Positions 1 through 64,000 of a stretch of 64,000 bases of DNA are shown piece by piece (the first letter of the stretch is position 1; the number at the start of each line of letters is the position of its first letter). Made by a program: the position numbers and the translations under genes. The notes under the pieces are model-generated. The model was not told the origin of the DNA. It did no database searches and saw only the letters and a program-made list of their open reading frames with translations. The stretch covers positions 62,001-126,000 of the forward strand of contig NZ_LR699166.1 of assembly GCF_902459525.1 (NCBI RefSeq). Direction: 5' to 3'. The stretch is from Sideroxydans sp. CL21 (GTDB lineage Bacteria; Pseudomonadota; Gammaproteobacteria; Burkholderiales; Gallionellaceae).

Positions 1-567
1 GCCTACGGCATATACGCCTGCAACGGCATCCTGTTCAATCATGAATCGCCTATACGCGGCGAAACCTTCGTCACGCGCAAGATAACCCGTGCCTTGGCGC
101 GCATCAAACTCGGCCTGCAGGACTGCCTGTACCTGGGCAACCTGAATTCGTTGCGCGACTGGGGCCATGCCAAAGACTACGTTGAGATGCAGTGGCTGAT
201 GCTGCAGCAGGAAAAACCGGAAGACTTTGTGATTGCTACAGGCGTGCAATACAGCGTGCGCGATTTCGTGAACGCTGCAGCCAAGGAACTTGGTATGTCC
301 ATCACATGGAAGGGTGACGGCGTTGAAGAAAAAGGCTACGACGCTTCCGGTAAATGCATCGTGGCGGTCGATCCGCGATATTTCCGTCCTACTGAAGTCG
401 AAACCTTGCTGGGCGATGCCAGCAAAGCAAAAAACAAGCTAGGCTGGTCGCCAAGGATCACTTTCGACGACTTGGTTAGCGAAATGGTGCGCGAAGACCT
501 AAAAGGTGCGGAACGTGATGAGCTGGTGAAGAAGCACGGCTACGCAATGTTTAATAGTCATGAGTAG
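1..567 (+). CDS. gmd: GDP-mannose 4,6-dehydratase, C-terminal part (5' end outside window)
   Basis: This is the first step of GDP-L-fucose synthesis: cytoplasmic NADP-dependent conversion of GDP-mannose to GDP-4-keto-6-deoxymannose. The reading frame is open from base 1, so the visible 188 residues are the C-terminal half of a protein that is usually 340-370 residues. The segments [19 protein letters not shown] and [21 protein letters not shown] are typical of the GMD family and form the substrate-binding part. The GDP-fucose synthase gene follows after 3 bases, so the two enzymes are almost certainly co-transcribed. The catalytic Rossmann half lies upstream of the window. Confidence 0.95.
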
Positions 568-570
568 GCA

Positions 571-1530
571 ATGAATAAAGACTCAAAGATATATGTAGCC
601 GGGCATCGCGGATTAGTTGGCTCGGCCCTTTTGCGGAGCCTGAATGCCAAGGGTTATCACAATCTCATCTTGCGCACCCATGATGAATTGGAACTGCGCG
701 ACCAGGCAGCTGTGCAAGCATTTTTTGCCAAAGAGAAGCCAGAATACGTCATTCTTGCCGCTGCCAAAGTAGGGGGAATCCATGCCAACAATACCTACCC
801 GGCAGAATTCATCCACGACAATCTCGTTATCCAATCCAACATTATTCATAGCGCATGGCAGAGCAATGTCGAGCGCCTGTTGTTCTTGGGCTCGAGCTGC
901 ATCTACCCTAAGAATGCCCCGCAACCGATGAGTGAAGAATGTCTGCTGACAGGCCCGCTCGAACCGACTAACCGACCATATGCGGTGGCCAAGATTGCCG
1001 GGATCGAAATGTGCTGGTCGTACAATCGGCAGTACGGCACCAAATTCATGGCCGCCATGCCTACTAACCTGTATGGGCCTAACGATAACTACGACCTAAA
1101 CAACTCTCACGTTCTGCCCGCGTTGATTCGCAAGATGCATGAAGCGAAACTGCATGGTGATAAAGAAGTGGTGGTATGGGGTACGGGTACGCCCAGACGC
1201 GAATTTCTTTATAGCGAAGATATGGCCGATGCGTGTCTATATTTGCTGGAACAACCCGAGGACAAACTTGCGGGATTGTTTAACAATGAACAGCCGCCAT
1301 TGGTCAATATCGGTTGTGGTGAAGACCTGACCATCAAGGAACTGGCTGAGCTTGTAGCGGAAGTAGTCGGTTTCAAAGGCAGCCTTACCTTCGACACCAG
1401 CAAGCCGGATGGCACCATGCGAAAAGTGATGGATGTTTCCAGAATTCGGGGTTTTGGTTGGAAGCCCGTCGTCAGCTTGGCAGAGGGTATTAAGTTAGCA
1501 TACGGCGATTTTATTGCCCGCTGTCCATAG
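571..1530 (+). CDS. fcl: GDP-L-fucose synthase (epimerase/reductase)
   Basis: It converts GDP-4-keto-6-deoxymannose to GDP-L-fucose with NADPH in the cytoplasm. The 319-residue length is normal for WcaG/Fcl. The extended SDR signatures are visible: the nucleotide-binding GHRGLVG at residues 11-17, the serine-containing LGSSCIYP near 107-113, and the catalytic Tyr137-x3-Lys141 pair in PYAVAK. It starts 3 bases after gmd, and the GDP-fucose it makes is the donor for the fucosyltransferase gene about 3.5 kb downstream. The next gene probably starts at an ATG just after this stop. Confidence 0.97.
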
Positions 1531-1543
1531 TCGGACGAATCCC

Positions 1544-2818
1544 ATGACGCTAAGAAAAAACATCCTATCCAACTACGTAGGAATGGGCGTGGTGGCGCTG
1601 GCACCGATTCTTGCGTTGCCTTGGTATCTGGCGGCACTTGGGCCGAAGCAGTTTGGATTAATCGGTTTCATAACTATGCTCCAGGCAATACTCGGCCTGC
1701 TGGACGCAGGCATGAGCCAAGCGCTAGTGCGCGAATTTTCGGTACGACTGAATTTGGCGGACGGGGGGCGGCGCAGCACAGCATTGCTGCTGTTCGGATT
1801 CGAACGCATATATTGGATATTTGCCTTTTGCACCGGAGGTGTCACGCTGCTGCTGGCAGATACGATTGCCAGGCATTGGCTGAACTTGGGGGGATTGCCA
1901 GATGTATCGGGGCGGGTGGCTATTTACGGCGCATCGGCTATCTTTGCAGCCCAGTTTCCCGGATCAATTTATCGTAGTCTGCTTGTGGGTGCGCAAGCGC
2001 AGGTGGTTCTTAACGGTGTTATGTTGGTCGGTGCGCTGTTACGCCATGTTGGTGGAGTAATAGTCGTTCTTGTCTGGCCAACGTTGTCTGCTTATCTGAT
2101 TTGGCAGGCTTCGATAGCACTGCTGGAAACTTTACTGCGGAGCAGGTTGGCATGGAACACACTGAACGTAAAAAAAAATCAGCTTAAATGGGAAATAAAA
2201 GAATTACGCCCGGTCTGGCGGCAGGTCGCCGGTATGTCTGCAGCTGTTTGGCTGGGCGCCTTAACCGTTCAGATGGATAAAATAGTACTCAGCCGGATGG
2301 CCACCATTGAACAGTTCGGTTATTACACGGTTGCAGCCACGGTCGCGGTTGGCATGCTGCAACTGGTCTATCCCTTGGTTCAGGCAGTGTTGCCACGTGC
2401 GGTACAGTTGCGTGAAGAACCTGCGGCTTTGCGCAAACTCGGCATCAAGCTGGCTGTGCTGATTGGACTGCTGACTGGAGTAATTGCCCTGATTTTCATT
2501 GCAGCAGGTCAATGGTTGTTGGGTATCTGGTTGAGAAACCCCGATGTGGCTTCAACAGTCTATCCGCTATTAGCCGTCTTACTTGTGGGGACAGGCATGA
2601 ACGCATTTTATAATGTTGGCTATATAAACTGGATAGTTCATAAAAAATTCTACCGAATGTTTCAGGTGAATGCGCTGGCGTTGGTACTCTCTGTAGTGCT
2701 AATCCCGCCCCTTGTTATCTGGCAAGGTACAATTGGTGCGGCATTTGGCTGGCTGATGATTAATTTTATAGGGCTGATGCTCAGTCTAGAATGGTTAAAG
2801 CGGAAACAGAATGAATGA
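1544..2818 (+). CDS. Wzx-like polysaccharide flippase (MOP/PST superfamily)
   Basis: This is probably the inner-membrane flippase that moves undecaprenyl-linked oligosaccharide units to the periplasm. The 424-residue protein is hydrophobic throughout, with about 12-14 predicted helices, and its N terminus (NILSNYVGMGVVALAPILALPWYL) has the pattern of polysaccharide biosynthesis proteins of the MOP exporter superfamily. I chose the ATG at 1544 over the TTG at 1514, which lies inside fcl. The gene overlaps the next by 8 bases. Flippases are poorly conserved, so the class is firm but the exact substrate is not. Confidence 0.88.
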   Translation: MTLRKNILSNYVGMGVVALAPILALPWYLAALGPKQFGLIGFITMLQAILGLLDAGMSQALVREFSVRLNLADGGRRSTALLLFGFERIYWIFAFCTGGVTLLLADTIARHWLNLGGLPDVSGRVAIYGASAIFAAQFPGSIYRSLLVGAQAQVVLNGVMLVGALLRHVGGVIVVLVWPTLSAYLIWQASIALLETLLRSRLAWNTLNVKKNQLKWEIKELRPVWRQVAGMSAAVWLGALTVQMDKIVLSRMATIEQFGYYTVAATVAVGMLQLVYPLVQAVLPRAVQLREEPAALRKLGIKLAVLIGLLTGVIALIFIAAGQWLLGIWLRNPDVASTVYPLLAVLLVGTGMNAFYNVGYINWIVHKKFYRMFQVNALALVLSVVLIPPLVIWQGTIGAAFGWLMINFIGLMLSLEWLKRKQNE

Positions 2819-3587
2819 GCTTATTCGTAAATCTTACTGGTTACTCAGTGCGCAGTTTGGCTTCGACCCAAGACGATTGTTTCGCTCGTGCAGGGGAATT
2901 CCTCGATATGTCGCAGGCTGGTTTCATTTTCGAAAAGAATACAAAGGCAGGCTCGACTTTCTCCCTTGTTTGTATGACTGGTTTGAAGAGGGTGGTTCCA
3001 CCAAGGACGAATACTTTTGGCAGGATTTGCATGTGGCACGGCTAATTCATCTTGCCAATCCGACAAGGCATGTGGATATTGGTTCGCGCATTGATGGCTT
3101 TGTTGCACATGTGGCCAGTTTCAGGGATATCGAAGTGTTCGATATTCGCCCTGTCACTTCAATGATTCCAGGAGTTAGTTTCAGGCAGGCAGATTTGATG
3201 CATCCGTCCGAATCGCTCATTGAATATTGCGACTCACTTTCATGTTTACACGCGCTGGAGCATTTTGGCCTTGGCCGCTACGGTGATCCGATTGATCCAC
3301 ATGGATATGCGTCGGGACTGGGTAACATGGCAAGGATACTGCAGTCTGGCGGCTTGTTTTATCTTTCCGTTCCCATCGGACAGGAACGCGTGGAGTTTAA
3401 TGCGCATCGGATATTTGATCCGAACTCACTGGTTCGTCTCGCTGCAGAAAGCGGATTGTTGCTCAGAGAATTCGCATGGATAGGGCAGAGCCGGGCGGTT
3501 ATCTTGTCTTCCGACATGCAGCTGGATATGGCCGAGTTGAGCAAGCTTCGCTATTCATTAGGTATATTTACGTTCGTCAAGCAATAA
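2811..3587 (+). CDS. DUF268-like protein, SAM-methyltransferase fold
   Basis: This 258-residue protein resembles the DUF268 family, found in polysaccharide clusters and built like a Rossmann methyltransferase. HVDIGSRIDGFVAH near residues 88-101 takes the place of motif I, and ALEHFGLGRYGDP near 145-157 takes the place of the post-motif region, but the glycine-rich loop is altered. Its substrate is unknown; modification of a sugar in the polymer is an inference from the neighbours. It overlaps the flippase gene by 8 bases and is followed by two more methyltransferase-like genes, so all appear translationally linked. Confidence 0.8.
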   Translation: MNELIRKSYWLLSAQFGFDPRRLFRSCRGIPRYVAGWFHFRKEYKGRLDFLPCLYDWFEEGGSTKDEYFWQDLHVARLIHLANPTRHVDIGSRIDGFVAHVASFRDIEVFDIRPVTSMIPGVSFRQADLMHPSESLIEYCDSLSCLHALEHFGLGRYGDPIDPHGYASGLGNMARILQSGGLFYLSVPIGQERVEFNAHRIFDPNSLVRLAAESGLLLREFAWIGQSRAVILSSDMQLDMAELSKLRYSLGIFTFVKQ

Positions 3588-3597
3588 GGACTGGAAA

Positions 3598-4317
3598 GTG
3601 AAGAAATTATTAAAAGGCATAATCGGGATTGACGCCAACGAAGAAGGGCGGAATCGGTGGCTGGCTGAGACGTTGTCGGCCATCCCGCCAGGTTTGCGCT
3701 TGCTCGATGCCGGAGCGGGTGAATTACGCAACAAGCCGTTATGTTCTCACTTGAATTATGTGTCGCAGGATGCTTGCCAGTATGAAGGAAAGGGAGACGA
3801 AAAAGGGCTGCAAACTGGCACATGGGATACCAGCAGGATTGATCTTGTCTGTGACATCATAAATATTCCAGAACCAAATGCCTCGTTTGATGTGATTCTG
3901 TGCAGCGAGGTATTTGAGCATTTACCCGACGCAATCAAGGCATTGGATGAGTTTGCGCGTTTGCTAAAACCGGGCGGCAAACTGATCATCACTGCACCGT
4001 TTGCTTCATTCGTGCACTTTGCGCCATACCATTACGCCACTGGATATAGCCGCTACTGGTATGAATATCACTTGCCGCCGCGAAATTTTGAAATCCAGGA
4101 GCTGATACCTAATGGTGATTGGTTCTCCTACGCAAAACAGGAAATGTTGCGGCTGCCCGGCATGGCACGCCGCTACGGTGATTGGTGCTGGCCTTTAAGC
4201 TATCTGGTAGCGGGAGCCGGTTTGATTTATTTCTCGCTACGCGGAAAATCTCGGATGGCCGATGAGGTTGCATGTTTTGGGTGGCACTGCGTTGCTGTCA
4301 AACAGCAAATAATTTGA
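3598..4317 (+). CDS. Class I SAM-dependent methyltransferase
   Basis: This is a 239-residue methyltransferase of the Methyltransf_11 type. Motif I is LLDAGAGE at residues 35-42, the acidic and post-I elements follow in DLVCDI and CSEVFEHLPD, and LLKPGGKLIITAPF is the usual beta-5 region. A hydrophobic stretch near residues 200-220 (YLVAGAGLIYFSLRG) may associate it with the membrane. The start is GTG at 3598, supported by AAGGA about 7 bases upstream. It lies between two other methyltransferase-like genes in the polysaccharide operon, so sugar methylation is likely but the position modified is unknown. Confidence 0.85.
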   Translation: MKKLLKGIIGIDANEEGRNRWLAETLSAIPPGLRLLDAGAGELRNKPLCSHLNYVSQDACQYEGKGDEKGLQTGTWDTSRIDLVCDIINIPEPNASFDVILCSEVFEHLPDAIKALDEFARLLKPGGKLIITAPFASFVHFAPYHYATGYSRYWYEYHLPPRNFEIQELIPNGDWFSYAKQEMLRLPGMARRYGDWCWPLSYLVAGAGLIYFSLRGKSRMADEVACFGWHCVAVKQQII

Positions 4318-4318
4318 G

Positions 4319-4990
4319 ATGTTCTTTCCAGAAAAAATAACGGCGATTCGTCCAAAAGACAAGGTGTTGGAGATTGGGCCTGGCTCAACCCCACATCCTA
4401 GAAGCGATGTTTTTCTCGAACTAAGTTTTGATGGCGCTCAGGACAAGATTGCTCAGCGTGGCGGGGAGCTCAAGGACGCAGACTTCGGCAGCAAGCCGGT
4501 TCACTATTACAACGGTGCAAGGTTTCCATTCGAGGATGGTCAGTTTGATTATGTAATCTGTTCGCATGTAATAGAACATGTTCCTGATCCCAAGTCGTTC
4601 CTAAGCGAAGTATTCAGGGTAGCAGGAGGAAGAGGTTATTTAGAATACCCGCTCATTACTTATGAATATTTGTATAACTTCGATGTTCATCTCCATTTCG
4701 TAAAATTTGATTTCGAACAGAGCCTACTGAGATATCTACCAAAGCGTGATACCGTTTTTCCTGAGTTTGCAGCAGTAAGCTCATTGTTCTATCAAACACT
4801 TAGTTGCGGTTGGGATGATTTATGTGCAGCAAATAAAAGCCTGTTTTTTGAAGGTTTTGAATTCACACAACCCTTTACTGTTCAAAAAACCAGCGAGCTG
4901 GAAAAACTGCTGCCATCCAGTTCTTTGATTGTTCCGAAAAGGACGGTGCGCAAATTTATCGGTCAAATCTTAAATAAACTTGGATTGTAA
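4319..4990 (+). CDS. Class I SAM-dependent methyltransferase
   Basis: The 223-residue protein has motif I as VLEIGPGSTPH at residues 17-27 and ICSHVIEHVPDPKSFLSEV in the post-motif region, both typical of small Rossmann methyltransferases in polysaccharide clusters. It starts one base after the previous stop and its stop codon directly abuts the GTG start of the fucosyltransferase gene, so coupling is tight. Base composition is noticeably more AT-rich than in the downstream housekeeping genes, which fits horizontal acquisition of O-antigen genes. The acceptor is unknown. Confidence 0.85.
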   Translation: MFFPEKITAIRPKDKVLEIGPGSTPHPRSDVFLELSFDGAQDKIAQRGGELKDADFGSKPVHYYNGARFPFEDGQFDYVICSHVIEHVPDPKSFLSEVFRVAGGRGYLEYPLITYEYLYNFDVHLHFVKFDFEQSLLRYLPKRDTVFPEFAAVSSLFYQTLSCGWDDLCAANKSLFFEGFEFTQPFTVQKTSELEKLLPSSSLIVPKRTVRKFIGQILNKLGL

Positions 4991-5875
4991 GTGATCGTGG
5001 TGATAACTCATATTATCGGCGGCTTGGGCAATCAGATGTTTCAATATGCAGCCGGTCGCGCTCTGTCATTAAGAAAAAATACGGAACTCCGGTTGGATAT
5101 TTCCGGCTTTGCATCGTACGGTTTACATCAAGGATTTGAGTTGCAACGCGTATTTACGTGTCCAGCAGTGATTGCCAGTGATTCGGACATCAACCGGGTA
5201 TTGGGCTGGCAGTCCAAACCCATTATTCGTCGGCTAATGACACGTCAACGATTTGCCAAATTTCGTCGAGATGCGTTTGCCGTAGAACCGCATTTTTATT
5301 ATTGGCCCAAAATGGACGATCTGAAAACAGATTGCTATTTGTCAGGCTATTGGCAATCCGAAAAATATTTTGCTGATGTAGCCGCACAAATTCGTATCGA
5401 CTTTGCATTCAGGAAATTGATGAATTTACGAAATGCTGATTTTGCAGAGAAAATCCAACAGGGAAATGCGATCAGCCTCCATGTTCGGCGCGGTGACTAT
5501 GCGAACAATCCAAAAACGACCGCTGCCCATGGCTTATGTTCGCTGGAGTACTACAAGTCGGCAATTCAATATGTGATCAATAAAGTTGATCAGCCGTGCT
5601 TTTATATATTTTCAGACGATCCGACATGGGTAAGAGAAAACATAGAAATAGATTTCCCTTCCCATTATGTGGATCATAACAAGGGCGAGGAAAGTTACAA
5701 TGACATGCGGCTGATGAGTATGTGCAAACATCACATCATTGCCAATAGCTCTTTCAGTTGGTGGGGTGCGTGGCTGAATCCAAGTCCTGACAAAATCGTT
5801 ATTGCGCCACAAAAGTGGTTTGCCAAAGAAACAAATACGCGGGATTTGATCCCGCAAGACTGGATTAGACTGTGA
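4991..5875 (+). CDS. Alpha-1,2-fucosyltransferase, GT11 family
   Basis: It transfers L-fucose from GDP-fucose to a galactose-type acceptor on a lipid-linked glycan at the cytoplasmic face. The 294-residue length is standard. GT11 hallmarks are present: GGLGNQMFQYAAGRAL at residues 10-25, the donor-binding HVRRGDY at 164-170, and ANSSFSWWGAWL at 251-262. The GTG start at 4991 immediately follows the previous TAA; the exact start is uncertain because further GTG codons follow. With gmd and fcl in the same operon, the donor pathway and transferase are complete within this locus. Confidence 0.95.
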   Translation: MIVVITHIIGGLGNQMFQYAAGRALSLRKNTELRLDISGFASYGLHQGFELQRVFTCPAVIASDSDINRVLGWQSKPIIRRLMTRQRFAKFRRDAFAVEPHFYYWPKMDDLKTDCYLSGYWQSEKYFADVAAQIRIDFAFRKLMNLRNADFAEKIQQGNAISLHVRRGDYANNPKTTAAHGLCSLEYYKSAIQYVINKVDQPCFYIFSDDPTWVRENIEIDFPSHYVDHNKGEESYNDMRLMSMCKHHIIANSSFSWWGAWLNPSPDKIVIAPQKWFAKETNTRDLIPQDWIRL

Positions 5876-5891
5876 GACTTAAGGAATGGTA

Positions 5892-6788
5892 GTGTTTGAT
5901 TCGGACCAGGAAACCGCCCAACCGCCCTTGGTAACAGTCGCCATGCCCGTATACAACGCAGGCAAGTACTTGCGATTGGCTGTGCTCTCGATAGTCAAGC
6001 AAACCTTTACAGACTGGGAGTTGTTGATCATTGATGATGGTTCAACGGACAATGCCCTGCAGAGCATTGTGGACATCAAGGATGCGCGAATTCAGATTTT
6101 GAGAGATGGCATAAATAAAGGATTGGCCGTCAGACTGAATGAGTGCATCGAATTGGCACGAGGCAAATACTTTGCTCGGATGGATGCGGATGATGTGTCA
6201 TATCCAACGCGATTTGAGTTCCAAATCGATGCCTTTAAAAAGGACCCGCAACTGGATTTGGTGGCCGTATGTGCAATCACGATTGATGAAAACAATAAGG
6301 CGACGAGCATTTTTCCTAGTGCTATCACGCATGAAGAAATTTCTTCCTACCCGTGGCGAGGATTCCACTTTCCCCATCCAACCTGGATGGGGAAAGTGGA
6401 ATGGTTTCGCAAATATCGCTATGCGAATCCTGCTCCTTATTTTTGCGAGGATCAGGAGCTGCTGTTGCGTAGCTATCGCAACAGCAGATTTTCAACCGTT
6501 GATGAAATACTCTTTGCTTATAGGGTTCGAAGGAAAATCAACTGGCAAAAATTGGCAAAAACACGCTGGGCAGTTTTAAAAGTTCAATTCCGTCACTTTG
6601 CAAGAATAAACCAATGGTATTTTGTGTCGCTGGCAATAACGGCCTATTTGTTGAAGATAGGTAGTGATGTATTTAAAAGGCTGTGTTCAGGGAATAATGA
6701 ATGTAAGCGTGTGAGCGTAGATGATGCCGTTGTATCCAAGTGGAATAGGATTCGGGACGGTATAGCACTGGACCTGAAAGTACCATGA
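5892..6788 (+). CDS. Glycosyltransferase family 2
   Basis: This is a GT-A fold glycosyltransferase of about 298 residues. The N terminus has the typical TVAMPVYNAGKYLRLAVLSI, followed by DDGSTDN and the metal-binding DADD in ARMDADDVSYPTR. Start choice: AAGGA at 5881-5885 directly touches the ATG at 5886 but lies 6 bases from an in-frame GTG at 5892, so I prefer the GTG. The stop overlaps the next ATG by 4 bases. It should add one sugar to the O-unit; donor and linkage cannot be read from the sequence. Confidence 0.9.
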   Translation: MFDSDQETAQPPLVTVAMPVYNAGKYLRLAVLSIVKQTFTDWELLIIDDGSTDNALQSIVDIKDARIQILRDGINKGLAVRLNECIELARGKYFARMDADDVSYPTRFEFQIDAFKKDPQLDLVAVCAITIDENNKATSIFPSAITHEEISSYPWRGFHFPHPTWMGKVEWFRKYRYANPAPYFCEDQELLLRSYRNSRFSTVDEILFAYRVRRKINWQKLAKTRWAVLKVQFRHFARINQWYFVSLAITAYLLKIGSDVFKRLCSGNNECKRVSVDDAVVSKWNRIRDGIALDLKVP

Positions 6789-7918
6789 AAAAACTCTGCT
6801 ACGTTGCAACCATTCCGGCCGTCGTTCATGCTTTTTTACGCGCCCATATTCAGGAGGCTGCAAAAAAATATGAAGTAACAGTCATATGCAATTCCACGGA
6901 TAAGTACTTGCTTGACGGTCTTAATGCGCGTCTCGTTCTGCTCCCAATTGACCGTCGGCCCTCACCTTGGAATGACTTGCGAGTCTTGTTTCAACTATAC
7001 AGTCTGTTTCGCCGTGAGCGATTCGATATTGTGCATTCCCACATGCCCAAGACAGGACTGCTCGGAATGTTGGCTGCATGGTTGGCAAGGGTACCAATAC
7101 GCATCAACACATTTCATGGCGAGGTATGGGCAACACGAAGCGGCTGGCGACGGAAGACACTCAAATTATTCGACCAATTGATTGGATTGCTTGCGACAGA
7201 TATTTTTGCGGTGAGTCCGTCGCAGCGAGACTTTTTGGTTAACGAGGGAGTCCTGCCACCGGGAAAAGCAAAGGTGATTGGCGCAGGATCAATCTGCGGT
7301 GTAGATCCCCTGCGTTTCCATCCGGATGCTGAGAAAAGACAAACAGTACGCCAAGGCTTGGGAATTGCGCGGGATTCGAAGGTGGTTCTATTTGTCGGAC
7401 GGCTCAATCGCGACAAGGGGATGCTGGACTTGGCTGCCGCATTCGATACTATTGCCAAACAGTACCCGGATGTGGAACTCCTGCTGGTGGGTGCTGAAGA
7501 AGATGTGCCCTTCAGCCGCATTCAGGAAATCTGCCACGCAGAAAGCGAACGCCTGCGCTACATAAGCTTTTCTTCCAAACCTGAACATTACATGACTGCG
7601 GCAGATATTCTTTGCTTGCCAAGTTACCGTGAAGGATTTGGCATGACCATCATTGAGGCAGCAGCCTGTGGCGTGCCCGCCGTGGCTTCGCGTATATATG
7701 GGATTACGGATGCCGTGGCAGATGGCGAAACCGGCTTGTTGTTCCCTGCGGGAGATGTGAATGCGCTGACACGGGCCTTGTCAAAATTGATTACGGAGAA
7801 CGAGTTGCGACAACAGATGGGCAATGAAGCTCGCAAGCGTGCGTTGAATTTATTCTCCAGCGAAAAGATAACCCGCGAGTTGGTGGCCTTGTACGATAGA
7901 TTGTCCGGGACGCGGTGA
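6785..7918 (+). CDS. Glycosyltransferase family 4
   Basis: The 377-residue protein is a GT-B fold transferase. The N-terminal acceptor domain contains IVHSHMPKTGLLG, and the C-terminal donor domain contains VLFVGRLNRDKGMLDLAAAF and EGFGMTIIEAAACGVPAVASR, the conserved glutamate-rich nucleotide-sugar site. It starts in an ATGA overlap with the GT2 gene. GT4 enzymes in this position usually add GlcNAc, GalNAc or a deoxyhexose to the lipid-linked unit. The specificity remains open. Confidence 0.92.
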   Translation: MKKLCYVATIPAVVHAFLRAHIQEAAKKYEVTVICNSTDKYLLDGLNARLVLLPIDRRPSPWNDLRVLFQLYSLFRRERFDIVHSHMPKTGLLGMLAAWLARVPIRINTFHGEVWATRSGWRRKTLKLFDQLIGLLATDIFAVSPSQRDFLVNEGVLPPGKAKVIGAGSICGVDPLRFHPDAEKRQTVRQGLGIARDSKVVLFVGRLNRDKGMLDLAAAFDTIAKQYPDVELLLVGAEEDVPFSRIQEICHAESERLRYISFSSKPEHYMTAADILCLPSYREGFGMTIIEAAACGVPAVASRIYGITDAVADGETGLLFPAGDVNALTRALSKLITENELRQQMGNEARKRALNLFSSEKITRELVALYDRLSGTR

Positions 7919-7925
7919 AACAGGA

Positions 7926-8909
7926 ATGAAAGAAATCGGTTTCAAACACGATAAATGCAATTTGCTCATTACCGGCGCCAGTGGCTTTGTTGGTCGTCCC
8001 CTTAGTGCCGAGCTGCTCGCACGAGGATACATGGTCCGGGCGGCAGTGCGTAATGCTGGAACATCGGCAGAAAATTCCGCTGTGTCCGTGGTAGGCGAAA
8101 TTGATGGCGAAACGAGATGGGCGGAGGCGCTCAGCGGCATTGACGCAGTGATTCACCTGGCTGCGCGAGTGCATGTCATGCACGACAATTCGGACGATCC
8201 GTTAGCGGAATTTCGCCGTACCAATACCACAGGGACGGAACATCTGGCCCGTAGCGCGGCAGCAAACGGGGTTAGGCGGCTGGTGTATGTCAGTTCGATC
8301 AAGGTGAACGGCGAGGAAACGTCCGATGGACGTATTTACTCGGAGAATGATATTCCTGCGCCGCAGGATCCATATGGCATTTCCAAGTGGGAAGCGGAAC
8401 AAGTTCTGCAACGCGTGGCGCAAGAAACTGGCCTGGAGATTGTGATCGTACGGCCACCGCTGGTTTACGGCGCAGGGGTAAAGGGTAATTTTGCACAAAT
8501 GATGCGGGTAGTTGCAAGCGGGCTGCCGCTACCGCTGGCCTCGGTCAGAAACAAGCGCGATCTTGTTTATGTAGGCAACCTGGTGGATGCGCTGGTCGTA
8601 TGCGCGACGCATCCAACCGCTGCCGGGAACACCTATCTGGTAAGCGATGGCGAAGATATCTCAACACCAGATTTGCTGCACCGATTGGGAGAGGCTATGG
8701 GGCACGCGGCACGAGTGTTTTCTTGTCCGCTCCCGCTGCTGAAACTGGCAGGTCGCTTGACCGGAAAATCCAGTCAGATCGAGCGTTTGCTGGGTTCGCT
8801 GCAGGTCGATAGTGGTAAAATCCGCCGCGAACTTAACTGGATTCCGCCCTACAGCTTGCAGCAGGGGCTGCAAGCTACCGCGGAGTGGTATCGAAATACC
8901 CATCTATGA
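7926..8909 (+). CDS. NAD-dependent epimerase/4-reductase of UDP-sugar (WbpV-like)
   Basis: The extended SDR protein of 327 residues has LLITGASGFVGRPL near residue 14, YVSSIKVNGE as the serine segment and YGISKWEAE with the Tyr-x3-Lys pair. Position and order (this gene, a WecA-like transferase, a large 4,6-dehydratase) match wbpV-wbpL-wbpM of Pseudomonas O-antigen loci, where the SDR reduces the 4-keto sugar to UDP-QuiNAc or UDP-FucNAc. The function is therefore inferred mainly from synteny. AGGA abuts the start, so a slightly later start is possible. Its TGA overlaps the next ATG. Confidence 0.85.
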   Translation: MKEIGFKHDKCNLLITGASGFVGRPLSAELLARGYMVRAAVRNAGTSAENSAVSVVGEIDGETRWAEALSGIDAVIHLAARVHVMHDNSDDPLAEFRRTNTTGTEHLARSAAANGVRRLVYVSSIKVNGEETSDGRIYSENDIPAPQDPYGISKWEAEQVLQRVAQETGLEIVIVRPPLVYGAGVKGNFAQMMRVVASGLPLPLASVRNKRDLVYVGNLVDALVVCATHPTAAGNTYLVSDGEDISTPDLLHRLGEAMGHAARVFSCPLPLLKLAGRLTGKSSQIERLLGSLQVDSGKIRRELNWIPPYSLQQGLQATAEWYRNTHL

Positions 8910-9883
8910 GTCATTACTCTCCCGTCGTCGCAGCTTTGGTCACCATGTTGCTGACCATCATTATCCTGATCAGCAAATTCGGTAAAGAGATACAAGATAT
9001 TCCCAACGAACGCTCTTTGCATGAAACTCCGGTTCCGCGCATTGGCGGAGTTGCGATGATGGCCGGCTTATTGACCGGCTGGATGTTGATGTTGACGTCG
9101 CTGAAATGGTGGATAGTGCTGCCGCTGATCGGGCTATTCATCGTCTCCCTGCTGGACGACATGCACAATCTGCCGGTCAGGAAGCGTTTAATGGCACATC
9201 TGGCGGCGGCGGCGATCCTGGTTGTCGGTGCTGGCTTGCTCACCCAACAAGGGATGCTGATTGCCCTGATTGTGCTGCTGCTCACAGTGTGGATGACGAA
9301 CCTCTACAATTTCATGGACGGTTCCGACGGACTGGCGGGGGGCATGGCACTGATCGGCTTCAGCATATACGGCGTTGCCGCGTTGATCTCGCACGACGAC
9401 ACGCAGGCGATGCTGAACTTCACCATCGGCGCGGCAGCATTGGGTTTTCTCTATAACAATTTCCATCCCGCCAAAATTTTCCTGGGTGATGCCGGTTCCA
9501 TTCCCTTGGGCTTTCTTGCTGCAAGCATGGGGCTCTGGGGGTGGCAGCAAGGCTACTGGGCGGCATGGTTTCCGATCATGGTATTTTCTCCGTTCATTGT
9601 GGATGCAAGCGTCACACTGGTAAAGCGTACCCTGCGTGGTGTGAAGGTCACCGAAGCGCATCGCGAACACTATTACCAACGCCTCGTTCAAATGGGCTGG
9701 AGCCATAGCAAAGTGGCACTGGCCGAATATGGACTGATGCTGGGAACCGGTGTAACGGCTGTATCGGTTATACAGCAAGCTTTTCCGTGGACGGTAATTC
9801 TGGCTTGGGGCGGGATATATGCCGTGTTGATGTTGGTGATTGATGCCGCATGGAGAAAATTCAAGCGGGCGCAACATGCTTAA
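8906..9883 (+). CDS. MraY/WecA-family undecaprenyl-phosphate sugar-1-phosphate transferase (WbpL-like)
   Basis: This polytopic membrane enzyme starts O-unit synthesis by moving a HexNAc-1-phosphate to undecaprenyl phosphate. The 325 residues contain about 10-11 helices and the catalytic motifs of the family: LLDDMHNLPVRKR, NLYNFMDGSDGLAGG, FLGDAGSIPLGF and the cytosolic AHREHYYQRL. I chose the ATG at 8906, which forms an ATGA overlap with the previous gene, over the GTG at 8885. The flanking 4-reductase and 4,6-dehydratase suggest the donor is UDP-QuiNAc or UDP-FucNAc. Confidence 0.92.
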   Translation: MSHYSPVVAALVTMLLTIIILISKFGKEIQDIPNERSLHETPVPRIGGVAMMAGLLTGWMLMLTSLKWWIVLPLIGLFIVSLLDDMHNLPVRKRLMAHLAAAAILVVGAGLLTQQGMLIALIVLLLTVWMTNLYNFMDGSDGLAGGMALIGFSIYGVAALISHDDTQAMLNFTIGAAALGFLYNNFHPAKIFLGDAGSIPLGFLAASMGLWGWQQGYWAAWFPIMVFSPFIVDASVTLVKRTLRGVKVTEAHREHYYQRLVQMGWSHSKVALAEYGLMLGTGVTAVSVIQQAFPWTVILAWGGIYAVLMLVIDAAWRKFKRAQHA

Positions 9884-11711
9884 AGTCAATCGCTATACCG
9901 CGATGGCTGTGTTGCACGATATATTTGTAGCAGCAATAGCATGGGCTGGTGCATATTTGCTGCGTTTTAATTTTGACCTGCCGCAGAATTTTCAAAGCGA
10001 AATGTGGCGTACCTTGCTTTGGGTCGCGCCGTTGCAATCACTGATATTCTGGTACATGGGCCTGTACCGCGGTATTTGGCGCTACGCCAGTCTGGTAGAT
10101 CTGCGACGCATTTTTATGGCCGTGCTGCTGGCCGCTATGTTAATTCCTCTGGGACTCTGGATGTTCCGTATTCATGCCGTCGTTCCGCGTTCGGTACTGA
10201 TCATCGATCCCATCATTCTTTTGCTGGCAATGGGCGGCGGTCGTCTGCTCTACCGTTTGTGGAAAGAACAAGGGTTGTTCGGCGACATCAAACTTCAGGG
10301 TGAGCCGGTACTGGTAATGGGTGCCGGGGAGGCTGGCATAGGCTTGTCAAAGGATCTGGCCAGGAGCCGCGAATGGCATCAGGTCGGGTTTCTTGATGAC
10401 GATGCGGATAAGCAAGGCCGTATCCTCAACGGCATCAAGGTGCTGGGCAAACTGGAAAGTCTGCCCTATTGGGCGCAGCGGTTCGGCGTTACCCAGGCCA
10501 TCATCGCCATGCCGTCATCCACGCACCAGCAGCGCAAGCATGCAATCGATCTGGCAAACAGCAATGGCATCAAGGCATTGACAGTTCCGGCATTCGACGA
10601 CCTGCTGAGCGGCCGCGTATCCGTGTCGCAACTGCGGGCTGTAGAGCTGGACGACCTGCTCGGGCGCGATCCGGTGCAGCTGGATGGCGCTGGGCTGCAT
10701 GAGCAACTTACGGATAAAGTCGTGCTGGTTACCGGCGCGGGGGGTTCCATCGGTTCCGAGCTGTGTCGTCAAATTGCACGCTTTGCACCCAGAAAACTGG
10801 TGTTGTATGAGGCCGGCGAGTTGGCACTGTACAACATGGAGCAGGAATTGAATAAAGCATTCCCGCAACTTGATATCGCCTATCTGGCGGGCGATGTGCG
10901 CGACGATGTTCGGCTGGACCAGGTATTCGGGGAATACAAGCCCAATGCGGTGTTCCATGCTGCAGCCTACAAGCATGTACCATTGATGGAACGCCACAAT
11001 GCCTGGCAGGCGGTACGCAACAATGTGTTCGGTACCTGGCGTGCGGCAAGCTGCGCACAGAGGCATGGCGTGGAAAAATTCGTGCTGATCTCCACCGACA
11101 AGGCGGTCAACCCGACCAACGTGATGGGCACCACCAAGCGCATGGCGGAGATCGTGTGCCAAGGGCTGCAGCGGTCGGAAGGTACGCGTTTTGTCATCGT
11201 GCGCTTCGGCAATGTACTCGGTAGCAACGGCAGCGTGATTCCAAAATTCCGCGAACAGATCGCCAAAGGCGGGCCGATCACCGTGACCCATCCGGAGATC
11301 ACCCGCTTCTTCATGTCCATTCCAGAAGCCGCGCAATTGGTGATGCAGGCGGGTTACATGGGCAAGGGCGGCGAAATATTCGTGCTCGACATGGGTGAGC
11401 CGGTGAAGATAGTCGATCTGGCAAAAGAGCTGATCCGTCTTTCGGGCTTGGGCGAAGAGGACATCAGGATCGAGTATACGGGCCTGCGCCCGGGTGAGAA
11501 GCTGTACGAAGAAGTACTGGCAGATAGCGAACATACCTTGCCTACCCCGCACCCCAAGTTGCGTATCGCCCAGGCGCGCCAGGTTGCCGCTGACGAACTG
11601 CAGGCGATGCTGGATTGGGTGCAAATCGATACCGCAAACAGTGACGAAGCGGTACGGGAACGCCTGCAGCACTGGGTGCCGGAGTACGTACCAACACCGA
11701 ACGCGCACTGA
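9876..11711 (+). CDS. Membrane UDP-HexNAc 4,6-dehydratase (WbpM/CapD/PglF type)
   Basis: The 611-residue protein has four N-terminal membrane helices (about residues 10-115), a first Rossmann region with VLVMGAGEAGIGLS, and a second catalytic SDR domain with VLVTGAGGSIGSELCRQI. Its active site reads STDKAVNPTNVMGTTKR: a methionine takes the place of the usual SDR tyrosine, as in WbpM and PglF. It would make the UDP-4-keto-6-deoxy intermediate for the upstream reductase. The ATG at 9876 overlaps the transferase gene by 8 bases; the alternative ATG at 9840 lies well inside it. Confidence 0.93.
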   Translation: MLKVNRYTAMAVLHDIFVAAIAWAGAYLLRFNFDLPQNFQSEMWRTLLWVAPLQSLIFWYMGLYRGIWRYASLVDLRRIFMAVLLAAMLIPLGLWMFRIHAVVPRSVLIIDPIILLLAMGGGRLLYRLWKEQGLFGDIKLQGEPVLVMGAGEAGIGLSKDLARSREWHQVGFLDDDADKQGRILNGIKVLGKLESLPYWAQRFGVTQAIIAMPSSTHQQRKHAIDLANSNGIKALTVPAFDDLLSGRVSVSQLRAVELDDLLGRDPVQLDGAGLHEQLTDKVVLVTGAGGSIGSELCRQIARFAPRKLVLYEAGELALYNMEQELNKAFPQLDIAYLAGDVRDDVRLDQVFGEYKPNAVFHAAAYKHVPLMERHNAWQAVRNNVFGTWRAASCAQRHGVEKFVLISTDKAVNPTNVMGTTKRMAEIVCQGLQRSEGTRFVIVRFGNVLGSNGSVIPKFREQIAKGGPITVTHPEITRFFMSIPEAAQLVMQAGYMGKGGEIFVLDMGEPVKIVDLAKELIRLSGLGEEDIRIEYTGLRPGEKLYEEVLADSEHTLPTPHPKLRIAQARQVAADELQAMLDWVQIDTANSDEAVRERLQHWVPEYVPTPNAH

Positions 11712-11713
11712 GC

Positions 11714-12472
11714 ATGCCCTCGCTGTCCGTCATACTCATTACTAAAAACGAAGCTGCCAACATCCGAGATTGTTTACAGTCGGTGTCCTGGGCTGACGAG
11801 ATCATCGTGGTTGATTCCGGCAGCACGGATGACACTGCCTCTATCGCCCGCGAAATGGGCGCACAGGTATATGTGCATCCGGACTGGCCGGGCTTCGGGC
11901 CGCAAAAGAACCGGGCACTGGGCTATGCCGGCAAAGACTGGGTATTTTCCATTGATGCGGACGAGCGGGTGACACCCGAATTGCGCGCCGAGCTTGAACA
12001 GGCGATGCACAAGGCATCGGCAGACGGTTACTATTGCCCGCGCCTGTCGCAGTTCTGCGGCCAGTTTGTGCATCATTCCGGCTGGTATCCGGATTATGTC
12101 TTGCGTCTGTTCAAGCGAGGCGCAGGCCGATTTTCGGACAGCCTGGTACACGAAAGTGTTTTGCTGACAGGCAATACAAGCAAGCTCAAGAATCCTCTGC
12201 TGCACTACAGCTATCTCACGCTTAACGATGTGGAGCGCAAGGTCGAGCATTATTCCTCGGCTGCGGCTCAACAGATGTTTCAGTCCGGCAAGCGCTCCAG
12301 CTGGTTGAGGGCGATGCTGAGTGCGGGCTGGGCCTTTGTGAGAACTTATATCGTGCGACTGGGCTTGCTGGATGGTGGTGCAGGGTGGAACATTGCCCGC
12401 ATGAATGCCCGCACGACTTTTCTCAAGTACCGCAAGCTGGAAGCGTTGAATGTATATGGGAACCTCCAATAA
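11714..12472 (+). CDS. Glycosyltransferase family 2, WaaE/KdtX-like
   Basis: The 252-residue protein matches the short GT2 subgroup acting on LPS inner core (WaaE/KdtX). ITKNEAANIRDCLQSVSWAD is the N-terminal pattern, VDSGSTDDT the nucleotide-binding segment, FGPQKNRAL and DWVFSIDADERV the metal and acceptor region, and GWYPDYVLRLFKR the signature further on. It starts 3 bases after the dehydratase gene and closes the forward operon; a repeat-filled gap follows. It probably adds a hexose or heptose to core oligosaccharide, judging from family only. Confidence 0.88.
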   Translation: MPSLSVILITKNEAANIRDCLQSVSWADEIIVVDSGSTDDTASIAREMGAQVYVHPDWPGFGPQKNRALGYAGKDWVFSIDADERVTPELRAELEQAMHKASADGYYCPRLSQFCGQFVHHSGWYPDYVLRLFKRGAGRFSDSLVHESVLLTGNTSKLKNPLLHYSYLTLNDVERKVEHYSSAAAQQMFQSGKRSSWLRAMLSAGWAFVRTYIVRLGLLDGGAGWNIARMNARTTFLKYRKLEALNVYGNLQ

Positions 12473-12475
12473 TTT

Positions 12476-12500
12476 GTCATTCCGGCGAAAGCCGGAATCC
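12476..12500. repeat. REP-like palindrome GTCATTCCGGC...GCCGGAAT
   Basis: The sequence contains CATTCCGGCGAAAGCCGGAAT, a short palindrome right after the WaaE-like gene. The same unit recurs at 26570-26596 between gcvP and tpx. It could act as a transcription-end hairpin, but it has no clear T-run. Confidence 0.7.
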
Positions 12501-12557
12501 GGTTTTATCATCAGGCTGGTCACCAGCTTTTGCCGCTGTGACGAATTCTGAAATATT

Positions 12558-12690
12558 GGGAGGCGCTGATTTATTCCTCCGTTCGTGGTGAGCTTGTCGA
12601 ATCATGAATGGAGGAATAAATCAATCAAGGAGTTAACCAACAAGCCCTTCGACAGGCTCAGGGCGAACGGAATAAATCAGCGCTTCCTTA
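12558..12690. repeat. Palindromic element with GGCGCTGATTTATTCC inverted ends
   Basis: The left end (12560-12586, with GGCGCTGATTTATTCC and CCGTTCG) and the right end (12664-12690, with GGAATAAATCAGCGC) are inverted copies. The interior holds another inverted pair related to AGCCTGTCGAA at 12590-12602 and 12646-12660, of a family seen again near 53722-53746. The right end reaches the stop codon of the minus-strand GT2 gene. The same terminal sequence bounds the repeat at 46864-47002 around a different interior. It has no coding capacity and is MITE-like or REP-like. Confidence 0.75.
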
Positions 12691-13527
12691 GCCCAGCGCA
12701 CGCTTCAACCGGCTGCGCAACAATTGCCAGTGCAACTCGCGCGAGTCTTCCGGTTCTTCCAGCAACAGCCCCTGTGCAGTAAATCCGCGCCGCAAATAAT
12801 AACGATCAAACACCGATTGGCGCATTCCCCACTTGTGCAGGAATTGCTTTCCGCCATCATTCTTTTTCACCTTGCCGGTCGATTTGCACTGGAAGTGATA
12901 AACCAAAGAGTCGCCTACGCCAAGGAAGATGCGACACCCCGCGTGCCAAAGCTTCATCGAAAAATCGTTGTCGCTGCTCATGCCGGGCGAGAACTCGCTG
13001 CTGTAGCCGCCCACCTTGAACCACCAGCGCTTGCTCACCAATGTTGGCGGCCAGGTTGCTCCATACCAGTCTTGCTTGCTTTGCTGCGGCAATTCCGCAA
13101 GCAATCGCGCCTCGTCGAAATTGTCGGCATCGCTGCCGTAGTCGCGCACAATTACGCAGGGGTTGTTGGTGTCGCGCGGCTCGATCATGGTACCGGAAAG
13201 CATGAACAGGTCGGTATCCAGCTGTTTGAGTTTGTCGACCAGGGCGGTATCCCAGCCGGGGCAGCAATACATATCGTCGTTAAGATAAAGGATGTAGTCC
13301 TGAGTGGCATGCATGGCTGCCTCATTTACCGCCAGACAAATGCCGACGTTTTGGGGTGACGCCGTGTATGCAATGCCTTGCTGGCGTACCCATTCCAGCG
13401 AGCCATCGCTACCGTCATTCACATGCACGATGATTTGGTGAGGATAGGCGGAGTTCTGCCGGATACTGCGTATGCACAGCTGCAGTAACGCAAGGTTGTT
13501 CCAGGTCGGGATGATGATGGAAAACAT
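12688..13527 (-). CDS. Glycosyltransferase family 2 (paralog of the gene at 16286)
   Basis: The 279-residue GT-A protein starts MFSIIIPTWNNLALLQLCIR, with NDGSDGSLEWV, the metal-binding YLNDDMYC and a C-terminal SSDNDFSMKLWHAGCR. It shares this whole layout with the plus-strand gene at 16286-17200, including FSPGMSSD and CKSTG, so the two are clear paralogs. It is encoded opposite to the surrounding operons. Its TAA stop is contributed by the end of the palindromic repeat at 12558-12690, so the C terminus may have been trimmed or reset by repeat insertion. The donor is unknown. Confidence 0.88.
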   Translation of the reverse strand: MFSIIIPTWNNLALLQLCIRSIRQNSAYPHQIIVHVNDGSDGSLEWVRQQGIAYTASPQNVGICLAVNEAAMHATQDYILYLNDDMYCCPGWDTALVDKLKQLDTDLFMLSGTMIEPRDTNNPCVIVRDYGSDADNFDEARLLAELPQQSKQDWYGATWPPTLVSKRWWFKVGGYSSEFSPGMSSDNDFSMKLWHAGCRIFLGVGDSLVYHFQCKSTGKVKKNDGGKQFLHKWGMRQSVFDRYYLRRGFTAQGLLLEEPEDSRELHWQLLRSRLKRALG

Positions 13528-13710
13528 GCAGCGATTCCTTTGATTAGTAAATTAACGACATTGAAGCTGCCAACCTGGCTGCGTATTCAGGACGATATCC
13601 CAAGGAACTGCAGCACGCGTCTAAAGTGTTACATGTTAACATTCCCGGCGGTCGCTCATTGAGTTCGCACTTCAATTTCTGTACCGCTAACATTCCGCAT
13701 CATTGTGTAG

Positions 13711-14889
13711 ATGGAAACTCTCAAGCAATACGAAAAATCCGGCAAGAGCATGAAGGTACCGCGCAAAATTCTGGTCGTTATTCCCTTACGCATAGGGGAT
13801 GTACTGCTTTCCACCCCCGTCATAAGATCGATGCGACAGGCATGGCCCGACGCTGAAATCGACGTACTGGTATTTGAAAACACGGAAGGTGTATTGCTGC
13901 GCAATCCGGACATCCGGCGCGTGATTACCGTTCCGGCGCGTCCCGGGTTCCGGGAACATTTGAGCCTGATCTTAGGTCTGCTGCGTCGCTATGATCTTGC
14001 ATTGACAACTCAGCTGGGCGATCGCCCGACTCTCTACACCTGGATCGCCGGGAAGATCAGGATTGGAATGCAGGATGGCAGCAGCAAGGAACACTGGAAG
14101 CAACACCTGCTCACGCATTGGGCATTCTTTGATCGAGTAAATACCCATACGGTGCTGACGAATCTCGGGCTGGTTGACTTGCTTGGCATCAAGCGCAGCC
14201 ACGAAGTAGTCGTTGCATGGGACACCAGCGACGAAAAATCTGTAAGAGAGTTGCTGCCATTTGATATTGGGCTGCAACCTTACGCAGTGTTGCATATGTC
14301 CCCGAAATTTTCCTACAAGATGTGGCATCGCGACGGCTGGATCCAACTGGCACGTCGGTTTGAAGCAAACGGCATTCGCGCCGTACTCACTGGAAGCGGC
14401 GCTTCGGATGAGATGGAATATGTCGGGCAGATCTTCCGTTCCATGCCGGCAAGCACAGTGAATATGGCCGGCAAACTTAGTCTGGCAGAAAGCGCCTTTC
14501 TTATCAGCCGCGCCAAATGTTATGTTGGGCCGGATACGGCCCTCACCCATGTCGCTGCGGCACTGGGTACACCAACGGTTGCATTATTTGGGCCGTCCAA
14601 TCCGGTGAAATGGGGGCCATGGCCCAAGGGGTACAACAAGGACATCAACCCTTACCAGATGCGCGGTACCCAACACGTGAGCAACGTGGTCCTGCTGCAA
14701 GGCGAAGGTGATTGCGTGCCTTGCATGGAAGAAGGCTGTGATCGGCGGATCACCAGCCTGAGCGCCTGTTTGCAGGGCTTGCCGGTTGAAAAGGTGATTG
14801 CAGCGCTGGGCGAGTTGGGCTTGGCCTTGGTTGATAAGTCATTGGCGGGATTCCTGGTGGATTCTGAGAAAAATGTGGCAGACAAATAA
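13711..14889 (+). CDS. Glycosyltransferase family 9 (heptosyltransferase-like)
   Basis: The 392-residue protein has the GT9 layout: ILVVIPLRIGDVLLSTPVIRS near residues 20-40, an acceptor domain, and the ADP-heptose-type site VGPDTALTHVAAALGTPTVALFGPSNP near 273-300. A cysteine-rich tail (CVPCMEEGCDR) follows, as in several WaaF/WaaQ-like proteins. The ATG at 13750 is an alternative start because the first 13 residues are unusually polar. It probably builds LPS core. A 108-base gap separates it from the ligase gene, and nothing is seen in the 183-base gap upstream. Confidence 0.88.
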   Translation: METLKQYEKSGKSMKVPRKILVVIPLRIGDVLLSTPVIRSMRQAWPDAEIDVLVFENTEGVLLRNPDIRRVITVPARPGFREHLSLILGLLRRYDLALTTQLGDRPTLYTWIAGKIRIGMQDGSSKEHWKQHLLTHWAFFDRVNTHTVLTNLGLVDLLGIKRSHEVVVAWDTSDEKSVRELLPFDIGLQPYAVLHMSPKFSYKMWHRDGWIQLARRFEANGIRAVLTGSGASDEMEYVGQIFRSMPASTVNMAGKLSLAESAFLISRAKCYVGPDTALTHVAAALGTPTVALFGPSNPVKWGPWPKGYNKDINPYQMRGTQHVSNVVLLQGEGDCVPCMEEGCDRRITSLSACLQGLPVEKVIAALGELGLALVDKSLAGFLVDSEKNVADK

Positions 14890-14997
14890 ATGCAAAACCC
14901 AAATGTTTTCTGAGCCGCCGATGCATTTCTGGTCGAGCCTGCACAGGCAATACTGGAATCATCAGTCACTTCATATGATGATTTATAAGGGTGCAGC

Positions 14998-16293
14998 ATG
15001 AGGGAAACAGATCATTCACGCTATCTGTTGCTAGTCGAAAAGGTGGCGAGTTTGCTGCTGCTGGCGTATCCAACCCTCATGCTTGCCGTAAAGGGAGGAA
15101 TGAACGGCGCGTTCCTGCTTATGTTGCTGCTCGCCTTGGCTGTGCGAATAACACGTCCCGCCGGCATGGATAAAACGGTATGGAGAAGCGAATGGACCAT
15201 TTATGGCATATCAATGGTGGCTATGTCAGCTGCGATACTCATCAGTCAAAGCTACCACCACAACTATTCAGCACACTCATATGATGGAGCATCGCGCTAC
15301 TGGCTGGCAATCCCGGTATTCCTGCTGTTGCGGCGACTAAACTTGAAAATTTTTGAAATGCTGCAAGTCGCATTTCCCGCCGCAGCAATTCTGGGTTTCG
15401 TGCTGGCGAAAAAATTGAGCGAGGGCCCGGAAATTCGATCTGGAATAGAGACATTGGATTTGATTCATTTTGGTGATTTTGAATTAATTCTGGCGATGCT
15501 GTCCCTTCTTGGCATCAATTGGATGGGGCGCGATGGACTCGCGTTAAAAATAATCAAAATATCGGGTTTCATTGCAGGCGTCGCTGCGTCATTCGCCTCG
15601 GGTTCGCGGGGAGGCTGGCTGGCAATACCGATATTTGTAGCAATCTTTATATATTTTTATACTGCAAAATCTCTAAAGCTAATCATATCTATCGCAACCA
15701 TAGGAACATTGAGCACGCTATTATTTTATTCCCTCAACTCGACCTTCCACCAACGCGTTAACGAGTTAACAAGTGAGGTGGCAGCACTCAGTCACGGCAA
15801 CCAGGATACTTCCACAGGTATACGTTGGCAGTTATATAAGGCAGCGGTGGAAATATTTTCGCGCCACCCAGTTTTTGGTGTGGGGCCGGATGGATTTGCG
15901 CAAGAGATGACACCGATGATGGAGGAGGGCAAGATCACGCCGGTAGCCGCCCAGCTTGGACGCGGCGAAGTACATAACGATATCTTGAATAAAGCCGTCG
16001 GAATGGGACTTTTCGGTTTGGCTGCGATAATTGCAGTCTATCTCGTGCCAATTTGGCTTTTTTGGAAAGCTACCCGGTCAGTATCAGCACAAGTTAAGCG
16101 TGGCGGCGTTCTCGGGATTGTTTTTGTAAGCGGATTCTTCGTTTCCGGTTTGACGGTCGAAATCCTGAACCTGACCATGGCAATTGCCTTCTACAGTTTT
16201 ACGGTCGCCGTGTTGCTGGCGTTTTGTTACAACATTCATCACAAAATTGGCTCGTCGAGAGCTGGTTCGAACAAGGACATACACCATGTTTAG
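14998..16293 (+). CDS. O-antigen ligase/polymerase family protein (Wzy_C domain)
   Basis: This polytopic membrane protein of 431 residues has about 11-12 helices. The Wzy_C signatures are SGSRGGWLAIPIF in a membrane helix and, after a large periplasmic loop, EVHNDILNKAVGMGLFGL, where the His is the conserved catalytic residue of WaaL. It either ligates O-antigen to lipid A-core or polymerises O-units; sequence alone does not separate the two. AAGG 7 bases upstream supports the ATG at 14998. The next GT2 gene begins inside its last codons. Confidence 0.87.
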   Translation: MRETDHSRYLLLVEKVASLLLLAYPTLMLAVKGGMNGAFLLMLLLALAVRITRPAGMDKTVWRSEWTIYGISMVAMSAAILISQSYHHNYSAHSYDGASRYWLAIPVFLLLRRLNLKIFEMLQVAFPAAAILGFVLAKKLSEGPEIRSGIETLDLIHFGDFELILAMLSLLGINWMGRDGLALKIIKISGFIAGVAASFASGSRGGWLAIPIFVAIFIYFYTAKSLKLIISIATIGTLSTLLFYSLNSTFHQRVNELTSEVAALSHGNQDTSTGIRWQLYKAAVEIFSRHPVFGVGPDGFAQEMTPMMEEGKITPVAAQLGRGEVHNDILNKAVGMGLFGLAAIIAVYLVPIWLFWKATRSVSAQVKRGGVLGIVFVSGFFVSGLTVEILNLTMAIAFYSFTVAVLLAFCYNIHHKIGSSRAGSNKDIHHV

Positions 16294-17200
16294 CATTGTC
16301 ATCCCCAGTTGGAACAACCTCGCTTATTTGAAGCTGTGTGTTGAGAGCATCAGAAAACATTCCAGATTCGAGCATGAGATATTGGTTCATCTGAACGATG
16401 GTTCGGATGGTTCGCTGGAGTGGGTGAAATCTCAGGGAATAAAGTATACGCAGACCGACAAGAACGTCGGGATCTGTTTGTCGGTGAACCATCTGATGGC
16501 TCAGGCCAAACATGAATGGCTGCTCTACATGAATGACGACATGGTGGCCGCACCGGGTTGGGATACGGCCTTCATAGCCGCGACCGAATCGGTAAATACA
16601 GACCTCGCTATGTTTTTTGGAACTTTGATCCAACCGGAAAACGGCGGTAATGATGTCATCATCAAACAGGACTTCGGCGGCTCGCCCGCTGATTTCGATG
16701 AGGCGAAATTTCTGAAGTCCTATCTGGATGATGGCCGTGGTGACAAGGAGGGGGGGGCATCCCAGCCCACTCTGGTACACAAAAAGTGGTGGGCGATGGT
16801 CGGCGGCTACAGCATTGAATTCAGCCCGGGCATGAGCAGCGACGACGACCTGATGATGAAATTCTGGGTGGCAGGATGTCGCAACTTCCGTATCGTCGGC
16901 GGTAGTCGCTTTTACCATTTTGGCTGCAAAAGTACCGGGCGCATCAAACACAATCTGGGCGGCCGGGTATTTGTCATGAAGTGGGGCGTCACTCATCTCG
17001 AGTTCCACCGTCTTTATTTGCCTTCACTTCGAAAGCCCGATGGCGGTAACTCGCCGGGGAATCCGCATAATTTTGTTCGGGGATCCTTGTTGGGCAAAAT
17101 TAGACGATTACGCTACACGCTAAAAAGTAATTATCCGCTGCAGGATATCGAAGCATGGGATGCACTCCCGGGGCGTGCGAAGTGGAATGAAGGGAACTAG
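16286..17200 (+). CDS. Glycosyltransferase family 2 (paralog of the gene at 12688)
   Basis: The 304-residue GT-A protein starts MFSIVIPSWNNLAYLKLCVE, with NDGSDGSLEWV, YMNDDMVAAPGWD and SPGMSSDDDLMMKFWVAGCR. It is a close paralog of the minus-strand gene at 12688-13527; I judge roughly half the residues identical by eye. The ATG at 16286 lies inside the last codons of the ligase gene (8-base overlap), which fixes the start over the upstream in-frame codon at 16184. The C terminus is longer than in the paralog. A role in O-antigen or core is inferred from context. Confidence 0.9.
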   Translation: MFSIVIPSWNNLAYLKLCVESIRKHSRFEHEILVHLNDGSDGSLEWVKSQGIKYTQTDKNVGICLSVNHLMAQAKHEWLLYMNDDMVAAPGWDTAFIAATESVNTDLAMFFGTLIQPENGGNDVIIKQDFGGSPADFDEAKFLKSYLDDGRGDKEGGASQPTLVHKKWWAMVGGYSIEFSPGMSSDDDLMMKFWVAGCRNFRIVGGSRFYHFGCKSTGRIKHNLGGRVFVMKWGVTHLEFHRLYLPSLRKPDGGNSPGNPHNFVRGSLLGKIRRLRYTLKSNYPLQDIEAWDALPGRAKWNEGN

Positions 17201-17209
17201 CAGTTAATG

Positions 17210-18205
17210 CTAGTGCAGCTGCATAGCCTTGAAAATCTCTTCCCCCATCAGAAGGTATCCTGTGGTGGAGAAATGCGTGTTGTTACCGAGATAAAGATCG
17301 ACGGTCTTCGCCTGGATGGCTAGCTGTGTCATGCGCAGCAGGTTGGGTGCATGAAAACGAAGTTCAGCTTCGTTCCAGAACTGCTTGTCCGGATAAAGGT
17401 AGGCCGTCGACTTGTTCGGCACGAACACCCAGATCGGCGTAATTCCGACCAGACGCGTGTTGAGTTTTTCGATGTTTTCAAGCGCGCCTGCATCTATTTC
17501 TTCCGGCTTGTCATAACTCAGAAACAACGCATCGTTGCAGCGCGCATGACTGAATAATTTGCAACCGTTGGGTACGCGGGCCATCTTCACATCGTTGGGC
17601 AACAGCAAGCTCTTGAAGTCGGGAGAGAGGCTCAATCGTTCATACTTCAGGACATTCAACTGCGTCTTGATGCCGGTCGAGAGTTTACCGGCATAGTTGC
17701 CCTGCTTTACGTCGAACGAAACGACGGGTGGAAAGCGCGGCGCATCTGTACTTGGGTTCGGATGATATTGCATCTGCTGGCAGGCAACAGATTTGCCCAG
17801 GTCGTCTACCAGATTGCGTTCGATGGATTCAAATACCACATACTTTCCTGCAAAGCCTTGTGTGCGCAACCAGGGTATGAAGTCCGTACATACCCCGCGC
17901 ATGCTGTCCCAGGATTCGGTGCGTACTTTCAAGCCGTGTTGCGTCAATACAGATTGCCAGACGCGGCTATCGGAAAAGCTATCGCCGATGACCAGCACGT
18001 CGGCCTCTTTCATCGAGGCCTGTTGCATCCATTTCACGTCGAGCAGAGGCTGCGGTTTAGTCCAGCCAAATAGAGATTCGGGCAGGAGTCCCATGCGAGT
18101 CAGTTCACCCTGAAAAGTCGCCAAAGGCAAAAAGTAAAATGCCACCGCGCCGTAACCCAATACGGCGACGAATACGATGATGGAAAAATACTTGGCTGTT
18201 TTCAT
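17210..18205 (-). CDS. SGNH-hydrolase-like periplasmic protein paired with MBOAT (AlgJ/AlgX-like)
   Basis: The 331-residue protein has one N-terminal helix (about residues 5-27), then a periplasmic SGNH-type domain. VLVIGDSFSDSRVW near residues 70-83 carries the block I serine, and NNTHFSTTGY near residues 310-320 carries the histidine block. Such proteins receive an acyl group from an MBOAT partner and transfer it to a polysaccharide. The MBOAT gene lies one base upstream in the same direction, which supports this. The gene converges with the GT2 gene with 9 bases between. Confidence 0.82.
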   Translation of the reverse strand: MKTAKYFSIIVFVAVLGYGAVAFYFLPLATFQGELTRMGLLPESLFGWTKPQPLLDVKWMQQASMKEADVLVIGDSFSDSRVWQSVLTQHGLKVRTESWDSMRGVCTDFIPWLRTQGFAGKYVVFESIERNLVDDLGKSVACQQMQYHPNPSTDAPRFPPVVSFDVKQGNYAGKLSTGIKTQLNVLKYERLSLSPDFKSLLLPNDVKMARVPNGCKLFSHARCNDALFLSYDKPEEIDAGALENIEKLNTRLVGITPIWVFVPNKSTAYLYPDKQFWNEAELRFHAPNLLRMTQLAIQAKTVDLYLGNNTHFSTTGYLLMGEEIFKAMQLH

Positions 18206-18206
18206 G

Positions 18207-19694
18207 TCAGAACTGGAAGTAAAGGAAGGGGCTGTAACTGCCGAACTGATCTATTGCCATATACAACATGGCAAGCACGACGGCAGCCTGCAAGGCTACG
18301 GCCAATGCGCCACCCTTGAGAAAACGAATTCGAGTCGAATTCGGCAACAACCAAACCCAAATCAATCCTGGAACAAGCAAGCGCAACAGATCGCGCCCGG
18401 ACATACTGGTCAGCAACAGCAGGTTACCGTGCCGCACAGCATCGAAGGAGATGGGGCGGGCGGCGATTCCGAACATTGCTTTCAGAATGACCAGTGCCTG
18501 CGCCATGTTGCCCGCGCGAAACACCACCCATGCGGCCACGACCGCGATGAAAGTGAGCATGCCGCCTGTAATCGCCCCCAGCCAATCCGGGATCCAGCGC
18601 AGGTATCTCTCGGCCACGAGGTCGCGCCACAGATTGTTGATGACGAGATAGGCGCCGTGCAGCGCGCCCCAGATCACGAAAGTCCATCCGGCACCGTGCC
18701 ACAGTCCGCCCAATAGCATGGTCGCCATCAGATTGGCATAGCGGCGCAGCTTGCCGTGACGATTGCCTCCCAGGGGGATATAAAGGTAATCGCGCAGAAA
18801 GGTGGAGAGCGTGATGTGCCAGCGCCGCCAGAACTCGATGATGCTGGTGGCTTTGTACGGCGAATTGAAGTTAATGGGAAGACGGATATTGAACATCAAG
18901 GCGATGCCCAACGCCATGTCGGTATAGCCGGAAAAATCGAAATAGATCTGCAGCGTATAAGCCAGTGCCCCCGACCACGCCTCGTAGATCGTGGGCAACG
19001 TGCCGGTTGCCATGCCGTGCTGGGCGCCGTCGAAGATGGCCGTGGCGAACGGTGCGATCGCGTCGGCCCACAGCACCTTTTTGCACAGGCCCAGCGTGAA
19101 CAGCAACAGCCCGGTGGCGACATGGTCCCAATTGATGCGGTAGGTCGCGTTGTGGGCGAACTGCGGCATCATGTCCTTGTGATGCAGCACCGGCCCTGCG
19201 ATCAGGTGAGGGAAGTAGGTTACAAACAACACGTAATGCACGAAGTTGTATTCCTTCACCTTGCCCTGATAAGTGTCCACCAGGAAGGCGATCTGGGTGA
19301 AAGTGAAGAACGAGATCCCGAGCGGCAGGATGATGTCGCCCAGTGTAAGGCTTGATCCGCTCAGGCTATTTATGCTGGAAAGAAAGAAGTTGGTGTACTT
19401 GAAATAGCCCAGCAACAACAAATTGGCAACAAGGGCGAATACCAATACCTGTTTCTTGCGCGCAGCAGCTTGTTGCACACCGGCCTTTGCGATCCACATT
19501 CCAAAAGCGTAATTGCACACGATAGAGCCAAGCAGCAGGCCAATATAGGCCGGATTCCAGTAGCCGTAAAAGAACAGCGACGATATGGCCAGCCACGCGG
19601 CGGCATAAGCATGGTGAATGCGTGCCAATTGATAAAAGCCCAGCAATACGATGGGCAGGAACAGGAAAATGAAGCCGTAGGAATTGAATAACAT
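18207..19694 (-). CDS. MBOAT-family O-acyltransferase (AlgI-like)
   Basis: This 495-residue polytopic membrane protein is of the alginate O-acetyltransferase AlgI type. HLIAGPVLHHKDMMPQF, FDFSGYTDMALGIA, EFWRRWHITLSTFLRDYLYIPLGG and LLGGLWHGAGWTFVIWGALHG, with its catalytic histidine, are all present. It would carry acetyl groups across the inner membrane to the downstream SGNH-type protein for O-acetylation of exported polysaccharide. In this setting the likely target is O-antigen or an exopolysaccharide rather than alginate, because no alginate genes are visible. Confidence 0.93.
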   Translation of the reverse strand: MLFNSYGFIFLFLPIVLLGFYQLARIHHAYAAAWLAISSLFFYGYWNPAYIGLLLGSIVCNYAFGMWIAKAGVQQAAARKKQVLVFALVANLLLLGYFKYTNFFLSSINSLSGSSLTLGDIILPLGISFFTFTQIAFLVDTYQGKVKEYNFVHYVLFVTYFPHLIAGPVLHHKDMMPQFAHNATYRINWDHVATGLLLFTLGLCKKVLWADAIAPFATAIFDGAQHGMATGTLPTIYEAWSGALAYTLQIYFDFSGYTDMALGIALMFNIRLPINFNSPYKATSIIEFWRRWHITLSTFLRDYLYIPLGGNRHGKLRRYANLMATMLLGGLWHGAGWTFVIWGALHGAYLVINNLWRDLVAERYLRWIPDWLGAITGGMLTFIAVVAAWVVFRAGNMAQALVILKAMFGIAARPISFDAVRHGNLLLLTSMSGRDLLRLLVPGLIWVWLLPNSTRIRFLKGGALAVALQAAVVLAMLYMAIDQFGSYSPFLYFQF

Positions 19695-19794
19695 GAATCA
19701 GCGATCAGCCATGCAGCCGGAGGCCGGCAGTTTGATTGGAATCGGTTTCATCAACGTGAAAACAGGATCTTGTGACTGTGGTTTATAAGTCCGG

Positions 19795-21543
19795 CTAAGG
19801 GGTTATTTCATCGGCCAATCCGAATTGAATGCGATGCAGTTGCGCATATACACCGCTCTTGGCCAGCAGTTCGGCGTGCGTACCGACTTCGACGATGCGG
19901 CCCTTTTGCAGCACAACGATGCGATCTGCTTTTTCGATGGTGGAAAGGCGGTGAGCAATGACCAGCGTGGTACGCCCCTGCATCAGGGTTTCCAGTGCGG
20001 CCTGCACATAGCGTTCGGATTCGCTGTCCAATGCCGAAGTGGCTTCGTCCAGAATCAGTATCGGTGCATTTTTGAGGATGGCTCGAGCAATTGCGATTCG
20101 CTGGCGTTGTCCACCGGAGAGGCGTACGCCCTTTTCCCCCACCAGCGTTTCCAAACCTTGCGGCATCTCGCGAATGAATTCCATGGCATGTGCCGCGGTT
20201 GCTGCTGCGACGATCTCTGCCTCCGGCACTTCGCGCATCTGCCCGTAGCCGATATTGGCGGCGACGGTATCGTTGAACAGCACCACCTCCTGGCTCACCA
20301 GAGCGATGTTGGAGCGCAAGCCGGTCAGCGAAAGATCGTGGATGTCATGCCCATCCAGCAGGATACGGCCACCCGTCGGGGTGTAAAAACGCGGCACCAG
20401 ATTTGCCAGCGTACTCTTGCCGCTGCCGGATGCGCCGACCAGCGCCACAGACTGTCCTGCAGGAACATCGAGGCAGATGTCGTGCAACGCCAGGCGGCCA
20501 TCTGCATGGTAGGAGAAATCAAGATGATCTAACACAAGATGGCCGCTCGCGCGTCCGATGTGGGCCTTGCCATCATCCACTTCGCTCGGGCTGTCGAGCA
20601 ACTCGAAAATGCTTTCCGCAGCGGCCAGTCCGCGTTGCGTGAATTCACTCACGCTGGTGAGCCGCTTGAGGGGGGCAGTCAGCATCAGCATGGCAGTAAC
20701 AAAGGAGAGAAAGCTGCCCACTGTCGTCACATCGCTCCTGGCTTGCATGGTGGCCAGATAAACGATGATTGCGAGCGCAATTGCCGCGATCATCTGCACG
20801 ATGGGTACGTTTGCCAGCGCGGCGGCAGCCTGCTTCATCATGTGTCGCCGCACCCCGTTTATTTCCGTGGCAAAGCGTTCCGATTCATAGCGTTGACCGC
20901 CGAACAGCTTGACCACCTTGTGCGCAGTCACGCTCTCCTCTATCACCTGGGTGATGTTGCCCATCGCGCGTTGCGAATCGCGACTCGACGACCGCAAACG
21001 ACGGTTGATCGTGCTGATCACCCAGGCAACGAGGGGGGCGACCACCAGCGACAGCAACGTCAATTTCCAGTCCAGATAGAACAGCCAGCCGAGCAGGCCG
21101 ACGATGATGATGGTATCGCGCACGGTGATCGTAACGACGCTGGTAGCGGCAGCCGTGACTTGAGTTACATCGAAGGTCAGCTTGGAGATCAGCGTTCCGG
21201 TGGCGTGGTCGTCATAAAAGCGGGTGGGCAATGCGAGCAGCTTGCCGAACATCTCCGCCCGAAGATCCATGACCAACTTGTTTCCGATCCAGTGAATCGC
21301 ATAGGAGCCGAAGAAGCCTGCAAGGCCGCGCACGAAGAAGATCACCAGGATCAGGATCGGCGCCCAGCGCATCACCAGATCGTCCTTCTGTACAAATGTG
21401 CCGTCAAGAAAAGGCTTGAGCAGGGCGGGCAACAAGGGTTCGGTCGCGGCGGAGACCATCATGCCCAATATCGAAATGCCAAATACGCGCCAATAGGGGC
21501 GAACATAGGTCATCAGGCGCAAGTAGAGTTGGGTGCTGGTCAT
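19795..21543 (-). CDS. msbA: Lipid A export ATP-binding/permease protein MsbA
   Basis: This is a half-size ABC transporter of 582 residues, the usual MsbA length. The transmembrane domain covers about residues 15-310, and the ATPase domain follows with Walker A GASGSGKST, the Q-loop, the signature LSGGQRQRIAIARA and Walker B ILILDEATSALD. It flips lipid A-core across the inner membrane, the acceptor for the O-antigen made by the upstream genes. It is separated by 100 bases from the MBOAT gene, so it may have its own promoter. A related lipid-linked oligosaccharide flippase is the main alternative. Confidence 0.9.
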   Translation of the reverse strand: MTSTQLYLRLMTYVRPYWRVFGISILGMMVSAATEPLLPALLKPFLDGTFVQKDDLVMRWAPILILVIFFVRGLAGFFGSYAIHWIGNKLVMDLRAEMFGKLLALPTRFYDDHATGTLISKLTFDVTQVTAAATSVVTITVRDTIIIVGLLGWLFYLDWKLTLLSLVVAPLVAWVISTINRRLRSSSRDSQRAMGNITQVIEESVTAHKVVKLFGGQRYESERFATEINGVRRHMMKQAAAALANVPIVQMIAAIALAIIVYLATMQARSDVTTVGSFLSFVTAMLMLTAPLKRLTSVSEFTQRGLAAAESIFELLDSPSEVDDGKAHIGRASGHLVLDHLDFSYHADGRLALHDICLDVPAGQSVALVGASGSGKSTLANLVPRFYTPTGGRILLDGHDIHDLSLTGLRSNIALVSQEVVLFNDTVAANIGYGQMREVPEAEIVAAATAAHAMEFIREMPQGLETLVGEKGVRLSGGQRQRIAIARAILKNAPILILDEATSALDSESERYVQAALETLMQGRTTLVIAHRLSTIEKADRIVVLQKGRIVEVGTHAELLAKSGVYAQLHRIQFGLADEITP

Positions 21544-21802
21544 CGGATAATTGTAAACATGTCTGTATATATTTCTATTGTTGTCCGCAGGGCGTGCTTG
21601 CAGACGATTCGTCGATCAGGTTGGCAACGGTCAGTTTACCTGACGGGGCCGGATTTATGGTTGGCAAATCGGCGCTCCAATACAATGCGCCCTGTTAGGC
21701 GAATACGCGAGATTTCGTAGCGCTGAAGTACATGCGGAAGAGAAGGTGTGATAATGCAAAAAATGGCATATAAAATAAAAATCTACCGACCTCAGGGCTC
21801 AT

Positions 21803-21943
21803 GGGCACTTTAAAAAATTCAAAGTTCTAAGCAAGACAAGACGCGAACAAAAAATTGCGACGCAGCATATGCATGATATGTAAGGAGTAATTTTTTGTGA
21901 GTAACGCAGTATTGCGACGAAATTTGGATTTTTGGAAGTGTCC
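21803..21943. repeat. 141-bp palindromic element (25-bp inverted ends) upstream of apaH
   Basis: The ends 21803-21827 (GGGCACTTTAAAAAATTC) and 21919-21943 (GGATTTTTGGAAGTGTCC) are inverted copies matching at about 20 of 25 positions. The interior has ACGCAG twice and a CATATGCATGATATG palindrome. An element of the same size, end structure and internal ACGCAG motifs sits in front of polA at 50784-50923. The 422-base msbA-apaH gap is otherwise featureless; both genes must have their divergent promoters there, but I see no convincing boxes. Confidence 0.7.
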
Positions 21944-21965
21944 TTATTTTAACAGAGGTTCATTA

Positions 21966-22787
21966 ATGGCGATCTATGCATTAGGCGACATTCAGGGCTG
22001 TTACACCGAACTCCAGCAATTGCTGGAGCAGATACGTTTCGACCCCGCGCAGGACAAACTCTGGCTGGTGGGCGATCTGGTCAATCGCGGGCCGGATTCC
22101 TTGCGTGTGCTGCGCTTGGTCAAATCGCTGGGCGACAATGCCGTCACCGTTCTTGGTAATCACGACCTGCACTTGCTGGCCGTTGCCGAAGGCGCAGCGG
22201 AACTTCATCGCACCGACACGCTGGACGAAGTGCTGGGCGCCCCCGACCGGGATGAACTGCTGACCTGGTTGCGTCAGCAGCGCTTGTTGCATACGGAAGG
22301 AGATTATGTCCTAGTGCACGCTGGGTTGCTGCCGCAATGGAGCGTCAAACAAGCGGTCGGATTGGCAAGTGAAGTGGAGCAAGCGTTGCGCGGTGATGAC
22401 TACGCCACCTTCTTTGCCCGCATGTACGGCAACGCGCCGCACAATTGGAACGACGAACTGGACGGCTACAAACGCTTGCGCGTCATCACCAATGCTTTCA
22501 CCCGCTTGCGCATATGCACCCTGCAAGGCGAAATGGAATTCAAATTCAAGGGGGAAGTCGAAAAGATACCGGAAGGCTACGTGCCCTGGTTCGAGGTGCC
22601 GGAGCGCAAGAGCCGCAAAGCCACCGTCATTTTCGGCCATTGGTCGGCGCTGGGGCTGAAGGTCACGCCCAATGTCATCGCCCTCGATACCGGATGTTTG
22701 TGGGGAGGGCCGATGACGGCCATCCGATTGGAAGACCGCCAGTTATTCCAGGTGAACTGCAAAAATCCCGTAGCGCAAAACTGGTAG
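21966..22787 (+). CDS. apaH: Symmetrical bis(5'-nucleosyl)-tetraphosphatase
   Basis: It hydrolyses diadenosine tetraphosphate to two ADP and also removes Np4 caps from RNA in characterised relatives. The 273-residue protein shows the metallophosphatase series GDIQGCYTEL, GDLVNRGPDSL, GNHDLHLLAV and the later VHAGLLPQW and FGHWSALG. I chose the ATG at 21966 because AGAGG lies 7 bases upstream and homology starts at MAIYALGDIQG; the longer frame from the GTG at 21897 reads through a repeat. It converges with infA with 7 bases between. Confidence 0.96.
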   Translation: MAIYALGDIQGCYTELQQLLEQIRFDPAQDKLWLVGDLVNRGPDSLRVLRLVKSLGDNAVTVLGNHDLHLLAVAEGAAELHRTDTLDEVLGAPDRDELLTWLRQQRLLHTEGDYVLVHAGLLPQWSVKQAVGLASEVEQALRGDDYATFFARMYGNAPHNWNDELDGYKRLRVITNAFTRLRICTLQGEMEFKFKGEVEKIPEGYVPWFEVPERKSRKATVIFGHWSALGLKVTPNVIALDTGCLWGGPMTAIRLEDRQLFQVNCKNPVAQNW

Positions 22788-22794
22788 GGCTCGA

Positions 22795-23055
22795 TCAATA
22801 CCTGCGCTTTTGCTGAGGAACAACAGGGCCGCGACCCTCGATGTGACGGAACGTGATGCGTCCCTTGCTCAGATCGTAGGGTGAAAGCTCCAGCGAAACC
22901 TTGTCGCCGGCTACGATGCGGATATGGTTCTTTTGCATCTTGCCTGCGCTGTAAGCGATGAGCTTGTGCCCGTTATCCAATGTCACACGAAAGCGCGAGT
23001 CCGGCAGAATCTCGTCCACCACGCCGTTCATTTCCAGCAGTTCTTCTTTGGCCAT
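22795..23055 (-). CDS. infA: Translation initiation factor IF-1, long paralog
   Basis: The single S1/OB-fold protein has 86 residues, with [32 protein letters not shown] as family signature (quoted here only for its two ends, [10 protein letters not shown] and IAYSAGKM), [18 protein letters not shown], and a C-terminal tail ending PQQKRRY. Standard IF-1 is 72 residues and usually sits in the ribosomal protein operon; this longer version next to a cold-shock gene is a pattern seen in betaproteobacteria with two IF-1 genes. It binds the 30S A site during initiation. The ATG at 23055 is chosen from homology over an earlier in-frame codon. Confidence 0.92.
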
Positions 23056-23082
23056 GACCAATCCTCTCAGGGAATTCAGAAA

Positions 23083-23110
23083 CAAAAAGCCCGGCAGTTG
23101 CCGGGCTCAT
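23083..23110 (-). terminator. Intrinsic terminator after the cold-shock gene
   Basis: AGCCCGGCA and TGCCGGGCT form a 9-bp stem at 23088-23107, followed in the minus direction by TTTTTG. It lies 45 bases after the cold-shock stop and just before the IF-1 start, so infA probably has its own promoter or depends on readthrough. Confidence 0.8.
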
Positions 23111-23153
23111 AGTCAGGACTGACAGCATGGCTGCGCCATGCATGCCCGACCAT

Positions 23154-23360
23154 TTATTCCGCTGCGCGGATGTTCGATGCTTGCTGACCTTTGGGGCCGG
23201 CAGTGATGTCGAAGCTTACTTGCTGACCTTCGGTCAGGGTCTTGAAACCCGAACTCTGGATCGCGGAAAAGTGGGCGAAAAGATCATCGCCGCCATTGGA
23301 TGGGGTGATGAAGCCGAAGCCCTTGGAATCGTTAAACCACTTTACTGTACCTGTTGCCAT
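23154..23360 (-). CDS. Cold-shock protein, CspA family
   Basis: The 68-residue OB-fold RNA chaperone has RNP1 KGFGFITP at residues 15-22 and RNP2 DLFAHFSAI near 28-36. It binds single-stranded RNA and keeps it unstructured. The start at 23360 ([11 protein letters not shown]) is the family norm; the longer frame adds seven non-conserved residues. Upstream to about 23530 is a gene-free stretch of roughly 170 bases that could serve as the long structured leader typical of csp genes. A terminator lies at 23083-23110. Confidence 0.96.
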
Positions 23361-23543
23361 TTTGAATCTCCTGAAAAACAAACAAAGGGGACTTGCCCCG
23401 AACTTAGGCGATGGTCAAGACGGCAAAATGATGAAGGGAGAAATACCGAAGTAAAGCGGGTAAAGAACCAGACAACAACGACAGACTTGAAAATCGCTGG
23501 CCCGCACTATGGGGCATATCGGCGAGAATAGCAAACGATATTA

Positions 23544-24431
23544 TTAGCCATGCTCATCCAGCAACCTTTGCATCATTTGCGCCGCCTGCGTTGCATAACC
23601 ACCGCCGAACAGATTGGCGTGGTTGAGAATATGGTAAAGGTTGTACAGGTCGCGGCGCGTTGCATAGCCCGGATCCAGCGGCCAGGCGCTGCGATAAGCA
23701 GCGTAGAAGTTCGCGGGGTAGCCGCCGAAGAGTTCCGTCATTGCGATGTCGCATTCGCGGTCGCCGTAATAGGTAGCCGGGTCAAAGATCGCCGGCGCAC
23801 CGTCGGCAAGGAACGCGTGGTTGCCGCCCCACAAGTCACCGTGCAGCAGCGAAGGTTGCGGCGTGTAGCCCGCGAAGAAGGCGGGCAGAGCGTCCATCAG
23901 TTTCTCGCCCAGATTCTGCAATCGGTCGCCGTAACCATTCCTGGCCGCAAGCCGTAATTGAAAGCCGAGGCGGTGCTGGCGCCAGAACCCGATCCAGTCA
24001 TTCGTCCGGGCATTCGGCTGCAATATGGTACCGATGAAATTGTCCCCGTCAAAGCCAAACTGATCAACCGTGCAGCGATGCAAGGCGGCGAGGCGCTCGC
24101 CGAGCAAATGTGCGTTGCCGCGCGAGCACAATTCCAGGTATTCGAGCGCGAGGTAGCTCTGGTCGTCGGCAATGCCATGCGCGATGGTTCGCGGCACGCG
24201 CAGCATGCCGGTTGCGGCGATGGCATCGAGGCCGGCCGCTTCCGCGACGAACATCGGGTGATGCCGCGCATCGTTGACCTTGAGAAAGTATCGCCTCCCG
24301 TCCGTACCTTCCAGCCGGAAGGATTGATTGATACTGCCTCCGCCAACCGGCGTGGCATTTCTCAATTCAAATGAAAGGTGCGTGGCATCGCGGATGGAAG
24401 CCGCGATATGGGAGGCCAGTTTCTGGATCAC
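23544..24431 (-). CDS. Fructosamine kinase family protein
   Basis: The 295-residue protein has the aminoglycoside-phosphotransferase fold. GGGSINQSFRLEGTDGRRYFLKV is the nucleotide loop with its Lys near residue 53, LLHGDLWGGNHAF is the catalytic loop, and FDPATYYGDRECDIAMTELFGG is the metal site with the tyrosine-rich family signature. It phosphorylates ketosamines so that they fall off glycated proteins or small amines. It starts at GTG in an overlap with the VOC gene, so the two are co-translated. Confidence 0.92.
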   Translation of the reverse strand: MIQKLASHIAASIRDATHLSFELRNATPVGGGSINQSFRLEGTDGRRYFLKVNDARHHPMFVAEAAGLDAIAATGMLRVPRTIAHGIADDQSYLALEYLELCSRGNAHLLGERLAALHRCTVDQFGFDGDNFIGTILQPNARTNDWIGFWRQHRLGFQLRLAARNGYGDRLQNLGEKLMDALPAFFAGYTPQPSLLHGDLWGGNHAFLADGAPAIFDPATYYGDRECDIAMTELFGGYPANFYAAYRSAWPLDPGYATRRDLYNLYHILNHANLFGGGYATQAAQMMQRLLDEHG

Positions 24432-24865
24432 GGTTTGAATCGCAGGTCACCGTGCTCGTCAAAGTCGAACATCGATCCCCAGGCGATTTCCCAGTAATGC
24501 CCGTCAGGATCGGTAAAGTAACCGCTGTAACCGCCCCAGAAAGTATCCTGCGGCACTTTGGAGATGTGTGCACCGGCTGTCGCTGCAAGGCCGAAGATGC
24601 GGGCGATCTCTTCCTTGCTGCGTGCGTTATAGGCAAGTGTAAAGCCGCGGAACGAGCCGGGCGCAGGGAGCTTCACTTCTTCTCCAATGTCTTCGGCGAG
24701 TTTATCCAGCGGGTAGAGCGAGAGCCAAACGCCTGGCAGCGGAATGAAAGTGACGCCTTCATACTGCGTGATGGGCGGGGTGGAGAAGATATCGCGATAG
24801 AAAGCAGTGGAACGGGGGAGGTCCGACACGCCCAGGGTGATGACGGTCATGCGTGGGATCTTCAT
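24428..24865 (-). CDS. VOC-family (glyoxalase/bleomycin-resistance fold) protein
   Basis: The 145-residue protein has two beta-alpha-beta-beta-beta modules. It starts IPRMTVITLGVSDLPRSTAFY and ends with YFTDPDGHYWEIAW, the usual position of a metal-binding glutamate. The activity cannot be told from sequence; the fold covers glyoxalases, dioxygenases and resistance proteins. The start at ATG 24865 fits homology better than the codon at 24886. It overlaps the fructosamine kinase gene by 4 bases, which hints at a shared role in carbonyl or glycation metabolism. Confidence 0.85.
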   Translation of the reverse strand: MKIPRMTVITLGVSDLPRSTAFYRDIFSTPPITQYEGVTFIPLPGVWLSLYPLDKLAEDIGEEVKLPAPGSFRGFTLAYNARSKEEIARIFGLAATAGAHISKVPQDTFWGGYSGYFTDPDGHYWEIAWGSMFDFDEHGDLRFKP

Positions 24866-24917
24866 GTTGCCTCCTTTTCTTGTCATGCCCGGCCGACAGG
24901 CATGACTGTCAACGGGC

Positions 24918-25856
24918 TTACAACTTGATGCGGGATCCGAAATGCTGCTTGTACAGTTCCGCCAGCTCTGCGCGGGTGTATTTGTGGTTCTGGCCGCCGC
25001 GGCTGGCGATCTTGAGCGAACCCATCAGCGACGCCAGGCGCCCCGTGGTTTCCCAATCCCAGCCTTGCTGGATGCCGTGCAGCAGGCCGGCGCGATAGGC
25101 ATCGCCGCAGCCGGTCGGGTCGACGACGGCTTTCGGCTTCGGCGTGGGGATGGCGATCTGTTTGCCGTCGGCATAGATCAGCGAGCCGTCGGCGCCAAGC
25201 GTGACGATCAATGCGGTGACACGTTGCGCGATATCGGCCAGCGTCTTGCCGGTCTTGTCCTGCAGCATCTTGGCTTCGTAATCGTTCACGGTGACGTAGT
25301 TGGCCTGCTCGATGAAATCCAGCAATTCATTCCCCGAGAACATCGGCATGCCCTGTCCGGGATCGAACACGAAGGGGATGCCGGCTTCGGCGAATTCGCG
25401 CGCATGGTTGATCATGCCGTCGCGGCCGTCCGGCGAGACGATACCCAGCGTGACTTCCCTCGCATCGTTGACGTGGTTGAGGTGCGACATGCTCATCGCG
25501 CCCGGATGGAACGCGGTGATCTGGTTGTCGTCGAGGTCCGTGGTGATGAAAGCCTGCCCGGTGAAATTGCCGGGCACGTGGCGGATATGCGTCTGCGCCA
25601 GGCCGAGGTTTTCCAGGCGCTGCGTGTAGGGTGCAAAGTCGTCGCCCACCGTCGCCATGATCAGCGGGTGCCCGCCCAGCAGTTGCAGGTTGTAGGCGAT
25701 GTTGCCGGCGCAGCCGCCGTACTCGCGGCGCATCTCCGGCACCAGGAATGCGACGTTAAGGATGTGAATCTGCTCGGGAAGGATATGTTTCTTGAAATGG
25801 TCCTTGAACACCATGATGGTGTCGTATGCCATCGAACCGCAGATCAGAGTCTTCAT
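24918..25856 (-). CDS. PfkB-family carbohydrate/adenosine kinase
   Basis: The ribokinase-like protein has 312 residues. GGCAGNIAYNLQLLGG near residues 57-72 is the PfkB signature 1 region, VTVNDYEAKML lies in the middle, and DPTGCGDAYRAGLLHG near 248-263 carries the catalytic aspartate of signature 2. Its closest recognisable group is the adenosine-kinase-like branch of bacterial PfkB proteins; the substrate is not certain. It lies 52 bases upstream of the VOC gene on the same strand. Confidence 0.88.
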   Translation of the reverse strand: MKTLICGSMAYDTIMVFKDHFKKHILPEQIHILNVAFLVPEMRREYGGCAGNIAYNLQLLGGHPLIMATVGDDFAPYTQRLENLGLAQTHIRHVPGNFTGQAFITTDLDDNQITAFHPGAMSMSHLNHVNDAREVTLGIVSPDGRDGMINHAREFAEAGIPFVFDPGQGMPMFSGNELLDFIEQANYVTVNDYEAKMLQDKTGKTLADIAQRVTALIVTLGADGSLIYADGKQIAIPTPKPKAVVDPTGCGDAYRAGLLHGIQQGWDWETTGRLASLMGSLKIASRGGQNHKYTRAELAELYKQHFGSRIKL

Positions 25857-25956
25857 GTCGTTACATAAAATTGGTTGGGAGGCACGGATTATAACAGGGC
25901 CATATCGGGTGGCATCACGCTGCGCGGATTCTCCCGTCGGCAGACTTGAAAGACAA

Positions 25957-25985
25957 ACGCCATGGAACGACCCATGGCGTTTTGT
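25957..25985 (-). terminator. Hairpin terminator after tpx
   Basis: ACGCCATGG and CCATGGCGT pair at 25957-25981, with T-rich sequence on both sides, so it may stop transcription of tpx in the minus direction. It lies 20 bases past the tpx stop. Confidence 0.65.
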
Positions 25986-26000
25986 CGGATGGCGGAAAAG

Positions 26001-26546
26001 TCAGGGAGCCACAACCGGATTGCTCTTGTCCAGCGCAGCCAGCGCCGCGTCGTAATCCGGTTCGTGGGTGATGTCGTCCACCAGTTCGGCGTGGATGATG
26101 TGGTCCTTGTCATCCAGCACCAGCACGGCACGTGCAGTCACGCCTGACAAAGCCGTATCGGCGATTTTCACGCCGTAGTTGCGCATGAAATCGCGTCCGC
26201 GCATCAGTGACAAAGTGACAACGTTCTGCAAACCTTCCGCGACGCAGAAACGGCTCATCGCGAAGGGCAGGTCGGCGGAGATCACCAGCACCACGGTGTT
26301 GTTCAGCTTGCCGGCGGCTTCGTTGAACTTGCGCGTGGAGGTGGCGCATACCGCGGTGTCCAGGCTCGGCACGATGTTGAGCACCTTGCGCTTGCCCGCG
26401 AAGCTTTGCAGCGAGACATCCTTCAGGTCCTTGTCGACGAGGGTGAAGTCGGGCGCTGTCTGCCCGACGAGCGGGAAGGTGCCGAACAGAGTGACGGGCG
26501 CACCGCCGAGGGTGGTGGCGGGCTTTTCATTTTTTTCTTTGGCCAT
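26001..26546 (-). CDS. tpx: Thiol peroxidase (atypical 2-Cys peroxiredoxin)
   Basis: It reduces hydrogen and alkyl peroxides using thioredoxin. The 181-residue protein has the peroxidatic segment [16 protein letters not shown], with the active Cys in the T-x3-C context, and a second cysteine near residue 105 in [12 protein letters not shown], as in the Tpx group. The frame extends 18 codons upstream, but those come from a palindromic repeat, and the family start fits the ATG at 26546 ([15 protein letters not shown]). It lies downstream of gcvP and is separated from it by that repeat. Confidence 0.96.
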
Positions 26547-26566
26547 GATGTGTCTCCTAGAGTTTC

Positions 26567-26596
26567 CGTCATTCCGGCGAAGGCCGGAATGACGGG
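26567..26596. repeat. REP-like palindrome between gcvP and tpx
   Basis: CGTCATTCCGGC, GAAG and GCCGGAATGACG form a near-perfect hairpin in the 54-base gap between gcvP and tpx. It is the same family as the copy at 12476-12500. It could attenuate readthrough from the gcv operon into tpx. Confidence 0.8.
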
Positions 26597-26600
26597 GCAA

Positions 26601-29450
26601 TCAGATGTAGCTAGATATCGGCGGGCAAGCGCAAACCAGATTCTTGTCGCCGTAGACATTATCCACCCGCGCCACGCTCGGCCAAAATTTGTTATCCCGC
26701 ACCCATGGCAGGGGGAATGCCGCCTGTTCGCGCGAATAGGGACGCTTCCACTCATTCGCCACCACGGCTTTCGCGGTATGCGGCGCATGCTTGAGTACAT
26801 TGTCCTTTTTGTCTGCCTTGCCGGAAAGCACTTCATCGATCTCGCCGCGAATGGCGATCATCGCCGCACAGAAACGGTCCAGCTCGGCCTTCGATTCGCT
26901 CTCGGTCGGTTCGACCATCAGTGTGTCGACTACCGGGAAGGACGTGGTCGGTGCGTGGAAGCCAAAATCCATCAAGCGTTTGGCAATGTCCGTCACCTCC
27001 ACGCCTTCCTTCTTCCATTCGCGGCAGTCGAGGATCATCTCGTGCGCGCAGCGGCCGTTCGCGCCGCTGTATAGCGTGGCGTAATGATCTTTCAGCGACT
27101 CCTTGATGTAGTTGGCATTGAGGATTGCCATCCGGGTTGCCTCGGTGAGGCCCGAACCGCCCATCATCTTGATGTAGCCGTAGGAGATCAGCAGGATCAG
27201 CGCGCTGCCGTAGGGCGCAGCGGATACCGCATGGATGCCCTGCGCGCCACCGACCTTGACCACCGGGTGCGACGGCAGGAACGGAGTGAGATGTTCCGCC
27301 ACGCCGATGGGGCCCGCGCCCGGTCCGCCGCCGCCGTGCGGGATCGCGAAGGTCTTGTGCAGGTTGAGGTGGCACACGTCCGCGCCGATGTTGCCGGGGC
27401 TGGTGAGGCCGACCTGGGCATTCATGTTGGCACCGTCCATGTACACCTGACCGCCGTTGGCGTGGATGATCGCGGTGATGTCCTTGATGCTTTCCTCATA
27501 CACGCCGTGCGTGCTGGGGTAGGTCACCATCAGGCAGGACAAGTCGGCCTTGTGCTCTTCCGCCTTGGCGCGCAGGTCGTCCACATCGATGTTGCCCTTG
27601 CTGTCGCACTTGACCACCACGATGTGCAGACCGCACATCGCCGCGCTCGCCGGGTTGGTGCCGTGCGCCGAGGAGGGGATCAGCACCACGTTGCGCCGGT
27701 CTTCGCCGCGCGAACGGTGATAAGCCTGGATCACCAGCAGGCCAGTATATTCGCCCGCCGCGCCGGAGTTGGGCTGGAAGCTCATCTGCGCGAAGCCGGT
27801 GATCTCGGACAATGCCGCATCCAGGCCGGCAATCACTTCCTGATAGCCTTCTGCCTGCTCCAGCGGCACGAAGGGGTGCAGGTTGGCGAACGCGGGCCAG
27901 GTCAGCGCCAGCATCTCGGATGCCGCGTTCAGTTTCATGGTGCAGGAACCCAGCGAGATCATCGAATAAGTGAGCGACAGATCCTTGTTCTCCAGCCGCT
28001 TGATGTAGCGCATCATCTCGGTTTCGGAGTGATAGCTGCTGAACACCGGATGGCTCAGGATGGCCGATAGTCGGGGCTTCACGAGCAGTGCCTGTGCGTT
28101 GACCTGTGCAGCAGTGAGCGCCGGTGCAGTCTTGCCAGCCGCTTGTGCGAACACGGCGAGGATGGCATTGATATCTTCGACCGAGGTGGTCTGGTCGAGC
28201 GAGATGCTCAGCCCGTCGCCGGTATAACGGAAGTTGATCTGTGCCGCGTCGGCTAATGCATGCACCTTCACATTGTCGGTATGCATGAGCTTCAGCGTGT
28301 CGAAGAATATGCCCTCAGACAATGTATAACCCAGCTTCTTCAACTCATCTGCCAGTGCCGCGGCGGAGCGATGCACTTGTGCGGCGATGCCGCGCAGGCC
28401 GTCTGCACCGTGATACACCGCGTACATGCTGGCCATGATCGCCAGCAATGCCTGTGCGGTGCAGATGTTCGAAGTGGCCTTCTCGCGGCGGATATGCTGT
28501 TCGCGAGTCTGCAGCGCCATGCGCAGGGCTGGGTTGCCGTCGGCATCCACCGACACGCCGATGATACGACCCGGCATCGAGCGCCTGTGTGCATCATGGC
28601 AAGCGAAATAAGCGGCGTGTGGTCCGCCGTAGCCCATAGGCACACCGAAACGCTGTGTCGAACCCAGCACGACATCGGCGCCCCATTCACCCGGCGGCGT
28701 GAGCAGCACCAGACTCAGGATATCGGCAGCAACGGCGACGGTCATGCCGTGTTCCTTGGCGCGCTTCACGAAATCGGAATAGTCGTGCACCGTACCATCG
28801 GCTGTCGGGTATTGCAGCAATGCGCCGTACAGCTTGTCGTTCAGCGTCACGCTCCTGAAATCGCCGATCACCAGATCGATACCGAGCGGCTTGGCGCGAG
28901 TTTTCAATAACTCAATAGTTTGCGGATAGCACTCGTTCGACACGAAGAAACTGTTCTTGCCCTGCTCGGCGGCTTCGCGCGAGCGCAGGCCGTGCAGCAT
29001 GGTCATCGCTTCGGCAGCTGCGGTTGCTTCGTCCAGCAGAGATGCATTTGCGATCTCCATACCGGTCAGATCTACAATCATGGTCTGGAAATTCAACAGC
29101 GCTTCCAGACGACCTTGCGCGATTTCTGCCTGGTAAGGCGTGTAGGCGGTGTACCAGCCGGGATTTTCCAGCACATTGCGCTGGATCACCGGCGGCACGA
29201 CGGTGTCGTGATAACCCAGGCCGATGTAACTTTTGTACAACTTGTTTTTCGACGCGATGCCGCGCAGATGCTGCAGGAAAGCGTACTCGCTCATGCCTTC
29301 CGGCAGGTTCAGCGGCTTCTTCAGGCGGATGGCGGCAGGCACGGTCTGGTCGATCAGCGCGTCGAGTGAGGGCGCATTGATCTTGTTCAGCATGGACTGA
29401 ACGTCTTGCGCGCTTGGGCCGTTGTGGCGATTTACAAATTGATCTGACAT
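26601..29450 (-). CDS. gcvP: Glycine dehydrogenase (decarboxylating), P protein
   Basis: It is the PLP-dependent P protein of the glycine cleavage system: it decarboxylates glycine and passes the aminomethyl group to the lipoyl arm of GcvH. At 949 residues it is the fused single-chain form. The N-terminal half has the [10 protein letters not shown]-like start ([13 protein letters not shown]), and the PLP lysine lies near residue 700 in [18 protein letters not shown]. It is the third gene of the gcvT-gcvH-gcvP order and is separated from gcvH by a repeat-rich gap of 121 bases. Confidence 0.98.
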
Positions 29451-29568
29451 AGGATTTAGGATCTGGGATCTGGGATCTGGGATTTAGGATTTGGCAAGGA
29501 TGGCGAGAATTCGGAACGAGGATCGAAGAATTGGTTTTCCAAATCCAAAATCCCAGTTCCTAAATCCT
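29451..29568. repeat. Inverted repeat with a three-fold GGATCTG tandem tract
   Basis: AGGATTTAGGATCTGGGA at the left (29451-29492) is mirrored by TCCCAGTTCCTAAATCCT at the right (29541-29568), about 48 bases apart. The left arm is expanded by tandem copies of GATCTGG. It lies in the gcvH-gcvP gap and could fold into a long hairpin in the operon mRNA. Confidence 0.75.
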
Positions 29569-29571
29569 GCC

Positions 29572-29961
29572 TTAATGCGCTTCGCTATCGACGACAGCCT
29601 GATAAGCGGCAGCGTCGAGCAAGGCTGCGACATCCGCCGCGTTATCGGGCTTCATCTTGAAGATCCATGCACCGTACGGGTCGCTGTTGATGTTCTCGGG
29701 TGCTCCATCCAGATCGCCGTTTGCGGCAGTCACCGTGCCGGATACGGGTGCATACACGTCGGCCGCCGCCTTCACCGATTCAACCACGGCGCACTCTTCC
29801 TTGGCTTTCAGCTTGCGGCCGGCGACCGGCGCTTCAACGAATACCATGTCGCCCAGCAGTTCCTGAGCGTGTTCGGTAATGCCGACCGTGATGGTACCGT
29901 CGGCTTCGGTTTTGACCCACTCGTGGGAAGCGGTGTATTTCAGGTTGGATGGATTGCTCAT
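29572..29961 (-). CDS. gcvH: Glycine cleavage system H protein
   Basis: This is the lipoyl carrier that shuttles the aminomethyl intermediate between P, T and L proteins. The 129-residue length is typical. The lipoylation site is Lys64 in [14 protein letters not shown], the N terminus reads YTASHEWVK, and [19 protein letters not shown] is well conserved. It lies between gcvT and gcvP; a palindromic repeat fills the gap to gcvT. Confidence 0.98.
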
Positions 29962-29993
29962 TCTTGTTCTCCAGATGATTAACAGTTAATTCG

Positions 29994-30067
29994 TAGGTCG
30001 GGTTAGGCGAAGCCGTAACCCGACATTGCACTGTCGGGTTACGCAAAGAAACCGCTAACCCGACCTA
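29994..30067. repeat. 74-bp palindromic repeat TAGGTCGGGTTAG in the gcvT-gcvH gap
   Basis: The ends TAGGTCGGGTTAG and CTAACCCGACCTA are perfect inverted copies of 13 bases, and GTAACCCGACA with TGTCGGGTTAC forms a second internal palindrome. The element fills most of the 117-base gap between gcvT and gcvH. Such elements are widely dispersed in proteobacterial chromosomes; here the result would be a processing or attenuation hairpin within the operon mRNA. Confidence 0.85.
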
Positions 30068-30078
30068 TCTCTACCTCT

Positions 30079-31167
30079 TTAAATCAAACCCTTGCCGTTG
30101 CGGGCAAACGGGTACTTCACAACTTTTGCGTTCAACAACTTGTCGCGTATTTCGACTTGTACGGTATCGCCGACCTGCACACCGTTCGGCACGCGCGCCA
30201 GGGCGATGGACTTTTCCAGTGTGGGCGAGAAACTGCCGCTGGTGATCTCGCCTTCGCCGTGTACAGTCTTTACCTTTTGGTGACCACGCAACACGCCGCG
30301 ATCCAGGAGTAGCAGTCCGACCAGTTTGTTGCCCGGGGGATTTGCCTGCAACGCAGCCTTGCCGATGAAATCGCGCTCGCTCTTCAGGTCCACCGTCCAT
30401 GCCAGACCCGATTCCAGCGGGCCGACCGTCTCGTCCATGTCCTGGCCGTAGAGATTCATGCCTGCTTCGAGGCGCAGCGTGTCGCGCGCACCGAGGCCGA
30501 TGGGTTTGACGCCTTTTTCCGCAAGCGTCTTCCAGAAGAAAGGCGCAGCCTTGGCAGGAAGCATGATCTCGAAACCGTCTTCGCCGGTGTAACCGGTGCG
30601 CGCGATGAACATCGTGCCCATTTCCACTGCGCTGAAAGGAACAAGATGTGAGCTCAATTCCTTGCTGCCGGGTAGCGCTTCCCATACTTTCGCGCGGGCA
30701 TTCGGCCCTTGCACGGCGATCATCGCCAGTTCGGGATGGTCGGCGATGTCCAGTGTGGGCGCATGAGCAGCGGCTTGCGCCTTCATCCACGCGATGTCCT
30801 TGTCGGCGGTACCTGCGTTGACCACGATGCGGAACCATTCTTCCGTCATGAAGTAGACGATCAGGTCGTCGATCACATGGCCGTCCGGGCGCAACATGGC
30901 CGAATACAGCGCCTTGCCCGGCATGGTCAATTTATCCACGTTGTTGGCCAGCAAGTAACGCAGGAATGTGCGTACCCCGGCGCCCTTCATGTCGACCACG
31001 CGCATGTGCGAGACGTCGAACATGCCGCAGTCGTTGCGTACCAGGTGGTGTTCGTCGATCTGCGAGCCGTAATTGACCGGCATGTCCCAGCCGCCGAAAT
31101 CCACCATCTTGGCGCCCATGGCACGGTGAGCTGCATTGAGAGGAGTTTGTTTAAGTGTGGTCATCAT
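30079..31167 (-). CDS. gcvT: Aminomethyltransferase, glycine cleavage T protein
   Basis: It transfers the methylene group from the H-protein-bound intermediate to tetrahydrofolate, releasing ammonia. The 362-residue protein starts [28 protein letters not shown], shows [12 protein letters not shown], and has the folate-binding [16 protein letters not shown] near residues 187-203. Two adjacent ATG codons (31167 and 31164) can start it. It is the first gene of the gcv operon, and the leader contains a tandem glycine riboswitch with a terminator hairpin at 31274-31299. Confidence 0.98.
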
Positions 31168-31263
31168 TCGCTTTCAGAAAACAAGGTTTGCGAGTTTCCG
31201 CCTTTCGGCAAATACCTGCTTAAATTACTTCAGTGCAGACTTACCTTCAGGTTAGTCGTAACT

Positions 31264-31299
31264 AAAATAAAAAGGCGAAGCAGCATATGCTGCTTCGCC
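31264..31299 (-). terminator. Riboswitch expression-platform terminator of the gcv operon
   Basis: GGCGAAGCAGCAT and ATGCTGCTTCGCC form a perfect 13-bp stem at 31274-31299, and the minus strand then continues TTTTTATTTT. It directly follows the second glycine aptamer, the standard place for a glycine-relieved terminator. Confidence 0.85.
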
Positions 31300-31535
31300 C
31301 CATCTGTCCTTGTTACCTGAGAGATTACAACTTTCGTCGTGTGCCCCTTCGGTGGCCGACTGCATTCCCTCACCCCAACCCTCTCCCGCAAGCGGGCGAG
31401 GGGGCAAAAGATTCGCTAAGCGAACTTGATGCGACGACGCTCTCCAGATTTGCCTGTTCCGATTGGTTCATGAGCCTGAGCGGTTACGGGTGTTGCGCCT
31501 TCGGCGGTGCCATGCATCGGCACTCTCTCCCAGTC
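31300..31535 (-). promoter_or_regulatory. Tandem glycine riboswitch with a REP element in its linker
   Basis: On the minus strand, aptamer 1 (about 31439-31532) shows GGGAGAG, CACCGCCGAAGGCGCAA, CTCAGG and TCTGGAGAG. Aptamer 2 (about 31300-31362) shows CACCGAAGGGGCA, CTCTCAGGTAA and AAGGACAGA. These are the conserved cores of the two glycine aptamers that activate gcv operons when glycine is high. Unusually, about 80 bases including a REP palindrome (31368-31405) separate them; known tandem forms have a linker of only several bases. The rest of the 401-base gene-free stretch holds the terminator and the short leader. Confidence 0.88.
31368..31405. repeat. REP family A (CCCTCACCCCAACCCTC) in riboswitch linker
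   Basis: CCCTCACCCCAACCCTCTCC, a short loop GCAAGC, then GGGCGAGGGGG form an imperfect hairpin. The same unit is found at 45242-45276, 46885-46918, 46939-46974, 51771-51805, 51826-51859, 53772-53804 and split at 55652-55748. Here it lies between the two glycine aptamers. Confidence 0.88.
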
Positions 31536-31568
31536 GGTTTGAACGGCGGGTGGATTATACCGGAAGTC

Positions 31569-32381
31569 TTACTTCGGGTAGAAAAGGAACAAGCGATATC
31601 CGGAGGGTTGAAGATCGGTGGTATCCAAGTGCAGTTTGATATCCAGGTCACGGTTGGCAGGGAGCCCCTGCTTCTCGTTGTCGCCCGCTTTCAGGTAATC
31701 CGCCGCATGAAACACACGGCGGGCGATGGGCTGGTCCTGCACGCTGGTAAGCGTAAGTTCCAGGCTGGGATAGGCTTGCGCATACGGAGCGCGGTTGTGG
31801 ATCAGGGCATGCAGCGTGACGATATTGTTCAGGTTGGGATCGGACTCCAGTTCGGACGATTCGATACTGACCAGGTCTGCCTTTTGGGGCAAAGCGACCG
31901 TGCATTGAAGCAGTGCACAGTAGTCCTCAAGCAGCGGTTTTAGGCCGGGCAGGCTGGAGCCGATCTCGATGCGGAAGTAATAGGTCGCTTGTGCCAGCAG
32001 GATCAACGCCAGCAGAAAGCCCGCAAAGATGGCTGTCCAGCTTGTTTTTTTTGGCGGCATCTCCAGTATTTCATCGGTCAGTTCTTCAACGAACTGTACT
32101 TGCTGCGCCAGGGTGGTTGGCTCTTCTTTCGGTTCCGGCACGTCGAAAATGGGTGCGAGATCGGTCTCGATGGTCGGAATTTCGGCCTCAACCGCCGGAA
32201 TCTCGGGTTCGATGGGCAAGCTGAGCTGCTGGGGATTGGGTTCGTCGTCGTGGAGATGCTTGCTTGCATCGAACACTTCATGGCAACGTCCGCAACGTAC
32301 CAGCCCGTCATGCGCATCGAGTTGAGCCCCGGTCACTTTGAAACGGGTGCCGCATTGGGGACATTGCGTGATCTCTGTCAT
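31569..32381 (-). CDS. Zinc-ribbon and DUF3426 protein
   Basis: The 270-residue protein starts with an MJ0042-type zinc ribbon (ITQCPQCGTRFKV, then GLVRCGRCHEVFDA), followed by an acidic low-complexity stretch, one membrane helix near residues 125-147 (IFAGFLLALILLAQATYYF) and a C-terminal DUF3426 domain. The helix predicts a cytoplasmic zinc ribbon and a periplasmic DUF3426 part. The function is unknown. It overlaps prmA by 4 bases, a pairing typical of betaproteobacteria. The ATG at 32381 is preferred to 32408. Confidence 0.87.
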   Translation of the reverse strand: MTEITQCPQCGTRFKVTGAQLDAHDGLVRCGRCHEVFDASKHLHDDEPNPQQLSLPIEPEIPAVEAEIPTIETDLAPIFDVPEPKEEPTTLAQQVQFVEELTDEILEMPPKKTSWTAIFAGFLLALILLAQATYYFRIEIGSSLPGLKPLLEDYCALLQCTVALPQKADLVSIESSELESDPNLNNIVTLHALIHNRAPYAQAYPSLELTLTSVQDQPIARRVFHAADYLKAGDNEKQGLPANRDLDIKLHLDTTDLQPSGYRLFLFYPK

Positions 32382-33268
32382 TTCTTTACACCTGACAAAC
32401 AACACCATCCATCTTCCAGCACAGCGGGCACAAGGTCAAACCATTGTGCGTAGATGCTCATCACACCTTCGGCCTGTTCGGCGAGGATGCCGGAGAGAAC
32501 GATGCGTCCGCCCGACCTGGTAGCTGCCGCCAGCAACGGAGCCAGGGCGCGCAGCGGATTGGTCAGGATATTTGCAACGACGACGTCGTATTGGGAAAGT
32601 GCTGCTCCATCCGGCAATTGGAAATTTGCCTGCACCCGGTTGGCCAGTGCATTGTCGCGGCTGGCCTGCACGGCTTGTTCGTCCACGTCCACGCCGATTG
32701 CCTTGCCTGCACCCAGCTTCATGGCGGCGATGGCGAGGATGCCGGAACCGCAGCCGTAATCGAGAACCGATTCGCCGCCCCTGATGTTCTCGTCCAGCCA
32801 GCGCAAACATAGCCTTGTGGTGGGATGGCTGCCGGTGCCGAAGGCGAGACCGGGATCGAGCGCGATGTTGATGGCTGTGGGGTCGGTCGGCGTGTGCCAG
32901 GTCGGTACGATCCACAGACGTTGCGAAATGCGGATCGGATCGAACTGCGCCTGGGTCAAGCGCACCCAGTCGCTTTCTTCCAATGTTTCGATGTGATGTT
33001 CGGGAAGAGCATCGATGCCGAGTTCGGTGCAACAGGCTTGCAGGATGCCAGCGACATCGGCATCGTTCTCGAACAGGGCGTTGATCAGATTGTGCTGCCA
33101 GACCGCGGAAGTGGGTTCGCCAGGTTCGCCGAAGATGGCCTGCTCATCCGGTGTGTCGGCGTCCGCATCCAGCATGTCCACCGACAGTGCGCCATGTGCC
33201 AGCAGCGCCTCGCTCAGCGCTTCGGCGTAATCGGCTTTGGCGCGCACTGCCAGCGTGAGCCAGGACAC
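32378..33268 (-). CDS. prmA: Ribosomal protein L11 methyltransferase
   Basis: It trimethylates several lysines and the N terminus of ribosomal protein L11. The 296-residue protein starts WLTLAVRAKADYAEALSEAL, with the linker and catalytic domain containing DPGLAFGTGSHPTTRLCL and motif I VLDYGCGSGILAIAAMKLGA, then NILTNPLRALAP. The GTG start at 33268 lies 2 bases after the accC stop. It is in a conserved order with accC and accB upstream and the DUF3426 gene downstream. Confidence 0.97.
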   Translation of the reverse strand: MSWLTLAVRAKADYAEALSEALLAHGALSVDMLDADADTPDEQAIFGEPGEPTSAVWQHNLINALFENDADVAGILQACCTELGIDALPEHHIETLEESDWVRLTQAQFDPIRISQRLWIVPTWHTPTDPTAINIALDPGLAFGTGSHPTTRLCLRWLDENIRGGESVLDYGCGSGILAIAAMKLGAGKAIGVDVDEQAVQASRDNALANRVQANFQLPDGAALSQYDVVVANILTNPLRALAPLLAAATRSGGRIVLSGILAEQAEGVMSIYAQWFDLVPAVLEDGWCCLSGVKK

Positions 33269-33270
33269 GT

Positions 33271-34626
33271 TTACTTGCCCTTCGTTTTTTCTGCCAGCTT
33301 GTGTTCCAGGTAGTGGATGCTGGTTGCGCCGCGCACGAATGCCGCGTCGTTCATCAGTTCCTGATGCAGCGGAATGTTGGTGTTGATACCTTCCACCACC
33401 ATCTCGGACAAGGCGGTGCGCATACGGGCGATGGCTTGGTCGCGCGTGTCGCCGTAAGCGATGATCTTGCCAATCATGGAATCGTAATACGGCGGGATGA
33501 AATAATTGTTGTACACATGCGAGTCAACGCGGATACCGGGGCCGCCGGGCACGTGCCAGTTGGTGATGCGTCCGGGTGAGGGCACGAAAGTGTAAGGATG
33601 TTCGGCATTTACGCGACATTCCACGGCATGGCCGCGGAACTGGATGTCTTTCTGGCGGAACGGCAGCTTTTCGCCTGCGGCGATGCGAATCTGCTGCTGA
33701 ACAATGTCGATGCCGGTGATCATTTCGGTGACCGGATGTTCCACCTGCACGCGGGTGTTCATCTCGATGAAATAGAACTCATCGTTTTCGTACAGGAATT
33801 CGAACGTGCCCGCGCCGCGATAATTGATCTTGCGGCAGGCCTCGGCACAGCGTTCGCCAATCTTGTCGCGTAATTTTGCGTTGAGAAACGGAGCCGGTGC
33901 TTCCTCGATGATCTTCTGGTGGCGGCGCTGCATTGAACAGTCGCGCTCGCCCAGATATACGGCATTACCGTGCTGGTCGGCCAGGATCTGGATCTCGATA
34001 TGGCGCGGGTTTTCCAGGAACTTCTCCATGTAAACCATGGGATTGTTGAAGGCAGCCTGCGCTTCGGTCTTGGTCATGGTCACCGCGTTGAGCAGTGCAG
34101 CTTCGGTATGCACCACGCGCATGCCGCGCCCGCCGCCACCGCCCGATGCCTTGATGATGACCGGGTAACCGATGAACCTGGCGATACGCATGATTTCGGC
34201 CGGATCGTCCGGCAGGGCACCGTCCACGCCGGGCACGACAGGTACGCCCGCCTTCTTCATCGCATTCTTGGCGGAGATCTTGTCGCCCATCAGGCGGATG
34301 GTCTCGGCGCGCGGGCCGATGAAGACGAAGCCTGATTTTTCAACGCGCTCGGAAAAATCGGCGTTCTCGGACAAGAAGCCGTATCCGGGGTGGATGGCTT
34401 GAGCGTCTGTTACTTCCGCCGCACTGATGATGGCGGGGACATGCAAATAGCTCTGGCTGGAGGGCGCGGGGCCGATACAGACGGATTCGTCGGCCAGTTT
34501 CACATACTTGGCTTCGGCATCCGCTTCGGAATGCACGGCGACGGTCTTGATGCCCATCTCGCGGCACGCGCGCTGGATGCGTAGCGCGATCTCGCCGCGA
34601 TTGGCAATGAGGATCTTCTCAAACAT
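33271..34626 (-). CDS. accC: Acetyl-CoA carboxylase, biotin carboxylase subunit
   Basis: It carboxylates the biotin on AccB with ATP and bicarbonate, the first half-reaction of fatty acid synthesis. The 451-residue protein starts [20 protein letters not shown], has the glycine-rich ATP loop [14 protein letters not shown], and the catalytic [18 protein letters not shown]. The frame is open 18 codons further, but homology begins at the ATG at 34626. It lies 60 bases after accB. Confidence 0.98.
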
Positions 34627-34686
34627 GACGGGCTTCTCCGGTGGTGCCGGAGTTCGGGGTTTGCGTTCGAATACGGCCATGGCGCT

Positions 34687-35136
34687 TTAACCGATGATGA
34701 ACAGAGGTTGACCGAACTCGACGGCCTGGCCGTTCTCCACGAGGATGGCCTTGATCACGCCAGCCTTGTCGGCTTCGATCTCGTTCAACAGCTTCATCGC
34801 TTCGATGATGCACAGTGTGTCGCCTTCGTTCACGCTCTGGCCGATGTCGACGAAAGAATTGGCGCCGGGGGACGGGGAACGATAAAAGCTGCCAACCATC
34901 GGCGATTTGACTATATGGCCTTCCGGTACGGCCGGGGCGGCAGGTGCTGCGGCGATGGGTGCCGCGGCGGGAGCGGGAGCGGCCTGAGGAGCTGCAGCAT
35001 AGTATTGCTGCATGGGCGCTGCAACGGAACTGGAGCGCGAAATGCGCACGTGTTCTTCACCTTCTGTCAGTTCCAGCTCGGCGATGCCTGAGTTTTCGAC
35101 CAGTTCGATCAGTGTTTTCAGCTTGCGCAGATCCAT
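34687..35136 (-). CDS. accB: Biotin carboxyl carrier protein of acetyl-CoA carboxylase
   Basis: The 149-residue carrier has an N-terminal segment [20 protein letters not shown], an Ala/Pro-rich flexible linker at residues 44-72, and a biotinyl domain with Lys115 in [12 protein letters not shown] as the biotin site. It forms the carboxylase with AccC directly downstream. aroQ precedes it by only 2 bases, so all three genes are probably one transcript. Confidence 0.98.
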
Positions 35137-35138
35137 TT

Positions 35139-35582
35139 TTAGCTCCTTACAGAATGTTGTAGTGCGAATTGCAATGCGAGTTCATAGCCTGTTGCCCCTA
35201 AACCGCTGATAACCCCGACCGCGATGTCGGAGAAATAAGATTCTTTACGGAACGCCTCGCGGGCAAACACGTTGGACAGATGCACCTCGACGAACGGGAT
35301 AGCAACTGCTGCCAATGCATCGCGTATTGCCACGCTGGTATGTGTGTACGCCGCCGGATTGATGATAATGAAGTCCGTACCGTCCGTGCGCGCCAATTGC
35401 ACCCGGTCCACCAGTGCCGACTCTGCGTTGCTCTGGAAATGGGACAGTTTTGCGCTCTTTGCCAGCGCTAGTGCCGACAACTTGGCGTTAATTTCGTCCA
35501 ACGTGACACGGCCATATACCTCCGGCTCGCGCATGCCGAGCAGGTTCAAATTGGGGCCGTGTAGTACCAGGATGTTCTTCAT
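35139..35582 (-). CDS. aroQ: Type II 3-dehydroquinate dehydratase
   Basis: It dehydrates 3-dehydroquinate in the shikimate pathway. The 147-residue length suits the dodecameric type II enzyme. [17 protein letters not shown] carries the active-site Tyr23, [17 protein letters not shown] has Asn75 and His81, and [15 protein letters not shown] has the catalytic His101. It is the first gene of the aroQ-accB-accC-prmA group; the 239-base gap upstream is the likely promoter region, but I see no clear boxes there. Confidence 0.98.
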
Positions 35583-35821
35583 GGGGAGCGAAGTTTGCCG
35601 AAAATGGGTGAGTTTGTCTACCTTTTCGGGGGAATTGAGAAAAATCAGCCTGTAGGCAGGGAATTAAACGTTATCGGAGAAGTAGACATCCGAGCGATAG
35701 CTGAAATGGTCAAGAACAGACCGTAGAGTTCAAAACAAAGTCGAATGCCACGGCTTGGTTCCAAAAGACAAGCTGCTGCAAAAAGACTGCCAGCCGAATA
35801 TTAAACTTGAACTCTGCTTGT

Positions 35822-37609
35822 TTATAGACCTGCCCCCTTCAGCGATTGCAGGAATTGCGGTGCATCCTGATAGCCGGTCACACGAAAATCGGCCTGTTCC
35901 TTGCCATCCGCGGCAAAAAACAAGGTTGCGGGTGGGCCAAAGATCTGGAATCGTTGCAGCAGGGCCTTGTCGGCGGCATCGTTGGCGGTGACATCGGCTT
36001 GCAGCAGTACGGCATTCTTCAGTTTGGATTGCACACCTGCGTCGCTGAAGGTCAGGCGCTCCATTTCCTTGCACGAGACGCACCAGTCGGCATAGAAATC
36101 CAGCATTACCGTCCTGCCCTTGGCTTGTGCAATACGGGCGTCCAGGTCCGCGCCGGTCTTGATGCGGTCGAATTGCAGGTTGGCGGGTGCTTCGGCAGTA
36201 GCACGGCCTATGTTGCCGAGCGGGCGCAGGATATCGCGGGCCCCGGACAATGCCCCGATCAGAAAGGCCACACCGAGCAACAGGGCAAAAATACCAACGC
36301 CTTTGCCGAACTTGTGCCAGCCAAGCGCGGTATGCGGCAATGGATCGAGCGCATGCAGGAAGATGGCCGAGAAGATCAGCAGCGCAGCCCATAACAGCAT
36401 TTGCACGCTGAGCGGAATGACGGACGAAACGATCCAGATCGCCATTGCCAGCATCATCACGCCAAAGAAACGTTTCACGGCTTCCATCCACGCACCTGCC
36501 TTGGGCAGCAATGCTCCGGCCGAAGTGCCGATGAGCAGCAGCGGCGCACCCATGCCCAACGCCAGCACGAACAAGGCCGTTCCACCCAGAACGGCATCGT
36601 GGGTCTGACTTATATATAGCAACGCGCCAGCCAGGGGAGCGGCAACACAGGGACCCATGATGACGGCCGACAGCGCGCCCATCGCAAATACGCCGGAGAG
36701 ATGGCCGCCGTGCAGCTTGTTGCTGGTGTCGGATAGTTTGCTTTGAAGCGCGGTTGGCAACTGCAATTCATAGAGGCCGAACATGGCCAGCGACAGCAGC
36801 ACGAATATTGCAGCGAAACCGCCCAGCACCCAGGGCGTCTGCAGCGCGCTGGAGATCAGGTTCCCGGAATAACCTGCCGCCACCCCCGCGATGGCATAGG
36901 TGATCGCCATGCCCAGCACATAAGCCAGGGACAGGATGAAGGCATGTACATGGGTGATCTTGTGTCCGCGGCCGACGATGATGCCGGACAGGATAGGGAT
37001 CATCGGGAATACACAGGGCGTGAGGGAGAGCAGCAGGCCTGCGCCGAAGAAGAAAGACACGATCAGCCAGAAGCTGCCGTTCTTGAACAGCTTGGCAATT
37101 TGAGAGGTTTCGTTGCCCGAAGCGACCGACAAGGGTGTCAAAGGTGCAGCTGCTGTGCTGACCGTTTGCGCCAGGTCGACACTGATTGTTTTTTCGATGG
37201 GCGGATAACACAAGCCGTTGTCGCTGCACCCCTGATAGATCGCGTTCAATACCAGCGGTTTTGTGATATCCGCATTCTCCAGCGCGATCTCCGCCTGGAA
37301 GGACTGGTGATAGACCTCGAGCATACCGAAATTGGGGTCGTGCTTGATTTCACCTTTGGGCATGTCGACGCGAACTATCCTGGTCTTGCTGCCGGGGATG
37401 CTGAATTCGGTCTTGTTACGATAAAGGTAGTAGCTCGGTGTGACGTTGAAGCTGGCGATCAGCGTATGCTGGTCTGTCGCATGCACTTCCAGTGTAAATG
37501 CCTTGTCGGCTGGCAGGAAACTGGGTTTCTTGCTGCCGAACGAGAGGAAGTCTGCATGGGCCATCGGCACGGCACACAGCAACAAGATCAATAATAAACG
37601 GCGCATCAT
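35822..37609 (-). CDS. dsbD: Thiol:disulfide interchange protein DsbD
   Basis: It carries electrons from cytoplasmic thioredoxin to periplasmic DsbC/CcmG. The 595-residue protein has a signal peptide (LLLILLLCAVPMAHA), the N-terminal domain with CSDNGLCYPP, about eight membrane helices from residues 180 to 445 containing the paired cysteines (SLTPCVFPM, GPCVAAPLAG), and the C-terminal thioredoxin domain with FYADWCVSCKEM near residue 505. All three functional modules are intact. It starts in an overlap with the cutA stop codon. Confidence 0.97.
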   Translation of the reverse strand: MMRRLLLILLLCAVPMAHADFLSFGSKKPSFLPADKAFTLEVHATDQHTLIASFNVTPSYYLYRNKTEFSIPGSKTRIVRVDMPKGEIKHDPNFGMLEVYHQSFQAEIALENADITKPLVLNAIYQGCSDNGLCYPPIEKTISVDLAQTVSTAAAPLTPLSVASGNETSQIAKLFKNGSFWLIVSFFFGAGLLLSLTPCVFPMIPILSGIIVGRGHKITHVHAFILSLAYVLGMAITYAIAGVAAGYSGNLISSALQTPWVLGGFAAIFVLLSLAMFGLYELQLPTALQSKLSDTSNKLHGGHLSGVFAMGALSAVIMGPCVAAPLAGALLYISQTHDAVLGGTALFVLALGMGAPLLLIGTSAGALLPKAGAWMEAVKRFFGVMMLAMAIWIVSSVIPLSVQMLLWAALLIFSAIFLHALDPLPHTALGWHKFGKGVGIFALLLGVAFLIGALSGARDILRPLGNIGRATAEAPANLQFDRIKTGADLDARIAQAKGRTVMLDFYADWCVSCKEMERLTFSDAGVQSKLKNAVLLQADVTANDAADKALLQRFQIFGPPATLFFAADGKEQADFRVTGYQDAPQFLQSLKGAGL

Positions 37610-37938
37610 GCTTGGTTCCCTGTTTGAGTTTCCTGTACGACCCAGTTCAAATATTCCGGCAAGCCCGTGTCGACGGGCAACGCAATGATTTCCGGAAGTT
37701 CATATGGATGCAGTTTTCGCAGTGCATCTTCCAGCTTCGGATAGGCTGCTCGCGTGGTCTTGATGAGCAACGGTACTTCGCTGGCGTGTTCGAGCTTGCC
37801 CTCCCATCGATATATGGAAGCACATTCGGCCAGAACATTAACGCAAGCCGCAACGCGCTGTATGACCAGCGCTTCGGCAACGCGTTCCGCGGAGGCGCGA
37901 TCCGGCAAATTGGTGATGACCAGCAGAACTTCGCTCAT
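37606..37938 (-). CDS. cutA: CutA divalent-cation tolerance protein
   Basis: This small trimeric ferredoxin-like protein has 110 residues. ITNLPDRASAERVAEALV, RVAACVNVLAECASIYRWEGK and the family motif EVPLLIKTT are clear, with HPYELPEIIALPVDTGLPEYLNWV at the C-terminal side. It is linked genetically to copper tolerance in E. coli, but its biochemical role is unsettled. It overlaps holA upstream and dsbD downstream by 4 bases each, and cutA-dsbD adjacency is common in proteobacteria. Confidence 0.95.
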   Translation of the reverse strand: MSEVLLVITNLPDRASAERVAEALVIQRVAACVNVLAECASIYRWEGKLEHASEVPLLIKTTRAAYPKLEDALRKLHPYELPEIIALPVDTGLPEYLNWVVQETQTGNQA

Positions 37939-38948
37939 CGCTGGCCTGCACGCGCGCAACGCACGCCGAGTTGCAACAGTTCGTCCCATACATCGCCCTG
38001 ACGCAAGCCCTTTACCAGTTTGTCGACCTGCGCGGCCTGGCGCAAGGCGCGCTCGGCAAAGGTCGGCGTGAACCGGCGTACCGCGCGTTCCACCAGCTTT
38101 TGCCGCACGCCCCAGACCCGTGCATCCCGCAACGCACCGGAAAGGTTGCCGTTCTGTTGCAGGGCACGCGAGACTTTCGCCAGCGTTCGGATGTCTTCCG
38201 CAACAGCCCACAGGATCAACACTGTGGCAGTACCTTCCGCACGCAAGCCGTCCAGAATACGAACATAGCGCTCGGCATCGCCCGCAAGCATCGCCTCGGA
38301 CAATTTGAATACATCGTAGCGCGCGACATCCATCACCGAGTCTTTTACCTGATCGAAGGAAAGCGGCCCGGTCGGGAACAACAGGGCGAGTTTCTGGATC
38401 TCCTGGAATGCCGCGAGCAGATTGCCTTCCACGCGCTGTGCCAGGAATGCCAGCGTGTCGGCATCGGCGGACTGCCCTTGCCGCTTCATGCGCGCGGATA
38501 TCCATGCAGGCAGCGCGGCGAGCGATACTTCGTCTGCGCTGATCGCCGTTCCGTGCTGTTCCAGCGCGGTGAACCATTTGCTTTTCATCGCGGTACCGTC
38601 AAGGCGCGGCAGCGAGATCAGCGTGAGCGTGTCCGGATTCAGGTTCTGGCAATGATCCTGCAACGCCTGGGCGCCTTCCACGCCTGGCTTGCCGGACGGG
38701 ATGCGCAGGTCGATCACCTTGCGCGAAGAAAACAGCGACATGCTCTGCGCACTGTTGCGCAACTCGGCCCACTTGAAGCCCTGTTCCGCGATCAGCGTTT
38801 CGCGTTCGCTATAGCCCGCTTCGCGCGCAACAGAACGGATGGCATCGGCCGCTTCAATAGAGAGCAGCAACGCCTCGCCGTGGATGACATACAGCGATCC
38901 CAGGCCTTTGCTCAAATGATGCGGCAGGTCCTCGCAGGAGATTTTCAT
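37935..38948 (-). CDS. holA: DNA polymerase III subunit delta
   Basis: It is the wrench subunit of the clamp loader, opening the beta clamp. The 337-residue protein starts MKISCEDLPHHLSKGLGSLYVIHGEALLL, with the middle domain LRIPSGKPGVEGAQALQD and the collar region containing VERAVRRFTPTFAERALRQAAQVDKLVKG at the C terminus (family recognised from overall layout). The ATG at 38948 is preferred over 38987. lptE lies 10 bases upstream, giving the leuS-lptE-holA order widespread in proteobacteria. Confidence 0.95.
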   Translation of the reverse strand: MKISCEDLPHHLSKGLGSLYVIHGEALLLSIEAADAIRSVAREAGYSERETLIAEQGFKWAELRNSAQSMSLFSSRKVIDLRIPSGKPGVEGAQALQDHCQNLNPDTLTLISLPRLDGTAMKSKWFTALEQHGTAISADEVSLAALPAWISARMKRQGQSADADTLAFLAQRVEGNLLAAFQEIQKLALLFPTGPLSFDQVKDSVMDVARYDVFKLSEAMLAGDAERYVRILDGLRAEGTATVLILWAVAEDIRTLAKVSRALQQNGNLSGALRDARVWGVRQKLVERAVRRFTPTFAERALRQAAQVDKLVKGLRQGDVWDELLQLGVRCARAGQR

Positions 38949-38958
38949 TACATCATTC

Positions 38959-39470
38959 TCATGGCGTAGCTGTAGGGGGTTTGGCACGATTCAAGCGTCG
39001 CATGGCCTGGCCTACGGCATCGCTACGCATGTCTTTGTAAAGTCCCGCAGCTTCCTGCTCTTTGGAAAGTACCTGGGTATCGTCCCAGGCCAGGATGCGC
39101 GAAAGCGAAATTTCATCCGTGGGCAGCCAGTCGTTTTGTTCGCTGTCGTAAGCGCGCAAGGAAACGCGGTAGAACAATTGATATTCCTGCACGCGACCCG
39201 CGCCTGTCAGTGAAAGGATCTGCCTAATGGATTGCTCGGAGACGACTTCCAGCACCAGTTCAGCCTTGTCGGGGGAGCTGACCATGTTGATCTTGTTGGC
39301 TTTCAATGCATGCCTCAAGTCTTTGACGAAAGGCGATTCGCCGGGCGCTTTCAGGTACAGCGACTTGAAGGCGAACGTGATGTCCTTGAGGTTGCTGCCG
39401 CGCACGTGAAAGCCGCAAGCGGCAAGTGACAGAACGGCGGCAAGTATCAGGAGACGCGTCATGTTGGTCA

Positions 39471-39471
<1 letters not shown>
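38959..39471 (-). CDS. lptE: LPS-assembly lipoprotein LptE
   Basis: It plugs the LptD barrel that inserts LPS into the outer membrane. The 170-residue protein has a lipoprotein signal with lipobox LSLAAC and Cys19 as the lipid site, followed by GFHVRG, the classic LptE start. Position between leuS and holA is diagnostic. The start at 39471 overlaps the leuS stop. The frame continues upstream within leuS, but that part is a shadow. Confidence 0.95.
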
Positions 39472-43021
<3,550 letters not shown>

Positions 43022-43061
43022 GCGGGAAAACTGGGTTAAAATCAATAACCATAAAAATTTA

Positions 43062-43087
43062 TTTATTATCGTTCAGGAGAGTGGAAT
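43062..43087 (+). promoter_or_regulatory. AT-rich leader and ribosome site of prk
   Basis: The 66-base fecR-prk gap is AT-rich with ATAAAAATTTATTTATTAT at about 43051-43069, and CAGGAG at 43074-43079 is a strong Shine-Dalgarno site 8 bases before the ATG. LysR-type (CbbR) control is possible from the T-N11-A spacing, but this is weak. Confidence 0.4.
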
Positions 43088-43981
43088 ATGTCCCGTAAGC
43101 ATCCCGTTATTGCCGTCACCGGTTCGTCCGGCGCAGGCACCACCACCGTCAAGCGCGCGTTTGAGAACATCTTCCGCCGCGAGGGTATCAAGGCTGCAGT
43201 TGTCGAAGGCGACAGCCTGCACAGCCTGGATCGCATGGCGTTCCGTGCCGCCGCAGCCGAAGCTGCCAAGGCCGGCAACCATTCGTTCAGCCACTTCGGT
43301 CCGGAAGCCAACAGCTTCGACAAGATCGAAGAAATGTTCAAGAACTACGGTGAATCCGGCATGTGCAAGCGCCGTTACTATGTACACAGCGACATTGAAG
43401 CGGCGGATCACAACAAGCATTTCAACCTGACCGATCTCAAGGCCGGCGTGTTCACACCCTGGGAAGACATTGAATCCGGCACCGACCTGCTGTTCTACGA
43501 AGGTCTGCACGGTTTGGCCAAGAGTGAGAAATACGACGCAGGCCAGTATGTCGATCTGGGTATCGGCGTGGTGCCGGTGGTCAACCTCGAGTGGATCCAG
43601 AAGATCCATCGCGACAAAGCGGAGCGTGGCTATTCCGCCGAAGCGACCGTGGATACCATCCTGCGCCGCATGCCCGATTACATCAAGTACATCACCCCGC
43701 AATTCTCGCGCACCCATATCAACTTCCAGCGCGTGGCCACGGTCGATACCTCCAATCCTTTCATCGCACGCGATATTCCGACCCCGGACGAAAGCTTTGT
43801 GGTCATCCGTTTCCGCGATCCCAAAGGTGTGGATTTCCCCTATATGCTCAACATGATCCCGAACTCCTTCATGTCCCGCGCCAACACCCTGGTGACGCCC
43901 GGCGGCAAGATGAGCCACGCGATGGAAATCATTCTCGCGCCGATCATGCACGACATGATCCAGAACAAGAAGAAGCAATAA
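43088..43981 (+). CDS. prk: Phosphoribulokinase (bacterial, octameric type)
   Basis: It phosphorylates ribulose 5-phosphate to ribulose 1,5-bisphosphate, the CO2 acceptor of the Calvin cycle. The 297-residue length matches the bacterial class I form. The P-loop GSSGAGTTT lies at residues 12-20, VVEGDSLHSLDR follows, and the conserved region FYEGLHGLAKSEKYDAGQYVD and PDYIKYITPQFSRTHINFQR is intact. No other Calvin gene is in the window. A terminator follows at 44010. This gene is the best evidence of an autotroph. Confidence 0.97.
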   Translation: MSRKHPVIAVTGSSGAGTTTVKRAFENIFRREGIKAAVVEGDSLHSLDRMAFRAAAAEAAKAGNHSFSHFGPEANSFDKIEEMFKNYGESGMCKRRYYVHSDIEAADHNKHFNLTDLKAGVFTPWEDIESGTDLLFYEGLHGLAKSEKYDAGQYVDLGIGVVPVVNLEWIQKIHRDKAERGYSAEATVDTILRRMPDYIKYITPQFSRTHINFQRVATVDTSNPFIARDIPTPDESFVVIRFRDPKGVDFPYMLNMIPNSFMSRANTLVTPGGKMSHAMEIILAPIMHDMIQNKKKQ

Positions 43982-44009
43982 GCAACAACAAGAAGCAGCA
44001 GGCAACAGG

Positions 44010-44044
44010 ACGGGGAAGCGGAGACGCTTCCCCGTTTGCTTTGC
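44010..44044 (+). terminator. Intrinsic terminator after prk
   Basis: ACGGGGAAGCG, GAGA and CGCTTCCCCGT make an 11-bp stem at 44010-44035 followed by TTTGCTTT. It lies 29 bases past the prk stop. Confidence 0.85.
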
Positions 44045-44111
44045 CGTAAAATTGATTAAGTCGGGCTGCTGCGCCACAATGAATTTACCAATAACGAAGC
44101 AGGAGACGATT

Positions 44112-44477
44112 GTGGCCGAAACGGATTTCGATAGAATAAGGAAACAGGTGCGCCAGTTCGTGGTCGAGCGCGACTGGGACCAGTTCCATACACCCAAGAA
44201 CCTGTCCATGGCACTCATCGTCGAGGCCGCCGAGATGGTGGAGCATTTTCAGTGGATGAGCGAAGAGCAAAGCTGCAGCTTGTCACCGGAGAAACTCGCC
44301 GAAGTCGAGCTGGAACTGGCTGATATCCAGATCTACCTCATCAGCCTGGCTGAAAAGCTGCAACTGGATCTGATCGCTGCGGTAGACAAAAAGCTGGTAC
44401 TGAACGCCCGAAAATACCCCGCCGAGCAAGTTCGGGGGAGTTCCAAAAAATACACGGAATACAAAAACCGAAGCTGA
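44112..44477 (+). CDS. MazG-like nucleotide pyrophosphohydrolase
   Basis: The all-alpha NTP pyrophosphatase has about 121 residues. HTPKNLSMALIVEAAEMVEHFQWM contains the E-x3-E metal half-site, and ELADIQIYLISLAEKL contains the second E-x2-D half-site. It hydrolyses non-canonical dNTPs. The start is GTG at 44112 because AGGAG at 44101-44105 lies 6 bases upstream; the longer frame from 44052 has no ribosome site and no homology. Confidence 0.9.
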   Translation: MAETDFDRIRKQVRQFVVERDWDQFHTPKNLSMALIVEAAEMVEHFQWMSEEQSCSLSPEKLAEVELELADIQIYLISLAEKLQLDLIAAVDKKLVLNARKYPAEQVRGSSKKYTEYKNRS

Positions 44478-44510
44478 AGGGATAGCGCAGTCGTGTGGGA
44501 TAATCCGCCC

Positions 44511-46748
44511 ATGAATTCCACCCTGCTTTCCGGTCTCAATCCCGAACAACGTGCCGCCGTCGAACTTCCCGCCCAATCCGCGCTGATCCTGGCGGGCGCG
44601 GGCAGCGGCAAGACGCGCGTGCTGACCACGCGCATCGCCTATCTCATCAGCACCGGGCAGGTCAGCCCGCACGGTATTCTCGCGGTGACCTTCACCAACA
44701 AGGCGGCCAAGGAGATGGTGACGCGATTGTCGGCGATGCTGCCAATCAACACGCGCGGCATGTGGATAGGCACTTTCCACGGCCTGTGCAACCGCATGCT
44801 GCGGGCGCATTACCGCGAAGCAAACCTGCCGCAGACCTTCCAGATCCTCGATTCCGGCGACCAGCTCTCTGCCATCAAGCGTCTGATGAAGGCGATGGGC
44901 GTCGACGACGAGAAGTACCCGCCGCGCGAGATGCAGAACTTCATCAGCGGCAGCAAGGAGCAGGGACTGCGCGCGCACGAGGTGGAAGCCTACGATCCCT
45001 ACACGCGGCGCAAGGTGGAGGTATTTGCCGAATATGACGCGCAGTGTCAGCGCGAGGGAGTGGTGGACTTCTCCGAATTGCTGCTGCGCTGCTACGAGCT
45101 GCTGTCGAGGAACACCCCGTTGCGCGAACATTACCAGGAACGCTTCAAGCACATCCTGGTGGACGAGTTCCAGGATACCAACCCGTTGCAATACCGCTGG
45201 CTGAAACTGCTGGCTGGAGTTGGTGAGACTCGCAGACGGTTCCCTCACCCCAACCCTCCCCCGGGGGGGGAGGGAGCGAACGCCGCGCCTGCGGCTCTTT
45301 TTGCTGTTGGGGACGACGACCAGTCCATCTATGCCTTCCGCGGCGCCAACGTCGGCAACATGCAGGAGCTGTTGCGCGACTTCCATGTCGAAAACGTGAT
45401 CAAACTGGAGCAAAACTATCGCTCGCACGGCAACATCCTTGATGCCGCCAACGCGCTCATCAGCAACAACCGCAACCGCCTCGGCAAGAATCTGTGGACG
45501 GCGGAGAGCGGCGGCGAACAGCTGCGCGTGTATGAAGCGGCGACAGATGTAGACGAGGCCAGATTCATTGTTGACGAGATCCAGCAACTCAATCGCGAGG
45601 GCGTGAGGCTATCCGAGGTGGCGCTGCTCTACCGCTCCAACGCGCAGTCGCGTGTGCTGGAACATGCGCTGGTTTCCGCAGGTTTGTCGTACCGCGTTTA
45701 TGGTGGTCTGCGCTTCTTCGAGCGGCAGGAGGTCAAGCACGCGCTGGCCTACCTGCGCCTGATGGAAAACACCGACGATGACAATGCGCTGCTGCGCATC
45801 ATCAACTTTCCCACGCGCGGTATCGGCGCACGCAGCATCGAGCAGTTGCAGGAAGCCGCGCGAATCAATAACACCACGCTGTGGGATGCCGCAGCACGGG
45901 CAGGTGGCAAGGTCACGACCTTCGTCGGCCTCATTGAATCGTTGCGCAGCGCGACGAGCGGCCTGCCCCTGCCGGAAATCATGGATCACGTGCTGCAGCA
46001 AAGCGGCCTGGTTGCGCATTATCAGAACGAGACAGGCGCCAAAAAGCGCGAAGCGGAAGAGCGTCTCGAGAACCTGAACGAACTCATCAACGCAGCAACA
46101 TTGTTCGTGCACGAGAACGAGGACGACAGCCTCACCGCATTCCTCACCCATGCTTCGCTGGAGTCGGGCGAACACCAGGCAGGCGATAGCGAAGATGCGC
46201 TGCACCTGATGACGGTGCATGCCGCAAAAGGGCTGGAGTTCCACACCGTGTTCATCACCGGGCTGGAAGAAGGGTTGTTCCCGCACCAGAACAGCCAGAA
46301 CGTGGATGGCGGGCTGGATGAAGAGCGCCGTCTGATGTATGTGGCGATCACCCGCGCCCGGCGCCGCCTGTACCTGACCTTTGCGCAGAGCCGCATGCTG
46401 CACGGCCAGACCAATTACGGCATGGTGTCGAGCTTCCTGCGCGAGTTACCTGAGGCCTTGCTGCACTGGATCACACCAAGAGTGAGCGCACGCAAAGCAT
46501 TCGCAAGCAGTAGTTTCGAGACGAACAGCTACGTCAGCGCTTTTGCAGCAAGTCCGGCTGCACCCAGGCCGCACGCTTCACCCGATTCGATGTGGCGCAT
46601 CGGCCAGCGCGTGTTTCACCAGAAGTTCGGCGAGGGCGTGGTGACGGACACCGAAGGTGGGGGAAATGAAGGACGCGTGCAGGTCAACTTCAAGCGCGCG
46701 GGCAGCAAGTGGCTGGCGCTGGAATATGCAAAGCTCACCGCCATCTGA
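44511..46748 (+). CDS. uvrD: DNA helicase II (UvrD) with repeat-encoded insertion
   Basis: It is an SF1A 3'-5' helicase for excision and mismatch repair, 745 residues long. Walker A GAGSGKT is at residues 30-36, motif II VDEFQDT near 217, and motif III GDDDQSIYAFRGA. The C-terminal Tudor-like domain (WRIGQRVFHQKFGEGVV, then KWLALEYAKL) is present, as in UvrD and PcrA. Between LKLLAG and VGDDDQS there are about 29 residues instead of about 7 in E. coli, encoded by a REP family A palindrome (45242-45276). The ATG at 44511 is chosen over the GTG at 44493. Confidence 0.95.
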   Translation: MNSTLLSGLNPEQRAAVELPAQSALILAGAGSGKTRVLTTRIAYLISTGQVSPHGILAVTFTNKAAKEMVTRLSAMLPINTRGMWIGTFHGLCNRMLRAHYREANLPQTFQILDSGDQLSAIKRLMKAMGVDDEKYPPREMQNFISGSKEQGLRAHEVEAYDPYTRRKVEVFAEYDAQCQREGVVDFSELLLRCYELLSRNTPLREHYQERFKHILVDEFQDTNPLQYRWLKLLAGVGETRRRFPHPNPPPGGEGANAAPAALFAVGDDDQSIYAFRGANVGNMQELLRDFHVENVIKLEQNYRSHGNILDAANALISNNRNRLGKNLWTAESGGEQLRVYEAATDVDEARFIVDEIQQLNREGVRLSEVALLYRSNAQSRVLEHALVSAGLSYRVYGGLRFFERQEVKHALAYLRLMENTDDDNALLRIINFPTRGIGARSIEQLQEAARINNTTLWDAAARAGGKVTTFVGLIESLRSATSGLPLPEIMDHVLQQSGLVAHYQNETGAKKREAEERLENLNELINAATLFVHENEDDSLTAFLTHASLESGEHQAGDSEDALHLMTVHAAKGLEFHTVFITGLEEGLFPHQNSQNVDGGLDEERRLMYVAITRARRRLYLTFAQSRMLHGQTNYGMVSSFLRELPEALLHWITPRVSARKAFASSSFETNSYVSAFAASPAAPRPHASPDSMWRIGQRVFHQKFGEGVVTDTEGGGNEGRVQVNFKRAGSKWLALEYAKLTAI
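45242..45276. repeat. REP family A inside uvrD
   Basis: CCCTCACCCCAACCCTCCCC followed by GGGGGGGAGGGAG forms a hairpin within the coding region. It is translated as PHPNPPPGGEGA without breaking the frame, between helicase motifs II and III. Confidence 0.9.
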
Positions 46749-46863
46749 CGCGAGGCTGGATAAGAGACTGCGGCTCATTGTTGCAAGTTACCGGCGACTG
46801 ACCGGCAAGCTTTTCATGATCGTGATGCCACGGTGTGAAACCTCGTCGACGAAACCGGAGTAC

Positions 46864-47002
46864 TTAAGGAAGCGCTGATTTAATCCCCTCTCCCTCGGTG
46901 AGAGGGCCAGGGTGAGGGAATAATTCATTGAATAGCAGCCCTCACCCCAACCCTCCCCCAGTGGGGGAGGGGGCAAAACCGACTAAATCAGCGCCTCATT
47001 AA
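46864..47002. repeat. Composite palindromic element with GCGCTGATTTA ends and two REP A units
   Basis: TTAAGGAAGCGCTGATTTA at the left (46864-46882) and TAAATCAGCGCCTCATTAA at the right (46984-47002) are inverted ends, nearly the same as those at 12558-12690. Inside are two REP A units in opposite orientation (46885-46918 and 46939-46974). The element occupies the middle of a 324-base gene-free gap between uvrD and the AhpD-like gene; nothing else is seen there. Confidence 0.85.
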
Positions 47003-47072
47003 AAGACGGGCTGCCGTGTTCCTCGCACAGAAATAGTATTCTTATCCTTACAACGTTCAACAGGAGACATTC

Positions 47073-47417
47073 ATGAGCACATCATACAAAGCACTCACGC
47101 AGGACATCAGCAAGGAGCTCTCCCGGTTTCGCAAAGAGGTTGCCGTGCCGATGGCGGGTTTCGACTCGATGGCCAAATCCGCGATGGCGGAAGGCGTGCT
47201 ATCGGCGCTGAACAAGGAGTTGATTGCGACAGCCATTGCGGTGGCGACACGCTGCGATGGCTGCATCGGCTACCACGTGCGCTCGCTGGTGCGCATGGGT
47301 GCAACGCGCGAGCAGGTCAACGAGATGCTCGCGGTGTCTGTGTATATGGGCGGTGGCCCGTCGCTGATGTACGCGGCGGAAGTGCTGCATGCCTTCGAGG
47401 AATTTCAGACGGCTTGA
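47073..47417 (+). CDS. AhpD-like carboxymuconolactone-decarboxylase family protein
   Basis: The 114-residue all-alpha protein has the redox motif Cys61-x2-Cys64-x3-His68 in RCDGCIGYHVRSLV, which marks the AhpD-type peroxidase or disulfide reductase group rather than true decarboxylases. CAGGAG lies 6-8 bases before the ATG. It probably protects against peroxide or acts as a thiol reductase; the partner is unknown. It converges with the next gene, with 11 bases between stops. Confidence 0.9.
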   Translation: MSTSYKALTQDISKELSRFRKEVAVPMAGFDSMAKSAMAEGVLSALNKELIATAIAVATRCDGCIGYHVRSLVRMGATREQVNEMLAVSVYMGGGPSLMYAAEVLHAFEEFQTA

Positions 47418-47428
47418 CAGCGTATTGA

Positions 47429-47923
47429 TCAGGCTGCCGGAGGCGGGAAACTGGCCGCCATTTTGTCCGGCACTTCGCGCTTGCCGGCCATCGGTATCGC
47501 GCTGGCTTCCAGCACGGCAGTGACCAGCACCAGGATCAATGTGGGCATCAGCGCGATACGCGTAAGCGCCGTCCACAGGATGTGTTGCATGTTGTGGTCA
47601 CTCGAGGAAATGCTGATCAGCCAGCCGACAAAGACCAGTGCCGCAGAAATCGCGTAACCCATCAGCAGCCACTGCGCACGGGCAAAGGCGATTTTCCAGT
47701 GAACGTCGACGAACCAGGTGGTGGTCTTTTTGCCGCGCAGGTAGATGAAGGCGATGAGAGAGCCGGAACAGATCAGCGGGATGAGCAGGCCCATCATGCC
47801 GACCTTCAGCGCAAGCACCGCCGGGGTCATCAGCAGGTCAAACATGAACAATCCGGCGACGAACAGGTTATGCGGAAATTGAGCCTGTTTGACTTCGGCA
47901 TCGGTAGCGTTGGCATATTGCAT
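47429..47923 (-). CDS. Conserved hypothetical inner-membrane protein
   Basis: The 164-residue protein has four predicted helices (about residues 20-40, 42-62, 83-105 and 118-140) with short polar loops, and a C-terminal Pro/Ala tail. I do not recognise a family with certainty. It is 2 bases downstream of the BPSS1780-type membrane protein gene, so the two are likely co-expressed. There are no catalytic motifs. Confidence 0.75.
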   Translation of the reverse strand: MQYANATDAEVKQAQFPHNLFVAGLFMFDLLMTPAVLALKVGMMGLLIPLICSGSLIAFIYLRGKKTTTWFVDVHWKIAFARAQWLLMGYAISAALVFVGWLISISSSDHNMQHILWTALTRIALMPTLILVLVTAVLEASAIPMAGKREVPDKMAASFPPPAA

Positions 47924-47925
47924 GG

Positions 47926-48699
47926 TCAGGTCTCCGGATGATGTGAAACTGGTTTGATCGCGGCAAGTTCATGCGCGAACGGAAAGATGTTGCGGTAGCT
48001 GACGTAGAGCGAAGTGAAGCCGAGCGGCAGCAGCAGGATAAGGCCGATATTGAACGGCAGCAGGCTGAGTACCAGCGCGATGACTTGCATGATGATGCTG
48101 TACAGCGTGTACGGGATGATGTTGCGAAAAGACCCGGACAGGCTGGCACTCAGGGCGGCGAGCGGAGCGACGTCGTTGAAAAATATCAGCATGGGGGCAT
48201 ATTGCAGCGCCAGCATCAGCACGCATACCAGCGTGAAACCGACCAGCAGGCTGAATGCCACGCCCGATCCAGAAGCCCACATCGCATCGATCAGCATCTG
48301 CGGATCGGTGGAAGATTTGAAGCTGTCCAGCAGAGTGGATAGCGCATCGCCGCCGATGAACACCATGACGGCGGAAGCGCCTATCATGCCCAGCACGGAG
48401 ATGCCTCCCAGCGCGACCAGACGCGCCGTATGTTTCCTGAAGCCGGCGAACAGGTGGGTCAACTCGACTTCTTCTTCCTCCTCCAGTGCGCGGCAGACCC
48501 GCATGTAACCGGCCATCACAATCGGCATCAACAGTATAGCCAGCAGGGGGCCGAGCACAGGCACCTTGAGTGCGGCGAACATCGCCAAGGCACCGACCAG
48601 GGCAAGGGAGATGGACATCAGCGGGTTGAGCATGATGAGCTGGTAACCCTGTTTGACCCAGGTCCAACCGCGTGCGGGAGCAAGTTTCATGATTTCCAT
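47926..48699 (-). CDS. BPSS1780-family membrane protein
   Basis: The 257-residue protein has about six helices. The N-terminal motif APARGWTWVKQGYQLIMLNP is characteristic of the BPSS1780 group, followed by RALEEEEEVELTHLFAGFRKH between helices. The function is unknown. GAGG lies 5-6 bases before the ATG at 48699; a second in-frame ATG at 48690 is possible. It lies 12 bases after thrB on the same strand. Confidence 0.85.
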   Translation of the reverse strand: MEIMKLAPARGWTWVKQGYQLIMLNPLMSISLALVGALAMFAALKVPVLGPLLAILLMPIVMAGYMRVCRALEEEEEVELTHLFAGFRKHTARLVALGGISVLGMIGASAVMVFIGGDALSTLLDSFKSSTDPQMLIDAMWASGSGVAFSLLVGFTLVCVLMLALQYAPMLIFFNDVAPLAALSASLSGSFRNIIPYTLYSIIMQVIALVLSLLPFNIGLILLLPLGFTSLYVSYRNIFPFAHELAAIKPVSHHPET

Positions 48700-48711
48700 T
48701 TGAGCCTCAAT

Positions 48712-49653
48712 TCAAAGCCAGACGGTTTGCACCGTGGCAATGTGGTTTTGCAGGATACGTTTGAACTGATCCGGGTTGTGCGCATTCACGATCTCGCCTT
48801 CGCGGGGCAAATGCAGGTCGTACAGACGCGATATCCAGAAACGCAGGGCCGCCACGCGCAACGCCATCGGCCATAGTTCCGCTTCCTTGGCGGTGAACGG
48901 ACGCGCGGCATGGTAGGCATTCAGCATGGCGCGCGTATGTCCCCTGTCCAGCTTGCCGTCGGCACTCATGCACCAGTCGTTGACGGTGATGGCGACGTCA
49001 TACAGCAGCTTGCCGGTGCAGGCGAAATAGAAATCGATGAGCCCCCCGACGCGCTCGCCTTCCATCAGCACGTTGTCGCGAAACAGGTCGGCATGTATCG
49101 TGCCGCGCGGAATATCGGCCAGCGGGTGTTTCGCGTGCAGCTCGACTTCGCTGTCCAGCAGGGCGGCGTCCTGGGGTGAGAGGAATTTTCTAACCTGCCG
49201 CGATGCCTCGGCACGCCATACGGCGCCCCGCGGATTGGGCATCTGTTCGCCGAAGCTCAAGCCGGCACTGTGCATTTGCCCCAGCATCGCACCGACCGCG
49301 GCGCAGTGGGCCGTGTTGGGTTGCATTACGGACTTGCCGCTCAGGCGGCTGACGATACAAGCGGGCTTGTAATGCAGTTCGCCGAGGAAACGATTTTTCC
49401 GATCGGCAACCGGGCTGGGGCAAGGTATGCCGTGCCGCGCGAGATGGGCCATCAGGTTCAGAAAAAACGGCAGATCGTCGGACGTGAGTTTTTCGAACAG
49501 AGTCAGCACGAAACGTCCGTTGCTGGTGGTGACGAAATAATTGGTATTCTCGATCCCGGCGGGAATGCCCTGCAATTCGATCAAGGTTCCCAGGGAATAA
49601 TTGGAAAGCCAGGCAGCAATGTCAGCTTCGGAAACGCGGGTAAATACAGCCAT
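48712..49653 (-). CDS. thrB: Homoserine kinase, APH-fold (ThrB type II)
   Basis: It phosphorylates homoserine for threonine synthesis. The 313-residue protein belongs to the aminoglycoside-phosphotransferase-like form found in Pseudomonas and betaproteobacteria, not the GHMP form of E. coli. GIENTNYFVTTSNGRFVLTLFE is the N-terminal nucleotide site, and IHADLFRDNVLMEGERVGGLIDFYFA contains the catalytic and metal aspartates. It lies upstream of the BPSS1780 gene and downstream of the DUF2782 gene on the same strand, a common order in this class. Confidence 0.96.
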   Translation of the reverse strand: MAVFTRVSEADIAAWLSNYSLGTLIELQGIPAGIENTNYFVTTSNGRFVLTLFEKLTSDDLPFFLNLMAHLARHGIPCPSPVADRKNRFLGELHYKPACIVSRLSGKSVMQPNTAHCAAVGAMLGQMHSAGLSFGEQMPNPRGAVWRAEASRQVRKFLSPQDAALLDSEVELHAKHPLADIPRGTIHADLFRDNVLMEGERVGGLIDFYFACTGKLLYDVAITVNDWCMSADGKLDRGHTRAMLNAYHAARPFTAKEAELWPMALRVAALRFWISRLYDLHLPREGEIVNAHNPDQFKRILQNHIATVQTVWL

Positions 49654-49668
49654 ACGGAGGGTCTCGAT

Positions 49669-49998
49669 TCAGAAGCGTTTGATGATCCAGCGCGGAACGC
49701 GGAAGCCTGTGTCCAGGCCTTCCTGGCGCGCGAACTTGCCGTCTCCCTGATCGTCGACCAGGTAATAAGGAGGGCCGTACTTGGGCGTGACCTTGATCAT
49801 GTACAGCCTGCCTCCGACACGATATTCCTCTATGGTCTGCTCGGTTTTCTTGATGATAGTTACCTGCGGCTCCTCGATGGAGTCGTCCGCATTCATCGGC
49901 GGAGGCGGAGGGGGTTCGACCTTGGCGGGAGCTTCCGGCTGAGCCGCATAGGCGCTCAGGCTCAGGCAGGCGATTGCGGCAAGATAAATGGGGCGCAT
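49669..49998 (-). CDS. DUF2782 periplasmic protein
   Basis: The 109-residue protein has a signal peptide ending in AYA, a Pro-rich linker (about residues 30-38), and the conserved core TIIKKTEQTIEEYRVGGRLYMIKVTPKYGPPYYLVD (recognised by its ends) finishing with RVPRWIIKRF. The family, DUF2782, is typically found beside thrB or polA in proteobacteria and has no known function. The ATG at 49998 is selected because it begins the signal peptide; the frame upstream is unrelated. Confidence 0.9.
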   Translation of the reverse strand: MRPIYLAAIACLSLSAYAAQPEAPAKVEPPPPPPMNADDSIEEPQVTIIKKTEQTIEEYRVGGRLYMIKVTPKYGPPYYLVDDQGDGKFARQEGLDTGFRVPRWIIKRF

Positions 49999-50044
49999 GA
50001 TATTTTCCGGTTGGAATGAATGGTCGGATTCTATCCGATACAGG

Positions 50045-50761
50045 TCAAAGATTGAGTTGCATCTCGAGCTCTGCCACGGAAGGCTCGAAGCCGCGAGTCT
50101 CGTAGTGCTTGAAGATGGCAGCGACAATCTGCTCGGGTTCGTCGATGACCTGTATCAGGTCCATGTCGCCGGCCGCGATCATGTGTTCTTCCAGCAGGCT
50201 GGTCCTGAACCATTCCACCATGCCGCCCCAGAACTTGCTGCCGACCAGGATGATGGGCATGCGGCGGGTCTTGCCGGTCTGCACCAGCGTCAGCGCCTCC
50301 ATCAGCTCGTCCAGCGTACCGAAGCCGCCGGGCATCACCACATAGGCGCTGGCGAACTTGACGAACATCACCTTGCGCGTGAAAAAATGATGGAAGGTCT
50401 GGCTGATGTTCTGGTAGGGGTTGTTGTGCTGTTCGTGCGGCAGCTGGATGTTGAGGCCGACGCTGGACGATTTGCCGTAAAAGGCGCCCTTGTTGGCTGC
50501 CTCCATGATGCCGGGGCCGCCGCCGGAGATGACCGAGAAGCCGGCATCCGACAACAGGCGCGCGATTTCCTCGGTGAGCTTGTAATAAGGATGGTCGTGC
50601 GGCGTTCGCGCACTGCCGAAGATGCTGACGGCCGGATGGATGTCGCGCAGGCGTTCGGTCGCCGACACGAATTCTGACATAATGCCGAACACCCGCCAGG
50701 ATTCCTTCGATTGCATCAGCTCGGGCGATTGCATGGGTGGGAGTTTCATATCGTTGTTCAT
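50045..50761 (-). CDS. LOG-family Rossmann protein (TIGR00730 type)
   Basis: The 238-residue protein has the lysine-decarboxylase-like nucleotide fold. The two hallmark motifs are VISGGGPGIMEAANKGA and VVMPGGFGTLDELMEALTL (PGGxGTxxE), which bind a nucleoside 5'-monophosphate. Family members are cytokinin-type phosphoribohydrolases or nucleotide pyrophosphatases acting on AMP-like substrates. It diverges from polA across a 140-bp palindromic element. Confidence 0.92.
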   Translation of the reverse strand: MNNDMKLPPMQSPELMQSKESWRVFGIMSEFVSATERLRDIHPAVSIFGSARTPHDHPYYKLTEEIARLLSDAGFSVISGGGPGIMEAANKGAFYGKSSSVGLNIQLPHEQHNNPYQNISQTFHHFFTRKVMFVKFASAYVVMPGGFGTLDELMEALTLVQTGKTRRMPIILVGSKFWGGMVEWFRTSLLEEHMIAAGDMDLIQVIDEPEQIVAAIFKHYETRGFEPSVAELEMQLNL

Positions 50762-50783
50762 CTTGGACCTCGGCTAACAATGG

Positions 50784-50923
50784 ATGCTTTTAGAAATCTG
50801 ATTTTTTGGGATGCCGCGCAAGGCGCACGGAACGCAGCAACCGAAACATATCATGTAGATAGGCGAGGTTGCGAGTACCGAGCAACGCAGCGATGCGCCC
50901 AAAAAACTAATTTATAAAGGCAT
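50784..50923. repeat. 140-bp palindromic element in front of polA; supplies its Shine-Dalgarno
   Basis: ATGCTTTTAGAAATCTGATT at 50784 and CTAATTTATAAAGGCAT up to 50923 are imperfect inverted ends with TTTTTTGGG / CCCAAAAAA in the stem. The interior has ACGCAG twice and a CATATCATGTAGAT core, as in the 141-bp element before apaH. AAAGG at 50916-50920, inside the right end, lies 7 bases before the polA ATG at 50928. Confidence 0.7.
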
Positions 50924-50927
50924 ACGC

Positions 50928-53711
50928 ATGAAGACATTGTTGTTGGTGGATGGCTCGTCCTATCTGTATCGCGCTTTCCATGCCATGCCGGACTTGCGCA
51001 GCCCGCGGGGCGAACCGACCGGTGCGATCTACGGCGTGCTCAATATGCTGCGCCGTTTGCGTGCCGACTACCCGGCAGATTATAGCGCTTGCGTGTTCGA
51101 TGCGAAGGGCAAAACGTTCCGCGACGACTGGTACCCGGAATACAAAGCGCACCGTCCCCCGATGCCCGACGACCTGCGTTTGCAGATCGAACCGCTGCAT
51201 GAAGTCGTCGCGGCGGCAGGCTGGAACATCCTGATGATCGACGGTGTCGAGGCGGATGATGTCATTGGTACATTGACGCATGAAGCCTCGCGGAATGGCA
51301 CGCGCTGCATCGTCTCCACCGGAGACAAAGACCTCACCCAGCTGGTCAATCCGCATGTCACGCTGGTCAACACCATGAGCAACGAAGTGCTGGACGAGGC
51401 GGGCGTGCTGGCCAAGTTCGGCGTGCCTCCGGAGCGCATCGTGGATTACCTGTCGCTGGTGGGCGACGCCGTGGACAACGTGCCAGGCGTGGCCAAGTGC
51501 GGCCCCAAGACCGCAGTGAAATGGTTGACCCAATACGGCACGCTGGACAACCTGCTGGCACACGCGGATGAAGTGGGTGGCGCTGTTGGCGAGAACCTGC
51601 GTGCCGCGCGCGACTGGCTGCCGCAGGGCCGCCGACTGGTTACCGTGAAATGCGACGTGGCGCTGGACAAGAAGTTCGACGAACTGGCCGCTCCGGCAGC
51701 GGACGCGGAGAAGATGCGCGAGCTGTTCGAACGCTTCGGGTTCAAGTCCTGGCTGCGCGAAGTTTCACTCCCCTCGCCCTCCGGGAGAGGGGCCGGGGGT
51801 GAGGGAACACTCGGTCAAAAACCAGCCCTCACCCCAACCCTCTCCCGGGGGGCGAGGGAGCAAGAGCAACGCCAATTCGAGCAGGCGCCGTTACCATCGA
51901 CGGTCAACGACACCTCCAACTACGAAGCCATCCTCACCGAGGCCCAGCTTGATGCCTGGCTGCATAAGCTGATGGAAGCGAAGCTGGTCAGCATCGATAC
52001 CGAGACCACCGGCCTCGACGAAATGACAGCGCAACTGGTCGGCATCTCGTTCAGCATTGAAACGCATCACGCTGCCTATCTGCCGCTGGCGCACCATTAT
52101 CCCGGCGCGCCGGATCAGCTCAACCGCGAGCATGCGCTGCATAAACTCAAGCACTGGCTGGAAAGCCCGTCGCACAAAAAGCTGGGACAAAACCTCAAAT
52201 ACGACCAGCACATCTTTGCCAATCACGGCATCGCGCTGGCGGGTATTGCCGAAGACACGCTATTGGAATCCTACGTGCTGGAATCGCACAAACCGCACGA
52301 GATGGGCAATCTCGCGTTGCGCCATCTGGGGCTGTCCACAGTCAGCTACACCGACGTGGTGGGCAAGGGCGCGAAGCAGATCGGTTTCGACCAGGTCGAT
52401 CTCGAGACTGCCACGCGTTACGCGGCAGAGGATGCCGACATTACTTTGCAACTGCACCAGACACTGTCGCCACAGCTGCAAGGCCGTCTGGATGCGGTCT
52501 ACAGGCAAATCGAGTTGCCCGCGCGCGAGGTGCTGTTCAAGATGGAACGCAACGGCGTGCTGATCGACAGCACCATGCTGGGCAGACAAAGCCACGAACT
52601 GGGCGAGAAGCTGATGACCATCGAGAAGCAGGCGTTCGAGCTGGCAGGCCAGCCCTTCAATCTGGCCTCGCCCAAGCAGTTGCAGGAGATCCTTTTCGAC
52701 AAGCTGGGCATCCCCTCGAAGAAAAAGACCGCCACCGGCTCGCGCTCGACCGACGAGGAAGTGCTGCAGGAACTTGCGCTCGATTACCCGCTGCCCAAGA
52801 TCCTGCTTGAGCATCGCGGCATGGCGAAACTCAAATCCACCTACACTGACAAACTGCCGTTGATGGTGAATCGCAACACCGGGCGCGTACACACCAGCTA
52901 TTCGCAAGCGGTAGCAGTGACCGGGCGTCTGGCCTCCAGCGATCCCAATTTGCAGAACATCCCGATCCGCACACCCGAAGGCCGCCGCATCCGCGAAGCG
53001 TTCATCGCGCCTGCCGGTTCGCGCATCGTGTCGGCAGACTATTCGCAGATCGAGCTGCGCATCATGGCGCACCTGTCCGGCGACGAAGGCCTGCTCAAGG
53101 CTTTCGCAGCGGGCGAGGACATCCACCGCGCTACCGCCGCCGAAGTGTTCGGCGTGCCGCTGGATGCGGTGAGTAGCGAACAGCGCCGCTTCGCCAAGGT
53201 CACCAACTTCGGCCTTATCTACGGCATGTCCGCCTTCGGCCTTGCCTCGCAACTCAACATCGAACGCGGTGCGGCCCAGCAATACATCGACCTCTACTTC
53301 GCACGCTATCCCGGCGTGAAGCGCTACATGGACAGCACGCGCGAACAGGCCAAGGCACAGGGGTTTGTGGAGACCTGGTTCGGACGCAGATTGTGGCTGC
53401 CCGAGATCAACGGCGCCAACGGCATGCGTCGCCAGGCAGCAGAACGCGCCGCCATCAACGCTCCGATGCAGGGTACGGCTGCCGACTTGATCAAGCTGGC
53501 GATGATCGCCGTGCAGGATTGGTTGGAGAAAGAGAAGTTGGCGACGAAACTCATTATGCAGGTGCACGATGAATTGGTGCTGGAAGTGCCGCAGGCGGAA
53601 TTGGCTCTTGTGAAGGAGAAGGTGCGGGAGTTGATGTGCGGGGTGGCGGAGTTGAGGGTGCCGTTGGAGGTGGGATTGGGTGAGGGGGGGAATTGGGATG
53701 AGGCGCATTAA
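50928..53711 (+). CDS. polA: DNA polymerase I with repeat-encoded linker
   Basis: The 927-residue repair and gap-filling polymerase has three domains. The 5' nuclease (residues 1-280) starts LLLVDGSSYLYRAFHAMPDL. The 3'-5' exonuclease follows from about residue 335 and is probably active because DTETTG (near 356) keeps its acidic pair. The polymerase domain has ADYSQIELRIMAHLSGD near 703, VTNFGLIYGMSA, and VHDELVLEVP near 878. Residues about 282-311 are encoded by two REP A palindromes in the interdomain linker, without loss of frame. The Shine-Dalgarno lies in the upstream repeat. Confidence 0.97.
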   Translation: MKTLLLVDGSSYLYRAFHAMPDLRSPRGEPTGAIYGVLNMLRRLRADYPADYSACVFDAKGKTFRDDWYPEYKAHRPPMPDDLRLQIEPLHEVVAAAGWNILMIDGVEADDVIGTLTHEASRNGTRCIVSTGDKDLTQLVNPHVTLVNTMSNEVLDEAGVLAKFGVPPERIVDYLSLVGDAVDNVPGVAKCGPKTAVKWLTQYGTLDNLLAHADEVGGAVGENLRAARDWLPQGRRLVTVKCDVALDKKFDELAAPAADAEKMRELFERFGFKSWLREVSLPSPSGRGAGGEGTLGQKPALTPTLSRGAREQEQRQFEQAPLPSTVNDTSNYEAILTEAQLDAWLHKLMEAKLVSIDTETTGLDEMTAQLVGISFSIETHHAAYLPLAHHYPGAPDQLNREHALHKLKHWLESPSHKKLGQNLKYDQHIFANHGIALAGIAEDTLLESYVLESHKPHEMGNLALRHLGLSTVSYTDVVGKGAKQIGFDQVDLETATRYAAEDADITLQLHQTLSPQLQGRLDAVYRQIELPAREVLFKMERNGVLIDSTMLGRQSHELGEKLMTIEKQAFELAGQPFNLASPKQLQEILFDKLGIPSKKKTATGSRSTDEEVLQELALDYPLPKILLEHRGMAKLKSTYTDKLPLMVNRNTGRVHTSYSQAVAVTGRLASSDPNLQNIPIRTPEGRRIREAFIAPAGSRIVSADYSQIELRIMAHLSGDEGLLKAFAAGEDIHRATAAEVFGVPLDAVSSEQRRFAKVTNFGLIYGMSAFGLASQLNIERGAAQQYIDLYFARYPGVKRYMDSTREQAKAQGFVETWFGRRLWLPEINGANGMRRQAAERAAINAPMQGTAADLIKLAMIAVQDWLEKEKLATKLIMQVHDELVLEVPQAELALVKEKVRELMCGVAELRVPLEVGLGEGGNWDEAH
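51771..51859. repeat. Two REP family A units, inverted, inside polA
   Basis: CCCTCGCCCTCCGGGAGAGG (51771-51805) and CCCTCACCCCAACCCTCTCC (51826-51859) are inverted copies separated by 20 bases. The 89 bases are translated as SPSGRGAGGEG and ALTPTLSRGARE in the linker between the nuclease domains. Confidence 0.9.
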
Positions 53712-53721
53712 TTAGTATTTC

Positions 53722-53746
53722 CGTTCGTGCTGAGCCTGTCGAAGGA
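53722..53746. repeat. AGCCTGTCGAA-type REP unit
   Basis: CCGTTCGTGCTGAGCCTGTC with GAAGG follows polA by 10 bases. The same core occurs as an inverted pair inside the element at 12558-12690. Confidence 0.6.
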
Positions 53747-53771
53747 TGGGCGAAGCCCGCTGGTTTTTGTT

Positions 53772-54092
53772 CCCTCTCCCTCTGGGAGAGGGCTAGGGTG
53801 AGGGAATACTCGTTGTATTTCCTCTAATCTCAAACCCAACACCGTCGGGGGTAGCCCGACAGCTAGTCACTTTTCTCGTCTTGCCGAGAAAAGTAACCAA
53901 AAGAGGGCGCCCCCGGTTTGCCGCCCTTCGGGTTCCCTCGATATTTCGCCAACAAGCGGGGCTGCGCAACTCGCCCTGGCGGGGCACACAAACCGTGCCC
54001 CACTGCGGAGCTCAAACAGTGCTCGCCTAAACCTCCGCTTGTTGACGAAATATCGAGGCGGCGCTCAGGGGAGGTAAGGCGAAAATCAAAAC
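53772..54092 (+). repeat. Left inverted arm of the composite element
   Basis: It begins with the REP A unit CCCTCTCCCTCTGGGAGAGG, runs through CTCATCTT-free GC-rich sequence with the inner palindrome CTCGATATTTCGCC / GACGAAATATCGAG (about 53936-54055), and ends AAAATCAAAAC. It fills most of the 502-base gap after polA. The remaining 54121-54213 should hold the promoter of the cassette, but the boxes I can see there (TTGATA, TAAGAT) are badly spaced. Confidence 0.85.
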
Positions 54093-54096
54093 TGAA

Positions 54097-54120
54097 TGGT
54101 GGGCAACAAGTTGCCCACCA
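54097..54120. repeat. Inner hairpin, left
   Basis: TGGTGGGCAA, CAAG and TTGCCCACCA form a perfect 10-bp stem directly inside the left arm. Its counterpart on the right has a different but again perfectly paired stem. Confidence 0.85.
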
Positions 54121-54213
54121 TAGTCAAAACAATTCGACTCCGGTACATTGGGTTCTAGCAGACCGACGAGATTGTTGGATATCAAGTTGATAACTGTAAG
54201 ATTGGGATTTCAA

Positions 54214-54636
54214 ATGGATAAACAAAAGAAGTATCTCTTGTTGGGCGCAACGTTAGCTGTGCTAATTTTGATTGGAGGGTATTTGACGTCGATTTATGAC
54301 AGATATCATGTGGCGTCGCTAAATGGTGAGTTAAACACGTTAGCCGAGAAATGCAAAACAGAGACAGCAGGAATGCCCCTATGGGCGCGGGCGCCAGAAG
54401 GACCTTGGACAAAATATCAGAAAATTCCAGCTTTTTGTGATTCCCAAGTCTTTACCAAGTTAGGTGGGGATGAAATTCAAAAGCAACTCGATGAGTTGCA
54501 GTCAACATCGGGCCATGCTTTCAAAAATACAATTAACATTGCGCTATTTGTCTTCCTTCTCTTCGGCGCACCATATGTATGGTATTTCTTGCTTCGTAGA
54601 ATTCGAGAACTTAAAGATGCGATTACCGGAAAATAG
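54214..54636 (+). CDS. Hypothetical two-helix membrane protein of the cassette
   Basis: The 140-residue protein has a helix at about residues 7-27 (LLLGATLAVLILIGGYL), an 80-residue hydrophilic loop with Cys47 and Cys75, and a second helix at about 106-128 (IALFVFLLFGAPYVWYFLL) followed by basic RRIRELK. With the basic ends inside, the loop would be periplasmic. I recognise no family. It lies 11 bases upstream of the HEPN-like gene within the arms and is probably co-transcribed. Codon use is AT-rich relative to neighbours, which suggests transfer. Confidence 0.75.
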   Translation: MDKQKKYLLLGATLAVLILIGGYLTSIYDRYHVASLNGELNTLAEKCKTETAGMPLWARAPEGPWTKYQKIPAFCDSQVFTKLGGDEIQKQLDELQSTSGHAFKNTINIALFVFLLFGAPYVWYFLLRRIRELKDAITGK

Positions 54637-54647
54637 TTAGACCTCAT

Positions 54648-55298
54648 ATGTCCATTCCTGTAGAACTTTCTGACATCTGGGAGTTCCTGAATTCACAGGT
54701 AGTTTGGCTTCATGGCCGCTGGATTGTATATCGACAGATATACGGTACCAATCCGAAACGAATAGATTTGATTAACGAAGCTGCGCCAACATTTTTTTGG
54801 ATGATCGAGCAGTCGTTAATGAATGATGTGCAGCTAACGCTAGTTAAGCTTGCAGACCCATCAACAACTTGTGGGCGGGAGAATTTAACCCTAGAAACCT
54901 TGGTAACTGAGGTTGAAAGAATATCGACTGGTGAACTATCAACTACCATGCGCCAGTCGCTAGTCAATTTTCGTCAGTGCTGTGAAAAAATCAGGCAACG
55001 AAGGCACAAGGATATCGCCCACTTTGATCTTTCAGTTCAACTGGGAAACAAAGCTGAGGTACTTCCCAGTCCGTCACGTCAGGAGATTGAGCTGGCATTG
55101 TTGGAGCTTAGAAAATTCATGAATCTTTTTCTTGATTTCTTTCAAAACACCCAAATGGCGTATGAGCATTTTTCGCTTAGTACGGACGGAAATACTTTAC
55201 TGTTCAGGCTAAAGGAATCTCTTCGCTATGAACAGCTACAATCACTTGGCACCATCCCGCATGAAGATATAGTTCAAAGCACATATCATCTGGACTAA
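54648..55298 (+). CDS. HEPN/AbiU2-like protein
   Basis: The all-alpha protein has 216 residues. LINEAAPTFFWMIEQSLMND, LTLVKLADPSTTCGRENLTL and RQRRHKDIAHFD follow the pattern of AbiU2-type HEPN proteins; R119-H120-x4-H125 fits the HEPN R-x4-6-H ribonuclease signature. Members are linked to abortive infection, but many have no tested function. It is the second gene of the arm-flanked cassette. An RNase role in phage defence is inferred. Assignment rests on motif recognition, not a search. Confidence 0.65.
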   Translation: MSIPVELSDIWEFLNSQVVWLHGRWIVYRQIYGTNPKRIDLINEAAPTFFWMIEQSLMNDVQLTLVKLADPSTTCGRENLTLETLVTEVERISTGELSTTMRQSLVNFRQCCEKIRQRRHKDIAHFDLSVQLGNKAEVLPSPSRQEIELALLELRKFMNLFLDFFQNTQMAYEHFSLSTDGNTLLFRLKESLRYEQLQSLGTIPHEDIVQSTYHLD

Positions 55299-55335
55299 CT
55301 ATTGAAAAGCAGAAATGATGGCAGCTAAATCAAGT

Positions 55336-55360
55336 AGTGTGGGCACGAAGTGCCCACACT
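55336..55360. repeat. Inner hairpin, right
   Basis: AGTGTGGGCAC, GAA and GTGCCCACACT form a perfect 11-bp stem 38 bases after the HEPN-like stop. It is the mirror partner of the hairpin at 54097-54120, with compensating base changes, and may also end transcription of the cassette. Confidence 0.85.
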
Positions 55361-55363
55361 GTG

Positions 55364-55748
55364 GTTTTGATTTTCGATTTCCCCTCCCCTGAGCGCCGCC
55401 TCGATATTTCGCCAGCAAGCGGAGGTTTAGGCGAGCACTGTTTGAGCTCCGCAGTGGGGCACGGTTTGTGTGCCCCGCCAGGGCGAGTTGCGCAGCCCCG
55501 CTTGTTGGCGAAATATCGAGGGAACCCCGAAGGGGCGGCAAACCGGGGGCGCCCTCTTTTGGTTACTTTTCTCGGCAAGACGAGAAAAGTGACTAGCTGT
55601 CGGGCTACCCCCGACGGTGTTGGGTTTGAGATTAGAGGAAATACAACGAGTGTTCCCTCACCCTAGCCCTGATGGAACTACTAGCCATTCGACTAGGCTG
55701 CCAAACAACGTCAGCCAAGTCGCTGGTTATCTCCCAGAGGGAGAGGGG
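55364..55748 (-). repeat. Right inverted arm of the composite element, with 60-bp insertion
   Basis: It is the inverted copy of the left arm. Its outer REP A unit is split: CCCTCACCCTAGCCCT ends at 55670, 60 bases with no counterpart on the left follow (55671-55730), and the unit resumes with CTCCCAGAGGGAGAGGG. The arm makes up most of the 489-base gap before the rlmI-like gene. Confidence 0.88.
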
Positions 55749-55787
55749 ATCAGACCCGAGGAGCTTGAGCCGTCAGGCGACTTCCGA

Positions 55788-57125
55788 CTAAGCCACCCTC
55801 AACACCAACCCCTTCAAATACGCCCCCTCCGGAAAACTCAACAACACCGGATGATCCGCTGCCGCATGCAGCTTCTTCACGATCTGCGCATCCACCCCTG
55901 CATCCAGCGCCGCCCCCGCAATGATCTTCTGAAACAGATCATCACTGATGCCGCCGGAACACGAGTAAGTAAACAGCAAACCACCCGGCCGCAACAGCTT
56001 GAAGCCCAGCAGGTTGATGTCCTTGTAGGCGCGCGAGGCCTTCTCGGCAAAAGCCGCAGTGGGTGCGAACTTGGGCGGGTCGAGCACGATGAGGTCGAAC
56101 TTGCGGTTCTGGTCGCGCAGTTTGCGCAGGGCTTCGAACACGTCGGCGCATTGCCACTCGGCACGTGATGGATCGAATCCGTTCAATTCCGCATTGGACT
56201 GCGCCAGTTGCAGCGCCTCCTGCGAAGAATCGATGGAAAGCACCGACTTCGCATCGCCGTGCAATGCATAGAGCGAGAAGCCGCCGGTGTAACAGAAACA
56301 GTTAAGCACGTCGCAATCGGCTGCCAGCGTGCCGGTCAGGGCGCGGTTGTCGCGCTGGTCCAGGTAGAAGCCCGTCTTCTGTCCGGCGGCGACATCCACC
56401 GCGAAGCGGATCCCGTGTTCGGTTACTTCGACTTTATCCGGCAATGCGCCCCGTAGCACGCCGCTGCGCACGGGGAGGCCTTCCAGTTCGCGTCCGTCGG
56501 AATCCGAGCGTTCGTAGATGCAAACGGGCGAACACAGTTCCTGCAGGATGTCGGCCAGTGTGTCGCGCCAATGTTCCGGCCCCGCGCTGCCCAACTGCAT
56601 GACCAATACGTCGCCGTATTTATCCACGATGAGACCGGGCAAACCGTCCGATTCGCCGTGGACAAGGCGCATGCCGTTGCTGTCGCGACCAAGGCCGAGT
56701 GCGCGCCGTGCTTTCAGAGCGAGGGCGATGCGGTTGCGGAAGAATTCCTTGTCGATGACATCGGTTTCGCGCCACGACCATACGCGTGCGGTGATCTGCG
56801 ATTCGGCGTTGTATGCGGCCCACGCCAGAAATTTCCCCGAGGCATCGCGCACCGCTACGGTATCACCGCTGGCAGGCGCACCGTCGATGCATTCGATCGC
56901 GCCGGAGAATATCCACGGGTGGCGGCGCAGCAGCGATTTGTCTCGGTCCGCCTTGAGGATGAGGCCAGGGCGTCCCATTGCATTTCCGGTGCGAACCGGT
57001 GCGGCGGGTTTCGGCGCATGTGTTTCCGTCTTCTGTTTGTCGCGCTTCACACGGTTGCGAAAATCGATGCCGCCTTGCGATGGGCGGTGCGGTGTTGAAT
57101 GTGATTTGGTCTTTGGAGTGTTCAT
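55788..57125 (-). CDS. rlmI: rRNA large-subunit cytosine methyltransferase, RlmI-like
   Basis: It is a PUA-domain SAM methyltransferase expected to modify 23S rRNA (m5C1962 in E. coli). The protein has 445 residues: a basic extension (1-49), the PUA region starting at LILKADRDKSLLRRHPWIFSG, then the catalytic domain with VLNCFCYTGGFSLYAL, DLIVLDPPKFAPT and the motif FTYSCSGG. E. coli RlmI is about 396 residues, so the real start could be the internal Met at about residue 49. It starts in an overlap with the xerC stop. Confidence 0.88.
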   Translation of the reverse strand: MNTPKTKSHSTPHRPSQGGIDFRNRVKRDKQKTETHAPKPAAPVRTGNAMGRPGLILKADRDKSLLRRHPWIFSGAIECIDGAPASGDTVAVRDASGKFLAWAAYNAESQITARVWSWRETDVIDKEFFRNRIALALKARRALGLGRDSNGMRLVHGESDGLPGLIVDKYGDVLVMQLGSAGPEHWRDTLADILQELCSPVCIYERSDSDGRELEGLPVRSGVLRGALPDKVEVTEHGIRFAVDVAAGQKTGFYLDQRDNRALTGTLAADCDVLNCFCYTGGFSLYALHGDAKSVLSIDSSQEALQLAQSNAELNGFDPSRAEWQCADVFEALRKLRDQNRKFDLIVLDPPKFAPTAAFAEKASRAYKDINLLGFKLLRPGGLLFTYSCSGGISDDLFQKIIAGAALDAGVDAQIVKKLHAAADHPVLLSFPEGAYLKGLVLRVA

Positions 57126-58021
57126 GTTTTCTTTTTGGCACGCGGATGCGCACTGTCGTAAATTTTGGCGAGGTATTGGAAATCGAGGTGAGTATAGACC
57201 TGTGTGGTGGAAATGCTGGCGTGACCCAACATTTCTTGTACCGCACGCAGGTCGCCCGAGGATTGCAGCACATGCGTGGCGAAGGAATGGCGTAGCAGGT
57301 GCGGATGCACGCCGCTGGCAATGCCCTGGGTGATGCCGCGCTGGCGCAGGTGCAGTTGCACGGTGCGCGGGCTGATGCGGGCGCCGTTCTTGCCGACGAA
57401 CAGGGCCGTCTCGCCCGGTTTGGCGATCGGTTCGCGCACCGCCAGCCACGCTTTCAAGGCGTCGATGGCATGGCTGCCCAGCGGCACGATGCGCGTCTTG
57501 TTGCCTTTGCCGGTGACGCGCACCGAGGCGTCGGCAAAATCCATGTCGATGGGATCGAGGCTCACCAGTTCTGCCAAACGCAAACCCGAGGAATAGAGCA
57601 ATTCGAACATCGCCTTGTCGCGCGCATCCATCGGCGTTTCAACGGGCATCTCGACCAGTTTCACCGCCTCGTCGGGTGAGAGCGCATGCGGCAGGGTCTT
57701 GGGTGCCTTCGGCGCACGCAGGCCGACACAGGGGTTGCTCTTGCAGCCGTGGTCGCGCATCAGGTAGCCATAGAAACCGCGCCAGGCTGAAAGCACACGC
57801 GCCAGAGAACGCCCGCCCAGGCCGCTGCCGTGCAACTGCGCGATAAAGCGGCGGATGTGGTGGCTCTTGAGGTCGGGCAGCGGGGTCGTTCCGGCAAGCG
57901 CCAGCAAGCGCCGGATGTCGCGTGCGTAGTTCTCGGCAGTCAGCGGGGAATAGTTGCGCTCGTTGTGCAGGTAGGCGAGGTAGCCTTGCAGTGTGACGGG
58001 GACTTGTTCAGTGGCGGGCAT
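57122..58021 (-). CDS. xerC: Tyrosine recombinase XerC
   Basis: It resolves chromosome dimers at dif with XerD. The 299-residue protein has the N-terminal SAM-like DNA-binding domain and the catalytic domain: Arg in LYSSGLRLAELVSLD, the HPHLLRHSFATHVL box with His-x2-Arg, His in GHASISTT and the nucleophile Tyr in TQVYTHLD. Upstream lies DUF484 and then dapF, the classic proteobacterial dapF-DUF484-xerC order, which separates it from XerD and phage integrases. Confidence 0.96.
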   Translation of the reverse strand: MPATEQVPVTLQGYLAYLHNERNYSPLTAENYARDIRRLLALAGTTPLPDLKSHHIRRFIAQLHGSGLGGRSLARVLSAWRGFYGYLMRDHGCKSNPCVGLRAPKAPKTLPHALSPDEAVKLVEMPVETPMDARDKAMFELLYSSGLRLAELVSLDPIDMDFADASVRVTGKGNKTRIVPLGSHAIDALKAWLAVREPIAKPGETALFVGKNGARISPRTVQLHLRQRGITQGIASGVHPHLLRHSFATHVLQSSGDLRAVQEMLGHASISTTQVYTHLDFQYLAKIYDSAHPRAKKKT

Positions 58022-58641
58022 CAGACATGCAGATGGAACGCACTGCCCAGAGTCTCCGCGATGCGTTGCAGGAACAGCGTGCCCATTTCCGGATAGAAAC
58101 GCTCCTTGTCTTCGCTGGCGAGGATGAGCAGGCCGATGGTCTGGCCGTGCGCGCGCAACGGCAGGTAGGCAAAAGAGCGCAGGTGTTCGCCGGCTTCGCC
58201 AAACCAGGGCAAAGTGTCATGGATCGCGTGATGGGTGCAGACCGGTTGTTTGTGTTCGTCGGCGAAGGCCAGCACCTCGGCGCTGGGCGGCTCGTCCTTC
58301 CAGAGATGCAAGGCGACATGCGGAACGGCGAAGATGTCGCGCAGGTTGTGCACGATCAGGCTCTGCAGCGTGGAGCGGTCATGCGGACCGAACAGCGCGC
58401 TATTGAACTGATGCACTTTGAGCTGCAACGCATCGTTCTCTTTGGCGTATTCCAGCAAGTCGTGCAGTTTTTTTTCCAGGTCTTTCACGCGTTCGCGCAG
58501 GGTGAGCAACTGGCGTTCGCTCAACGAGATGGTGCGCCCGCCGTGCGGGTGGGGCAGGTTGATCTGCGACAGCATTTCCGCGTGGTCTTCGAAGAACTGC
58601 GGATTGTCCAGCAAGTATTGTGCTACGTCTTCTGCTCTCAT
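58021..58641 (-). CDS. DUF484 family protein (GAF-like)
   Basis: The 206-residue protein starts AEDVAQYLLDNPQFFEDHAEMLSQI, typical of DUF484, with a coiled coil near residues 45-70 (LRERVKDLEKKLHDLLEYAKEND), and a GAF-like C-terminal half. The function is unknown. It overlaps the xerC start by one base and lies 10 bases after dapF. This gene order is conserved in many gamma- and betaproteobacteria. Confidence 0.93.
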   Translation of the reverse strand: MRAEDVAQYLLDNPQFFEDHAEMLSQINLPHPHGGRTISLSERQLLTLRERVKDLEKKLHDLLEYAKENDALQLKVHQFNSALFGPHDRSTLQSLIVHNLRDIFAVPHVALHLWKDEPPSAEVLAFADEHKQPVCTHHAIHDTLPWFGEAGEHLRSFAYLPLRAHGQTIGLLILASEDKERFYPEMGTLFLQRIAETLGSAFHLHV

Positions 58642-58651
58642 TGTTTACTTT

Positions 58652-59482
58652 CTACAAGTTGATCTCGCCCTCGAACACCGTGATGGCCGGGCCGGTCATC
58701 AGTACCGGCGAATGTTCGCCGGCCCAGGTGATGCTGAGTGAACCGCCGCGTGTGGCGACATTTACGGTGTTGTCCAGCAGCTTGCGCCGGATGCCGGCAA
58801 CGACGGCAGCGCAAGCGCCGGTGCCGCAGGACAGGGTTTCGCCTGCACCGCGCTCAAACACGCGCAGCCTGATATGAGTCCTGTTCACGACCTGCATGTA
58901 ACCGGCGTTCACGCGCTTGGGGAACCGCGGGTGATGTTCGACCAGAGGCCCTTGCGTGGTCACGGGAGCGGCTTCGATATTCTCAACCACTTGTACGGCG
59001 TGCGGGTTACCCATGGATACGGCGGTAATGTGCAGAACCTCTGTGCCAATTTGCAAGGGCTGGATCACTTCATGGCTATCGCTTACAAAAGGGATCTGCG
59101 ACGGATCAAAGATCGGCGCACCCATATTCACGGTAACGCGCCCGTCATCTTCCAGGCGCGGCGAGATCAGTCCGCTCTTGGTCTCCACCACGATCTCGCG
59201 CTTGCCGGTGAGCTTGTGTTCGTGCACAAAACGCACGAAGCAACGCGCGCCGTTGCCGCATTGCTCCACTTCGCCGCCGTCGGCATTGAAGATGCGATAG
59301 CGGAAATCCGCATCTTCGCGGTGCGTTTTTTCCACCAGCAATACCTGGTCGCAGCCGATGCCGAAATGGCGGTCGGCGATGAAGCGGATCTGCTCGGGCG
59401 ACAATGCGATCGATTGGCGCACTCCGTCGAGCACCACAAAGTCGTTGCCTGCGCCGTGCATTTTGGTGAATTTAAGGGTCAT
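58652..59482 (-). CDS. dapF: Diaminopimelate epimerase
   Basis: It converts LL- to meso-diaminopimelate for lysine and peptidoglycan. The 276-residue protein has the two active-site cysteines: Cys75 in [11 protein letters not shown] and the second in [13 protein letters not shown] near residue 220. The N terminus [16 protein letters not shown] is the family signature. It overlaps the tag stop by 4 bases. Confidence 0.98.
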
Positions 59483-60063
59483 CTCAGTAGTTCTTTATAT
59501 CTGAAACAGTCTGTCGTATGGTCGTTCACCATGCCGGTTGCCTGCATGTGAGCGTAGCAGATGGTGCTGCCGACGAATTTGAATCCGCGCCGTTTTAGCT
59601 CCTTGCTCATCGCATCCGATTCCGGCGTGCTGGCAGGGATTTTGTCGATGCTGCGCCTTGCGTTCTGCTTTGGTTTGCCGTCGACATACTGCCAGATGAA
59701 TTTATCGAAGCTGCCGAATTCGGACTGCACGTCGAGAAACTTTTGGGCGTTGGTCACGGCTGCAGCCACCTTCAGCCGGTTGCGGACAATCCCCGGATTC
59801 TGCAACAACGATTCTATTTTATTCGCATCATAACGGGCAATCCGTGTTGCGTCGAAACCATCAAACGCGGCACGGTAGTTTTCGCGTTTTTTCAGGATGG
59901 TGATCCAGCTTAATCCGGCCTGCGCGCCCTCCAGGATCAGGAACTCGAAAAGCAAATGGTCGTCGTGCAAAGGCACCCCCCATTCGGTATCGTGGTACGC
60001 CCGATATAGGGGATCGTCACCGCACCAGACGCAACGCGCCTTATTCAAGAGCCGGTTCCGCAC
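59479..60063 (-). CDS. tag: DNA-3-methyladenine glycosylase I
   Basis: It removes 3-methyladenine from alkylated DNA. The 194-residue length is standard. The N-terminal zinc-site Cys11-x2-Cys14 in [20 protein letters not shown], the conserved [14 protein letters not shown] with the catalytic Glu, and the C-terminal zinc ligands in [18 protein letters not shown] are present. The GTG start at 60063 overlaps the CoA-binding gene by 19 bases. Confidence 0.96.
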
Positions 60064-60470
60064 AATTGTGTGTGGTCGCGGAACATGCAGCGATCCATCA
60101 CCACGTTGATGCCCGCCTGTTTTGCCCGTAGCGCAGCTTCCTCATGCACCACGCCATCCTGCAACCACAGATTCTTGACGCCCAGCTTGATGCAGCTATC
60201 AACGATAGCGGGCACATGCTCGGGAGCGCGAAATACATCCACGATGTCGGGCAGTTCGGGCAGGCTTTCCAAGTCGGGATAGGCCTTCTCGCCCAACACC
60301 TCCGTCACCAACGGGCGCACCGGGATGATGCGGTAACCGAAGCTTTGCAAGGCCTGCGCCACGTGGAAACTGGGGCGGTTCGGGTTGGATGAAAGGCCGA
60401 CCACGGCCACGCTGCGAACTTCGCGCAACAATTTGCAAATATCCTGAGGGGTGGGATTGGAGAAGCTCAT
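60045..60470 (-). CDS. CoA-binding domain protein (YccU-like)
   Basis: The 141-residue single Rossmann domain protein has VAVVGLSSNPNRPSFHVA, YRIIPVRPLVTEVLGEKAY, DIVDVFRAPEHVPAIV and LWLQDGVVHEEAALRAKQAG, which define the CoA_binding_2 group. It probably binds acyl-CoA or CoA, function unproven. The ATG at 60470 is chosen because homology begins there. It diverges from the tRNA gene. Confidence 0.93.
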   Translation of the reverse strand: MSFSNPTPQDICKLLREVRSVAVVGLSSNPNRPSFHVAQALQSFGYRIIPVRPLVTEVLGEKAYPDLESLPELPDIVDVFRAPEHVPAIVDSCIKLGVKNLWLQDGVVHEEAALRAKQAGINVVMDRCMFRDHTQLCGTGS

Positions 60471-60529
60471 GTTGTGTACGATAGCATTTTTTGCGCTATC
60501 CGGCGCGGGCGGGGCATGCAAAAAAACGC

Positions 60530-60550
60530 TATACTGCGCGCCGTTTCAAA
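60530..60550 (+). promoter_or_regulatory. -10 region and GC discriminator of tRNA-Arg
   Basis: TATACT at 60530-60535 is a good -10 hexamer about 15 bases before the tRNA. It is followed by GCGCGCCG, a GC-rich discriminator as in stringently controlled stable-RNA promoters. No clear -35 hexamer is seen. Confidence 0.6.
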
Positions 60551-60627
60551 GCGCTCGTAGCTCAGCTGGATAGAGTATTGGTTTCCGAAGCCAAGGGTCG
60601 TGGGTTCGACTCCCGCCGAGCGCACCA
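60551..60627 (+). tRNA. tRNA-Arg, anticodon CCG
   Basis: The 77-base gene folds into a normal cloverleaf. The acceptor strands GCGCTCG and CGAGCGC pair fully, the D arm has AGCTCAGCTGGATAGAG, the anticodon stem TTGGT/GCCAA carries the loop TTCCGAA with CCG, and the T arm has GTGGGTTCGACTCCCGC. CCA is encoded at 60625-60627. It reads the CGG codon. Confidence 0.97.
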
Positions 60628-60634
60628 ATTCGGG

Positions 60635-60769
60635 TTAAAAGTGGGCACTTGATCCAAGTCGCCCATTTTTATTTTCAGCATTGTCTCCGCTAAAGCCCCA
60701 TAACTTATTCCTGATGGTGGCGGTTTTATCCTCTACCACGATCTTATCCACCAGAATGTTCAGATGGCT
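60635..60769 (-). pseudogene. Possible recombinase C-terminal remnant downstream of tRNA-Arg
   Basis: The minus strand reads about 44 codons, SHLNILVDKIVVEDKTATIR and onward to a TAA, with no start. The pattern resembles the C-terminal end of large serine recombinases or integrases and is cut off by the P-type ATPase gene. It shares bases with the tRNA terminator, which weakens the case. I offer it as a possible scar of an integrated element. Confidence 0.25.
60643..60675 (+). terminator. Intrinsic terminator of tRNA-Arg
   Basis: GGGCACTTG, ATC and CAAGTCGCCC pair at 60643-60664 with one bulged C, followed by ATTTTTATTTT. It lies 15 bases after the tRNA. Confidence 0.85.
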
Positions 60770-60771
60770 AT

Positions 60772-63099
60772 CTAGAAGCCGAAATGCTTGAACACGCGTA
60801 TCTTGATGAAATCCACCGCGATCAGATAAACCATCACCAGTGCCACCAGCCCGGCGACCAGTTCAACGGGTATGGCAGTCATGAGTATGCCCTTTGTGGC
60901 GAAAATAAAGACAACGACGATATCGAGCAAGGAAGCAATCAGCATCCATTGGCTCGGCAGCGATTGCCAGAAATGGCGGCGCTCGCGTACCAGATAAACG
61001 TTACCCTGACCGGTAAAGACCAGCATCACGAAGATCAGCGTCTGTAACTGGTTCAACGGCAGATGCAGCCAGTCGCGCCCGGCAAAAAACACGGCGAACG
61101 ACAGGATCAGCACGAAGCCGGCGAGAATGCCCGACGTCAGCATCAGGTTGGGAATGTTCCAGCGTTCGGGTTTGCGCGAGAAAGAAACATGGTCCGTGGC
61201 GATGGACATCGTGACGAAATCGTTGGTGAACAGCAGCAGCACCATCAGCAGCGGGGTGATCACGAACACGCCCGTCAGCATGACACCGACACTGAGGAAG
61301 ATGGCGATCTCCAGTGTCTTGATGATCTTGTTCATGGTGTAGGTAAGCATGCGCTGGTTGATGCGCCTGCTGGTTTCTATCGCAGCCTTGATGTCTCCCA
61401 GTCCGGGGTTGGTCAGCACCAGGCTGGCGGCGGCCTTGGCGACATCCGTGGCATTGGCCATGGCTATGCCAACCTCGGCCTGCTTGAGTGCTGGCGAATC
61501 GTTGACGCCGTCGCCGCTCATGCCGACTACATGTCCGCTTTGCTGCAACGCCAGCACCAGACGAAACTTGTCTTCAGGCAACACGCGGGCAAATACATCG
61601 TAGTCCAAAGCGCCTTGTTCGATGGCTTCCTGCAGCTTTTCCGGCGCGCACACGCGTGCGCCGATACCCACTTTTTCAGCCACCGCGCGTGCCGTGGATG
61701 GACCATCGCCGGAAACCATCAACACCCGCACTCCCAGATTGTGCAGATCCTGGATCAACATTCGGGAGTCTTCCCTTGGCGGATCTTGCAGTGCCACCAA
61801 CCCCGCAAGTTGCAAACCGTTGCTGCCGGTTTCGATGGCAACGGCCAGGACGCGCGAACCGTCCGCCCCCAATTTTTCCACGTCAGAGCCGATGTCGATT
61901 CCATTCACGACCAGCCCGCCAATCACGCGCGGTGCTCCCTTAAGCACGCGCAATTTATTGTCGCTCTGGTCATACTGCGCTTCGGAACGTTTGGTCTCCG
62001 GGTCGAACGGAATAAAGCCCAGGCGCCGAGGCAGTTGGGACAGCAAGCCGCGTACCTGCGCGGCATCCAGAATGGCCAGATCTATCGGGTCTTGTGTCGA
62101 ATGGTCGCAGGCGAGCGCAGCCCAATACAGCAGATCTTTGTCGTTATAGGGTGCGTATGAACGGAGCGCGGTGAGCGCCAGCCGGTTTTGAGTGATGGTG
62201 CCGGTCTTGTCGCTTGCCAGCACATCCATTGCGGCGGCTTCCTCGATGGCCGACAAACGCGTCACCAGAACGCCGTTTTTGGCCAGTTCCAGCGCACCGA
62301 GCGCCGTTGCGAGAGTATAGGTAGCCGGCAGTGCGATGGGCACGGAAGCAACCAGCAGGATCAACGCAAAAGGAAGCACTTCGGTCAGGGGGATTCCGTA
62401 CAACGCGCTGTATGTCAACAAGGCGGCAACCAGGATCGCGTCCAGTGTCACCAGATATTTGACGATCGTAACGATGAGCGTTTCCAGGTGGCTTACGGAC
62501 TTGGCGCTACGCACAAGTTCGGCCGTCTTGCCAAAAAACGTATGGACTCCGGTTGCGGTGACCTCGCCCGGTGCTTCGCCGCGCTTCACAATGGCGCCGG
62601 CATGCACAAAAGATCCGGAACCTGCTTCAACCGGCAACGATTCGCCGGTAAGTGCGGATTGATCCAGAAGCAATTTGCCGTCAAGCAAACGAATATCCGC
62701 TGTGGCAAGGTCGCCCATGCGCAGGTACACCACGTCGCCCGGTACGAGTTGTTGAGCCGGTAATTTTTGCCAGATATTGTCACGCAAGACGCGGACCTGA
62801 ATCTCCAGGCGGCTCTTCAGCATTGCCAATGCGTTGTTGGCGCGATTTTCATGCGCAAACCCCAGTACGGCATTGAATGCCAGCAGGGCGGCAATGATGG
62901 CGGCTTCGTCCGGCTTGCCCAGCGCGAATTGCAAGGCGATCGTCGCTTCCAGCATCCAGGGCACCGGTGCCCAGAATTTGCGCAGGAAAACAAGCCAGAC
63001 ATGAGGGCGGTCTTCCGCCACCGCATTGGGCCCGTACGTTGACTGCCGTTGCAGGGCTTCGGTGCTGGTGAGTCCTTGCAGTGCGGCGGCTTCAGGCAT
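60772..63099 (-). CDS. Plasma-membrane proton-pumping P-type ATPase (P3A)
   Basis: The 775-residue P-type ATPase of the H+-efflux group has LTGES in the actuator domain, the phosphorylated Asp in ASDKTGTITQNRL, and GDGVNDSPALKQAEVG in the P domain. About ten membrane helices are present, four before and six after the large loop. It lacks the long C-terminal autoinhibitory region of plant and fungal enzymes. It would export protons, useful in acid or for potential maintenance. The start at 63099 (MPEAAALQGLTSTEAL) is preferred to 63171. Confidence 0.9.
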   Translation of the reverse strand: MPEAAALQGLTSTEALQRQSTYGPNAVAEDRPHVWLVFLRKFWAPVPWMLEATIALQFALGKPDEAAIIAALLAFNAVLGFAHENRANNALAMLKSRLEIQVRVLRDNIWQKLPAQQLVPGDVVYLRMGDLATADIRLLDGKLLLDQSALTGESLPVEAGSGSFVHAGAIVKRGEAPGEVTATGVHTFFGKTAELVRSAKSVSHLETLIVTIVKYLVTLDAILVAALLTYSALYGIPLTEVLPFALILLVASVPIALPATYTLATALGALELAKNGVLVTRLSAIEEAAAMDVLASDKTGTITQNRLALTALRSYAPYNDKDLLYWAALACDHSTQDPIDLAILDAAQVRGLLSQLPRRLGFIPFDPETKRSEAQYDQSDNKLRVLKGAPRVIGGLVVNGIDIGSDVEKLGADGSRVLAVAIETGSNGLQLAGLVALQDPPREDSRMLIQDLHNLGVRVLMVSGDGPSTARAVAEKVGIGARVCAPEKLQEAIEQGALDYDVFARVLPEDKFRLVLALQQSGHVVGMSGDGVNDSPALKQAEVGIAMANATDVAKAAASLVLTNPGLGDIKAAIETSRRINQRMLTYTMNKIIKTLEIAIFLSVGVMLTGVFVITPLLMVLLLFTNDFVTMSIATDHVSFSRKPERWNIPNLMLTSGILAGFVLILSFAVFFAGRDWLHLPLNQLQTLIFVMLVFTGQGNVYLVRERRHFWQSLPSQWMLIASLLDIVVVFIFATKGILMTAIPVELVAGLVALVMVYLIAVDFIKIRVFKHFGF

Positions 63100-63256
63100 G
63101 TTTCCCACCTTGTCAGAAGTTGTCGGCAGAAGTGTAGAGTGCAGTTTCGGATGCCGGACACAGATCGGCAAGATGATCGTCCGACAGGCACTTGTATGTT
63201 TTCTGCCGCCCCGCCGAATGCTACCGCCCCCGGTACTGCGAATTATTAATTAATTT

Positions 63257-63979
63257 TCACGGAGCCGGTTTTGCGAAAAGGTCGATTCGGATGGGGGTGA
63301 GGAATGCCGCTCCAGTCGGGGACATGTGCCGGTTGAATTTTGAGCGGACCTCTTCAAGCAGGGCAGGTGATAGTTGGTGATCGGTATGGGTCACTTTGAG
63401 AACCTGGTTTTCGAATTGACTGAAACTTTCAAAATGCGAAGGTTGCAAGAAAAATTTCTGCTGGACCAGTGTTAGCTGCCGAGTTGAGACTGCACGCACT
63501 TCGGCGGCGAAAGCGGCTTCGCGTACCTTCTTTTCGTCGTGGAATAGCCGGAGTATTTCGTTGAATTCTCCGGCATAGACTGGCTCGGAGATATAAGCCA
63601 TGCCACCCGGCTTCAATACACGGCAGATTTCGGAAAAAGCGTTGTCGAGGGATTCGGACGGTACGTGGTGCAGGGACTTGAACATCAACACGATATCGAA
63701 ATTCGAATCGGCGGCAGGAATATTTTCGGCGCCGCCGTACTCGAAACGGACGTTGGGCAGATCCCCGATCATCTTGTTCTTTGCGAGCTGAAGTTCGTCC
63801 ACTTCCAGGGCAAGTACCGAAGCGGCTTTTTCACTGACCAGACGAGTTTTCTCCGCTTTGCCGCAGCCGAGTTCGAGTACCCTCGAACCTTCCAGGTGCA
63901 GAAGTTGGTCCATGATTTCCCGCTCGTTGGCAACAAGGGTGACCTGTGGGGCGTCGATACTCATTTGGATGATTGTCAT
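63257..63979 (-). CDS. Class I SAM-dependent methyltransferase
   Basis: The 240-residue methyltransferase has motif I as VLELGCGKAEKTR near residues 34-46, then the post-I acidic ALEVDELQLA, IVLMFKSLHHV and VLKPGGMAYISEP. The layout is of the Methyltransf_11/25 type acting on small molecules; the substrate is unknown. It is 157 bases upstream of the ATPase gene on the same strand with its own likely promoter. No neighbour suggests a pathway. Confidence 0.88.
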   Translation of the reverse strand: MTIIQMSIDAPQVTLVANEREIMDQLLHLEGSRVLELGCGKAEKTRLVSEKAASVLALEVDELQLAKNKMIGDLPNVRFEYGGAENIPAADSNFDIVLMFKSLHHVPSESLDNAFSEICRVLKPGGMAYISEPVYAGEFNEILRLFHDEKKVREAAFAAEVRAVSTRQLTLVQQKFFLQPSHFESFSQFENQVLKVTHTDHQLSPALLEEVRSKFNRHMSPTGAAFLTPIRIDLFAKPAP

Positions 63980-64000
63980 GTCTGATCCTTATGTTTTCCA

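Follow-up and report, generated by a model that had tools for sequence, protein, structure and literature searches.

The two AT-rich genes between polA and an rlmI-like gene in the window (the whole 64,000-nt stretch of DNA analyzed here) probably represent one filled exchange slot, framed by dispersed inverted arms that are themselves bordered by REP-like units; the mechanism of exchange is one that we infer from the comparison of sites. As far as sequence can tell, most arms of the family lie where a core gene ends, on its 3′ side.

The arms of the window element align in two ungapped inverted blocks, each 99% complementary: 53930–54074 with 55383–55527 (145 nt), and 53789–53926 with 55533–55670 (138 nt). 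A gapped alignment of 53805–54076 with 55382–55655 has 265 identical positions in 275 columns (96%), and the stretch from 54125 to 55330 has a GC content of 0.42 vs. 0.56 for the whole window. The preliminary description of this DNA, which reported inverted arms around two AT-rich genes without a transposase between them, is thus borne out on both points. The left border of the slot is the 3′ end of polA (50928–53711, forward strand), an ORF identified by reading of the sequence. It is followed on the same strand by a short REP-like repeat in the interval between polA and the arm (53721–53745; similar units are seen by eye beside other arms), a REP-like unit of the CCCTCTCCC type outside the arm (53772–53804, from sequence comparison), the outer arm (53830–53938, matching our outer-arm model R1), the inner hairpin (53936–54058), and a small REP-like hairpin at the border of arm and cargo (54098–54119). 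On the right, all features are on the reverse strand: a small REP-like hairpin at the border of cargo and arm (55337–55359), the inner hairpin (55399–55521), the outer arm (55519–55629; R1 match G000:C1:117519-117629), a REP-like unit (55655–55747), and the rlmI-like gene that forms the right border (55788–57449). The latter is matched from frame residue 162, with its best model (NF011707) below the curated cut-off, and it adjoins another arm site in genomes G002 and G025.

The inner hairpins that had been proposed are present, with stems at 53936–53959 and 54035–54058 on the left and at 55399–55422 and 55498–55521 on the right; folded as single-stranded DNA, the left arm (53815–54115) is far more stable than its shuffles (z −6.7; 0 of 100 equally good). 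The units outside the arms, labeled REP A in the earlier description and assigned here to no named REP family, were both located, but only the left one is intact: the right one consists of 55655–55669 and 55730–55747, split by a 60-bp insert (55670–55729). This insert is a palindromic repeat that recurs, by eye, inside an arm of locus L026 (about 1688–1745) and in the REP-like units outside the arms of L195 and L207; target duplication is not visible at the insertions, and the repeat is perhaps itself mobile. Rfam gave no match at the gathering score for 18 loci. A whalefall-1 match on the window REP-like unit (18 bits vs. 37 for the model, E 0.19) was put down to chance or to a hairpin of similar shape.

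Two ORFs, 54214–54636 and 54648–55298, both on the forward strand and separated by 11 bp, were taken as the genes between the arms; another eight ORFs, each 60 aa or longer, overlap 53772–55748, none of which was counted as a gene. The first encodes a protein of 140 aa (counted from an inner ATG) with hydropathy peaks at residues 6–28 and 106–128 and two predicted transmembrane (TM) helices, which agrees with its earlier reading as a two-helix membrane protein; it has no Pfam family above cut-off. The second encodes a 216-aa protein that matches Pfam HEPN_AbiU2 (PF18734) over residues 6–167 (E 4.8e-16; 59.2 bits, cut-off 26.8). Its R119 and H125 fit the R-x4-6-H motif and are kept, by eye, in four relatives within the family, so the assignment to the HEPN/AbiU2 type with R-x5-H stands. 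Neither protein was matched by PADLOC. Going by its family, the HEPN protein is probably an RNase of the abortive-infection type. Passages of PMC3710099 connect AbiU2 with abortive infection, draw a link between membranes and some HEPN proteins, and list Sel1-repeat, R-M, and Bxe_C0808 as AbiU2 partners; the window protein shares the domain and the motif, but its neighbor is none of the partners listed there.

The preliminary description had taken the two genes as a dedicated membrane/RNase defense module that travels as a unit. Their spacing and shared direction, the HEPN_AbiU2 family, and the links made in PMC3710099 would fit such a module. Relatives of the two proteins occur together, however, only in this genome among 158 genomes of the family, and therefore the pair is not a conserved module within the genomes searched; the preliminary description had itself named a lack of such pairing elsewhere as fatal to the module idea. 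HEPN relatives were found in five of the 158 family genomes and in four of 399 order genomes, and TM relatives in three of the 158 (the family being the only group searched), this genome included in each count. The nearest HEPN relative (65%, L043) has neither arms nor a TM relative within its 3.6 kb, and the nearest TM relative (58%, L048) adjoins an empty arm pair without a HEPN gene. We find a two-gene module scarcely credible, and the TM protein probably travels as a passenger in its own right.

Inverted arms of about 290 nt recur at many sites. Used as a query against its own genome, the left arm gave 25 match rows, self-match and palindrome pieces included, and model R1 found 13 arms there. 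In a set of 34 genomes of what we infer to be the same genus (Gallionellaceae; Sideroxydans/Sideroxyarcus), an arm was found in 30 by model R1 and in 32 with the whole arm as a DNA query. An exact piece of the arm occurs in 21 stretches of named genomes, some of them Sideroxydans/Sideroxyarcus and others carrying only the names of higher groups. Beyond the genus, where counts are lower bounds with 10–12 candidates scored per genome, R1 found arms in at least 92 of 300 order genomes, representing at least 48 of 134 genera, and in at least 41 of 369 class genomes including this one, with much lower scores outside the window genome. The plasmids and phages searched gave no match, and open-licence papers, judged by titles and the starts of abstracts rather than by sequence, held no recognizable description of the family.

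Neighboring arms no more than 5 kb apart nearly always face each other: among the matches listed, with overlapping hits merged, 50 pairs are oriented “+-” and three “--”, with none “-+” or “++”. The 68 loci that we read, 45 of which were chosen as known pairs and 15 as single hits (L095–L109, ten of them with a facing arm after all; L109 duplicates L204 and was dropped), contain 60 facing pairs, whose gaps fall into two classes, 26 empty ones of 224–455 nt and 34 of 791–1713 nt with AT-rich cargo, with none between. In the clustering of cargo, the loci marked as empty also include the one-sided or contig-end loci L095, L097, L098, L105, L106, and L203, and these are not proven empty. Among the flank clusters listed, 19 of 22 have their 3′ ends toward the element. 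Other facing pairs in the window genome hold a DUF3800 gene (L026), a gene for a small TM protein (L029), an ORF that is HEPN-like by reading of an R-x-H motif and has no Pfam family (L031), or no gene (L027); lone arms lie downstream of genes for a DUF2971 protein (L028), a protein that is HEPN-like by reading (L030), and a TIR/SEFIR protein with a weak macro match (L032). In another genus of the family (genome G112), facing arms were also seen around larger ORFs (L136 and L137), one of 513 aa without a Pfam family and one of 601 aa as listed.

A filled pair usually holds one and sometimes two AT-rich accessory genes, and the 34 cargo stretches between arms have a mean GC content of 0.44. From 52 cargo proteins, two were dropped before clustering (L058_2450, which is arm-derived, and L059_1597, which is small); the remaining 50, some of them from the polA site and from one-sided loci, form 44 sequence families. 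Pfam families above cut-off were found for 13 of the 40 genus cargo proteins scanned: HEPN_AbiU2, HEPN_RiboL-PSP (twice), DUF5677, DUF3800, RelA_SpoT (twice), KilA-N, CoiA_N, DUF2971, TIR/SEFIR, PIN_4, and NERD. PADLOC matched four of 12 cargo proteins, one of them weakly (L032, bSEFIR; L069, PDC-S33; L028, PDC-S31; L202, PglW, weak), and did not match the other eight; these proteins were mostly picked because they looked defense-related, so no estimate of enrichment is drawn from them.

The site behind polA gives the clearest view of how cargo changes at a fixed place. The tail of polA was found in 30 of the 34 genus genomes, of which 28 are informative, two contigs stopping at polA itself. 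Arms lie downstream in 23 of the 28 (two of these cut by a contig end), and the site lacks them in G004, G005, G007, G009, and G032. Cargo genes behind polA in 21 genomes, arm-less G009 among them, belong to 20 families, the single shared family being that of G030 and G010 (63%); several of the families are part of the wider HEPN group. L199 and L200 illustrate the pattern: their collinearity reaches the polA stop, resumes 51 bp before the arm, and continues for 4.1 kb, and the cargo in between is unrelated. At the mutY site, five genomes have five different cargos. The lnt site likewise has five cargos in five genomes placed by protein flanks, and a sixth genome placed by DNA flanks (G018) has the same RelA_SpoT cargo as G024. 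This turnover of cargo at arm sites bears out part of the earlier interpretation; because the same spot, framed by arms, nearly always holds different genes, the arms look like a frame for exchangeable genes. Some arm sites hold no cargo in any of the genomes read, a pattern that free exchange need not predict.

Cargo can also be found behind polA without a complete frame. At six polA loci without a left arm (L190, L194, L196, L199, L200, and L208), the cargo begins less than 100 nt from the polA stop and arms come after it; at L204, an arm remnant is present before the cargo; and in G009 (L202) the gene for a NERD protein lies behind polA with no arms at all. Arms are therefore not always needed. 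The first cargo gene runs in the same direction as polA in 20 of 21 cases (hand count; two-sided binomial 2e-5), which speaks against frequent flipping of the cargo, a consequence of inverted arms that had been suggested earlier. In L204, L194, and L196, genes and arms are stacked behind polA in an array-like manner, and in L194 (G028) two small adjacent ORFs at 1558–2181, a RelE/HigB-type toxin and an antitoxin by reading, lie between two same-facing arms.

Evidence that arm sites recombine comes from their flanks. Based on DNA flanks, polA is usually paired with flank F1 (12 genomes) and rlmI with F16 (two genomes, G002 and G025). The window genome instead has polA with rlmI, in the window, and F1 with F16, at L026, which amounts to a reciprocal exchange. 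A second one is seen in G015, where the usual pairs mutY-F4 (four genomes) and F13-F14 (two genomes) are replaced by F13-mutY (L050) and F4-F14 (L052). One-sided changes were found in G026 (F4-F17) and in G012 and G013 (F2-F23), and for another seven genomes the flank opposite polA either has no match or lies beyond the contig. Most of the related genomes, G015 among them, are assembled in several contigs, and repeats can produce misjoins in such assemblies; the window genome is a single contig. Taken as sequence evidence, the two reciprocal exchanges support the view that arm sites recombine and that the arms therefore behave as portable homology, and, going by the flank pairs of its genome, the window element probably arose by recombination between two arm sites.

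Just two cargo families were seen in arm units at sites that clearly differ, namely K1 (L029 and L080) and the RelA_SpoT unit (L069 and L086 vs. L188). The match between L029 and L080 (85%) runs from one arm to the other and does not extend beyond them, and L069 and L188 match from the start of the arm inward at sites that differ. Several other candidates were set aside: the DUF3800 gene as a cassette moved between L026 and L199, as the flanks point to rearrangement instead; L031/L079 and L069/L086 as moves, since each pair shares a flank; and the flank link F25 (L196/L107), which is arm sequence rather than a common flank and was left uncounted. Left and right arms resemble each other more in units with cargo (0.844, n = 34) than in those without (0.757, n = 27; p 1e-4), as would fit longer loops permitting exchange between the arms, and recent duplication would fit equally. 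Over all 61 pairs the likeness is 0.805, just slightly above the 0.795 between arms of different elements of one genome.

The arms and their cargo might instead be non-autonomous transposable units that depend on a transposase acting in trans, be it of the HUH (Y1/RAYT-like) or another type, with shared sites resulting from a preference for gene ends, a reading to which we allow a minor but real chance. It would account for the palindromic arms with their subterminal hairpins and for the homology between L029 and L080 that stops at the arm ends; Y1_Tnp matches occur in 20 of the 34 genus genomes (one partial and one weak in the window genome), and a passage of PMC3733652 reports the hypothesis that RAYTs mobilize GTAG REPs. 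However, 14 of the 34 genomes have no Y1_Tnp match, including G026, G001, and G016 with 12, 10, and 8 arms, respectively, and a Pfam scan that covered 28 of the 34 cargo units gave no transposase family. A target duplication was not recognized when the filled polA site L207 (G011) was compared with the arm-less sites L210 and L211 (G007 and G032), whose flanks have diverged, and orthologous sites are kept genus-wide while their cargo changes. Among 20 loci from other genera and families, of which two cargo proteins were searched, we saw no autonomous element sharing the arm ends.

Gene ends figure as well in a simpler account, which we rate as improbable, that the arms are mere terminator-like repeats and that accessory genes gather there by harmless illegitimate insertion in which the arms take no part. 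The prevalence of 3′ ends toward the element among the flank clusters listed (19 of 22) suits this account, as do the G009 NERD cargo without arms and the six polA cargos without a left arm; the facing orientation of 50 of 53 neighboring pairs among the matches listed, the arm-to-arm homology of L029 and L080, and the two reciprocal flank exchanges at arm sites do not. There is also a very slight chance that the cargo consists of integron cassettes that landed beside arms. An integrase scores above cut-off in 15 of the 34 genus genomes, and at L098 in G002 two attC sites and a cassette gene adjoin an arm, but the window genome has no integrase above cut-off, and attC sites of four genus integrons (five sites, much alike, from G002, G012, G019, and G030) match only L098 among 117 loci. 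A comparison of cargo with the genes of 15 integron loci yielded no match except L099 with itself and arm-derived hits. The L098 arrangement (G002:C1:34700-40700, about 3209–3710) lies at the inner end of the arm, as though the arm border had served an integrase as a secondary site; the same genome has a small chromosomal integron (L227, 15273–18879) that comprises several cassettes and an integrase scoring above cut-off.

In the exchange-slot reading that we prefer, facing arms enclose either no gene or AT-rich accessory genes, in most cases one and in some cases two. RecA-type homologous recombination, between arm and arm or between arm and core gene (e.g., polA), would swap in incoming arm-flanked genes, and the same process would occasionally rearrange the chromosome between two arm sites; the polA/rlmI slot in the window would probably stem from recombination of the polA site with the rlmI site. 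DNA might enter by transformation. ComEC is present in 32 of the 34 genus genomes and was also matched in 10 of 14 control genomes, and its presence hints weakly at competence. A broader and more speculative proposal, which we put forward as doubtful, is that the arms form a dedicated, order-wide frame of portable homology, such that any gene between arms could be exchanged at every arm site of related cells. If true, such a frame would parallel the integron, without a recombinase, in spreading single, defense-like genes. The exchange-slot reading itself would explain the turnover of single accessory genes, several of them defense-like, at fixed places without integrases, as well as why some arm sites are points of rearrangement. 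Reading between facing arms also offers an easy route to accessory genes that are not yet known.

Among known systems, composite MITEs and mobile insertion cassettes consist of inverted repeats around cargo without a transposase. Inverted repeats around transposase-free cargo are found here as well (28 of 34 units by Pfam), but we found neither a source of transposase nor, at the polA site compared, a target duplication, and the sites are conserved across species while the cargo turns over. Integron arrays also place single AT-rich genes beside structured sites; here, in contrast, attC of the genus type is confined to L098 among 117 loci, the window genome has no integrase above cut-off, and the sites are dispersed rather than gathered into one array. 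With REP, BIME, and REPIN elements and their RAYTs, for which we relied on parts of PMC3733652, the arms have intergenic hairpins in common, and REP-like units, some with GTAG adjoining the hairpin by eye, border them; the arms differ from the elements described there in being much longer, arranged in facing pairs, and gene-holding. The closest parallel may be drawn with the minimal mobile element (MME) of Neisseria, which, in the passages of PMC3898611 that define it, lies between conserved genes, carries whole-gene cassettes that differ between strains, and incorporates them solely by homologous recombination. Variable cassettes between conserved genes are also found at polA, mutY, and lnt, across species of a genus rather than strains; as in the MME described there, no recombinase lies inside; and the homologous recombination part of the definition would fit the breakpoints and reciprocal flanks reported here. 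The difference from the MME as described in that source is a family of inverted arms of about 290 nt, present at many sites that exchange flanks among themselves, and it is this frame of dispersed inverted arms that is the new part.
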